From contig JAOABA010000023.1 in the NCBI GenBank assembly GCA_026418625.1, positions 1-41,072 of the forward strand: DNA of 41,072 nt, written 5' to 3'. This DNA is from Candidatus Kapaibacterium sp. GTDB lineage: Bacteria > Bacteroidota > Ignavibacteria > Kapaibacteriales > UBA2268. Made by a program: the position numbers and the translations under genes. The notes under the pieces are model-generated. The model saw only the letters and a list, made by a program, of their open reading frames with translations. It was not told where the DNA came from and did not search any database. Position 1 is the first letter of the stretch, and each line of letters starts with the position of its first letter. Below, in pieces: positions 1 through 41,072 of the stretch.

Positions 1-192
1 GAATCGGTATCAGGCGCTTCTTTAGATAAGTTAGCCTACACAATGAAGCATATTGGGTGCTATGATGCTCTGAATTTAGATGGGGGAGGTTCTACCGCTA
101 TGTTTGTCAATGGAAGGAACGTTTTGAATAAATCAAATCCCGATTACTCGAGAAGAATCTCGGTAGCACTCGGGATTTCTATTAAGCCTTAA
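1..192 (+). CDS. Phosphodiester glycosidase (NAGPA/DUF2233) family protein, C-terminal fragment
   Basis: This is the last 63 codons of a gene that begins before the window; the stop is TAA at 190-192. The fragment contains LNLDGGGSTAMFVNG followed by SRRISVALGI, the C-terminal signature of the phosphodiester glycosidase domain (NAGPA/DUF2233, found in exopolysaccharide-related proteins and in the mammalian mannose-6-phosphate uncovering enzyme). In that family the DGGGS loop is part of the active site. No signal peptide or other domain can be judged because the N-terminus is missing. The gene converges on the minus-strand T9SS gene only 5 bp away, and a small hairpin with a T-run just past the stop could end its transcript. 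Confidence 0.85.
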   Translation, partial: ESVSGASLDKLAYTMKHIGCYDALNLDGGGSTAMFVNGRNVLNKSNPDYSRRISVALGISIKP

Positions 193-197
193 AAACA

Positions 198-1559
198 CTA
201 TTCCCTAAAAATCAGGAATTTTTTTGTAAGTGTTTGGTCTCCAGCTTTTAAAACCAAAAAATATAATCCTGATGGCAGGGTGTTAAGTTCTATGAAATTA
301 TCCTGATTCGAAATTATGTTCATTTTTGTTTGAAAAACTTTTACACCAAGATTATTGAAAATTGATATATCAGAATTGATATAATCCAAGTTTTTAGAAT
401 TAAGAAATAGCTTATCCGAAGCTGGCTGAGGAGTTATTGATAAATGATAAATATCCAATTCAGTATTAACAAGGGTTATTGTATCTTTCCTATAAATCAA
501 AAATACATTTGCATCGTTAAATATAATACTATCTTTGTTTACAATAAAAATTTTTTTTGGAATGTGCCACTGAAAATCCTTCGTCTTATTTCTATAAAAT
601 AACCAATCAACGCCATTATTCTCAGTAATAAAAAATTTTTCAGCTGTTATCAATATAATGAAATTAGTATCAAGAAAATCAAGTCTACACATCAAGGGTT
701 CGATAGTTTTGAATTGATAAATAAGTTTCCAGTTAATTCCTGAGTTTTCAGTTTTGTAAATATCTAAATGGTTTTCTTCAGGATTCACTAATGGGTTTTG
801 GTATTCAACAAAAGCAAAACCAGAATGTAGGCTGTTAAATTTAAAGTAAGTTCTGGAATGAGGTTTGTTCACTTCAAATTTAATTTTATTTTTATTAAAT
901 GATTTGTCTTCCTGATTATATTGATAAAGAGAGAAGTAAAAGTTATTTAGTTGAGATGGAAAACTAATAAAACAGCCATTCTCAGTAAGAAAATAATTTA
1001 GAGAGTCATCCAACTCAGGTATTAATAATGAGGTGTAAGTTTGCCAACTATCTTCCGTAAAAAGAATTTGATTTTTACTAAATAAATATCCTTTAAGCGG
1101 AGATATCATCCTAATATTACCAATTGAAATTGAATCTTTTAAAATTTCTTCATAAAAGCTATTACCCGAATCTGAGCTTTTTAGTAAGAAACCTACTTTG
1201 CCTATTAATGTATCATTTTCAATTATTTTCTTTATATTCTTATTGCAAAATATGGTGATATCTGTATGATTACTTCTATGAAAATCAACAAAATCAAATT
1301 CAGAATTTTTATATTTTTCAAGTGAATTGATGAATTGCCAATTTGTTCCCCCATCATTTGAGTAATAGAATTTAAACCAATAATTAATTATGGAAAAATC
1401 TCTAACGGATGAAATCATAAGTTGAGAGGAGCAACCACCAATACTATTGAAAATTTCACTTCTCTTTGTCAAGTTATTATTAACTTGAACAATAGAGTAT
1501 TCTGAGTGTAAGTCGATTATAAGCAAGAATGAAATAATAATTATAAAAATATGAATCAT
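198..1559 (-). CDS. Secreted BNR-repeat-like protein with type IX secretion (T9SS) sorting domain
   Basis: An exported protein of 453 residues. The N-terminus is a hydrophobic signal peptide (MIHIFIIIISFLLIIDLHS). The body has several Asp-box/BNR-like pieces (YYSNDGGTNW, SSDSGNSF, YKTENSGINW, ITENNGVDW) typical of sialidase-like or Ycf48-like beta-propellers. The last ~80 residues look like a type A T9SS sorting domain: SITPQPASDKLFL, then ISIFNNLGVKVF, then LPSGLYFLVL and a KKFLI end. The protein is therefore probably carried across the outer membrane and anchored or released; its ligand is unknown. The frame also opens at a GTG overlapping the upstream stop (1566-1568), but the ATG at 1557-1559 has an AGGTGA Shine-Dalgarno 5 nt upstream, so I chose the ATG. 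It is translationally close to the cysteine-rich gene upstream. Confidence 0.8.
   Translation of the reverse strand: MIHIFIIIISFLLIIDLHSEYSIVQVNNNLTKRSEIFNSIGGCSSQLMISSVRDFSIINYWFKFYYSNDGGTNWQFINSLEKYKNSEFDFVDFHRSNHTDITIFCNKNIKKIIENDTLIGKVGFLLKSSDSGNSFYEEILKDSISIGNIRMISPLKGYLFSKNQILFTEDSWQTYTSLLIPELDDSLNYFLTENGCFISFPSQLNNFYFSLYQYNQEDKSFNKNKIKFEVNKPHSRTYFKFNSLHSGFAFVEYQNPLVNPEENHLDIYKTENSGINWKLIYQFKTIEPLMCRLDFLDTNFIILITAEKFFITENNGVDWLFYRNKTKDFQWHIPKKIFIVNKDSIIFNDANVFLIYRKDTITLVNTELDIYHLSITPQPASDKLFLNSKNLDYINSDISIFNNLGVKVFQTKMNIISNQDNFIELNTLPSGLYFLVLKAGDQTLTKKFLIFRE
200..225 (+). terminator. Possible terminator of the glycosidase-family gene
   Basis: ATTCC(C)T and AGGAAT form a short stem around an A-rich loop, followed directly by a run of seven T on the plus strand. 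It lies 8 bp past the stop at 192 and inside the 3' coding end of the convergent minus-strand gene. The stem is short and AT-rich, so confidence is limited. Confidence 0.4.
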
Positions 1560-1564
1560 AAATA

Positions 1565-1570
1565 TCACCT
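1565..1570 (-). promoter_or_regulatory. Ribosome binding site AGGTGA deciding the start of the T9SS protein gene
   Basis: AGGTGA on the minus strand sits 5 nt before the ATG at 1557-1559 and overlaps the TGA stop of the upstream cysteine-rich gene. It favours that ATG over the GTG three codons upstream and suggests translational coupling of the two genes. Confidence 0.55.
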
Positions 1571-2200
1571 ATAAACTGATCCGCAAATTGGATAACAATT
1601 TTGTTCTGGTGGGTCACATACTCCAGGTATAACTACTTGATCCTTTGTAGCTTCTCTTCTGGTACCATCAGAACTAATACATACTTTAAATCTTTCTAAA
1701 CAACAAGTTCCTTCTTGGCAAACAGCCATTTTTCTTTTTTGGCTATCTAATTTCCAACAAGCACCTTTTATTACTCTCCAATTATCAAAACATGAATTCG
1801 GGGGATTATGAAAATGTGTGGGTGGATCACCAGGGCAATTAATTGGGTTACAAGGGTAAGGAGGTGAAGCATTTATAGGATCCATCTCAATTAATTTTTT
1901 TGTGAGATGATCAATAAAACCAGCTATTCCACCAAAATTAACGTTTATACAATTTTCATCAATGTCTTCTGATGGCCATTCAAATGCTTCGAAATAATAA
2001 TCATAATAGGTGCTGCACGCATTTCTCCACCTAAATTTTACAAGAATTGTTATATCACAATCTTCTAGAAGAATAGGAAAAATATATGGTGTGTTCGGAT
2101 ACGGTGGTTGCCAATTATCGCTTAGGCAGTCTGGTTTGCAAGGTTCATCTTGTGCTTTTAATGATAGTGAGGGATTCATGAAACAAAAAACAAAAAACAA
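1565..2200 (-). CDS. Cysteine-rich exported protein, start placed out of frame by a heptamer repeat
   Basis: No family recognised. Downstream of the start region the protein is about 200 residues with 16 cysteines, spread as pairs and single residues over its whole length (PCKPDC, GTCC, QNCYPIC), plus many Pro and aromatic residues. This suggests a disulfide-rich secreted protein. The open frame begins at a TTG inside a (CAAAAAA) tandem repeat and reads FFVFCF then MNPSLSLKAQDEP, so a hydrophobic leader exists only if translation passes through the repeat in this frame. The strong Shine-Dalgarno and ATG (2212-2214) lie in another frame and stop after 12 codons, at a TGA overlapping the in-frame ATG at 2177-2179. 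That ATG alone would give a product without a signal peptide. Five or two repeat units would restore a normal leader. It is transcribed ahead of the T9SS protein gene. Confidence 0.6.
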   Translation of the reverse strand: MFFVFCFMNPSLSLKAQDEPCKPDCLSDNWQPPYPNTPYIFPILLEDCDITILVKFRWRNACSTYYDYYFEAFEWPSEDIDENCINVNFGGIAGFIDHLTKKLIEMDPINASPPYPCNPINCPGDPPTHFHNPPNSCFDNWRVIKGACWKLDSQKRKMAVCQEGTCCLERFKVCISSDGTRREATKDQVVIPGVCDPPEQNCYPICGSVYR

Positions 2201-2212
2201 AAAACAAAAAAC
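2181..2212. repeat. Heptanucleotide tandem repeat (CAAAAAA)4 plus partial units at a gene start
   Basis: Cytosines at 2184, 2191, 2198, 2205 and 2212 are exactly 7 bp apart with only A between them: four perfect units plus AAA before and C after. On the minus strand the repeat reads TTTTTTG and lies between the SD-preceded ATG at 2212-2214 and the body of the cysteine-rich gene. Seven is not a multiple of three, so gain or loss of a unit shifts the reading frame. Confidence 0.9.
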
Positions 2213-2221
2213 ATATATACA

Positions 2222-2228
2222 CTCCTTT
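2222..2228 (-). promoter_or_regulatory. Strong Shine-Dalgarno AAAGGAG before the repeat-adjacent ATG
   Basis: AAAGGAG on the minus strand is 7 nt upstream of the ATG at 2212-2214. It is one of the best ribosome binding sites in the window, and marks that ATG as the true start even though it is currently out of frame with the 200-codon gene behind it. Confidence 0.65.
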
Positions 2229-2281
2229 ATAAATTAAATATCAATTAATTTAATAAATTTTAATTAAATTTCAAAATTTTT

Positions 2282-3550
2282 TTAATATAAAAGATATTTT
2301 ATTCTGGTTTTAGTAAAGTCCTTGATGCCAGAAGATGCTTCTCTGATGATTTTAGAGTCTCTTTCCTTACTAACAAAAAGCATATCAAAGAGCTTTTCGG
2401 TTCCTGTTACTTTTATGAACATTGTCTTTGCGTTCGGCTTTATGTTATCGGGATTGAACCTTTCGGGGTGAATTTTTCTGATTTGGAGGAAAATTCGAAA
2501 ACCATAAGTATAGGGTAGAAAATGATTGTCGAGCGAGAATTCAAGTTTAAGCCCATTTATTTCGGAAGAGCCATTTCGATTGACTATTTCGGAGTAATTT
2601 GTTGGAATGAATTTAATTCCATTGAAGCGATATTTTTTTAATCTCTTTAAAACTTGCTCGGTGTCAAATCCTTTGAAGCCGATATATTGAAAGGGTATTT
2701 TTGTTCCAATTGCTAAATTAGCAATACCCAACTCACCAAAAATTCCAGTGATGGCGGCTCCTTTGATGGCATCTGTTGTTGGTATATTAGGTGAGGTTGG
2801 CAACCATTCTAAACCTGTATCTTCCCAACTCATCCATCTTTGCCATTTTTTCATCTTAACAACAGTCAAATCGCATTTTTTTTGTTCGCCATTTTCAAAT
2901 TCACTAAGCCAACCCTCGCCATTAATCATTTTTGCAAGCTCTCCAATAGTGCATCCGTGTATATACGAAACGGGTATTATTCCAACGAAGGACTCTCTGC
3001 CTTTTTCAACGACATTGCCATCAACAATAAGACCACCAAGTGGATTTGGTCTATCGAGGATTATGATTGGAATTTGATTTTCTGCACAGGCTTCCATCAT
3101 CTTGAACATCGTGCTGATATAGGTATAAGAGCGAATTCCAATATCCTGAAGATCCACAACGACAACATCGCAGCCTTCGAGCTGGTATTTCAAAGGTTTT
3201 CTGTTAGCTCCGTAAAGCGAATAAACAGGGACATTATATAGGGTATCATTATCAACATATTTTCCGGCAGGAACATCGCAAAAAAATCCGTGCTCGGGAG
3301 TGAAGATTGAAACAAGCTCAAATTCTTTGGATTTGCTGAAAATTTCAGCAGTTAATTTTCCTTTAGAATTTCTTCCAGCATTGTTTGTAAGAAGTGCAAC
3401 TTTTTTTCCTTGAATTAAGTTGAAATTTGATTCTAATAGGACATCAATTCCGAGTTTTACAGTTGGACTTGCTGATTTTGGTTTGGTTTCGAGATAATTT
3501 TGGTTAAAAAAAAGAAATAAGGTTAGAATTACAAACGGCAATTTTGTCAT
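2282..3550 (-). CDS. DUF1343 family exo-beta-N-acetylmuramidase (NamZ-like, GH171)
   Basis: A 422-residue exported protein with a signal peptide in the first ~22 residues. The body matches the DUF1343/NamZ family, which removes terminal N-acetylmuramic acid from peptidoglycan fragments: LGIDVLLE, VALLTNNAGR, IFTPEHGFF (Glu86, corresponding to the family's conserved glutamate), VVVDLQDIGIRSYTYI, ILDRPNPLGG and SPNIPTTDA. The later SEGRGT-type motif is replaced by NLAIGTKIPF, which I think marks a Bacteroidota subgroup rather than an inactive copy. Length is normal for the family. It is a single gene with a 57-bp gap to the cysteine-rich gene and its own upstream region. A role in peptidoglycan recycling is inferred from the family. 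Confidence 0.85.
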   Translation of the reverse strand: MTKLPFVILTLFLFFNQNYLETKPKSASPTVKLGIDVLLESNFNLIQGKKVALLTNNAGRNSKGKLTAEIFSKSKEFELVSIFTPEHGFFCDVPAGKYVDNDTLYNVPVYSLYGANRKPLKYQLEGCDVVVVDLQDIGIRSYTYISTMFKMMEACAENQIPIIILDRPNPLGGLIVDGNVVEKGRESFVGIIPVSYIHGCTIGELAKMINGEGWLSEFENGEQKKCDLTVVKMKKWQRWMSWEDTGLEWLPTSPNIPTTDAIKGAAITGIFGELGIANLAIGTKIPFQYIGFKGFDTEQVLKRLKKYRFNGIKFIPTNYSEIVNRNGSSEINGLKLEFSLDNHFLPYTYGFRIFLQIRKIHPERFNPDNIKPNAKTMFIKVTGTEKLFDMLFVSKERDSKIIREASSGIKDFTKTRIKYLLY

Positions 3551-3859
3551 TTCTCAAAACAATTAATCAGCAAATATGCAATTTAAGTATAAGAGTTTAA
3601 ATTACAATAGAATAAGAAATCAGCTGATTTGCTTTTATGTTTTGATGATAAAATGGGAGTTTAGATCAGATATATGACAAAATAAAGTTTTTAATTTCAA
3701 TAGATCTTGGATAAGTTATGATTTTATTGAAGATAAGGTTATAATTCTTGATATTTTAATATGATATTGGTTATTGTTGTAAGGTATGACTATATCAACT
3801 GAAAAATTGGCCCTGAGTTCTTTAATTACTCCGGGCAATTTTCAGTTGATTGTTGAAAA
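3551..3859. other. Intergenic region (309 bp) with palindrome and large hairpin, no gene seen
   Basis: No convincing open reading frame on either strand. It should contain the promoter of the DUF1343 gene and the end of the six-gene operon. Visible structure: a perfect 14-bp palindrome AAATCAGCTGATTT at 3618-3631, about 70 bp upstream of the DUF1343 start, and the hairpin at 3796-3848. The remainder is AT-rich without obvious motifs. Confidence 0.6.
3796..3848 (-). terminator. Large interrupted hairpin ending the six-gene operon (possible terminator)
   Basis: CAACTGAAAA (3796-3805) pairs perfectly with TTTTCAGTTG (3839-3848). Further inside, TTG/CAA, CCC/GGG and GAGT/ACTC also pair, giving about 20 base pairs around a 9-nt loop. 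It begins 11 bp past the stop of the last gene of the minus-strand operon. There is no T-run after it on either strand, so it may be an RNA-stabilising 3' hairpin or a rho-assisted terminator rather than a classic intrinsic one. Confidence 0.5.
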
Positions 3860-4042
3860 TTAAAACACCTTTAAAATGGAATCAACAATTGCTTTACCAC
3901 CAGTTATAAGTTTGAGCTGTGCTTCAGCTAGTTTTTTAAGTTTGTCTCTATTACTATCATTTGAGTAAACCGTTAGAACTTTTTTCTCCTGCTTCATATA
4001 TTTATCAGGACGGAATGCTACTTCAATTTTAATTTCTGCCAT
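3860..4042 (-). CDS. Small hypothetical protein (60 aa), last gene of the six-gene operon
   Basis: Family not recognised. The predicted shape is two short beta strands (IKIEVAF, KVLTVYSND) followed by a helix (DKLKKLAEAQLKLITGGKAIVDSIL). The gene upstream has the same order of strands and helix (LVEVRL, VQIEVFAD, FLKKAVEAKISQLISKK), so the two may be diverged duplicates. No signal peptide or membrane segment is seen, so it is probably cytoplasmic. It starts 12 bp after the previous gene and is certainly in the same transcription unit. The ATG at 4040-4042 is preceded by AAAGGATTTCT, a usable ribosome binding site. Confidence 0.6.
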   Translation of the reverse strand: MAEIKIEVAFRPDKYMKQEKKVLTVYSNDSNRDKLKKLAEAQLKLITGGKAIVDSILKVF

Positions 4043-4054
4043 AGAAATCCTTTA

Positions 4055-4249
4055 TCAATATTTTTTAATTATCTTCCTATTAAGAATAGTAACTTTTTTT
4101 GAAATTAATTGACTAATTTTAGCTTCCACAGCTTTCTTGAGAAATGGGTTATCTGAATTCATACTGCCATTTGTATCGGCAAATACTTCAATTTGTACTG
4201 GCTTCTCATTTGCCAATCTAACTTCAACAAGATATCGAGATAGAGCCAT
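4055..4249 (-). CDS. Small hypothetical protein (64 aa), beta-beta-alpha type
   Basis: Family not recognised. It starts MALSRYLVEVRLANEK, has a second strand (VQIEVFADTNG) and ends in a helix with basic residues (FLKKAVEAKISQLISKK). The frame is open for eight more codons upstream from a TTG overlapping the lipoprotein gene. I chose the ATG at 4247-4249 because AGGAAAGG lies 7 nt before it. The protein is likely soluble. Spacing is 13 bp from the lipoprotein gene and 12 bp to the next small gene, whose predicted fold is similar. Confidence 0.6.
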   Translation of the reverse strand: MALSRYLVEVRLANEKPVQIEVFADTNGSMNSDNPFLKKAVEAKISQLISKKVTILNRKIIKKY

Positions 4250-4262
4250 TATAAAACCTTTC

Positions 4263-4523
4263 CTATTTTTCAATAATAATAATTTTACCTTCTAAAATAC
4301 CCAAAGAGCTATTCTCTATGAATTCAAATTTTTCTGGTTTTTCGTTTTCTTTAGCATCTCGTGTTAATATCCAGAGATTATCTTCTTTCCAAGTAATATT
4401 AACAAGTTTTTTACCAGGGTCAAGATTAATAGTACTTGTGCCCCCAAATGTTTTAGATCTTTGCTGTTGAGTACATGCTACCAAAGCAATGATACACAAT
4501 AATAATATAAAAAGCTTTTTCAT
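4263..4523 (-). CDS. Small lipoprotein (86 aa)
   Basis: MKKLFILLLCIIALVACTQQ is a clear lipoprotein signal with lipobox LVAC; Cys17 would be lipidated. The mature part is only ~70 residues: FGGTSTINLDPGKKLVNITW, EDNLWILTRDAKENEKPE, then NSSLGILEGKIIIIEK. This pattern (GGT, kLVN.tWKedxLW.LTR, S.G.LEG.i.I) resembles small lipoproteins that I recall from phage and bacterial genomes; their function is unknown to me. It is the only exported protein of the operon and sits between two soluble small proteins, so it may be a partner or immunity-type component; that is speculation. Confidence 0.65.
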   Translation of the reverse strand: MKKLFILLLCIIALVACTQQQRSKTFGGTSTINLDPGKKLVNITWKEDNLWILTRDAKENEKPEKFEFIENSSLGILEGKIIIIEK

Positions 4524-4531
4524 ATAATACC

Positions 4532-4759
4532 TTAGAGTTTAATAAAGAAATTTAAAAATTTATCTTCAACCATTGTTTTTATTGTTTTTTCTAATGCAAT
4601 TTGTAATTCTTGTGAAATAATGTTTAATTGTTCTTCAATGAAGCTTTCAATTTCATTTTTTAATTGCTCTTTTACTTTTAAAAACTCAATTTTGCAGAAT
4701 TCTTCAATTTCATCTTTTAAATAATATTGTTTATCAACTTCAATTTTGTATTCTGTCAT
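4532..4759 (-). CDS. Small helical hypothetical protein (75 aa)
   Basis: Family not recognised. It is rich in Glu, Lys, Ile and Leu with heptad-like spacing (FCKIEFLKVKEQLKNEIESF, EEQLNIISQELQIALEKTI), so most of it should be a helix or coiled coil after a short strand (YKIEVDKQ). No membrane segment or signal peptide. It lies 10 bp after the tail-anchored protein gene and 8 bp before the lipoprotein gene in the same operon. Confidence 0.55.
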   Translation of the reverse strand: MTEYKIEVDKQYYLKDEIEEFCKIEFLKVKEQLKNEIESFIEEQLNIISQELQIALEKTIKTMVEDKFLNFFIKL

Positions 4760-4769
4760 TATTTAGTCC

Positions 4770-5822
4770 TTATGTGAGTAATAAAAATGCTATAACTATT
4801 ATTATTATTAAAACGAAAGCCCATATAAATTTTCTTTTTAGCTTTTTCTTTCTAAATGTAATAATTTTATTTACCACAACATTTTCTTTTAAATAATTTT
4901 CATAGAATGAATCGAGTTGTTTTTTATTTTTAAAAAATGGATTAATTAAACTTGAGTACCTTAAATTTCCAAATTCCTCAAGAAATTTAATAATTTCCTT
5001 ATTTTGTAGAGCAGGCTTTTTAAGGTCGTTGTCATTTAATAGTAAAAGAGAACCTATAGATATGGACTTTAAATATGAAAAATTTAATGCTGTTTGAGGA
5101 AAATTACTTTCTTGAAATAATATCCTTATATCTTCATTAAGTGTATTTCTAAGTGTAGGAGTTTTCAAATTACTTTCATGTTCACCCTTGAGCCAAAAAG
5201 AAAATTCCTCAATCATAAAATTACATAATTTTTCTGTAAAATTCATATTATGATATGCTATAAAAATGTCTTTGGCAGAACCTTTTATATACTCATATCT
5301 GTCTAATAAACAACTATCTATTTCAACCTTAACTTCATTTTTACAAAATTCGAGCAACTTATTTTTATTGTTCGTAATTTTTGGAAGGAGTTCTTGAATT
5401 TTATCCTTCTTTGCTTTAGCTAATTCTTGTTTCTTAGGTAAAAGTTCTTTTAAGGATTTCTCTCGTTTTTTATTTGCTTTCCACTGACCGTATTTTGATA
5501 TTGCTACATTTAACAAATCACCGATACCACTTATTAAAGTACCAGCGAGTTCAGTACTAGCATTGATTAATTCACCACCTGCCTTTGAAAATTCCTTGTA
5601 TTTAGACTTTTTGATAATTGAAGTTGCAAGTTTTCCAACTGATTTATTTGAAACTATTGAACCTACTGAATCAAAAACCTGACTAATGTTATCTCCGATT
5701 TGTTGAAATTTATCTGAAATTTCTAGTGCTTTTGCTGTTATTTCATTTACTTCATTTTGTAATGATTTAGCACTTTCTAATAATTCTTCTATTTCTTTTT
5801 GTTTTTGTGTTGATGTGATCAT
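4770..5822 (-). CDS. Helical tail-anchored membrane protein of unknown family (350 aa)
   Basis: No recognised domain. Residues ~1-60 are amphipathic helix (ELLESAKSLQNEVNEITAKA). Residues ~80-110 form a Gly/Ala-rich hydrophobic stretch (AGGELINASTELAGTLISGI, then GDLLNVAIS). Residues ~115-170 are a Lys/Glu coiled coil. Residues ~170-315 are more globular. The C-terminus is a basic patch (RKKKLKRKF) followed by one membrane helix at 332-350 ending at the stop. The basic patch and absence of a signal peptide predict a C-tail anchor with the body in the cytoplasm. The internal hydrophobic stretch resembles membrane-inserting hairpins of helical pore formers only in general character; I cannot show that function. 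It starts 3 bp after the preceding helical gene, so the two products probably work together. Confidence 0.6.
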   Translation of the reverse strand: MITSTQKQKEIEELLESAKSLQNEVNEITAKALEISDKFQQIGDNISQVFDSVGSIVSNKSVGKLATSIIKKSKYKEFSKAGGELINASTELAGTLISGIGDLLNVAISKYGQWKANKKREKSLKELLPKKQELAKAKKDKIQELLPKITNNKNKLLEFCKNEVKVEIDSCLLDRYEYIKGSAKDIFIAYHNMNFTEKLCNFMIEEFSFWLKGEHESNLKTPTLRNTLNEDIRILFQESNFPQTALNFSYLKSISIGSLLLLNDNDLKKPALQNKEIIKFLEEFGNLRYSSLINPFFKNKKQLDSFYENYLKENVVVNKIITFRKKKLKRKFIWAFVLIIIIVIAFLLLT

Positions 5823-5825
5823 GTT

Positions 5826-6341
5826 TTATAAACTCATTAATTTCATCATCATTGAACTTAAATGATCTGACCAATCTCTAACCTGAGTTATTAATTTTGA
5901 CCTCAATTCTAAATCTATCAATTCACAGTTTTTTGAATCAATTGCCAATGCTTTATCGAGAATTTTATCAATTCTATTTGAAATATTATCTAATTGCTTC
6001 TCTAATATTGGTGCATTTGTTTTGAATTTTTCTAAACTAATTTGAGAGTCTTTAAGGTACATTTCCAAATTCACATCCATCTGCTTCATTATAAGGTCAA
6101 TCTCTTTTACGGCCCTAACAGTATCTAAAGTACATTGCCATATTATTGATACATTCTGAATTACATCATTAGTAATTTTCATTGCAGAATTAATTTCCTG
6201 AAAAGTATCTTTGATTTTATTTACAGAATTATCAAATCTATTTAAAAACTTTTCAGTATCATCTGTTAGTTTTAATAAATTTGAAGAGGAAAGAATTTCA
6301 TTTGAAATTCTTCTTTTTTCAGCAATTGATAATTCATCCAT
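5826..6341 (-). CDS. Helical coiled-coil hypothetical protein (171 aa), first gene of the six-gene operon
   Basis: No recognised family. Nearly all of it is predicted helix with long coiled-coil stretches (FLNRFDNSVNKIKDTFQEIN, ILEKQLDNISNRIDKILDKA). No signal peptide or transmembrane segment. Its general build resembles the N-terminal helical part of the tail-anchored protein encoded 3 bp downstream, suggesting the two form a helical complex at the inner membrane. The ATG has GGAG 6 nt upstream. A TAATTTTG box that fits the Bacteroidota -7 element lies at 6380-6387, about 40 bp before the start, so this is the likely first gene of the transcription unit. Confidence 0.6.
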   Translation of the reverse strand: MDELSIAEKRRISNEILSSSNLLKLTDDTEKFLNRFDNSVNKIKDTFQEINSAMKITNDVIQNVSIIWQCTLDTVRAVKEIDLIMKQMDVNLEMYLKDSQISLEKFKTNAPILEKQLDNISNRIDKILDKALAIDSKNCELIDLELRSKLITQVRDWSDHLSSMMMKLMSL

Positions 6342-6379
6342 TTTTTCTCCAAGTAATTTTCTATATTTTTTTATAAATA

Positions 6380-6387
6380 CAAAATTA
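6380..6387 (-). promoter_or_regulatory. Possible Bacteroidota-type -7 box (TAATTTTG) for the six-gene operon
   Basis: TAATTTTG fits the TAnnTTTG consensus of the Bacteroidota primary sigma factor and lies about 40 bp upstream of the first gene of the operon. No matching TTTG -33 box is found at the usual spacing, so this is tentative. Confidence 0.3.
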
Positions 6388-6487
6388 CTGAATCGTCAAA
6401 TTAAAAAATTTGAACTTAGTAAAGTAAGTATATGACTTTCTATTTGAAGTAAAATTCTATATAATCAATGCTATTTTTTAGAGCGGT

Positions 6488-7249
6488 TTAAACCGATTTT
6501 ACATACCTTTTCAATTTGTCCACAAAATCACTTTTCTGGTGTTGAGAAATTTGGAGGTCTGTGCCATCAGTTAGTATCAAATGAGGTGATCTGCCAGACA
6601 CATATTTTTTTACATATTTCAAATTAACGAGATGTTTGCTGTGTATTCTAACGAAATCAAGTTCAACAAGAATTTTATGTAGATGTTGAAGTGGTTTGGC
6701 TATCATTAGTTTGCTTCCGTTATTAAAAAACACAGTTGAATAACTGCTGTCTGCTTCACAACGAACAATTTCAGAGATATTAAATATATTTTGCCCATCA
6801 GAAGTTGGAAGTAAAATTTTCTGTGGTTTGTCCTGTAAACTTTCTTTGAGAATTCGTAATTTTTCATCGAATTTATTATTGTCTATTTTCAAAGTGAATC
6901 TATTTATAGCTTCTTTCAACTTTACAGGGTCTATTGGTTTAAGCAAGTAGTGAATTGCAGAAACTTCAAAAGCACGAACAGCATACTCACTATAGGAACT
7001 TGTAAAAATAACTTCAAATCTAGTGTATTTTGCTGATTCAAGAATTTCAAATCCATTTCCTTCGGGGAAATTAATGTCAAGAAAAACAAGGTCAGGTTTA
7101 ATATTATTTATTAATTTAATTCCTTCTTTAATAGTTGTAGCTTTTCCCAAAATAGAAATATTCTGAAATTGCTTTCTTATTTGAATTTCTAATGCTGAAC
7201 TGAAATTCTCTTCATCATCAATAATTACTGCTTTAATTGTTTCACTCAT
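6488..7249 (-). CDS. LytTR-family response regulator
   Basis: A 253-residue DNA-binding response regulator. The receiver domain covers ~1-120 with acidic pair Asp11-Asp12, phosphoacceptor Asp58 (LVFLDINFPEG), Thr83 (FTSSYSEYA) and Lys104 (LLKPIDP), so all key residues are present. Residues ~150-250 are a LytTR DNA-binding domain (ILLPTSDGQNIFNISEIVRC, then FVRIHSKHLVNLKYVKKYV). Such regulators bind direct repeats in promoters. It follows the TPR histidine kinase gene by 31 bp and is surely its partner. The start has AGGAAA 5 nt upstream. Targets are unknown; direct repeats at 9587-9608 upstream of the kinase are a candidate autoregulatory site. Confidence 0.9.
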   Translation of the reverse strand: MSETIKAVIIDDEENFSSALEIQIRKQFQNISILGKATTIKEGIKLINNIKPDLVFLDINFPEGNGFEILESAKYTRFEVIFTSSYSEYAVRAFEVSAIHYLLKPIDPVKLKEAINRFTLKIDNNKFDEKLRILKESLQDKPQKILLPTSDGQNIFNISEIVRCEADSSYSTVFFNNGSKLMIAKPLQHLHKILVELDFVRIHSKHLVNLKYVKKYVSGRSPHLILTDGTDLQISQHQKSDFVDKLKRYVKSV

Positions 7250-7280
7250 ATTTATTTCCTAAAATAATTAATTTCAATTG

Positions 7281-9119
7281 TTAATTACTTTCAATTGGTA
7301 GTGTAAAGAAAAAATTGGTGCCAACATTTGCTTCGCTTTCAAACCAGATTTTGCCATTATTTTTTTCGATAAACTCTTTACACAGACTCAAACCTAAACC
7401 AGTTCCTTTTTCATTGTTGGTTCCTATTGTTGAATATTTTGATTCTAACTTGAAGATCTTTTCTTTGACTTCATCACTAATGCCAACACCAGTGTCCAAA
7501 ACTGATATCTCAACAAAACCATTTTCAGAATGACCACTTATAATGACTTGACTTTTTGGGCTTGAAAATTTTATTGAGTTTGAAATTATATTTCTGATTA
7601 CTACACTTATCATATCCTTGTCTGCATATGCAGATAGGTTTGTTCCAACGTTATTGACAATCTTAATTTCTTTTAATTCTGCGAATTCCTTAAGATTGTT
7701 TATTTCTTGATTAATTAATTTTGTAAGAACTATGTTTTCCTGAATCGGCTCAATTCCTTTAGACTGTAAATTTGCCCAAAGTAAAAGATTTTCCAAAAGC
7801 AACAGTAAATTATCAGAAGACTTTTTAAGGGTGCCAATATACTTCTTAATTTCATCAATTGTGAAATCATCATAATAATTATTCAGTAATGAAATCAGGT
7901 CGTTAAATGAGTTTAGTGGTGTCCTTAAATCATGCGAAATAATTGAAAAAAACTTATCTTTTGTGGAATTGAGTTGAGCTAATTTGCTATTTATTGTTTG
8001 TATTTTCTTGTTATTTCTGATCTTAATATTAAGAACAACTATAATACTAATAATTATTAGCAATGATATCAGAACCAAAAATATGTAAAATTGGTTTTTA
8101 AAAGCCTGTTCTTTAATCAAATTATTCTTTTCATTCTGAAACTTTTCCTCTTGAGCTTTTAGTTCAAACTTTTTTTCAGCTTTGCTTGTATTATACTTTG
8201 AGAGTGTGTCTTTCCAAGCTGAAAGCTTTTCTGAATACAATAGAGCAGTATTAAAATCTTTTTTGCTTTTATAATATGAAATCAGTTCAGTCAAAAATTC
8301 GGGTTTTCCATCAATTGAATTATATCTGCTAATAATATCAAGACCAGTATTTATAAATTTTTCTGCAAGTTTGTTCTTATTTAGTTTGTGATATGTAAGC
8401 CCAATGCTAAGATAAGTCAAACAAATATGATGACTGTCACTAGTCATACTGTACAAATCAAAACTCTTCTTATAATACTCCAAAGCCTTATCAAACTGCT
8501 TTCTCTTGAAGTAAACATCTGCTATGAATGAATAATTATCAGCTAATCCCATTTTATCATCAAGTTTTTGAAATATCCCAATAGCTTTTTTAGCATAAAA
8601 TTCAGTATTATCAAAATCATTTGAACTGCTATAATAAGCTGCGAAATTCCCGTAAATAATTGCTTCGAGATGAATGTTTTTAGTTCTATGATAAATATTA
8701 AGAGCTTTGTTGTAATATTCAAAAGCTTTTATTGTGTCGTCGCATTCTGAGTAAATATTACCAAGTAAAACCAGAGTCTTCCCAATTCCATCCTCGTCTT
8801 TTATTAACTTATAACTATCAATGGCTAGACTCGAATATTCAAGTGCCTCGCTATAATATCCATTGAGCCAAGAAAATTTAGTGAATTCATAATAAGCAAG
8901 AGCTTCTTTATCTTTAAGCTTGTTCTCTTTTGCAATTTTCAAATATTCATTTAAGTATTTATAAAGTTCAGTATTTGTTCTTGAAGAATGAGCTTTGAGT
9001 AAAATTGAATCTAATTCCTTGTTGATGTCTGATCTGACTCGATTGTTGGGAAAGAAAAGAAAAATGACGAAAACCAAGATAAAACAATCGATGACCGTAA
9101 TTTTTCTTTGAATAGTCAT
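7281..9119 (-). CDS. TPR-containing membrane sensor histidine kinase
   Basis: A 612-residue kinase. A hydrophobic N-terminal segment (~8-23) exports the sensor region, which has about six TPR-like repeats at ~70-300 (for example AFEYYNKALNIYHR, ALEYYKKSFDLYS). A coiled coil at ~315-340 leads to a membrane helix at ~344-364. The cytoplasmic part has a HisKA dimerisation domain with phosphorylated His396 (FFSIISHDLRTPLN) and an HATPase domain: N box ISNSIKFSS (~512-520), DTGVGIS (~542-548) and GTGLGLSL (~572-579). All catalytic motifs are intact. It is followed by the LytTR regulator. LytTR regulators more usually pair with kinases of the LytS/His_kinase type, so a HisKA partner is worth noting, although similar TPR kinases are common in Bacteroidota. 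The ligand is unknown. Confidence 0.9.
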   Translation of the reverse strand: MTIQRKITVIDCFILVFVIFLFFPNNRVRSDINKELDSILLKAHSSRTNTELYKYLNEYLKIAKENKLKDKEALAYYEFTKFSWLNGYYSEALEYSSLAIDSYKLIKDEDGIGKTLVLLGNIYSECDDTIKAFEYYNKALNIYHRTKNIHLEAIIYGNFAAYYSSSNDFDNTEFYAKKAIGIFQKLDDKMGLADNYSFIADVYFKRKQFDKALEYYKKSFDLYSMTSDSHHICLTYLSIGLTYHKLNKNKLAEKFINTGLDIISRYNSIDGKPEFLTELISYYKSKKDFNTALLYSEKLSAWKDTLSKYNTSKAEKKFELKAQEEKFQNEKNNLIKEQAFKNQFYIFLVLISLLIIISIIVVLNIKIRNNKKIQTINSKLAQLNSTKDKFFSIISHDLRTPLNSFNDLISLLNNYYDDFTIDEIKKYIGTLKKSSDNLLLLLENLLLWANLQSKGIEPIQENIVLTKLINQEINNLKEFAELKEIKIVNNVGTNLSAYADKDMISVVIRNIISNSIKFSSPKSQVIISGHSENGFVEISVLDTGVGISDEVKEKIFKLESKYSTIGTNNEKGTGLGLSLCKEFIEKNNGKIWFESEANVGTNFFFTLPIESN

Positions 9120-9164
9120 AATAACCTAATTCAATATTTGACTTACTTGCTCAAACAAAATTTC

Positions 9165-9205
9165 TTCCCTTTTAAAATCAATGTTCTGACCTTTTTTAAA
9201 GGGAA
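9165..9205 (-). other. Inverted repeat 46 bp upstream of the kinase start
   Basis: TTCCCTTTTAAAA (9165-9177) and TTTTTAAAGGGAA (9193-9205) form a 13-bp inverted repeat with one mismatch and a 15-nt spacer. It lies after the small ORF at 9219-9302 and before the kinase gene. It could be a weak terminator for the small ORFs or an operator for the kinase operon; the sequence does not decide. Confidence 0.4.
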
Positions 9206-9218
9206 ATCCTACTGGCAA

Positions 9219-9302
9219 TTAAGTAAGAATTTCTGCGAGAAAACCGTCTCTATCTTTCTTGAGAATTTTTACATCTATTAAGCCACTATCAATAGTTTTC
9301 AT
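9219..9302 (-). CDS. Possible small ORF (27 aa) upstream of the kinase
   Basis: Starts with ATG at 9300-9302 behind AAAAAGG with 4-5 nt spacing and reads MKTIDSGLIDVKILKKDRDG then FLAEILT and TAA. Residue composition looks protein-like, but the frame is very short. It could be a genuine small protein, a leader peptide for the kinase operon, or the tail of a decayed gene whose earlier part is the 37-codon ORF at 9332-9445, which is in another frame. No family recognised. Confidence 0.3.
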   Translation of the reverse strand: MKTIDSGLIDVKILKKDRDGFLAEILT

Positions 9303-9331
9303 TTAACCTTTTTCAATCTTGAAAAATAATC

Positions 9332-9445
9332 TTATAGTATATCTTTACCAAATTTAATTTCTTTAGTTATATTTTCCAAGATGAATAAATTCGGATAGTT
9401 TTCGACTGGCTGGTCATGATTATAAATATGATACACTTTTTTCAT
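9332..9445 (-). CDS. Possible small ORF (37 aa) between guaA and the kinase operon
   Basis: ATG at 9443-9445 is preceded by AGGAGATA, a strong Shine-Dalgarno although close to the start. It reads MKKVYHIYNHDQPVENYPNL then FILENITKEIKFGKDIL and TAA. The composition is protein-like, without a signal peptide. After the stop the same frame continues DYFSRLKKVK to a TGA that overlaps the ATG of the next small ORF, which makes either a pair of coupled small genes or a decayed single gene possible. No homologue recalled. Confidence 0.35.
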   Translation of the reverse strand: MKKVYHIYNHDQPVENYPNLFILENITKEIKFGKDIL

Positions 9446-9586
9446 TATCTCCTATTCAATATCGGGACTAAAATTTCCTATTCCTACTTTATTCTCATGT
9501 TATTGAATAACTTTCAATTTGTTTGTAAAAACCCTTTTCAAATCTTACGTTTTCATGTTTATAAATATACATTCAAATATTCAAAA

Positions 9587-9608
9587 TGTAACTATTCTGT
9601 AACTATTA
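9587..9608. repeat. Tandem 11-bp direct repeats TGTAACTATT(C/A)
   Basis: TGTAACTATTC (9587-9597) is followed immediately by TGTAACTATTA (9598-9608). The same core on the opposite strand, AATAGTTATA, occurs at 9644-9653. Repeats one helical turn apart upstream of a LytTR two-component operon could be regulator binding sites, but they match the published LytTR consensus only partly. Confidence 0.5.
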
Positions 9609-9618
9609 CAGTTTTTTT
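9597..9618 (+). terminator. Small hairpin with T-run, plus strand
   Basis: CTGTAA, loop CTA, TTACAG, then seven T. The form is that of a weak intrinsic terminator on the plus strand, but no plus-strand gene precedes it. It overlaps the direct repeats, so it may be a by-product of them. Confidence 0.25.
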
Positions 9619-9668
9619 ACAGTAATTAACTAATTGTTAATGCAAATAGTTATAATGTGATACCAAGT

Positions 9669-11210
9669 TTATTCCCACTCAATAGTCCCCGGTGGTTTGC
9701 TAGTAATATCATAAACAACTCTGTTAATGCCTCTGACTTCGTTAATTATACGGTTTGATATTTTGGCGAGGACATCATTTGGAAATTCGAACCAGTCCGC
9801 TGTCATTCCATCTGTTGAGGTAACAGCTCGCAAGGCACAGACATTTTCGTAAGTTCTTTCATCGCCCATAACTCCTACGCTTGAAACTGGCAATAGAACC
9901 GCAAACGCCTGCCAGATATGATTATAAAGCCCTGCATTTCTAATTTCCTCCAAATAAATATCATCTGCCTTCCTTAGAACTTCCAACCTTTCTTTGGTTA
10001 CTGCACCAAGAATTCTAATAGCAAGACCGGGTCCGGGAAATGGATGACGATTGACAAACCATTCTGGAACTCCCAATTCCCTGCCAACTGCTCGAACTTC
10101 GTCCTTGAAAAGCTCTCGGAATGGTTCAAGAATCTTAAGGTGCATTTTTTCGGGAAGCCCACCAACGTTATGATGAGATTTTATAGTTGCTGATGGACCT
10201 TTGATTGAGACAGACTCAATGACATCAGGATATAATGTCCCTTGAGCAAGCCATTTAGCATCATTGAATTTTTTGGCTGCTACTTCGAATAAATCAATAA
10301 AGGCAGTTCCGATAATTTTTCTCTTCAATTCAGGATCTTCCACTCCGTGCAACCTGCTTAAGAAAAGTCCAGACCCATCAACAAGTTCAATTGGGATATT
10401 GAATGAGTCTTTAAATAAATTAACGATAGTTTGACTTTCATTTGTTCGCATCAATCCGGAGTCAATGTGAACGCAGTGTAGTTTATCACCCAAAGCTTTA
10501 TGAAGGAGAACAGCTGCCACTGTTGAGTCAACTCCTCCGCTCAAAGCAAGGATAACACCTTCATCTCCTACTAAGTTTTTTATTTTTTCGATTGTTGAAG
10601 TTATAAAAGATTGTGCATTCCAAACTTCTTTGCATCCGCAAATCTTTCTTACGAAATTTTCAAGGATTTTTTTTCCCTCAGTAGTATGATGAACTTCAGG
10701 ATGAAATTGGACGCCATAAATCCGCTTATCGGGCGAACGAACAGCACATATTTCGGAGTTTTCTGATTTAGCAATTATTTCATATCCTTCGGGTGCTTTT
10801 GTTAGGTGATCGCCGTGGCTCATCCAAACTTGTGTATTTTGACTGACCCCAGCAAAAATATCCTCAAAATTTAAAATCTCGAGAGAAGCCCTGCCGAACT
10901 CTCTCCTTGCTGCTTTATCAACAGCCCCACCTTTTTGATAAGCGATAAGTTGAAGTCCATAACATATACCAAGAACGGGAATACCCATAGCAAAAACATC
11001 GAAAGAAGGTATTGGAGCACCATCTTCATAAACGCTTGAAGGACCACCAGAAAGAATTATTCCAGTAGGGTTTAGTTCTTTAAGTTTTTCAATCGAAATA
11101 TTAAAAGGATATATTTCTGCATATACTCCAATTTCTCTTACTTTTCTTGCTATTAACTGGGTATATTGAGAACCAAAGTCAAGAATGATTATTTTTTCAG
11201 TTGATTGCAT
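9669..11210 (-). CDS. guaA: GMP synthase (glutamine-hydrolysing)
   Basis: Converts XMP to GMP using ATP and glutamine in purine biosynthesis. The 513-residue length is normal. The N-terminal class I glutamine amidotransferase carries nucleophile Cys in [13 protein letters not shown] and the His/Glu pair in [10 protein letters not shown]. The ATP pyrophosphatase domain has the P-loop [11 protein letters not shown], and the C-terminal dimerisation domain ends [17 protein letters not shown], the conserved end of the family. It starts at the ATG at 11208-11210, beginning [20 protein letters not shown]. The gene lies 9 bp behind the toxin gene of a toxin-antitoxin pair on the same strand, an unusual neighbour. 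purL, another purine gene, is elsewhere in the window. Confidence 0.98.
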
Positions 11211-11219
11211 TTTTAATGC

Positions 11220-11708
11220 CTAATCTTTAGTATGAAATTCTGTTATGATATATTCATATAAATCTTTATTTATCCAAAAGCCACTTTGGATTAAGTCATC
11301 AAGAATTTTCTTTAAATCAGTAAATAATCCCTTATTTTTTGCTTTTATTAAAACACCTATGGTTCCGGTTATTTTTAAATTTTTTTCTTTAGCAACTTTC
11401 CTACCCCAGAAGTCATCCATCAAAACCAAATCTGCATTTATTTCCTCAGCAAGTAAAATTGTAGAAGCTTCCCCAATATCTAATTGATTTAATAATTTTG
11501 AAATCTTTGAACGATCTTTTATATTAATTGTCTTTATCCATTCATACTTATCAACATCGGAACCCGGTTTGTTAATACCATTCAATAACTCTTCTTTAAC
11601 TTCATAAGTTATAAAAACTTCATTGTAAAGTTCGTAAAGTAAGTGTAATTGATTTATTGAGGATAAAGCAATAATAACGGTTGAATTTGTTACAGTTACA
11701 TCAGGCAT
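11220..11708 (-). CDS. DUF3368 PIN-like toxin of a toxin-antitoxin pair
   Basis: A 162-residue PIN-superfamily protein of the DUF3368 type, expected to be an RNase toxin. Motifs: N-terminal VTNSTVIIALSSINQLHLL (the first acidic PIN position is Asn8, as in some DUF3368 members), VKEELL with the conserved Glu, LDIGEASTILLAEE and the central acidic DLVLMDDFWGRKVA, then ITGTIGVLIKAKNKGL. It overlaps the UPF0175 gene by 8 bp, the usual antitoxin-first order. The Asn might weaken metal binding; the remaining acids are present. Function is inferred from family and pairing. Confidence 0.85.
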   Translation of the reverse strand: MPDVTVTNSTVIIALSSINQLHLLYELYNEVFITYEVKEELLNGINKPGSDVDKYEWIKTINIKDRSKISKLLNQLDIGEASTILLAEEINADLVLMDDFWGRKVAKEKNLKITGTIGVLIKAKNKGLFTDLKKILDDLIQSGFWINKDLYEYIITEFHTKD

Positions 11709-11952
11709 TATAAATATCTTGGTTTATTTCTTCTTTTGAAAGGTTAAAAATAGAAATTTTATATTTGCTTAGAAGATTTATAAAATCCGCCTTTGACATA
11801 TTTGCAAGTTTTGCACAAGATCCCAAGGAAAGTTTTTTCAACTCAAAATATTTTATTGCTGCTAAGGTTTTAAGTTCAAGTAAAAATTCTTCCTCACTCA
11901 AATTTAGCATATTAGATATGTCTTCTGGAAATTCTAATTCTGCTGTTTTCAT
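11701..11952 (-). CDS. UPF0175 family antitoxin
   Basis: An 83-residue protein with the UPF0175 pattern: ELEFPEDISNMLNLSEEEFL, LKTLAAIKYFELKKLSLGSC and AKLANMSKADFINLLSKYKI, i.e. a short strand, a helix, then a helix-turn-helix-like unit that would bind DNA. UPF0175 proteins typically precede DUF3368 toxins, as here with an 8-bp overlap. It is likely to neutralise the toxin and repress the pair's promoter. No clear Shine-Dalgarno precedes the ATG at 11950-11952. Confidence 0.85.
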   Translation of the reverse strand: MKTAELEFPEDISNMLNLSEEEFLLELKTLAAIKYFELKKLSLGSCAKLANMSKADFINLLSKYKISIFNLSKEEINQDIYNA

Positions 11953-12019
11953 TTTTTATATCAATAAATTGAATATACACAAATTTACACGTAATGCTTC
12001 TTAAAGTATTTTTATATAA

Positions 12020-12038
12020 TAACTTTAAAAGAAAGTTA
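12020..12038 (-). terminator. AT-rich hairpin downstream of the S9 peptidase gene
   Basis: TAACTTT and AAAGTTA pair around a 5-nt loop, 18 bp past the stop of the S9 peptidase gene. The stem is weak and followed only by mixed A/T, so this is a tentative terminator. Confidence 0.3.
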
Positions 12039-12055
12039 AAAATATATTCTTAATC

Positions 12056-14806
12056 TCAGTCTCCTTTATACTTGACTCCCTCTGTCATCCAATTTGGAGC
12101 AGGCTTTTTCAATAAATAATGGTCAAAGAATTCTTTGGTTTTAATTGCATAATCAAGTCTGTTATGAAATTTATTGGGCCAATGCGGTTCATCACGATAT
12201 TGAAGAAATATACAGTTTTTGTTTAATCTTCTCATAGCTAAATATAACTCAATACCTTGCTGCCAAGGAACTGCCTGATCTTCATCTCCAAACATTATCA
12301 AAAGTGGAGTTTTTATGTTTGGTGCCTGAAAAATAGGTGAATTCCTAATATAACTATCCAAAGAATCCCAAAGGTTTCCTCCAATTCTGCTTTGTTGCTT
12401 TTCATACTGAAATTGTCGTGCTAATCCAGACTCAAGTCTTATACCGCTATAAGCACTTGTCATATTTCCAACCGGTGCACCTGCTACTGCTGCTTTGAAT
12501 AAATTGGTTTGTGTAATCATATATGATGTTTGATAACCACTCCAAGAATGACCTATTATACCAACTGAGTTTGAGTCAACAAAATCAAACCTAAATAATC
12601 TTCTCAAACCTGATAAGATGCTGTTTATGGCAGACATCCCCGGATTTCCAATTTTGTATTTAACATCTGGTAAGAATAAAATATAGTCTTCCGCAGCGTA
12701 AATTGGGAAACATATACGATGGCCAATATATGGCTCATTAAAATCATACATCAATTGCGAGAATTTCTCATAAAAATATACAATAACAGGGTATTTCTTT
12801 GATGGATTAAAATTGCCCGGCTTGATAAAGAAGCCATCGAGCGTATCTCCGTCATAACTCTTCCAACTGATTAATTCAGTTTTTCCCCAATAGTAATCAT
12901 TTATTTCAGGAACTATGTCTGTCAGTTTTTTATATTTTTTGAAGGACGAGTCTGCTATCCATACGTCGGGATACTCATCATAGCTTTCCCGGTGATAGAT
13001 AACTTGACCAGTATTTTTTGCTTTGGCTATTAAAGTATATTTTTTTTCATCATCAAATATTTTATCAAGTCCTAATGTAGTCAGATCGAAGGTGAAAATT
13101 CCTACTTTTTTTAATTTTTCAAAATATCCTGTTACTAATAAGTTCTCGGTTACATTATAATATCTTCGGTTTGGATCAAAGTTTTTAATCCTGAAACTTA
13201 TTTCATTGAAGCGTCCCTCGGCAGCTGTTTGATTTAGATAACCGTATCCTCTTCCAGTATAAAATTTCCAAATATCATATTTATCATAAATAAGCACAGC
13301 ATCATCTCTTTCAGTCCAACCTGCAATACCATAACTTCCGGGTTCTTTTGGTAAATCATTATCTTCGTCATAAAATGGATTATTGATCCTTGCTGTTAAG
13401 TTAATAGTTGAATCCAGATTACAATCATATAGAAACCAATTTTTATTACGATAGAAAACGATGAACTTTCCAGCAGGGGACAAATGTGCCATCTCCTCAT
13501 TTCGTGTTGCAAGTAGTTTTCTTGTTCCAACTTTTAAACTGACAGCATATAAATCAAAATAAGTTCCATCCCAAGTAAGGTCCTTTAAATATTTTCTATC
13601 GTTGTAACCGATAGCAAAATCAGGATTATCATTAACTATAATATTTGGAACTTCTTCATCAGCGAGTTTAATAAAACGATTAGTTTCTAAAAAATAAACA
13701 GATTTATAAACAAAGTCTTTTTCGTTTTTCCAGACATTTTTTTCATTTGTTTTAATTCTTGGATCGTTCCAGTGCCAAATATCAACTTCAGCCTTTTTTA
13801 ATATTGTTTTGATATCATAAAAATTTGAATCAGTATATTTTTCATCCTTTTCGTTTTGAATTTTTTCCTTTAAAGGTTTTAAACCAAAGAAAAGTCTTTT
13901 AGAATCTTCACTCCAGCTAAGATCATTAGAGAATGGTAAATACCATTCTGCAGGATATGTTTCTGGAACTATTGCCTTTGTCAACCTTTGCTGATTCAAA
14001 TCCCAAATATTTAAATGGCAACTGTCTGGTTCACCTTCCTCATTTTCTAAAGCTGATATAAAAGCTAATAAACCATTCCTGTTATGCCAAGTTAAATCTG
14101 AATAAATACTTTTTTCATCACCATCAATTTTTACGGGTAAAGAATTTTTCTTTAAGTCAATTATATAAAGACCGTTCCTTTTTCCTTTTGTATCATAAAT
14201 ACAATATGCTAAAGCTAGAGAGGCACTATCAATACTATAATTATAAACGTCTGGAATATTTATTTCAGTTTCAGTCTCTAAATTTCTAAGAATCATATTT
14301 GAAGGATTAGGTATTGCTTGTTCTTTATCAGGATTTTTCTTTGTATCAGTTGAACTAATATTGTAAATAAGCCATTTAGAGTCATTGGAAAGCTTAAATC
14401 CTTTAACATCATCTATGTTTATTATTTTACCTGATGATAAATTAACAATAGCTAAACCATTTTTATTTTTATCTTTATCTTTATTTTCGACATCAATTTC
14501 TTTAGGTAAGACAGTCATTGCTACCCATTGAGAGTTTTCTGAAATGATAGGTTTACTACCACGTGGTATATTGTATTTTACATTAGTATCAATACCTTGA
14601 ATTATTACTTCACCATCACCTCTTTCGTATTTAATCGAATAAATTAACCATTTTCCATCATTTGAAATAGCTGGACTTTTAATTTGTTTGAATTTCATAG
14701 CATCTTCGAAAGTCATAGCCTTTTTAGCTAATGAATTTGAAAATGCCAAAACTAAAAGGATAGATAATAGGTATATTAATTTTGTCCTATTTATTTTTAA
14801 TTTCAT
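12056..14806 (-). CDS. S9 family serine peptidase (prolyl oligopeptidase-like), exported
   Basis: About 916 residues from the chosen ATG (14804-14806, MKLKINRTKL); another ATG lies three codons upstream and neither has a clear Shine-Dalgarno. A signal peptide (ILLVLAFSNSLAKKA) is followed by a long beta-propeller-like region with repeated SNDSKWLIY, TWHNRNGLLAF and WSEDSKRLFF blades. The C-terminal alpha/beta hydrolase has the nucleophile Ser in GHSWSGYQT at about residue 750, Asp in MFGDEDQAVPW and His in DEPHWPNKFHNR, the complete S9 triad. Expected to cleave short peptides after proline or similar residues in the periplasm. It follows the cytidylate-kinase-like gene by 160 bp, so probably has its own promoter. 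Confidence 0.9.
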   Translation of the reverse strand: MKLKINRTKLIYLLSILLVLAFSNSLAKKAMTFEDAMKFKQIKSPAISNDGKWLIYSIKYERGDGEVIIQGIDTNVKYNIPRGSKPIISENSQWVAMTVLPKEIDVENKDKDKNKNGLAIVNLSSGKIINIDDVKGFKLSNDSKWLIYNISSTDTKKNPDKEQAIPNPSNMILRNLETETEINIPDVYNYSIDSASLALAYCIYDTKGKRNGLYIIDLKKNSLPVKIDGDEKSIYSDLTWHNRNGLLAFISALENEEGEPDSCHLNIWDLNQQRLTKAIVPETYPAEWYLPFSNDLSWSEDSKRLFFGLKPLKEKIQNEKDEKYTDSNFYDIKTILKKAEVDIWHWNDPRIKTNEKNVWKNEKDFVYKSVYFLETNRFIKLADEEVPNIIVNDNPDFAIGYNDRKYLKDLTWDGTYFDLYAVSLKVGTRKLLATRNEEMAHLSPAGKFIVFYRNKNWFLYDCNLDSTINLTARINNPFYDEDNDLPKEPGSYGIAGWTERDDAVLIYDKYDIWKFYTGRGYGYLNQTAAEGRFNEISFRIKNFDPNRRYYNVTENLLVTGYFEKLKKVGIFTFDLTTLGLDKIFDDEKKYTLIAKAKNTGQVIYHRESYDEYPDVWIADSSFKKYKKLTDIVPEINDYYWGKTELISWKSYDGDTLDGFFIKPGNFNPSKKYPVIVYFYEKFSQLMYDFNEPYIGHRICFPIYAAEDYILFLPDVKYKIGNPGMSAINSILSGLRRLFRFDFVDSNSVGIIGHSWSGYQTSYMITQTNLFKAAVAGAPVGNMTSAYSGIRLESGLARQFQYEKQQSRIGGNLWDSLDSYIRNSPIFQAPNIKTPLLIMFGDEDQAVPWQQGIELYLAMRRLNKNCIFLQYRDEPHWPNKFHNRLDYAIKTKEFFDHYLLKKPAPNWMTEGVKYKGD

Positions 14807-14926
14807 ATTACACAAAAAGAAAATGAATAAAAATTAAAGATTTACAAATTAAGAAATTATCTGATAATTCAAAAAATTACAAATCAATAAAAAAAGGGAA
14901 TCTAAAGTTTTTATAGAAACTTGTAA

Positions 14927-14946
14927 TAAAATGGCTAATAAGCCAT
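14927..14946 (-). terminator. Terminator hairpin downstream of the cytidylate-kinase-like gene
   Basis: ATGGCT (14931-14936), 4-nt loop, AGCCAT (14941-14946) form a perfect 6-bp stem; on the minus strand it is followed by TTTTATTAC. It is 30 bp past the stop of the kinase-like gene. Confidence 0.45.
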
Positions 14947-14975
14947 ATATAATGAATCTTATTTATACCTTAATA

Positions 14976-15677
14976 TTATGTAATTATATTTCTCTCTTTA
15001 CAAATATTGAAAATCAAATCAATTATTTCTTGCTCACTAAAACTCTCACAATTAATCATAATGTCATAGAAATCTGATTCAGATTTCGATTTAAGGAGCA
15101 GCTTCATAAATTCAGAACGCTTGTATTCTGTTTGTTTAATTAAATCCATTGCTTCCTTACGTGTTAAGCCGAATCTCTCAGAAATTTTTTTAATTTTCCA
15201 TTCCAATGGAGCAAATAATTTAATATGGAAGGACTTTTCAATATCTGATGCTACTATACAGCTTCCTCGCCCTACAATAACAACATTTCCTTCTACAGCA
15301 TAACCTCTTATTACCTTTTTTATCGTAGCTATTATGTTGCTATCGCTAATATAGTATTTACCAATAAATGATAGAGATAAATCCTCTAAAAGACTTTTCT
15401 CACCTCCTGAAAAAATATGAGCAATATTTTCAGGCTTTGTTCTAAGTTCTTCTGCTGACTTTTCTAATATCTCCTTGCTTATCCATATCCATTTTTTATG
15501 TTTTTTATTTAATGACATATATTCATTGATTCTTTCAACCAATTTTTCTGCTATAAACCCTGCAGAACAGCCGTGGTCTCTGGATATTGTTATCACAGGT
15601 CCACCGCCCTTTTTAATACCTTCCTCTTGTTTTAATACTTTGGAAAGATACTTAACAAACTTATTTTCTTTTTCCAT
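14976..15677 (-). CDS. Cytidylate kinase-like family protein
   Basis: A 233-residue protein of the cytidylate-kinase-like (AAA_26-type) family. The N-terminus has VITISRDHGCSAGFIAEKLV, the altered P-loop-like motif of this family, then VEGNVVIVGRGSCIVAS, FHIKLFAPLEWKIKKISERF and GLTRKEAMDLIKQTE, typical nucleotide kinase elements. It differs from the essential Cmk, so the substrate is uncertain. The start at 15675-15677 has a perfect AGGAGG 5 nt upstream. It is divergent from the lipid A operon, with which it shares a 222-bp intergenic region. Confidence 0.8.
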   Translation of the reverse strand: MEKENKFVKYLSKVLKQEEGIKKGGGPVITISRDHGCSAGFIAEKLVERINEYMSLNKKHKKWIWISKEILEKSAEELRTKPENIAHIFSGGEKSLLEDLSLSFIGKYYISDSNIIATIKKVIRGYAVEGNVVIVGRGSCIVASDIEKSFHIKLFAPLEWKIKKISERFGLTRKEAMDLIKQTEYKRSEFMKLLLKSKSESDFYDIMINCESFSEQEIIDLIFNICKERNIIT

Positions 15678-15682
15678 AAAAA

Positions 15683-15688
15683 CCTCCT
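15683..15688 (-). promoter_or_regulatory. Perfect AGGAGG ribosome binding site
   Basis: AGGAGG with a 5-nt spacer before the ATG of the cytidylate-kinase-like gene, unusually strong for this window, where many genes lack a clear Shine-Dalgarno. It fixes that start. Confidence 0.7.
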
Positions 15689-15899
15689 AATAAAATGTTG
15701 TCAAACTTTTTGAAATAATTGTAGCGAAAATAGAAGTCATTTTTCTTCTGAATTTCAGAAAAAAAACTATCGAAAGCTTATACATATAAAATCCTCATAA
15801 ATTATTTACTGAGGTTTTGCTTAAATTAGTAATTTTTTAAATTAAAAAAAAGATTTAACTAAATAATTTTAATTACAAGAGAGAATTACTTTGTAAAGA

Positions 15900-17003
15900 A
15901 TGATAAAAAAGGTTTTCATTTCAGCAGGAGAGCAATCCGGTGATTTGCACGCTTCAAAGATGATGCGTCAAATGAAATCAATTAATAATAGTATTCAATT
16001 TTTTGGAATTGGTGGTGAATTGATGCAAAAGGAAGGTTTGAATTCTCTTGCTGATATTAAAGAAATTTCAGTTGTTGGTTTTTGGGAAGTAGCAAAGAAA
16101 ATTCTTTTCTTTAAGAATTTATTCAAAAAGTGCAAAGAGGTTCTCCTCAAAGAGAATATTCAACTATTCATCCCTGTTGATTATCCGGGATTTAATATTA
16201 AATTGGCAGGATTTTCTAAATCGAATGGTGTTAAAGTTGTCTATTATATCGCTCCTCAGCTTTGGGCTTGGGGAAAAAATAGAGCAATAAAGTTAAAAGA
16301 ATCTGTTGATAAATTGTTGGTTGTTTTTCCTTTTGAAGTTGATTATTTCAAATCATTCAATATTGATGCAATCTTTGTCGGACATCCTTTGCTTGATAAC
16401 CCAGAATTTCAAAATGCTCCTCTGCCTTTCGAGAAAAGACAAAATATGATTGCGATTCTACCCGGAAGCAGGCCTCAGGAATTAAAAAGGCATTTACCTA
16501 TTGTTCGTAAAATTTCTTCTGAAATAAAGAAAAGGAAACCCGAAATAAAATTTGGAACTTCATTGCCAGAAAATTTAGAAATCAACATAAAAAATAACTT
16601 TAATGAATTAAATGATTGGGAATATTTTCCTAATTCAATTGAATTGATGCAGAATAGTATTGCCGGAATAATAAAAGCTGGAACAACAAACCTTGAAGCA
16701 GCACTATGCGGTCTTCCCTTTGCTTTGTTTTACCAAACTTCGTTTATTTCTTATTTTTTGGGGAAGAAACTTATTAATCTTCCTTATTTATCAATAGTAA
16801 ATATTCTACACCAAGAGAGGATAATCGAAGAATATATTCAATCTGATATTAACCCAGTAAAAATCGCAGGCCACATCATTAATTTGATTGAATCAAAGGA
16901 AAAATATAATTTAATTCAAAACAAATTAATACAAATAAGACAAATGATAGGCGAACAAGGCGCCTCCAGAAAAGCCGCAGAAATTATTATGGAATATTTA
17001 TAG
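15900..17003 (+). CDS. lpxB: Lipid-A-disaccharide synthase
   Basis: Joins UDP-2,3-diacylglucosamine and lipid X to form the lipid A disaccharide at the inner membrane (GT19). The 367 residues show family motifs in order: ISAGEQSGDLHASKMM, GFWEV, YYIAPQLWAWGKNR, FVGHPLLD, IAILPGSRPQEL and the sugar-nucleotide site IIKAGTTNLEAALCGLP. Length is normal. The start ATG at 15900 is the first gene of a plus-strand operon containing a DUF374 acyltransferase and lpxK, which fits lipid A assembly. Its presence shows the cell makes lipopolysaccharide or a related lipid A. Confidence 0.95.
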   Translation: MIKKVFISAGEQSGDLHASKMMRQMKSINNSIQFFGIGGELMQKEGLNSLADIKEISVVGFWEVAKKILFFKNLFKKCKEVLLKENIQLFIPVDYPGFNIKLAGFSKSNGVKVVYYIAPQLWAWGKNRAIKLKESVDKLLVVFPFEVDYFKSFNIDAIFVGHPLLDNPEFQNAPLPFEKRQNMIAILPGSRPQELKRHLPIVRKISSEIKKRKPEIKFGTSLPENLEINIKNNFNELNDWEYFPNSIELMQNSIAGIIKAGTTNLEAALCGLPFALFYQTSFISYFLGKKLINLPYLSIVNILHQERIIEEYIQSDINPVKIAGHIINLIESKEKYNLIQNKLIQIRQMIGEQGASRKAAEIIMEYL

Positions 17004-17019
17004 GCGATAGAAACTGAAA

Positions 17020-17613
17020 TTGAAAATCAAAATATTGATATTCTTGATTGATTTATTTGCTAAAACTTGGAAATTTAAAATTACTAATAAGCCAAGTAAT
17101 TTTAATTCAGTTATAGCTTTTTGGCACGGGAAAATGCTTCCTGTCTGGTTTTTTTTCAAACAGCATAATCCTTTGGGTATAGTGTCATTAAGCAAGGACG
17201 GTGAGATTCTTTCGCAACTTCTGAATAAATGGAATTATAAACTAATCAGAGGCTCTTCATCAAAAGGAGGAAAAGAAGTCATAGAAAATGTTGTTAACGC
17301 CAATCATTTTGGACCTATTTTAATAACACCTGATGGACCTCGTGGTCCAAAGGAGGAAATGAAAGCCGGAGCTATTATAATTTCACAAAGAACAAGTAAA
17401 CCACTCATTCTGTGTGGTGTAGAAATATCAAAAAAAATTCTACTAAAAAAGAGCTGGGACAATTTCGAAATTCCTTTGCCTTTTACAAAAATTTGTATAA
17501 ATTTTTCTGATGAAATTTCTTTTGATAAGAAATTAGATTATGATGAAGTTAATGATCTAAGATTAGAACTTTCAAACAAATTAAAATTATTGAGTAAGTC
17601 TTTAGAAAATTAA
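17020..17613 (+). CDS. DUF374 family lysophospholipid/lipid A acyltransferase-like protein
   Basis: A 197-residue protein of the DUF374 branch of the acyltransferase superfamily. Motifs: FWHGKMLPVWFF, in which the His would be the catalytic base, KLIRGSSSKGGKEV and LITPDGPRGPKEEMKAGAI. The only in-frame starts are TTG at 17020 (used here) and CTG at 17014; no ATG is available before the conserved region. It lies between lpxB and lpxK with 4 bp to the latter, so a late acyl transfer to lipid A is the likely job. This is inference from position; DUF374 substrates are generally not proven. Confidence 0.8.
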   Translation: MKIKILIFLIDLFAKTWKFKITNKPSNFNSVIAFWHGKMLPVWFFFKQHNPLGIVSLSKDGEILSQLLNKWNYKLIRGSSSKGGKEVIENVVNANHFGPILITPDGPRGPKEEMKAGAIIISQRTSKPLILCGVEISKKILLKKSWDNFEIPLPFTKICINFSDEISFDKKLDYDEVNDLRLELSNKLKLLSKSLEN

Positions 17614-17617
17614 TCTA

Positions 17618-18625
17618 ATGCTAAAATTTCTTTCAAAAATATATGAATATTCAATTAAACGAATTAACAGTAGATTCGATAATAATGAAACTGACATTTA
17701 CAAACCATCCGTGCCTGTAATAAGCGTTGGTAATTTATCGCTTGGAGGTACTGGCAAAACTCCTTTTGTAATAATGCTGGGTAAATTTTTGAAAGAAAAA
17801 AATTTAAATATAGGAATTATAGGTAAAGGCTATAAGAGACAATCAAGAGGTGAATTATTAGTTTCTGATGGAAAAGAAATTAAAACTACACCTGAAAATG
17901 CTGGTGATGAAATGTTTCTGTTAGCTCAAAAGCTGAAAGCTCCAGTTTTAATTCACAACGAAAAATACCTTGCAGCCAAATCTATTGAAAGTTTATTTAA
18001 TTTAGACTGTATTTTACTTGATGATGGTTTTCAACATAGAAAACTACACCGTAATGTTGACATTGTTTTACTTGATGATAAGACACTTAGAAATCCTAAT
18101 CTTATACCAAAAGGCAGACTTAGAGAACCTATTAGCTCATTAAATAGGGCTGACATTTTATGTTTAATGGACATAAATTTTGATAGATATTCTATTATAT
18201 TAAGTGAATTTCAAGATAAATTAATTATTGAATGCGAAAAAAAAATATCAATGATTTATAACTTGTTCAACAATTCATCACTTGATGGAAACTCAAAATA
18301 TGAATTTCTTGCTATTTCTGGGATAGGAAATCCTGAGAGTTTTCATCAGCTTTTATCTAAAAATTCAATTATTATCAAAGATAAAATTAATTTCATTGAT
18401 CACTATAATTACAATTTAAATTCGGTGAAATATATAATTTCAAAATGTAACAAAAACCATATAAATTATATTATTACTACTGAGAAAGACGCAATAAAAT
18501 TAAAAAACTATGGCGAACTTTTTGCTGAACATAAAATTGAGTTTTATGTTGCAAATTTGGATATAATAATAAAAAATAATAAAGAAGAATTTTTCGACTA
18601 TATTATGAACAAAATAAACAAATGA
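17618..18625 (+). CDS. lpxK: Tetraacyldisaccharide 4'-kinase
   Basis: Phosphorylates the 4' position of the lipid A disaccharide at the inner membrane. 335 residues. The Walker A region is PVISVGNLSLGGTGKTPFVI; later motifs LDDGFQHRKLHRNVDIVLLD and PKGRLREPISSLNRAD are characteristic of LpxK. The C-terminal part has NYIITTEKDAIKL, also conserved. It starts 4 bp after the acyltransferase gene and its stop overlaps the next start by 4 bp (ATGA), so the operon is translationally coupled. Confidence 0.95.
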   Translation: MLKFLSKIYEYSIKRINSRFDNNETDIYKPSVPVISVGNLSLGGTGKTPFVIMLGKFLKEKNLNIGIIGKGYKRQSRGELLVSDGKEIKTTPENAGDEMFLLAQKLKAPVLIHNEKYLAAKSIESLFNLDCILLDDGFQHRKLHRNVDIVLLDDKTLRNPNLIPKGRLREPISSLNRADILCLMDINFDRYSIILSEFQDKLIIECEKKISMIYNLFNNSSLDGNSKYEFLAISGIGNPESFHQLLSKNSIIIKDKINFIDHYNYNLNSVKYIISKCNKNHINYIITTEKDAIKLKNYGELFAEHKIEFYVANLDIIIKNNKEEFFDYIMNKINK

Positions 18626-19416
18626 AAATAAGCGAAAAAATAGTTTTTATTCTTTTGATAATCTTTGTCTTTTCGTCTTGTTCAGAGCAAAAGACAGTCA
18701 AAATAGCCCTATCTAAAGGAAAAGGATCGCCTTCTTATGAAAAATACACAGAATGGCTAAAGTCAATAAATGATAAAATCGAATGTGTTGACCTGTATCA
18801 TCTTGAATTCGATTCAGCGATGAAGGTCTTAGATGAATGTGATGGATTGCTTCTGACTGGTGGTCCTGATGTTCACCCCGGTAGATATGATAAACTTTAT
18901 GATACAAGCAGATGCGAAATAGATGAAGCAAGAGATACTTTAGAATTTGCTTTAATTAAAAAAGCCTTTGATAAAAATTTACCTATTCTTGGCATTTGCC
19001 GTGGTCAGCAAATACTTAATGTTGCATTAGGTGGTTCATTAATAGTTGATATTCCTCAAGATGTCGGGACAAAAGTCATTCATCGTTGTGATAATCCCGA
19101 TAGTTGCTTTCATAAAGTTAAAATTCAAAAAAATTCATTACTACATCTATTGGTTAATATCAATGAAGGTATAGTTAATACAAATCATCATCAGGCAATT
19201 GAAAGAATTTCTAATGATTTGATGGCAACTTCCTTTACCGATGATGGTATTATTGAGTCAGTAGAATGGAAAGATAAAGTGGGTAAACCATTTTTACTTG
19301 CTATTCAATGGCACCCAGAAAGAATGAATAAGGAGAATCCTTTGTCCTTAGCCATAGGGGAGGCTTTCTTGGATAATGTATTTAAGCACAAAAACAAAAA
19401 ATTAGCAAAGAAATAA
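18622..19416 (+). CDS. Lipoprotein of the gamma-glutamyl-gamma-aminobutyrate hydrolase (peptidase C26) family
   Basis: 264 residues. The N-terminus is a lipoprotein signal (VFILLIIFVFSSC, lipidated Cys20), unusual for this normally cytoplasmic class I amidotransferase family. The catalytic triad is complete: Cys126 in LGICRGQQILNVALGG, His231 and Glu233 in AIQWHPER; NTNHHQAIERIS is also conserved. It should hydrolyse gamma-glutamyl bonds, possibly in peptidoglycan-derived peptides (gamma-D-Glu), given the envelope location and operon. The start overlaps the lpxK stop by 4 bp. Confidence 0.85.
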   Translation: MKISEKIVFILLIIFVFSSCSEQKTVKIALSKGKGSPSYEKYTEWLKSINDKIECVDLYHLEFDSAMKVLDECDGLLLTGGPDVHPGRYDKLYDTSRCEIDEARDTLEFALIKKAFDKNLPILGICRGQQILNVALGGSLIVDIPQDVGTKVIHRCDNPDSCFHKVKIQKNSLLHLLVNINEGIVNTNHHQAIERISNDLMATSFTDDGIIESVEWKDKVGKPFLLAIQWHPERMNKENPLSLAIGEAFLDNVFKHKNKKLAKK

Positions 19417-19430
19417 TTTTGTGATTTATT

Positions 19431-19985
19431 ATGAAAACTTGGCCTGTTCCAAATAGCTACTCGAAAAAATTACCTGAAAAAGGTTCAATGGGAAGTTTTT
19501 GGGAAAATCGAGGTGACAGACATCATTCCGGTGTTGATATTTTTGCACCCCCCGGCTCAGAAGTGATTGCCTGTGATAGTGGCTATGTTATAGACGTGGG
19601 TGAATTTCAAGTCTCTGAAAAATCTCAATATATTAACAAATCTTATTTTGTCTCAATAAAGACAGAGGATAATTTTATTTATAAGTATGCAGAACTTTCT
19701 GAAGTTTATGTAAATATGGGGGATTATGTATTAGAAGGCACTCCTATAGGTAAAATTGACACAATCATCAATCCCGATAAACTTGATTATAAGACACCGG
19801 ATTATATTTTTGATATGGTCGAGGAAAATAAATTATCTATGCTTCACCTCGAAATATATTTAGCACCAATTACGGAAGTAAAACCTTATGATAGCGGAAA
19901 TTTCCTTGGTGATGAAAAGCCTTATTCTTTGATAGATCCCGGATTTTTCCTTAATGGTTCAAGAAGAAAGAATAAAAAAGATTAA
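19431..19985 (+). CDS. M23 (LytM-like) family protein with degenerate active site
   Basis: 184 residues without a signal peptide. The M23 fold is clear: GDRHHSGVDIFAPPGSEVIA (HxxxD metal ligands His32, Asp36), then YAELSEVYVNMGDYVLEGTP (family YgHLs..vkvGd.V..Gq.) and MLHLEIYL (family HLHFE). Zinc ligand His139 is kept, but the two other histidines of active LytM peptidases are replaced by Glu88 and Met137. It therefore probably lacks normal endopeptidase activity and may bind peptidoglycan precursors or regulate. It lies 14 bp after the C26 lipoprotein gene, last in the lipid A operon, and converges on purL with 9 bp between. Confidence 0.8.
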   Translation: MKTWPVPNSYSKKLPEKGSMGSFWENRGDRHHSGVDIFAPPGSEVIACDSGYVIDVGEFQVSEKSQYINKSYFVSIKTEDNFIYKYAELSEVYVNMGDYVLEGTPIGKIDTIINPDKLDYKTPDYIFDMVEENKLSMLHLEIYLAPITEVKPYDSGNFLGDEKPYSLIDPGFFLNGSRRKNKKD

Positions 19986-19994
19986 TTCCAAAAA

Positions 19995-22238
19995 TTATTC
20001 GAAATATTTCGGAATGGCTTCTTCGTAAACTTTTACCAATTCTTCGTTTGTTGTTTCGATAACCCCGTCAATTATAAATGAATTCTTACTTACGACTCCA
20101 AGATAATAACATTCTAAATTATTGTTACGACATAAAATATTAAACTCATTTTCTTTTTCAGGTGAAATTGTAACGATAATTCTTGATTGTGATTCACCAA
20201 AAAGTGACCCGAAAGAATGATAGTTTAATTTGATTTCAGCTCCTAACTTGTTTTTTGAAAATATAGACTTCTCAGCTAAACAAATTGCCAATCCTCCCTC
20301 ACTACAATCATGAGCCGAATTGATTAAATCCCTTTTTATTGCTGTTAGAATAGTTTTTTGTAAAATACCTTCTTCTTCAAGGTTCAATTGTGGGCATTTT
20401 CCAATAGTTTCTCCTAATAATAATTTCACAACCTCAGACCCACCAAGCTCAGAACGGTTATTACCAACCAAGAAAATTAAATCTCCTTCATTTTTAAATC
20501 CTGCCTGACATATATGTTCTAAATTATCAATAATACCAAGCATACCTATCGTTGGAGTAGGGAAAATTGCTCGGTTACGGGATTCATTATGAAAGCTGAC
20601 ATTTCCACCTGTTACGGGAGTATTGAAAAATCTACAGGCATCACCCATACCACGAATTGCCTCGCTAAATGTCCAATAAACTTCAGGGTCATAAGGATTT
20701 CCGAAATTCAAGCAATTTGTTATAGCTATTGGTTCAGCTCCAACACAGGCAACATTCCTTGCGGCTTCTGCTACGGCTATCATAGCACCCACATAAGGAT
20801 TCAAATAAACATAGCGACTATTGCAATCAACACTAAGGGCTATACCTTTTCCAGACAATTCTTTTAATCTCATTACTGCTGCATCACCTTTAATGCTAAT
20901 AGTGTTTGTTCTCACCTGAGAATCATATTGTTCAAAAACCCATCTCTTTGAAGCAATATTCGGAGAGGATAATAATTTCCAAAAAGCATCATTAAAATTG
21001 ATATTGCTTTGTTTTAGTCTATCTTCAAGCTTAGAATCACTTATTTTGTCATTTTCATCTATATAGTCTGGCTTTTTTGTTTCTCTATCATATTGTGGAG
21101 CACCACCACCCAAAACCAAGCTTTCTGCTGGTAAATTACAAACCTTATTTCCTGAATGGAATATTTCAAGTATGCCTGTATCAGTAACATAACCGATTTG
21201 AGTAATTGGGACATCCCATTTTTTGCATATCTCAATGGCTCTATCAACCTTATTTTCGTCAATGATGAAAAGCATTCTCTCTTGCGATTCAGAGAGCATA
21301 ATTTCGTAAGGTGTCATTCCTTTTTCTCTTAATGGAACTTTATCCAAGTCAACCACCATTCCAGAATTCCCCCTTGCACTCATCTCAGATGTTGAGCAGG
21401 AAATTCCAGCAGCACCCATATCCTGCACTCCAACAACCACACCATTTTTTATAAGTTCCAAAGTGGCTTCAAGCAGAAGCTTTTCTGCAAAAGGGTCTCC
21501 AACCTGAACAGTGGGTCTCATATCATCAGTTTTTTCATCAAATTCACGAGAGGCAAGGAGTGATGCCCCGTGAATACCGTCACGACCAGTAGAACTTCCA
21601 ACAATGAAAACAGGGTTACCTTTCCCCTTTGCTGATGCTTTAGCTATTCTATCAGTTCTAACAATTCCAACAGCCATAGCATTAACCAGAGGATTATCGA
21701 AATAACAATCATCAAAGTAAATTTCACCTGCAACGGTTGGAACCCCAAAAGAGTTGCCATAATGGCTTATACCGCCAACAACTCCTTTTACCAAATATTT
21801 CACCCTGTCGGATGAGAGCTCTCCAAACCTAAGAGAATTTAAGGCTGCAATTGGGCGAGCTCCCATAGAAAATATATCCCTTAAAATACCCCCAACACCG
21901 GTTGCGGCTCCTTGAAAAGGTTCTATTGCTGATGGGTGATTATGGCTCTCAATTTTAAAACAAATAGCATATCCACCACCAATATCAACTAATCCGGCAT
22001 TTTCTTCACCAGCCTCAACTAAAAGTCTGCTTCCTTTTCTTGGCAGTGTCTTTAGTAATTTTATTGAGTTTTTATATGAGCAATGCTCGCTCCACATTAC
22101 TCCAAACACTCCAATTTCAGTGTATGTTGGAGTTCTTCCTAATATTGATAGTATTTTATTATATTCACTTTCTGTTAATCCACATTCAAGTGCAGTTTCA
22201 AGTGTTACCTCTATTTCACTATATAGGTTATTTTCCAT
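19995..22238 (-). CDS. purL: Phosphoribosylformylglycinamidine synthase subunit II
   Basis: The small-type PurL (747 residues) that converts FGAR to FGAM with ATP and ammonia delivered by PurQ. Motifs: GVMWSEHCSYKNS near the N-terminus, CFKIESHNHPSAIEPFQGAA, GVGGILRDIFSMGARPIA, DMGAAGISCSTSEMSARG and MLSESQERML, and in the second half CVGAEPIAITNCLNFGNP and SAHDCSEGGLA. Both ADP-forming halves are complete. PurQ and PurS are not in the window. It is divergent from the TetR-efflux operon. Confidence 0.97.
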   Translation of the reverse strand: MENNLYSEIEVTLETALECGLTESEYNKILSILGRTPTYTEIGVFGVMWSEHCSYKNSIKLLKTLPRKGSRLLVEAGEENAGLVDIGGGYAICFKIESHNHPSAIEPFQGAATGVGGILRDIFSMGARPIAALNSLRFGELSSDRVKYLVKGVVGGISHYGNSFGVPTVAGEIYFDDCYFDNPLVNAMAVGIVRTDRIAKASAKGKGNPVFIVGSSTGRDGIHGASLLASREFDEKTDDMRPTVQVGDPFAEKLLLEATLELIKNGVVVGVQDMGAAGISCSTSEMSARGNSGMVVDLDKVPLREKGMTPYEIMLSESQERMLFIIDENKVDRAIEICKKWDVPITQIGYVTDTGILEIFHSGNKVCNLPAESLVLGGGAPQYDRETKKPDYIDENDKISDSKLEDRLKQSNINFNDAFWKLLSSPNIASKRWVFEQYDSQVRTNTISIKGDAAVMRLKELSGKGIALSVDCNSRYVYLNPYVGAMIAVAEAARNVACVGAEPIAITNCLNFGNPYDPEVYWTFSEAIRGMGDACRFFNTPVTGGNVSFHNESRNRAIFPTPTIGMLGIIDNLEHICQAGFKNEGDLIFLVGNNRSELGGSEVVKLLLGETIGKCPQLNLEEEGILQKTILTAIKRDLINSAHDCSEGGLAICLAEKSIFSKNKLGAEIKLNYHSFGSLFGESQSRIIVTISPEKENEFNILCRNNNLECYYLGVVSKNSFIIDGVIETTNEELVKVYEEAIPKYFE

Positions 22239-22455
22239 TTTGAACTCGTGTTTTTATATTTAGAAAAAACAAAATTAAGATTAATTTTACATATTTTTTC
22301 AGAATAAAAATAAACAAATCAATCAACAACATCTGGTTACAAAAGATTAAGTTAACAATTACTTTTAGACATTTTTAGCGTAAAACAAGAGATTTTCTTT
22401 GGAAACGAAAATAATTTGTGCTATTTTGGAAACTCGAAACACTAAAAAAGTTTTT

Positions 22456-23106
22456 ATGGTTTTTATGTTAACAGATTTTCAATTAAAAATAATAAAACAT
22501 TCAGCTGAATTATTTTCTAAGCAAGGGTTTACAGCAGTTAAAACTGATGAAATTGCTCAAAAACTTGCAATTAGTAAAAAAACTCTTTACGAAAATTTTG
22601 AATCGAAAGAAGAAATTCTCAGAACTGCTGTAGATTATTTCTTAAAAAATATCGATGTTGAGCTTCAAGCAATTAATCAAAGGCTTGAAAACTCAAGTGG
22701 GGAGGATCTCATAGAAATATTAATCGATTTATGGGATATTGAAATACAATCATTAAAAATATTTACTAATGAGCTAATCAAAGATATTATCAGACTCTTC
22801 CCTGATTTATGGGATTTAATTATGAATTTCAGGGATGAAAGATTCAAACTCTATTTTAATAAAATTTACTCTATGGGAATTGATCAAGGAATTATTAGAA
22901 AAGATATCAGCGAAGATATTCTATATCTTATTTTTAATTACTCAACGAAACACATTATGATTCCAGATATTATCAAAGATTTACCTTTATCAACAAAAAA
23001 TGTTATGGAGCAAATATTTCAAATAATTCTTTCGGGTGCTTTAACCCCGGAATATCAGAATAAATATTATCAAAAATTAGGAACAAATAATCAAGTTAAA
23101 CAATAG
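22456..23106 (+). CDS. TetR family transcriptional regulator
   Basis: About 216 residues. The N-terminal helix-turn-helix matches TetR: IIKHSAELFSKQGFTAVKTD, EIAQKLAISKKTLYENFESK and EEILRTAV. The C-terminal ligand-binding part is helical and not assignable to a known inducer. The frame is open from a TTG at 22399, but those 19 residues are outside the family; I use the ATG at 22456, and the ATG at 22465 (MLTDFQLK) is equally possible. It lies 10 bp before the TolC-like gene, so it is cotranscribed with the efflux genes it probably represses. Confidence 0.85.
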   Translation: MVFMLTDFQLKIIKHSAELFSKQGFTAVKTDEIAQKLAISKKTLYENFESKEEILRTAVDYFLKNIDVELQAINQRLENSSGEDLIEILIDLWDIEIQSLKIFTNELIKDIIRLFPDLWDLIMNFRDERFKLYFNKIYSMGIDQGIIRKDISEDILYLIFNYSTKHIMIPDIIKDLPLSTKNVMEQIFQIILSGALTPEYQNKYYQKLGTNNQVKQ

Positions 23107-23116
23107 ATTATATGCT

Positions 23117-24550
23117 ATGAGAAATTCAATCAAATTTATCAAATTGTTGTTAATACTGATTTTTAGTGTCATATCAGCTTATTCTCAAACTTTAAATCTA
23201 AATTTAGATGAAGCAATAAATTTAGCTTTAGAGAACAACCGAGAGATTTTAACTGCTGATTTAGATGTTAAAAAAGCGAATGCTGCTGTTCGAGAGGCTT
23301 ATGGATATGCCTTGCCGAGTGTTGATTTTAGTGCTTCTTTCACTCATTTTCTTCAAAAACCTGTGATGTTTTTCCCGGATTTTGAAGCTCTGCTGGGCAA
23401 TTCAGTTTATGGTATATTATTTAATGAAAAACTGCTCCCAAGAGATAATAGTAAATTTAAATCGATGCAGTTTACAAAACAGTCTTTTGCTTTGGCTAAC
23501 TCTTTCAGCACAAAAGCACAAGTTTCTCAAATACTTTTCAATTCAACAGTTCTGGAAGGAATTGGTGCTTCAAGTATCTATCTTCAATTAGCAAAAGAAA
23601 ATGTTTTTAACAAAGCTTCCCAAACTATTTTGAATGTCAAAAAGGCTTTCTACGGAGCCTTACTGACTAAAGAAATGGCTGCCATTATGGAAGCAAGCTT
23701 GATAAATGCTCAAAATAATCTAAACAATATCAAAGCACTAAAAAAGCAGGGTATTATTTCGGAATATGACTCTTTGCAAGTAGAAGTTATGGTTGAAAAT
23801 CTAAAACCATTGGTTCTTCAACTTAATAATGCTTATAAAACCAGTTTGGATGCATTGAAACTTGCAATTGGTATTGATCCAAAAACCGAGATTGTTATTA
23901 ACGGAATGATTGAATATAACGAACAGCAAATAAACGACATTGAAAATTTAATTCAAACTGCATATAAAAACAATTTAACTCTTAAAACTTTAGAACTTAA
24001 AAAAAAGGTGGATGAAGCTTTTGTCAACGTGGAACGTTCAAGTCTTTACCCATCTTTATATGCTTTTGGAAGCTTTGAGTTTGCTGGTTCTTCTGACAAA
24101 CTAAATTTCGACACATACAACTCATCTGTGGTTGGTATTGGATTGTCCATAAACTTGTTTCAGGGAAATAGAACAAATCAAAAAATAGAACAATCCAAAG
24201 TTACTGTCAACCAAACCGAAATGACTATAAATTCAATGAAAGATGTAATTTCATTCCAGTTAAGAACAACTTATAATGATCTTAATAGGATAAAAACTTT
24301 GATTGAATCACAAAAAAGCAATGTTGCTCTTGCCGATAAAGCCTATCAAATTTCTTTAGTCAGATATAAAGAAGGAACCGGAACCCAACTTGAAATTCAA
24401 AACTCAGAATTAGCTTTACGTCAGGCAAAGACTAATTTACTGCAATCTCTTTATGATTATAATATCGCAATGATTGAAATTGATAACCTGATAGGAAATG
24501 TCAATAAAGCTTATTTAACAAAATTCGAATCAAAATGGAAAAATTATTAA
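23117..24550 (+). CDS. TolC-family outer membrane efflux channel
   Basis: 477 residues with a signal peptide ending SAYSQ. The body has the two TolC/OEP repeats: LNLDEAINLALENNREILTA at the N-terminus and VALADKAYQISLVRYKEG followed by ALRQAKTNLLQSLYDYNIAM at the C-terminus, with long helical hairpins and strand regions (YPSLYAFGSFEFAGSS). It forms the outer membrane duct for the adaptor and RND pump encoded directly downstream (20 bp gap to the adaptor). Confidence 0.93.
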   Translation: MRNSIKFIKLLLILIFSVISAYSQTLNLNLDEAINLALENNREILTADLDVKKANAAVREAYGYALPSVDFSASFTHFLQKPVMFFPDFEALLGNSVYGILFNEKLLPRDNSKFKSMQFTKQSFALANSFSTKAQVSQILFNSTVLEGIGASSIYLQLAKENVFNKASQTILNVKKAFYGALLTKEMAAIMEASLINAQNNLNNIKALKKQGIISEYDSLQVEVMVENLKPLVLQLNNAYKTSLDALKLAIGIDPKTEIVINGMIEYNEQQINDIENLIQTAYKNNLTLKTLELKKKVDEAFVNVERSSLYPSLYAFGSFEFAGSSDKLNFDTYNSSVVGIGLSINLFQGNRTNQKIEQSKVTVNQTEMTINSMKDVISFQLRTTYNDLNRIKTLIESQKSNVALADKAYQISLVRYKEGTGTQLEIQNSELALRQAKTNLLQSLYDYNIAMIEIDNLIGNVNKAYLTKFESKWKNY

Positions 24551-24570
24551 ACTAATAAATAGGTGTTAAA

Positions 24571-25620
24571 ATGTTTTTGATATTCAAATTTAAGTCAAAT
24601 CCGTATGTTTTGTTTTTAATGTCACTCTTTTTGTTGCTCTCCGTTTCTTGCACAAAAGAAAAGAAAGATCCACCAAAGAGTATGGAACAAATTAGAAAAG
24701 AAAAAGGGGTGCCTGTTGTAGTTAAAACTATTGAATACTCCAATTTTGAAAAAAGCCTTTCATTTATTTGCAAACTGTCTGGAATACAGGAGGCAACTGC
24801 CTCGTCTATGATTGGTGATAATGTCCAAAAAATCAGATTTAAGATTGGTGATAATGTCAGACAAGGTCAAGTTGTAGTTGAATTTCCAACTTCTAATCCA
24901 TCAATTCAATATACTCAGGCAAAAGTAGCATTCGAAAATGCTGAAAAATTATATAACAGAATGAAAGAATTAGTTCAAGCCGGAGAAACCTCACAACTGA
25001 ATTTTGATAATGTTGAAACTCAATACCTTGTTGCAAAAAGAAATTGGGAATCTGTTAGGCAAATGGTTAATATTGAGGCACCTATCAGCGGCAAAATAAT
25101 TGAAATGTTTGTTAAAGAAGGTGAATATATAGATAGGGGGAAGCCACTTTTCACCGTTAGCCAACTTCACAAAATGAAAGCAAAGATTTGGGTTTCAGAG
25201 TCTGAAATTGGTTATCTTAAGCTCGGTCAACCTGCAACATTAATATTTGGAAATGAAGAATTCACTGGTAAAATTGCTGAGTTGGGTTTAGCTATTGATA
25301 AATATACAAAAGCTTTTGGTGTTGAGGTTCATTTTGATAATCAAAAAGGTAAGCTAAAAAGTGGTATTACAACAGAGTTAAAAGTTAGAATATATAGTAA
25401 TCCAAGGGCAATAGTAGTCCCTTCAAATCTAATTCAAAGGTCTAATGGCAATGCTTATGTTTATGTTGTAGAAGGTGATAAAGCTGTATTAAAGGAAGTT
25501 AAATTAGGTGTGAAATCTGATATTGATTATGAAATTCTTTCTGGATTGAATCCCGGTGATAAACTTATCATCGAAGGTCAAGGTCTTTTGCAGGATGGTG
25601 TTAAAGTAGCTATTAAGTAA
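24571..25620 (+). CDS. RND efflux periplasmic adaptor (membrane fusion) lipoprotein
   Basis: 349 residues. The lipobox LSVSC gives a lipidated Cys27, anchoring it to a membrane. The rest has adaptor architecture: biotinyl-lipoyl halves (KIRFKIGDNVRQGQVVVEFP and IEAPISGKIIEMFVKEGEYI), a short alpha hairpin (YTQAKVAFENAEKLYNRMKE), and beta-barrel and membrane-proximal domains (GQPATLIFGNEEFTGKIAEL, GLNPGDKLIIEGQGLLQDGV). It bridges the TolC-like channel and the RND pump. The RND start follows by 10 bp, with GAGG as ribosome binding site. Confidence 0.93.
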   Translation: MFLIFKFKSNPYVLFLMSLFLLLSVSCTKEKKDPPKSMEQIRKEKGVPVVVKTIEYSNFEKSLSFICKLSGIQEATASSMIGDNVQKIRFKIGDNVRQGQVVVEFPTSNPSIQYTQAKVAFENAEKLYNRMKELVQAGETSQLNFDNVETQYLVAKRNWESVRQMVNIEAPISGKIIEMFVKEGEYIDRGKPLFTVSQLHKMKAKIWVSESEIGYLKLGQPATLIFGNEEFTGKIAELGLAIDKYTKAFGVEVHFDNQKGKLKSGITTELKVRIYSNPRAIVVPSNLIQRSNGNAYVYVVEGDKAVLKEVKLGVKSDIDYEILSGLNPGDKLIIEGQGLLQDGVKVAIK

Positions 25621-25630
25621 GAGGTAAATT

Positions 25631-28600
25631 ATGAATGTAGCAAAAATATCAGTAACCAGACCAGTAATGATCACAATGATCATATCTGTCTTTTTAATTT
25701 TCGGTATAATTGGATATCTCACTCTTAACCTTAATCTTTTTCCTGATGTAGAAATACCGTATGTTACAGTTTCAACTGTATATCCCGGAGCTGGTCCTAA
25801 AGAAGTCGAAACACTTATTAGCAAAAGGGTTGAAGAAGTTGTTTCAACTATTTCACAGATTGACAGAGTTGAGTCATACTCAATGGACGGTATGTCAATA
25901 GTTATGATACAATTTAGAATAGGTAAAAATGTTAATTTGGCGCATCAGGAAGTAAAGGACAAAGTTGATGAAATACTTAATAAACTTCCAACTGATGCAA
26001 AAAAGCCAATTATCCAGAAAGTCGATTTTAAGGCTTTTCCTGTTGTTAATCTGGTTTTGAGCGGTCCTTTGAACCCAAGAGAAATGTATGAATTGGCAGA
26101 TAAAAGATTAAAAGACAGATTTTCTCAAATTTCCGGTGTCGCTAAAGTTGATATTGCCGGTGGGCAGGAAAGAATAGTTAAAATTAGCTTGGATAGTAAA
26201 GTTGCTTTTGAAAATTCAATATCACTTCCCCAGCTTTTACAAATTCTAAAAGCCCATAATATGGACATCCCCGGTGGATATTTCCAGATTAAAGATCAGG
26301 AATTCACTGTTAGATTGAAAGGTGAATTTAATGATATAGAAGCTATCAGAGAATTGGAAATACCGACAATGTTCGGTCCAAAAAAACTAAGACAAATAGC
26401 AACCGTTAGTGATAGTGGAAAAGACATACGTAGATTATCTATTTATCATAATTTAAAGGAAAATTACAAAAATGAGAATGTTATTTTATTTGGTATAGTC
26501 AAAGCGGCTGAAGGAAATGTTGTTAATGTTGCTAATTCAATTAGGGAAGTATTGCCTGAAATTGAAAATACATTACCAAAAGGATGTAAATTAGAAATAG
26601 TCAAAGACGCCTCGGAATTTGTGAAAAGCTCCGTAAACGACACGATGAGTAATGTCATTCTGGGGGTTATCATAACTTCGATAATTCTATTCATTTTCTT
26701 AAGGGATTTACGTTCAACATTCATCGTTGCTCTGTCAATGCCAACTTCTATTATTTCAACATTCTTTTTGTTAAAAGCTGCCGGCTTGTCGCTTAATATG
26801 ATGACACTTATGGGATTATCAGTAACAGTTGGTGTGCTTGTTGCAAATTCGATTGTTGTAATCGAAAATATTTTCAGGCATAAGAGTCTCGGTGAAAACA
26901 ATCAAAATTCCGCAATTAAAGGAACAACCGAGGTTGCTTTGGCGGTAATGGCTTCGACATTGACTAATTTAGTGGTTTTTATACCTATTATAAATATGTC
27001 CTCGATTGTGGGTATGTATCTGCGTGAATTTGCACTTTCAGCAACTTTTGCTACCATTTTTTCTCTTATTATGTCATTCACGCTGACCCCAATGCTATCA
27101 TCATTAATATTACCGAAAGAAGTAAAAACAGGTAAAATAAAGGCTTTCTTCGACTCTTTAGAAAACAAAACAACTGATTTATATGCAAAATCATTAAATT
27201 TTGTTTTGAAAAACAAGTGGGTTAGCTTTGCAACTTTGTCTATAACTTTGATAGCATTTGTTATTATAGTAGGATTTTATGGTCCAAAATTGGGTTTTGA
27301 ATTCATTCCTGCAATTGATGATGGTCTCATAAAAATTGAAGTTGAATATCCTGAAGGTTATAATCTACAAACTACAATTTCATCCCTGAATGAAATAGGG
27401 GAGAGGCTCAAAAAGAACAAAGAAATTCATCATATTTCTTATGACATTGGTCAAATTGGTTTTTTGGACGTCGGGACTAATATGGCTAAGATTGATGTTA
27501 AATTAGTGGACGTCAGTCAAAGAGATAAAAGTCTCCAAAAGATGATATCAATTTTTGTTGCTCAATTAGCAGACATTCCGGGTGCAAAAATCAAGGTTTC
27601 TAAAGGCACTGAAATGGGCGAAGGGACTGCCCCTGTTACTTTTTATGTTCTTGGTCAGGACATTGCTGTTTTAGAACAATTAAAAGAGAAGATTATCAAA
27701 AAAGTGAAAGATACTCCCGGTCTAATTAATTTTGATAATAGCAGCAAAACAGGTAAACCCGAAATAACTATCGTTCCCAAGCGTGAGAAATTGATTGAAG
27801 CCGGGCTATCTGTTTCTGATTTAGCTTTTACTCTTAGGTCTGCTATCGAAGGTCTTGAGTCATCGAAATATAGAGAGTTTGGAAATGAATATGATATCGT
27901 CGTTACTTTAAACGATGAATCTGTTAATTCTCCCGATAAAATTGGGAATATACCGATTATCTCTCAAAGTGGCGGAACATATCGTTTAGCTCAATTGGCT
28001 GATATTAAATTTTCACAAGGCTTTTCGAGAATTCTTCACAGGGATAAATATGTTGCAATTCAATTTACAGGTTCAACTGCAGAGGGTTTTCCTCTTGGTA
28101 ACGTTACAGCTGAAGTAAACAATAGACTAAGTGAAATAAGCTTTCCAAAAGGTTATTCCTATGTTTGGGGTGGCAATACAAAAATGATGAATGAAATGTT
28201 TTCTGATATGGCTTTTGCTTTCATACTCGCAGTTGTTTTGACTTATATGCTGATAGCTGCATTACTGGAGAGCTTCGTTCAACCATTATTTATTATGCTA
28301 ACAATTGTTCTTGCTTTGATGGGAGCTTTACCTGCTCTTTATTACACCGACACATCACTTGGTATTACATCAATTATGGGAATAATTATGCTCATTGGTA
28401 TAGTAGTAAATAATGCTATCTTACTCCTTGATTATGCGAATCAGCTGCGAAGAACCGAAGGAATGCCAGCAAGAGAAGCTCTTTTGAAAGCTGGAACTGT
28501 TAAATTCAAACCTCAGATAATGTCTGCTACTGCTCTTATGCTTGGTATGTTACCGATGGCTCTTGGAATTGGTGAAGCCGGAAGTGAAGTTAGAACTCCA

Positions 28601-28708
28601 ATGGGTATCGTTAGTATATCAGGTTTATTTGCTGCGACTATTATGACAGTTTATGTAATACCTGCAATTTATTACTTATTAAGCAGGAAAAGAAAGAAAG
28701 CAATATAA
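25631..28708 (+). CDS. RND efflux transporter permease (HAE1/AcrB-like)
   Basis: 1025 residues, two repeats of six membrane helices with large periplasmic loops, as in AcrB: helix 1 after RPVMITMIISVFLIF, FPDVEIPYVTVSTVYPGAGP, the MTLMGLSVTVGVLVANSIVV helix 4, GFEFIPAIDDGLIKIEVEYP at the second half start, and LIGIVVNNAILLLDYANQLR in helix 10. In AcrB helix 4 carries Asp407-Asp408 for proton relay; here the positions are Ala405-Asn406, and the helix 10 Lys is Asn. Most relatives keep at least one Asp (often DN). The pump may use a different coupling. Substrate unknown; the TetR gene in front suggests induction by a toxic compound. Confidence 0.93.
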   Translation: MNVAKISVTRPVMITMIISVFLIFGIIGYLTLNLNLFPDVEIPYVTVSTVYPGAGPKEVETLISKRVEEVVSTISQIDRVESYSMDGMSIVMIQFRIGKNVNLAHQEVKDKVDEILNKLPTDAKKPIIQKVDFKAFPVVNLVLSGPLNPREMYELADKRLKDRFSQISGVAKVDIAGGQERIVKISLDSKVAFENSISLPQLLQILKAHNMDIPGGYFQIKDQEFTVRLKGEFNDIEAIRELEIPTMFGPKKLRQIATVSDSGKDIRRLSIYHNLKENYKNENVILFGIVKAAEGNVVNVANSIREVLPEIENTLPKGCKLEIVKDASEFVKSSVNDTMSNVILGVIITSIILFIFLRDLRSTFIVALSMPTSIISTFFLLKAAGLSLNMMTLMGLSVTVGVLVANSIVVIENIFRHKSLGENNQNSAIKGTTEVALAVMASTLTNLVVFIPIINMSSIVGMYLREFALSATFATIFSLIMSFTLTPMLSSLILPKEVKTGKIKAFFDSLENKTTDLYAKSLNFVLKNKWVSFATLSITLIAFVIIVGFYGPKLGFEFIPAIDDGLIKIEVEYPEGYNLQTTISSLNEIGERLKKNKEIHHISYDIGQIGFLDVGTNMAKIDVKLVDVSQRDKSLQKMISIFVAQLADIPGAKIKVSKGTEMGEGTAPVTFYVLGQDIAVLEQLKEKIIKKVKDTPGLINFDNSSKTGKPEITIVPKREKLIEAGLSVSDLAFTLRSAIEGLESSKYREFGNEYDIVVTLNDESVNSPDKIGNIPIISQSGGTYRLAQLADIKFSQGFSRILHRDKYVAIQFTGSTAEGFPLGNVTAEVNNRLSEISFPKGYSYVWGGNTKMMNEMFSDMAFAFILAVVLTYMLIAALLESFVQPLFIMLTIVLALMGALPALYYTDTSLGITSIMGIIMLIGIVVNNAILLLDYANQLRRTEGMPAREALLKAGTVKFKPQIMSATALMLGMLPMALGIGEAGSEVRTPMGIVSISGLFAATIMTVYVIPAIYYLLSRKRKKAI

Positions 28709-28712
28709 AGAT

Positions 28713-29171
28713 TTAAGTTAAATCGCTGCCGGAAGTCAGTTTTTCAAGATCAGCAAGGTCTTGTAATCTTCCGGTGGCTTTTTTGTTTTGTTTGAGATCA
28801 TCCAAACCGATAAAATTAATTTTTAAATCATCATAAAGAATTATTTGTTTATTTTTAAAACAATAATCAAACTCAACTCCATCATACGAGTTAATAATAT
28901 TAATTTTATTCGGTGGATTACCTAATTGAATGATTAACTGAGGGTTTAAAAAGTCATCTTTAGTAATATTTAATGAACCAAAACCAAAGTCTTTTAATTT
29001 TTTTAACATTTTTAATGAATTTTCTTCGGAAATTTCTATCCAAATATCAAAATCTTTTGTATAACGAGGATGTCCGTAATATGCAACGGCATATCCACCA
29101 ACTACTAAGTATTTGACATCATTTTCGTTTAAGAACTTTATAAACTCTCTGAAATCCTTGTTCAGAACCAT
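28713..29171 (-). CDS. Nucleotidyltransferase-fold protein (MNT/AbiEii-like), toxin-antitoxin-like pair
   Basis: 152 residues. The polymerase-beta-type nucleotidyltransferase signature is visible: YLVVGGYAVAYYGHPRYTKD followed by FDIWIE, where Gly-Gly and Asp-x-Asp are the nucleotide and metal binding residues. The C-terminal KKATGRLQDLADLEKL is also conserved in this family. It overlaps the preceding small gene by 53 bp; the pair recurs in many bacteria. Related MNT domains act as antitoxins or toxins by nucleotidylating proteins or tRNA, so a toxin-antitoxin role is plausible but not shown. The pair sits directly behind uvrB. Confidence 0.8.
   Translation of the reverse strand: MVLNKDFREFIKFLNENDVKYLVVGGYAVAYYGHPRYTKDFDIWIEISEENSLKMLKKLKDFGFGSLNITKDDFLNPQLIIQLGNPPNKINIINSYDGVEFDYCFKNKQIILYDDLKINFIGLDDLKQNKKATGRLQDLADLEKLTSGSDLT
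28729..28784 (+). terminator. Intrinsic terminator of the efflux operon, inside the convergent gene
   Basis: CCGGAAG (28729-28735) pairs with CTTCCGG (28768-28774), with an inner CAAGA/TCTTG stem, followed by TGGC and six T. It is 20 bp past the RND stop and lies within the 3' coding end of the minus-strand nucleotidyltransferase gene. Confidence 0.55.
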
Positions 29172-29316
29172 ATTTCCACTTGTTATATTCTTGTCTAATT
29201 TCTTCTAATGCTTCTAATCTTTTCTCTGGTGGTTGCGAAAGCCAATAGTTTAAATCACTTTCCTTATCTTTCAGTTTTATCTTTTTTACTATTGTTTTAT
29301 CCATATCTTTGTCCAT
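29119..29316 (-). CDS. Small partner of the nucleotidyltransferase
   Basis: About 65 residues: MDKDMDKTIVKKIKLKDKES, YWLSQPPEKRLEALEEIRQE and GFQRVYKVLKRK. The YWLSqPPEeRLEALE...Y core with a basic QRV.KV tail is one I recognise from small genes placed just before nucleotidyltransferase genes. Starts are unclear: ATG at 29367 overlaps the end of uvrB, ATG at 29316 and 29304 fit the family better, and none has a good Shine-Dalgarno. I give 29316. A TATACT box a few bp upstream could be its own -10. It overlaps the nucleotidyltransferase gene by 53 bp, a sign of strong coupling. Confidence 0.65.
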   Translation of the reverse strand: MDKDMDKTIVKKIKLKDKESDLNYWLSQPPEKRLEALEEIRQEYNKWKYGSEQGFQRVYKVLKRK

Positions 29317-29351
29317 ATTATTAGTATAATGACGTAAAACAAAGATATTAT

Positions 29352-31406
29352 TTATTTTTTCTTCCATTTTAACTTTGAAATACCCTCAGCGGATTGTATC
29401 CTTTGTATTTCATCTCTTAGCATAGCGGCTCTTTCAAAATCAAGTTCTCTTGCTGCTTTTTTCATTTCGATAAACATATTGTCAAGCATTTCCTGCCTTT
29501 GTTCTGGCGTTAGATATTTGATAACAGGTTCTGCTGATTTCATTATTTTTTGATGTTCTATATCATCAATTCTTTGCTTCCTTTGTGTTTGAATGTCAGC
29601 GATAGAAGTTGAACTTAGAATTTCTTCAAGTGTTTTGTAAACTGTTTTGGGATTAATGTTGTTTTCGATGTTGTATTGCATTTGTAATGCTCTTCGTCGG
29701 TTTGTTTCCTCAATTACTTTTTGCATAGAATTCGTGATATTATCAGCATAAAGAATAACTAAACCATCAACATTCCTTGCTGTTCTACCAGCTATCTGCA
29801 TCAAAGACCTTTCACTCCTTAAGAAACCTTCTTTATCGGCATCAAGAATAGCTACCAAAGACACTTCTGGTAAATCCAAACCTTCTCTTAATAAATTGAC
29901 ACCCACAAGAACATCATAAGTGCCTAATCTTAAATTCCTGATTATCTCCACTCTTTCCAATGAGTCTATATCAGAATGGATATATGCAACTTTGATATTA
30001 AGATTTTGCAGATAATCAGTTAAATCCTCAGACATTCTTTTTGTTAAAGTTGTAACAAGGACTCTTTCGCCTTTTTTCGTTCTTTCTCGGATTTCATTTA
30101 ATAAATCATCAATTTGAGTTTTTACCGGACGAACACTAATTTCTGGATCTACTAAACCTGTAGGTCTTATTAATTGTTCAACAATGATTCCCTCGCATTT
30201 TTCTAACTCATAAGGTCCCGGCGTGGCACTAACAAAAATCACTTGGTTTATAAGCGATTCGAATTCTTCGAATTTGAGTGGTCTGTTTTCGAGTGCAGAA
30301 GGAAGTCTGAAACCGTGATCAACTAAGGTCTGCTTTCGGGATCTATCACCATTATACATAGCTCTTAATTGAGGAATTGTAACGTGGCTTTCATCAATAA
30401 TCATTAAGTAATCTTCAGGGAAATAATGAAGTAAGGTCTGAGGTGTTTCTCCAAATGTTCTGCCGGATAAGTGCATCGAATAATTTTCGATTCCACTGCA
30501 ATATCCTACTTCTTTCATCATCTCAAGATCAAAAATAGTTCTTTGTTCAAGTCTTTGAGCCTCAAGGAGTTTATCTTGAGAACGTAGAACTTTTAATCTA
30601 TCGTAAAGTTCATCTCTTATGTCACTCATAGCTTTCTGCAATCTGGCTTCCGAAGTAACAAATAATTTTGCTGGAAACAAAGTTACTGATTCTATTTCGT
30701 TAATTATTTTCCCTGAAAAAGAGTCTATAAATGCTAATTTCTCAATCTCATCACCAAACATTTCTATTCTTAAAGCTGTTTGGGTTTCATAAGCTGGTAA
30801 AACATCAATGACATCTCCTCTAACCCTAAAGGTTCCCCTTGAAAAATCAAAATCATTCCTTGAGTAATAAAGGTCTGTCAGTTTGTAAATCAATTTTTGT
30901 CTATTAATGTTCATACCCACTCTTAAAGGCAAGAGTAAGGAAATAAAATCATCCTTTCGTCCGATGCTGTAAATACAGCTTACGGAGGCTACGATAATTA
31001 CATCACGCCGTTCTTCTACCAAAGCGCTTGTTGCCTTTAGTCTCAATCTATCGATTTCATCATTGATTGAAAAATCTTTCTCAATGTAAGTATCAGTAGT
31101 TGGTATATATGCTTCAGGTTGATAATAATCATAATATGATATAAAATATTCAACTGCATTATCAGGGAAGAAAGCACGAAACTCACTATAAAGCTGAGCA
31201 GCAAGTGTTTTATTAGGCGAAATTACAAGAGTCGGTTTTTGAACTTCTTGTATAACATTTGAAATAGTGAATGTTTTTCCTGAGCCAGTTACACCAAGCA
31301 AAGTCTGAAATTTATCTCCACGATTTAAACCTTCAACCAATTCTTTAATAGCTTTTGGTTGATCGCCCGCAGGTTTATAGCTCGAAACTAAATTAAATTT
31401 CCTCAT
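29352..31406 (-). CDS. uvrB: UvrABC excinuclease subunit B
   Basis: DNA-damage recognition and loading subunit of nucleotide excision repair. 684 residues, normal length. Walker A in [17 protein letters not shown], the beta-hairpin region [20 protein letters not shown], helicase motifs [10 protein letters not shown] and [28 protein letters not shown], and a C-terminal UVR motif ([20 protein letters not shown]) for UvrC contact. Starts [20 protein letters not shown]. Divergent from the M50-like gene. Confidence 0.98.
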
Positions 31407-31499
31407 TTTCTAAAATTTTTTAAAAAAAACAATTAAATTAATAAAACCTTTCTTAAATTAAATTGATTTATTTTTGACTATTATATTTATTTATCAACA

Positions 31500-32222
31500 A
31501 TGACAAAAGAATCGGGTAAATATTTATTGATATTCTTCGGTTTTGGAATTGTTACATTTATTCTTTGGCAATTTCCATTCGGTCGGGTAGCACTTTATCC
31601 TTTTACAATCTTGGGAACTTGGTTTCACGAAATGGGACATGGTTTAACAGCTATGATTCTTGGAGGCAAATTCATTGAACTTGTAATTTTTCCTGATGGT
31701 TCAGGCTATGCAAGATTTACAACCGACTTGTTTTTAGGAAACATTGGTCAGGCACTTGTAGCTATGGGTGGACCTATTGGACCGACTATAGCAGGTTCTA
31801 TTTTTATTGTTTCGACAAAAAAAATGAAGCTCGGCAGAATTGTAATGTTTCTTCTTGGGTTGTTTATGTTGGTATCTGTTTTATTTTGGATAAGATCTTT
31901 TGTCGGTATTCTGATAATAGCACTACTGGGCATTTTGATAATATATATTTCAATTAAAGGTTCAGACAAATTGCAGATTTTATCTTTGCAATTCCTTGGA
32001 GTTCAAGCAATTATGAGTTTATATTTAAGTCTTGATTATTTATTCTCAGCAGGGGGAAATGTAGGTGGTAGTTCTTTTAACTCAGACACAGCCGTAATAG
32101 CTCAATACTTACTGCTTCCTCATTGGCTTTGGGCAATTTTAATATTAGCTTTTTCTGTCTTTATGATTTTTTTTAGTATTAAATTCACTTTTTCAGAAAA
32201 TAAAAAGAGACTAAATCAATGA
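31500..32222 (+). CDS. M50-like integral membrane metallopeptidase
   Basis: 240 residues with about five to six hydrophobic segments. The zinc motif is GTWFHEMGHGLTA: His43, Glu44 and His47 of HExxH, at the end of the first helix pair, followed by GGKFIELVIFPDGSGYARF, the pattern of M50B-like membrane proteins. The second ligand motif is less clear; a GGPIGPTIAGS loop is present. It is likely a membrane-embedded protease, substrate unknown. A 118-bp gap separates it from the M16 gene. Confidence 0.75.
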   Translation: MTKESGKYLLIFFGFGIVTFILWQFPFGRVALYPFTILGTWFHEMGHGLTAMILGGKFIELVIFPDGSGYARFTTDLFLGNIGQALVAMGGPIGPTIAGSIFIVSTKKMKLGRIVMFLLGLFMLVSVLFWIRSFVGILIIALLGILIIYISIKGSDKLQILSLQFLGVQAIMSLYLSLDYLFSAGGNVGGSSFNSDTAVIAQYLLLPHWLWAILILAFSVFMIFFSIKFTFSENKKRLNQ

Positions 32223-32340
32223 TAAAATGAGGCTTGTAATATCTGATAAACTTGAATTTTTATTAATTATTTGTTGTTATGAATATTAAAAAAATAATTT
32301 TATTTTTGTTTTTTATAATTAATTTTTATTGAAAAGTGCT

Positions 32341-35163
32341 ATGAAAAAGCCATTTTTATTATCAGTTGCCTTAATAATTGTTTTAATTTTTACATCATTT
32401 TCCCAAAAGCAAGTCAATATTAAAAATCTAAATGACAAAATTCCAACAGACCCGGAAGTAACAATAGGAGTTTTAGACAATGGTCTGAAATACTATATAA
32501 AGCAGAATAAAAAACCTGAAAAAAGGGTAGAATTGATGCTTGTGATCAATGCCGGTTCCATACTCGAAGATGATGATCAGGATGGTTTAGCCCATTTTTG
32601 CGAGCATATGGCATTCAATGGAACAAAAAGTTTTCCAAAACTTGATTTAGTAAATTTTTTAGAATCAACCGGAATACGTTTTGGAGCTGATTTAAACGCT
32701 TTTACAAGTTGGGACGAAACTGTTTATATGCTTACTCTCCCTACTGATGACAAAAATTTGCTGGATAAAGGTTTCCTTGTTCTTGAAGAATGGGCTCATA
32801 ATGTTCTATTTAACGAAAAAGACATTGATGAAGAGCGGGGGGTTATTTTAGAAGAGTGGAGGCTGGGCAAGGGAGCCGAGGACAGACTCCAAAAGAAACA
32901 CGCTCCAATTAGATTTTATAATTCAAAATATGCTGTTAGAGATATAATTGGCGATACAAACGTTATTCTAAGAGCTGATTATGATGCTTTTAGAAGATTC
33001 TATAGAGATTGGTATAGACCTAACTTGATGGCAGTCATAGCAGTTGGAGATTTTGAAAAAAAGGACATCGAGAAAAAAATTAAAGATCATTTTGGTAAAT
33101 TACAAAATCCACCAAATCCAAGACCAAGAGAAAAGTTTTACTTAGGTGATCATAACGATATTTTGTTTTCAATAGCATCTGACAAAGAGTTATCTTTTCC
33201 TAATATTCAATTTATATCGAAATTACCACAAAGAGAGGCTGGAACTTTTGATGATTACCGTAAAAAGCTTGTTTCAGACCTGTTTACATCAATGTTAAAT
33301 AAGCGATTAATGGAAATCATTCGAAAGCCTAATACACCCCTTAATTTATTTGCTGTTTCCTACGAAGGTGAGGATGTAGGTAATTCTCGTGCTTTCAATC
33401 TTTTTGCAGGCACAAAACCAGATAAAATTTATGAATCCTTCCAAACGATTGTAACAGAACTATTTAGAGTTAGAAAATTTGGTTTCACACCAACAGAGTT
33501 TGAAAGAGCTAAAAATGAAATGTCAAGAAATTATGAGCAAATGCTAAATGAAAAGGACAAAACAGAATCAAGAAATTTTGCATTTGAATTCTATCGACAT
33601 TTTATTAATGGTGAATCAATTCCCGGAATTGAATTTGAAAACGCTTTAGTTAAAAAATGGTTACCGGAAATTTCAATTGATGAAGTAAATAAACTATGCG
33701 ATGTTTATATTAAAAGAAATAACAGTGTTTTTCTTGTTAGCGCACCTGAAAAAGATGGAATAAAAATACCAACCGAAACAGAACTTTTAACAGCTTTTGA
33801 CAGAATAGGTAATTCAGAGATTAGTCCTTATGTGGATAAAGCACCAACTGCTGCTCTTTTCAATAAAAAGTTAGAAGAGGGAAAAATTGTCTCCAAAAAA
33901 GAAATAAAAGAAATTGGAGTAACAGAATGGAAATTATCAAATGGTGTTAGAGTAGTTCTTAAGCCAACTAATTTTAAGAATGATGAAATACTTTTTTCTG
34001 CTATTAGCCCCGGAGGAACCTCACTTGCTTCAGACGAAGATTTCATCTCCGCAAAATCGGCTTCATCGGTTGTTAATAAGAGCGGATTAGCAAATTTTGA
34101 TAAGAATCAGCTTGATAAATATCTAAGTGATAAAATAGTTAATGTTTCTTCAAATATAGAATCGCTTTCCGAAGGTTTTAGGGGTAACTCATCTTTTAAA
34201 GACCTTGAAACAATGTTTCAAATGATATATTTGTTCTTCACTGATTTTAGGGTTGATGCTGAAGCGGTTCAACGCTATATTGAAGATATTAAAACAAGTA
34301 TTGAAAATACAAAGAATAGTCCTCGTGATTTATTCTTCGATAGTCTTAGATATGCTTTAGCAAATTATCATTTTAGGGCAAAACCGTGGGACGAGTCGAT
34401 GATTAATCAAATTCAGTTAATGAAAATATACAATTTTTATGAAGATAGATACAAAGATGCTTCTGATTTTACATTCTTTTTTGTTGGTTCATTTACCTTA
34501 GATAATATTAAGCCTTTCATTCTTAAATATCTGGCTAATCTTCCATCAATCAATCGCAATGAGAATTGGAAGGATTTAAATATTAGACCTCCAAAAGGTA
34601 TTACAAAAAAATCATTCAAAAAAGGTATTGAAAAACAAAGCCAGGTTTTCTATTCTGTTTATAATGATTTTCACTGGAAATTAGAAGAAAGATATTTATT
34701 AGAAGCTACCACAGAAATTTTAAATATAAAACTACGAGAATCCTTAAGAGAGGAAAAAGGTGGTGTTTATGGTGTTAGTGCCTATAGTCAAACCGAACAA
34801 TATCCTAAACAAAGATATTCTGTTAATGTCTATTTCGGTTGCAACCCAGACAGAGTTGATGAGTTATTAGGAGAAGTTCAAAACCAGATTAAGGATATGA
34901 CAACTAAACCAGTAGATCAAATTTACTTAACAAAAATTAAAGAAATTGCAAAACGTGAATCAGAAACTGACCTGAAAGAAAACAACTATTGGTTAAGGAA
35001 TCTATCAAACTTTTATTGGTTTAAAGATGACCCGAAACTCATTACAGAAAAAGCTAAATACATCAATAAATTGAAAGCTGATGACATCTTAATGGCAGCT
35101 AAAAGGTATTTTCTTTCTCCAAATCAATTTCAGTACGTTTTATATCCCGAGGATTCAAAATAA
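32341..35163 (+). CDS. M16 family zinc peptidase (insulinase-like), exported
   Basis: 940 residues from the ATG at 32341; the frame opens four codons earlier at TTG, but MKKPFLLSVALIIVLIFTSF makes a better signal peptide start. The N-terminal half has the inverted zinc motif HFCEH (His85, Glu88, His89) in DGLAHFCEHMAFNGTKSFPK and the distant Glu in DEERGVILEEWRLG. The second M16 half (from ~residue 525, TEWKLSNGVRVVLKPTNFKN) lacks HxxEH, as in pitrilysin-like and PqqL-like proteins, and carries GGVYGVSAYSQ as the conserved R/Y region. A periplasmic peptide-degrading enzyme. A terminator follows at once. Confidence 0.92.
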   Translation: MKKPFLLSVALIIVLIFTSFSQKQVNIKNLNDKIPTDPEVTIGVLDNGLKYYIKQNKKPEKRVELMLVINAGSILEDDDQDGLAHFCEHMAFNGTKSFPKLDLVNFLESTGIRFGADLNAFTSWDETVYMLTLPTDDKNLLDKGFLVLEEWAHNVLFNEKDIDEERGVILEEWRLGKGAEDRLQKKHAPIRFYNSKYAVRDIIGDTNVILRADYDAFRRFYRDWYRPNLMAVIAVGDFEKKDIEKKIKDHFGKLQNPPNPRPREKFYLGDHNDILFSIASDKELSFPNIQFISKLPQREAGTFDDYRKKLVSDLFTSMLNKRLMEIIRKPNTPLNLFAVSYEGEDVGNSRAFNLFAGTKPDKIYESFQTIVTELFRVRKFGFTPTEFERAKNEMSRNYEQMLNEKDKTESRNFAFEFYRHFINGESIPGIEFENALVKKWLPEISIDEVNKLCDVYIKRNNSVFLVSAPEKDGIKIPTETELLTAFDRIGNSEISPYVDKAPTAALFNKKLEEGKIVSKKEIKEIGVTEWKLSNGVRVVLKPTNFKNDEILFSAISPGGTSLASDEDFISAKSASSVVNKSGLANFDKNQLDKYLSDKIVNVSSNIESLSEGFRGNSSFKDLETMFQMIYLFFTDFRVDAEAVQRYIEDIKTSIENTKNSPRDLFFDSLRYALANYHFRAKPWDESMINQIQLMKIYNFYEDRYKDASDFTFFFVGSFTLDNIKPFILKYLANLPSINRNENWKDLNIRPPKGITKKSFKKGIEKQSQVFYSVYNDFHWKLEERYLLEATTEILNIKLRESLREEKGGVYGVSAYSQTEQYPKQRYSVNVYFGCNPDRVDELLGEVQNQIKDMTTKPVDQIYLTKIKEIAKRESETDLKENNYWLRNLSNFYWFKDDPKLITEKAKYINKLKADDILMAAKRYFLSPNQFQYVLYPEDSK

Positions 35164-35189
35164 AATAACTTTAAATATTTTAATAATCA

Positions 35190-35222
35190 AAAAATCCGAG
35201 TTTTTTCTACTCGGATTTTTTT
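35190..35222. terminator. Bidirectional intrinsic terminator between M16 gene and queG
   Basis: AAAATCCGAG (35191-35200) and CTCGGATTTT (35210-35219) form a strong stem with A-runs before and T-runs after on both strands, so it can stop transcription in both directions. The loop contains the queG stop codon (35207-35209) and the right arm encodes the last queG residues KKSE. Confidence 0.85.
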
Positions 35223-36145
35223 ATGTAGGAAATATTTTTTCTTATACCTTCTAATTTGGCTCTTTTGATTGGACTGTTCTTAAATCTGATACTGAATTCA
35301 TCTTCACTCATTTGATTAAAATAATCACTTTCTAAAATAGTCTGATTTTGTCTTGGGAAAAATGAAACATCATCAGTAAACACTTCTTTTCTGTTCCAAG
35401 GACATACTTCCTGACAGATATCGCAACCAAAAACCCAATTTTTCAAATTTTTGGCTACATTTTCGGGAAAGTCAGCTTTGCCCTTTGTTTCGATTGTCCA
35501 ATATGATATACATTTATTTGAATCAATTACTTTTGGTTGGACAATGGCATTTGTTGGACAACTTTCAATACAGGAACTGCACTTTCCGCAATGGTCAGGA
35601 ATTATAGAATCAGGTTCAATCTCAACACTTGTTATTATCAAACCTAAAAAAACATAAGATCCAAATTTTTTAGTGAGAATCAGACTGTTTTTACCTTGCC
35701 ACCCTAAACCTGCCTTTACTGCCCATACTTTTTCGAGAATTGGACCTGTATCCACATAACATTTCGATTTAGCTTCAGGGTATATTTTACTGATTTCCGA
35801 TGCTAACAATTCCAATTTTGGAAGTATTACATTATGATAGTCCTCACCCCAAGCATAACGAGAAATTTTCCCTTGAGAATTATTTAGACTCTGATTATGA
35901 TAGAATGGTGTGTTATAATTTGTTGCGGTTACAATAACAGTTTTTGCATTTTCAAGTATTAAAGAAATATCTTTTCGTTTCTCTTTATTCCTTTCAAGAT
36001 ATTCCATTTTGGCATTAAAGCCCTGCTCCAGCCAATAAAGATAATTATCAAATTCATTTTCCAAAGGTTCAGCTTTGGCAAAGCCAATCAAATCAAAACC
36101 AATTTCTTTAGCTCTTGGCTTTAATATCTCTTTTAGTTCAACCAT
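35207..36145 (-). CDS. queG: Epoxyqueuosine reductase
   Basis: Last step of queuosine synthesis on tRNA: reduces epoxyqueuosine using a cobalamin and two [4Fe-4S] clusters. 312 residues. N-terminal region AKEIGFDLIGFAKAEPL, substrate/cofactor region SRYAWGEDYHNVILPKLELL and YVDTGPILEKVWAVKAGLGW (conserved Asp), and clusters CGKCSSCIESCPTNAI and CDICQEVCPWNRK. Starts 5 bp after the GND-repeat protein gene, so the two are probably cotranscribed although functionally unrelated. Confidence 0.96.
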   Translation of the reverse strand: MVELKEILKPRAKEIGFDLIGFAKAEPLENEFDNYLYWLEQGFNAKMEYLERNKEKRKDISLILENAKTVIVTATNYNTPFYHNQSLNNSQGKISRYAWGEDYHNVILPKLELLASEISKIYPEAKSKCYVDTGPILEKVWAVKAGLGWQGKNSLILTKKFGSYVFLGLIITSVEIEPDSIIPDHCGKCSSCIESCPTNAIVQPKVIDSNKCISYWTIETKGKADFPENVAKNLKNWVFGCDICQEVCPWNRKEVFTDDVSFFPRQNQTILESDYFNQMSEDEFSIRFKNSPIKRAKLEGIRKNISYIKKSE

Positions 36146-36150
36146 TAAGT

Positions 36151-38355
36151 TTACTTTTCAAGGAATTCGTATCTTTTCTTCATCTTGAAACGAAAATATT
36201 CAGGTTCATTACCATCATAATTACTAAAATCTATACCAATACCATAATATTTTTTTTGTTGAAGATTTTTTAGCTCCTCCACGTTTGGTGAGAACCATTC
36301 GAAATTATTTTTCATTAATGAATCATCGGTTCTTTTCTTTGTTTCGAAGTCTTCCTGAAAATATTTATCATCACCCTTCAAATCTGCAAAGACACAGACT
36401 TGATCAGAATATAAATGATATAAAAATTCTACTCCGGGTGGATTGTTTTGTGTGAAATTATTCCAGCCATAATTTCTGCCCTTTGTTCCACGGGTATAAG
36501 TATCATTTCCATCAGTATCAATAAAAAAGACCTGAGATTTATTAATTGCAAAGCCGAGGCCATCATCTTTTAATTTATATTTATCATTACCACCCTTGTT
36601 GTAGAAAATTGACACAGTATAGTCGTGTCCGAAACCCATTCCTGAAGCCCAATTTTCCCAAATTTGGAACTCATCATCTCCTCCATCATCAAACAAACCT
36701 CCTATACAAAAATGAGCACCACAAGCCTGAGACCAGGTTGTGCTAATGTATTTATCATTCCCGTTCCCATCATACAAAAAGCCCATACCATACCAATAAC
36801 CACAACCCTGAGACCAATTACCTGACTCATATAGATCATCTCCGGCAATATCTATTAAAACGCCCATACCACCTGCCCATGAATGTCCGTCAGTAACATC
36901 TCCTCTACGTCCTACACCACTTCCTTGGCAATAGGTATAATTATGTTCTTTGTCTTTCGAATGAAGGTCTGGTCTAAATACCTTGTTTACATCTTTTTCT
37001 GCCCAATAATAATCGTTTCCAGTTCGATTTACTAATACACCAACACCACCAACACCACCATATCCTTGTCCATCACCCCAAAGACGATATTTATCATTTC
37101 CTTTGTTATCAATAGCAAGCCCAACTCCAAAATATGCAGCACCTTGTCCATCAGTCCACATATCGTAATTATCATCACCATCCATATCTGCTAAAATACC
37201 AAAACCAAGCATAGCGCCACCCTGTGAGAGTCTTTTGGAAAAATATCTATCATTGCCTGACATATCGAGCAACATAGCCGCACCAAAGATTGCACCACCT
37301 TGTGAAACTGTATATTCATCCTCATTGATGTAGCTATCATTCCCCTCGAGATCAACATAGAGCGAAATTCCCATATCAAGCGAATAAGTGCCTCCGGCAC
37401 AGCCTTTGTATGTATCATTTCCACCTAAATCTACTACCAAAATCGCATCGGTGTATTGATGAGTATCATCACTTGTTCCACTTATAATAATCCTTCCAAT
37501 TGGGGTATTTATGTTCAGGTTTTGGTTTTTCCAATCTATCTTTTTATTTGTTTTCTTTAAGTTAATAAGGCTGTCAGCTAATTTTTGGGCAGACTCCATT
37601 AAAATTAAACCCGAATAATAAATTGAATTTATATCTATATTCTTGGCGCAATCCTCAAGGTCGGGATAATAACCCATACCATCAAATTGTGTCTCACCAA
37701 GATGACGTATTCTCCAGCAGGATGCAGCTTTTTTCCAATCAACATTCCTCATTCCAATCTGTCGGAACCTATAGGCTGATATTAGATGAATAACTGTCTT
37801 TGCTACAATTTTTTGAACTTCAGGATGAATATTTTTAATGGCTTCCCGATAATCCTTTTCCACCAGAGGGAAGTCTGCGGCTTCTCCGATTCTATGATAT
37901 TTCCAAATAGAATTAGTTGATAAATAAATTTCTTTGATTGCGTTGAGTAATGGTTCCACAGAATCAATATCAGCCCAAAGTGAAGCGTTATATGCTCTGA
38001 ATTGAGAAGTGATATTATTTACTCCGCAATAATAACCAACTTTCATTATACCGTCTTTGGTATTTTTCATATATTCAGGATGAAGAAAATCTTCAACGGA
38101 AAGAGCCATATTCCTCACAAAATCATAAATTCTGTGGGGTTCGGCGAACAAATCATCAAATGCAATATTTTTATAGGGAATATCTGTTGAGACAGGATAG
38201 CGTGTCCAATATCCCTTCGGTTTAAAACCGAGATTCGATTCATTAATACCAAGTTTATTCATTATTTGTTGAAAAGCATCATCTGATTGGGCATTAATAT
38301 TATTGTTTAGTATAAAAGAAAAGAAAAACAGACATAGTATAATTTTAATACGCAT
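36151..38355 (-). CDS. Large exported GND-repeat protein of unknown function
   Basis: 734 residues with a signal peptide (IILCLFFFSFILNNNINAQS). The first ~280 residues are largely helical and show no known domain. From ~300 to ~700 there are about twelve copies of a G-N/D-D-x-Y/F motif (GNDTY, GNDSY, GNDRY, GDDNY, GNDKY, GNDYY, GDDLY, GNDKY, GDDEF, GNDKY, GNDTY, GDDKY), mostly 25-45 residues apart, with glycine-rich pieces such as SQGGAIFGAAMLLD and GQGAAYFGVGLAID between. This looks like a beta-solenoid or similar repeat fold with acidic turns that may bind calcium. I do not know the family. No T9SS sorting domain is evident. Cotranscribed with queG and divergent from the SpoIIE phosphatase gene. 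Confidence 0.7.
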   Translation of the reverse strand: MRIKIILCLFFFSFILNNNINAQSDDAFQQIMNKLGINESNLGFKPKGYWTRYPVSTDIPYKNIAFDDLFAEPHRIYDFVRNMALSVEDFLHPEYMKNTKDGIMKVGYYCGVNNITSQFRAYNASLWADIDSVEPLLNAIKEIYLSTNSIWKYHRIGEAADFPLVEKDYREAIKNIHPEVQKIVAKTVIHLISAYRFRQIGMRNVDWKKAASCWRIRHLGETQFDGMGYYPDLEDCAKNIDINSIYYSGLILMESAQKLADSLINLKKTNKKIDWKNQNLNINTPIGRIIISGTSDDTHQYTDAILVVDLGGNDTYKGCAGGTYSLDMGISLYVDLEGNDSYINEDEYTVSQGGAIFGAAMLLDMSGNDRYFSKRLSQGGAMLGFGILADMDGDDNYDMWTDGQGAAYFGVGLAIDNKGNDKYRLWGDGQGYGGVGGVGVLVNRTGNDYYWAEKDVNKVFRPDLHSKDKEHNYTYCQGSGVGRRGDVTDGHSWAGGMGVLIDIAGDDLYESGNWSQGCGYWYGMGFLYDGNGNDKYISTTWSQACGAHFCIGGLFDDGGDDEFQIWENWASGMGFGHDYTVSIFYNKGGNDKYKLKDDGLGFAINKSQVFFIDTDGNDTYTRGTKGRNYGWNNFTQNNPPGVEFLYHLYSDQVCVFADLKGDDKYFQEDFETKKRTDDSLMKNNFEWFSPNVEELKNLQQKKYYGIGIDFSNYDGNEPEYFRFKMKKRYEFLEK

Positions 38356-38468
38356 TATTACTCCAAAAATATTTAAATCAAGAAATTTAAATATAATGAA
38401 AGAAATTATAAGAAAATATATTAAATTGAATTTTTCTATTTAGGTTTAACTAAATTATCAGAAAAATA

Positions 38469-40466
38469 ATGTTCAACAGAATAATATTATTCATTTCCAT
38501 CCTATTTTTTTCTATTATTTTAATAAATGATAAGGTATTTTCAAGTAATACTGATATAATAAAAGCTGAAGTTGACTCCCTCAATAAATTAACATATAAA
38601 TTCTATTATATTGTTGATTCTACCATAAAAATTGCGGAGACAGCCTTAATGAAAGCTAACAAAATTAATTACCTTGAGGGAAAAGCCGAGGCAATGATTA
38701 ACCTTGGTTTAAGTTACAATGTTAAAGGTATATTTGTCAGAGCAGAAGACTATTTTCGTCAAGCACTTGAATTATATACCTCAATGAATGATGATAAAGG
38801 AATTGCCAGGGCTTATCAGTGCCTTGCAGTTGTTTATAGAAATTTTAATGATAATGTCAGGTGTTTCGATTTTTTGAATAAGTCATTAGAAATAAATAAA
38901 AAATATAATTTTGAATTGGGTTTATCAAGTAATTATAACCTTCTAGGTAATTTATATCAAAGCACAAATAAGATTGATTCTGCAATATTGTTTTATAATA
39001 ATGCGAAAGATTTAAGGAGAAAACTTAAGGACTCATCGGGGTTAGCAAACTCATTAGTAAGCCTTGGAAATATATACTTTCAAATAAGAAAACTCGATTC
39101 CGCTGTTATTTTTTTTGATGAATCATACAAAATATTCACCTTAATTAATAATAATTATGGTAAGACCAATATCACAATTCTTAGAGGCAAAATTGAATTA
39201 GATAGAAACAATTTAACAGAAGCAAAGAAATTATTTAATGAATCTCTGAAAAATGCTTTTATGTATGATTTCACAAGATTAATTCTCGACTCATACGAAG
39301 GTCTGTTCAAATCTTACCAAAAAAGTAGAAATTATCAAGAGGCTTTAGAATATCATATTTTCTATTCAAATTTGAAGGATTCAATTTTGAACTCAGAGGT
39401 AAATAATAAAATTACTAATAATTTGATTAAGTACGAGACAGAATCGCAACAGAAGGAAATTGAATTACTTAAAAAAGATAATTTACTACAAGAATCAAAC
39501 CTTGCAAGACAAAACATTATTCTATATTCGCTAATAGTTTTTTCTATTCTTCTATTTTTTTTAATTCTCGGCTTGGTTTTAAGATATCGTTATAGGATAA
39601 AAGTAGAGAAGATTATTAGAAATCAAAATATTGAAATTTCAAAACAATTAAAAATATCAGAAGAACAGAATCAAACAATAAATGACCAAAATAAAAAATT
39701 GATTGAATTGAACGAAACAAAAGATAAATACTTAAATGCTATGCATAATGAACTATTAGCAGCGGCAAGATATGTTTCTTCGATTTTACCAAAAAAGTAT
39801 GAAGACTCAAAAATAAAAATTGATTGGCGTTTCTATCCCTCTATTGAGTTAGGAGGAGATATATTTGGTTATCATTGGATTGATGAATCAAACTTTGCTT
39901 TCTACTTGTTGGATGTTTCTGGACATGGCGTTAAATCTGCTCTCCACTCTGTATCAGTTTATAATTCCCTTAGATTTGAAAACATACCCGGAGTAGATTA
40001 TAGAAATCCTGCAGATGTTCTGCATGGTTTAAACCATCAATATCAGATGACAGAATTTAATGAACTGTATTTCACAATGTGGTATGGTGTTTTTAATATT
40101 TCGGATAATATTCTAAAATATGCCTCTGCGGGACATCCTCCAGCTATTATATTACTTGATAAAAACTCCTCTAAAAAATTATTTGCTACTAATTTTTTTA
40201 TAGGTGGATTGCCAGAGTATGAATTTAAATACGAAGATTTTAAATTTAGCGATCACTTCAAATTATATATTTACTCTGATGGTGCCTATGAAATACCAAA
40301 GAATGATGGAAATTTAATGACTTATGACGAACTCGAGAACTTTCTAGTCAAAAACCAAAACCAAAATGAAACAGAATTAGACTTATTATACGATTATCTA
40401 AAATCACTTACTCACAATAACTTACCAGATGATTTTTCTATCCTGAAAATTACTGTTAATTCTTAA
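38469..40466 (+). CDS. TPR-containing SpoIIE-family serine/threonine phosphatase
   Basis: 665 residues. A signal/anchor segment (IILFISILFFSIILIN) is followed by about five TPR repeats in ~60-300 (AEDYFRQALELYTS, CFDFLNKSLEINKK, AILFYNNAKDLRRK). A membrane helix at ~350-372 (IILYSLIVFSILLFFLILGL) and a coiled coil (~375-425) lead to a PP2C-like SpoIIE domain: metal-binding ELGGDIFGYHW, DVSGHGVKSAL, SAGHPPAI, YSDGAYEI and DDFSILKI, all key acids present. This is a membrane sensor-phosphatase that could act on an anti-sigma-factor antagonist. No partner kinase or STAS protein is nearby. Divergent from the GND-repeat gene. Confidence 0.88.
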   Translation: MFNRIILFISILFFSIILINDKVFSSNTDIIKAEVDSLNKLTYKFYYIVDSTIKIAETALMKANKINYLEGKAEAMINLGLSYNVKGIFVRAEDYFRQALELYTSMNDDKGIARAYQCLAVVYRNFNDNVRCFDFLNKSLEINKKYNFELGLSSNYNLLGNLYQSTNKIDSAILFYNNAKDLRRKLKDSSGLANSLVSLGNIYFQIRKLDSAVIFFDESYKIFTLINNNYGKTNITILRGKIELDRNNLTEAKKLFNESLKNAFMYDFTRLILDSYEGLFKSYQKSRNYQEALEYHIFYSNLKDSILNSEVNNKITNNLIKYETESQQKEIELLKKDNLLQESNLARQNIILYSLIVFSILLFFLILGLVLRYRYRIKVEKIIRNQNIEISKQLKISEEQNQTINDQNKKLIELNETKDKYLNAMHNELLAAARYVSSILPKKYEDSKIKIDWRFYPSIELGGDIFGYHWIDESNFAFYLLDVSGHGVKSALHSVSVYNSLRFENIPGVDYRNPADVLHGLNHQYQMTEFNELYFTMWYGVFNISDNILKYASAGHPPAIILLDKNSSKKLFATNFFIGGLPEYEFKYEDFKFSDHFKLYIYSDGAYEIPKNDGNLMTYDELENFLVKNQNQNETELDLLYDYLKSLTHNNLPDDFSILKITVNS

Positions 40467-40475
40467 ATTTTAATA

Positions 40476-41072
40476 TTATTTTTTTGACATATCCACTTTC
40501 TGTTTCTTTGCGGGATAGGCTCCATGGCAAGTTACACAATTTTTTGTTTCTGCGAATTTATCAATTCCACCCGGATGGATAAAATCAAGCCCCATACTTG
40601 ATTCCTGCATCGGTTGATTAGGAACTTGCTGAGTAACAATTGTATGACAAGCGTTGCAATCCATCGTTATCACTTTGCCTTCATCACTAACATGTTTTCC
40701 GTCATGGCATCTGTAACAACCGGGGCTATACATATGACCGATATGATTTGGATAATTCTTCCAATTGGCTTTCATATATGGGAAATAATTCCTTAAATAA
40801 ATTCTATTGAGGCTATTGACAGCTTGTTCAATTGACGCTTGTTTTGTATTTGCAATTTCAGGATAATTGTTTTTATAATAATTTGTTAAATAATCTTTAA
40901 TGTCTTTGTAAGAAGTTTCTCTTGATTGAACATAGGACTCAAGAACCTGAACTCCAAGATTTTTAATATATGGCAAATTTCTATCAATTAAATTTGATGA
41001 CATATAAGTATTAATAACTCTATTAGGCTGCTGATATATATGAGAGGGTCTATTATGACAATCAATACAATC
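40476..41072 (-). CDS. Multihaem cytochrome c (NapC/NirT-like), partial
   Basis: The last 199 codons of a gene continuing past the right edge. Four CxxCH haem c sites are visible: CIDCH in the upstream part (DCIDCHNRPSHIYQQPNRVI), then CYRCH, CNACH and CVTCH near the C-terminus. IDCHNRPSHIY is typical of membrane-anchored periplasmic multihaem cytochromes that pass electrons from quinol to terminal reductases. The methionine at 41001-41003 is internal, not a start, because the frame and a haem motif continue upstream. N-terminal anchor and remaining haems lie outside the window. Confidence 0.85.
   Translation of the reverse strand, partial: DCIDCHNRPSHIYQQPNRVINTYMSSNLIDRNLPYIKNLGVQVLESYVQSRETSYKDIKDYLTNYYKNNYPEIANTKQASIEQAVNSLNRIYLRNYFPYMKANWKNYPNHIGHMYSPGCYRCHDGKHVSDEGKVITMDCNACHTIVTQQVPNQPMQESSMGLDFIHPGGIDKFAETKNCVTCHGAYPAKKQKVDMSKK

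Follow-up and report, generated by a model that had tools for sequence, protein, structure and literature searches.

A six-gene operon of Candidatus Kapaibacterium sp. may fill an exchangeable cargo slot that lies in a guaA island under two-component control, with a cargo acting in the envelope or against phage; we give this reading a probability of roughly 45%. The operon lies on a contig of 41,072 nucleotides, the whole of which was analysed (the window). Judged by sequence, the unit of conservation is the kinase, the regulator, the leader and the last gene, F60. On the same grounds we class the remaining five genes as exchangeable cargo: in a genome of a different genus in the same family (G005), both the promoter region and F60 are retained, with the interior replaced.

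The operon and its upstream region

Six minus-strand ORFs at 3860-6341 form the operon A171-B350-C75-D86-E64-F60, with successive intergenic gaps of 3, 10, 8, 13 and 12 bp. An earlier note on this DNA had described just such a compact operon, with gaps of 3-13 bp, and its coordinates were right. The features are as follows.

9669-11210, minus strand: guaA (GMP synthetase); its 3' end holds the attachment core GAGTGGGA at 9673-9680
7281-9119, minus strand: sensor histidine kinase; TPR region, HisKA and HATPase by Pfam; hydrophobic segments at residues 7-25 and 345-363
6488-7249, minus strand: LytTR response regulator by Pfam; 88% amino acid identity in G005
6342-6487, minus strand: non-coding leader/promoter region of the operon; conserved in G005
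5826-6341, minus strand: cargo gene A171; ORF, no credible relatives found
4770-5822, minus strand: cargo gene B350; ORF with a Gly-rich stretch, no credible relatives found
4532-4759, minus strand: cargo gene C75, small protein; ORF
4263-4523, minus strand: cargo gene D86, lipoprotein; phrog_12728 profile match
4055-4249, minus strand: cargo gene E64, small protein; ATG start with AGGAAAGG upstream
3860-4042, minus strand: F60, last gene of the slot; conserved in G005
3780-3860, minus strand: terminator-like hairpin 3' of F60, from folding energy against shuffles

For E64, the listed 72-aa form with a TTG start at 4273 was rejected, as it would overlap D86. Codon use of the operon genes is ordinary relative to the window.

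The operon had also been thought to be bracketed by a promoter box and a large 3' hairpin. The hairpin just after F60 was borne out (-25.5 kcal/mol versus -10.4 +/- 2.35 for shuffles, z = -6.4); its sequence differs in G005, and the terminator scan did not list a site there. For the promoter box, a sigma70-type scan performed at chance level (18 found versus 19.3 expected); in the leader at this end, 121 of 150 alignment columns are identical between the window and G005. The leader includes a 34-bp block shared exactly by both genomes (6409-6442), with the palindrome ACTTA-N6-TAAGT. No exact copy of a 32-base leader pattern was present in viral_contigs.

Comparison of the slot between two genera

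Both genomes have the order guaA, small gene, TPR histidine kinase, LytTR regulator, leader, genes and F60. In place of A171 to E64, G005 carries two unrelated genes of 94-104 and 266 aa, the product of one having two hydrophobic segments and that of the other none. DNA similarity begins downstream of guaA, at about 9281, and extends as far as 6339; it is 0.43-0.56 inside A171 and is regained for 185 bp at F60. The edges of similarity thus coincide with the start codon of the first cargo gene and the start of F60. At the protein level, a comparison with the G005 locus at E 0.01 picked up F60 and none of the five remaining operon proteins; conversely, neither of the G005 cargo proteins had a match in the window at E 1.

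F60 is 98% identical in amino acids and 94% in nucleotides between the two genomes. The search for it covered 123 genomes of the order plus viral, phage and plasmid collections; it is present in two of the 123, the window genome and G005, with none among the matches listed in phages, viral_contigs or plasmids. Neither F60 nor LytTR was detected at E 0.001 on ten further contigs from genomes G013, G022 and G001, of which nine gave a kinase match. The kinase is 78% identical to the gene in the same place in G005, which is unexceptional since GuaA itself is 80% identical. At E 1e-8, no match to the G005 contig of 75 kb came from any of 25 other window genes, and the common gene order is therefore local.

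At fourfold sites, the slot genes differ less (93/225) than two other genes (68/111; p = 7e-4), a comparison made with only NamZ and the gene at 40476-41003, the second coming from an arbitrarily chosen contig. GuaA, with 132 of 187 fourfold sites differing, was set aside as a yardstick for the main argument because guaA of G005 has 54% GC against 27-45% in 1-kb bins elsewhere on its contig.

The architecture of the slot, based on two genomes, alters the earlier view of the six genes as one module: they are an operon but are not conserved as a single unit, the G005 interior being replaced between promoter region and F60. As for conserved gene order, none was found for the five cargo genes as far as we searched, and it is the slot order that recurs in G005.

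A possible guaA island

The core GAGTGGGA at the guaA 3' end is given as an integration site in an excerpt of PMC7775301, and mobilizable elements at the same place are listed in an excerpt of PMC5704250. In G005, the guaA 3' end recurs as a direct repeat, exact over 40 bp and including the core, at a distance of 14,227 bp, and the two copies enclose the slot. The 14.2-kb segment also holds an ArdC-type antirestriction protein, an Mpi-type serine recombinase and an excisionase-like HTH gene. As far as ICERspD18B and the elements of PMC5704250 are described in excerpt, the G005 segment resembles these guaA 3'-end islands in insertion site, GAGTGGGA repeats and accessory cargo, and is alike also in the excisionase-like HTH and ArdC-type genes. 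Unlike them, it showed no tyrosine or P4-type integrase by eye among its listed ORFs, not all of which were profiled; the window has a single copy of the repeat, a second not being found; and the cargo stands behind a two-component pair. A site-specific integrase with an AlpA-like regulator would be expected of such an island.

The Mpi-type recombinase led us to consider inversion, but G005 L070 9500-17200 has only weak inverted repeats, the longest of 24 nt at 75%. An empty site was sought in G001, of the same genus, and was not definable because other genes follow its guaA and the NamZ match is absent.

The cargo proteins

Hydrophobic segments were sought on the Kyte-Doolittle scale over 19 residues, with a cut of 1.6. 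In B350 a single segment passed, residues 332-350 at the extreme C-terminus, where a tail anchor had been proposed; the protein's internal stretch is Gly-rich, as had also been proposed, but is not hydrophobic by this measure, staying below the cut. Neither A171 nor C75 has a segment above 1.6. A single-sequence structure model of B350 is all-helical at low confidence (pLDDT 46.9), and its sequence had no match among PDB sequences. A171 is probably a helical coiled-coil protein and B350 probably a helical protein with a C-terminal membrane anchor.

Pfam and NCBIfam gave no family at cut-off. PADLOC, at E up to 1, gave no convincing defence-family match among the cargo genes: A171 matched ZorA (E 0.0018) and PbeC (E 0.0024), on coil-like stretches, and the five other operon proteins had zero matches. 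Relatives were equally scarce. Among the matches listed, B350 was found in 1/60 relatives, its own genome, and in 6/395 at E 0.01, again with its own genome included; inspection by eye of the ORFs behind the other five led us to judge them spurious, one being a protein kinase, one a TetR-like regulator, one a sensor-like protein, and two being proteins whose C-terminal half is repeat-like. A171 was listed in 3/60 at E 0.01, its own genome and two weak matches, and in 1/395 at E 0.001, its own genome. E64 was listed in 3/395 at E 0.01, its own genome and two rejected matches that are weak and have in-frame stops. There were none among the matches listed in viral_contigs and phages for B350, A171, E64 or C75, in plasmids for B350 or A171, or in genome_contigs for B350. 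Within the operon, the N terminus of C75 (MTEYKIEV) is similar to that of F60 (MAEIKIEV), and E64 is, on 27% identity over 48 aa (E 0.09), possibly a distant paralogue of F60.

The description of the six as unrecognised proteins thus holds for five, and fails for D86, which belongs to the catalogued phage family phrog_12728 (E 5.4e-23, residues 2-85 on profile positions 6-95 of 98). D86 aligns with the family along nearly all of its length, with GG, N.TWK, LW and G..EG-type positions conserved. A lipobox marks a lipoprotein signal, and D86 has both a hydrophobic segment at its N terminus and the sequence LVAC-T, in agreement with the lipoprotein assigned before. Relatives are mainly phage-borne (Bacillus and Brevibacillus phages, IMG/VR contigs), with a few on plasmids and bacterial contigs; here D86 is chromosomal, beside a kinase-regulator pair. 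In the 17 other loci examined, neighbour groups recurring in at least three loci were those of Bacillus-type phages and one Brevibacillus phage, and no neighbour matched A171, B350, C75, E64 or F60 (best E 0.07). The loci that gave recurrent groups were L016, L039, L040, L046, L047 and L049, and once L038.

A structure model of the D86 family (pLDDT 79) had no match by fold among solved structures (best E 0.27), and the profile found one chain alone, at E 0.15. The model's two best matches in a viral structure library were both phage proteins, one uncharacterised (E 8e-10, 49% identity) and one of 60 aa (E 0.037, 45% identity). The latter carries the name outer membrane protein assembly factor, a name with no test behind it.

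Proposed role and alternatives

An envelope or anti-phage role of the operon is inferred as likely, and the membrane-associated role proposed earlier is plausible. The cargo probably comprises a helical complex anchored in the membrane and a phage-type lipoprotein, directed against phage entry or acting on envelope stress. In our proposal, the kinase would sense a change in the envelope through its TPR domain, presumably periplasmic, and the phosphorylated regulator, assumed to bind the leader, would turn it on so that the cargo is produced. A171 would pair with the tail-anchored B350 in a helical complex sited at the inner membrane, and E64 and F60 could be small partners or regulators. D86, located in the envelope, may hinder the entry of a later phage's DNA, by analogy with superinfection-exclusion lipoproteins. 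The Ltp type of Streptococcus thermophilus phages is phage-encoded (PMC3952083, in excerpt), and D86 is likened to it, by description only, in its lipoprotein nature and proposed working principle.

The same cargo could instead serve an envelope-stress response, its tail-anchored scaffold, lipoprotein and small adaptors stabilising or reshaping the membrane when switched on by the kinase-regulator pair. Immediately upstream stand a LytTR regulator and a TPR kinase in which two hydrophobic segments were scored, the G005 cargo likewise combines one protein that has two such segments and one that has none, and the second viral match of D86 points the same way, in name only. We nonetheless consider it unlikely, since full replacement of the cargo between genera would be unusual for housekeeping and D86 is of a phage family. 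More improbable still is a two-part membrane-active toxin, A171 and B350, with E64/F60 as immunity, aimed at competitors or serving abortive infection. The helical-looking pair, the tail anchor and a Gly-rich stretch like those of helical pore formers, whose fold would be of the ClyA/YaxAB kind, would suit it. So would the small proteins encoded downstream, and a type III translocon subunit model that B350 matches very weakly over residues 87-145 (E 0.0016, below cut-off). The absence of any Pfam or NCBIfam family at cut-off weighs against it, as do the poor model (pLDDT 47), the low hydrophobicity of the Gly-rich stretch and a C-terminal anchor ill-suited to a secreted pore former.

In regulator-controlled loci with variable cargo, such as pneumococcal blp, the variable region likewise comes after a kinase and a LytTR regulator. 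The window differs in kinase type (TPR-HisKA), and no bacteriocin or transporter was recognised in the operon. A further alternative makes F60 the precursor of a peptide signal to the TPR kinase, with a double-glycine-like ...LKLITGG ahead of KAIVDSILKVF, and puts the cargo under quorum control; it has very little to recommend it. F60 is nearly invariant and adjoins the pair, and it weakly matches an EntF induction factor model (34-51, E 0.02) and a bacteriocin-like leader model (34-49, E 0.099). Both scores, however, are below cut-off and at noise level, a leader of about 48 residues would be unusually long for such a precursor, the possible paralogue E64 has no GG, and the operon encodes no transporter. 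Chance neighbours, orphan genes drifted into one transcription unit after lateral sharing of F60, would account for five of the six lacking relatives among the matches listed, bar F60 in one genome, and for the ordinary codon use; the tight spacing, and a replacement that has a start codon at either edge and leaves leader and tail conserved, make this very improbable.

Significance

If the exchangeable, two-component-controlled slot is a general one, it would tie sensor-controlled, inducible expression to an exchangeable envelope or anti-phage cargo, and would give a context to the phage lipoprotein family phrog_12728. A bolder version, that guaA islands of this bacterial lineage hold an undescribed regulated cassette slot with fixed switch, leader and almost invariant tail gene and with gene-precise exchange of effectors, housing here a new membrane-anchored anti-phage system around a phage-captured lipoprotein, we regard as doubtful. 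With such generality, the kinase, regulator, leader and F60, as the fixed ends, would provide a sequence handle for retrieving unknown effector sets, and slot mining in poorly studied bacteria would parallel defence-island mining.

Operon organisation

The sequence and ORF listing bore out the six minus-strand genes that an earlier note had placed at 3860-6341, with the sizes and short gaps it had claimed. In order of transcription they encode A171, B350, C75, D86 (a lipoprotein), E64 and F60, each number giving the length in amino acids.
6342-6487: non-coding leader (promoter region) upstream of A171
3860-6341, minus strand: six-gene operon
4532-4759, minus strand: C75
4055-4249, minus strand: E64
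3860-4042, minus strand: F60

The large 3' hairpin lies directly after F60 and is strong (z = -6.4). The proposed C-terminal membrane anchor of B350 also held, its sole strong hydrophobic segment being the last 19 residues; the hydrophobic segment of D86 is at the N terminus. Codon usage in the operon is ordinary relative to the rest of the window, and C75, at 20% GC, is the most AT-rich of all genes listed. The window contains no tRNA (ARAGORN) and no Rfam family at gathering scores. The description of all six products as unrecognised stands for five: A171, B350, C75, E64 and F60 gave weak matches, none at curated cut-off in Pfam, NCBIfam, PADLOC or PHROGs, the best being C75 with a SAP-like Pfam model (E 1.5e-4, under its cut-off). 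It does not stand for D86 (see below). C75 and F60 start with near-identical peptides (MTEYKIEV and MAEIKIEV) and share a 23-nt repeat at 83%, and E64 is weakly alignable with F60; the three small genes may possibly have a common origin.

A conserved unit around a variable interior

F60 is present in two of 123 genomes of the order, the window's own and G005, which is in the same family but another genus. The two copies are 98% identical in amino acids, compared with 52% for NamZ, 62% for the gene at 40476-41003 and 80% for GuaA. The G005 locus, L070, repeats the gene order of the window, with guaA followed by a small gene, a TPR histidine kinase (78% identity), a LytTR regulator (88%) and an operon ending in F60. 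Of these, the small gene that separates guaA from the kinase is whole in G005 (about 112-121 aa) and broken into several frames in the window (9129-9475). The interior genes are unrelated. Where the window has A171-B350-C75-D86-E64, G005 has two genes. One encodes a small protein carrying a pair of hydrophobic segments (94 aa if started at ATG, 104 at TTG). The other encodes a 266-aa protein with a partial match, 97 residues long, to PDC-S48, a candidate defence family (E 2.5e-6), which is a weak hint of defence on the G005 side. The shared order does not extend beyond this stretch, as none of 25 other window genes matched the 75-kb G005 contig at E 1e-8.

We computed nucleotide identity between the two genomes in 150-column bins. 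Between position 9281 or so, downstream of guaA, and the first interior start codon, identity is mostly 0.73-0.92 per bin, the exceptions being two bins in the kinase sensor region (0.65 and 0.69). Inside A171 it falls to 0.43-0.56, and similarity resumes for one 185-bp stretch (94%) comprising F60 and almost nothing else. The 146-bp leader is retained (121 of 150 columns identical) and includes a run of 34 identical bases (6409-6442) in which ACTTA-N6-TAAGT occurs. Because similarity stops at the first interior start, returns at F60 and includes the leader, the conserved unit, as read from the alignment, is kinase, regulator, leader and F60 (the slot); the genes between leader and F60 are its cargo.

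Fourfold-degenerate sites differ at 93 of 225 positions in kinase, regulator and F60 and at 68 of 111 in NamZ and the 40476-41003 gene, a small yardstick (Fisher p = 7e-4). The lower divergence suggests that an exchange of the slot unit postdates the split between the genomes. F60 alone (6/22) is not significantly lower than the LytTR gene (32/66; p = 0.13), and the sensor half of the kinase (36/70) is just somewhat below the yardstick.

Probable integration at guaA

The slot stretch of G005 is flanked by exact direct repeats, each a 40-bp copy of the guaA 3' end, spaced 14,227 bp apart. The guaA 3' end is a published integration site, at which one element has a 20-bp repeat containing GAGTGGGA (PMC7775301) and a table in PMC5704250 lists three elements; the core GAGTGGGA is also present here at the guaA 3' end. 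Within the repeat-bounded G005 segment lie genes for an ArdC-type antirestriction protein with its N terminus cut short, a serine recombinase of Mpi type and an excisionase-like HTH protein. At L070 8991-11364, an FGE-sulfatase/Lcl_C gene stops short where the truncated ArdC gene starts, their ORFs overlapping by 35 bases; this resembles a further junction within the island. A third copy of the attachment core, with one mismatch (L070 3573-3585), is compatible with tandem accretion of islands. The G005 guaA (L070 17037-18575) is 54% GC and the other 1-kb bins of the contig 27-45%, a contrast that hints at replacement of guaA itself.

In the window, guaA carries the same core, but no second copy of the guaA 3' end was found there. 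The congener G001 has other genes downstream of guaA. Directly upstream of guaA, on the side away from the island site, a UPF0175/DUF3368 pair (11220-11952; Pfam) is likely a toxin-antitoxin module.

D86 and the proposed function

D86 clearly belongs to the uncharacterised phage family phrog_12728 (E 5.4e-23, PHROGs). It matched 13 of 50,697 phage records (nine named Bacillus, three Brevibacillus and one 'Phage f2b1'), which include duplicate entries of one phage, as well as two plasmid records and two genome contigs. One search of IMG/VR contigs gave two loci, with L014 matched by signal peptide only; a further search gave eight, one on a contig already found. Among 395 genomes of the phylum, D86 occurs in the window's own and in G004, where its relative sits among numerous small ORFs and the contig, judged by eye, resembles phage DNA. 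Neighbours of D86 at 17 other loci gave no match to A171, B350, C75, E64 or F60. The family alignment (11 sequences) has 12 invariant columns, and the family model (pLDDT 79) predicts a signal helix followed by a small beta fold. A fold search found no significant counterpart among solved structures; a weak viral match is named outer membrane protein assembly factor (E 0.037).

The gene order, the exchange and the conserved leader and tail gene are observed in two genomes, a small basis for the slot architecture, and the repeat-bounded segment in one. An open-access literature search returned no paper joining two-component system, LytTR, genomic island and phage defense, which does not prove absence. 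From domain knowledge, the kinase, which has hydrophobic segments on either side of its TPR region, would sense an envelope event, and the LytTR regulator would then activate the leader and hence cargo expression. A171 and B350 may assemble into a helical complex that the B350 tail anchors to the membrane, with D86 acting from the envelope. The main rival is that the cargo protects against envelope stress. Since D86 belongs to a phage family and phages exclude competitors by lipoproteins such as Ltp (PMC3952083), we favour, by analogy, a cargo that would interfere with phage entry.
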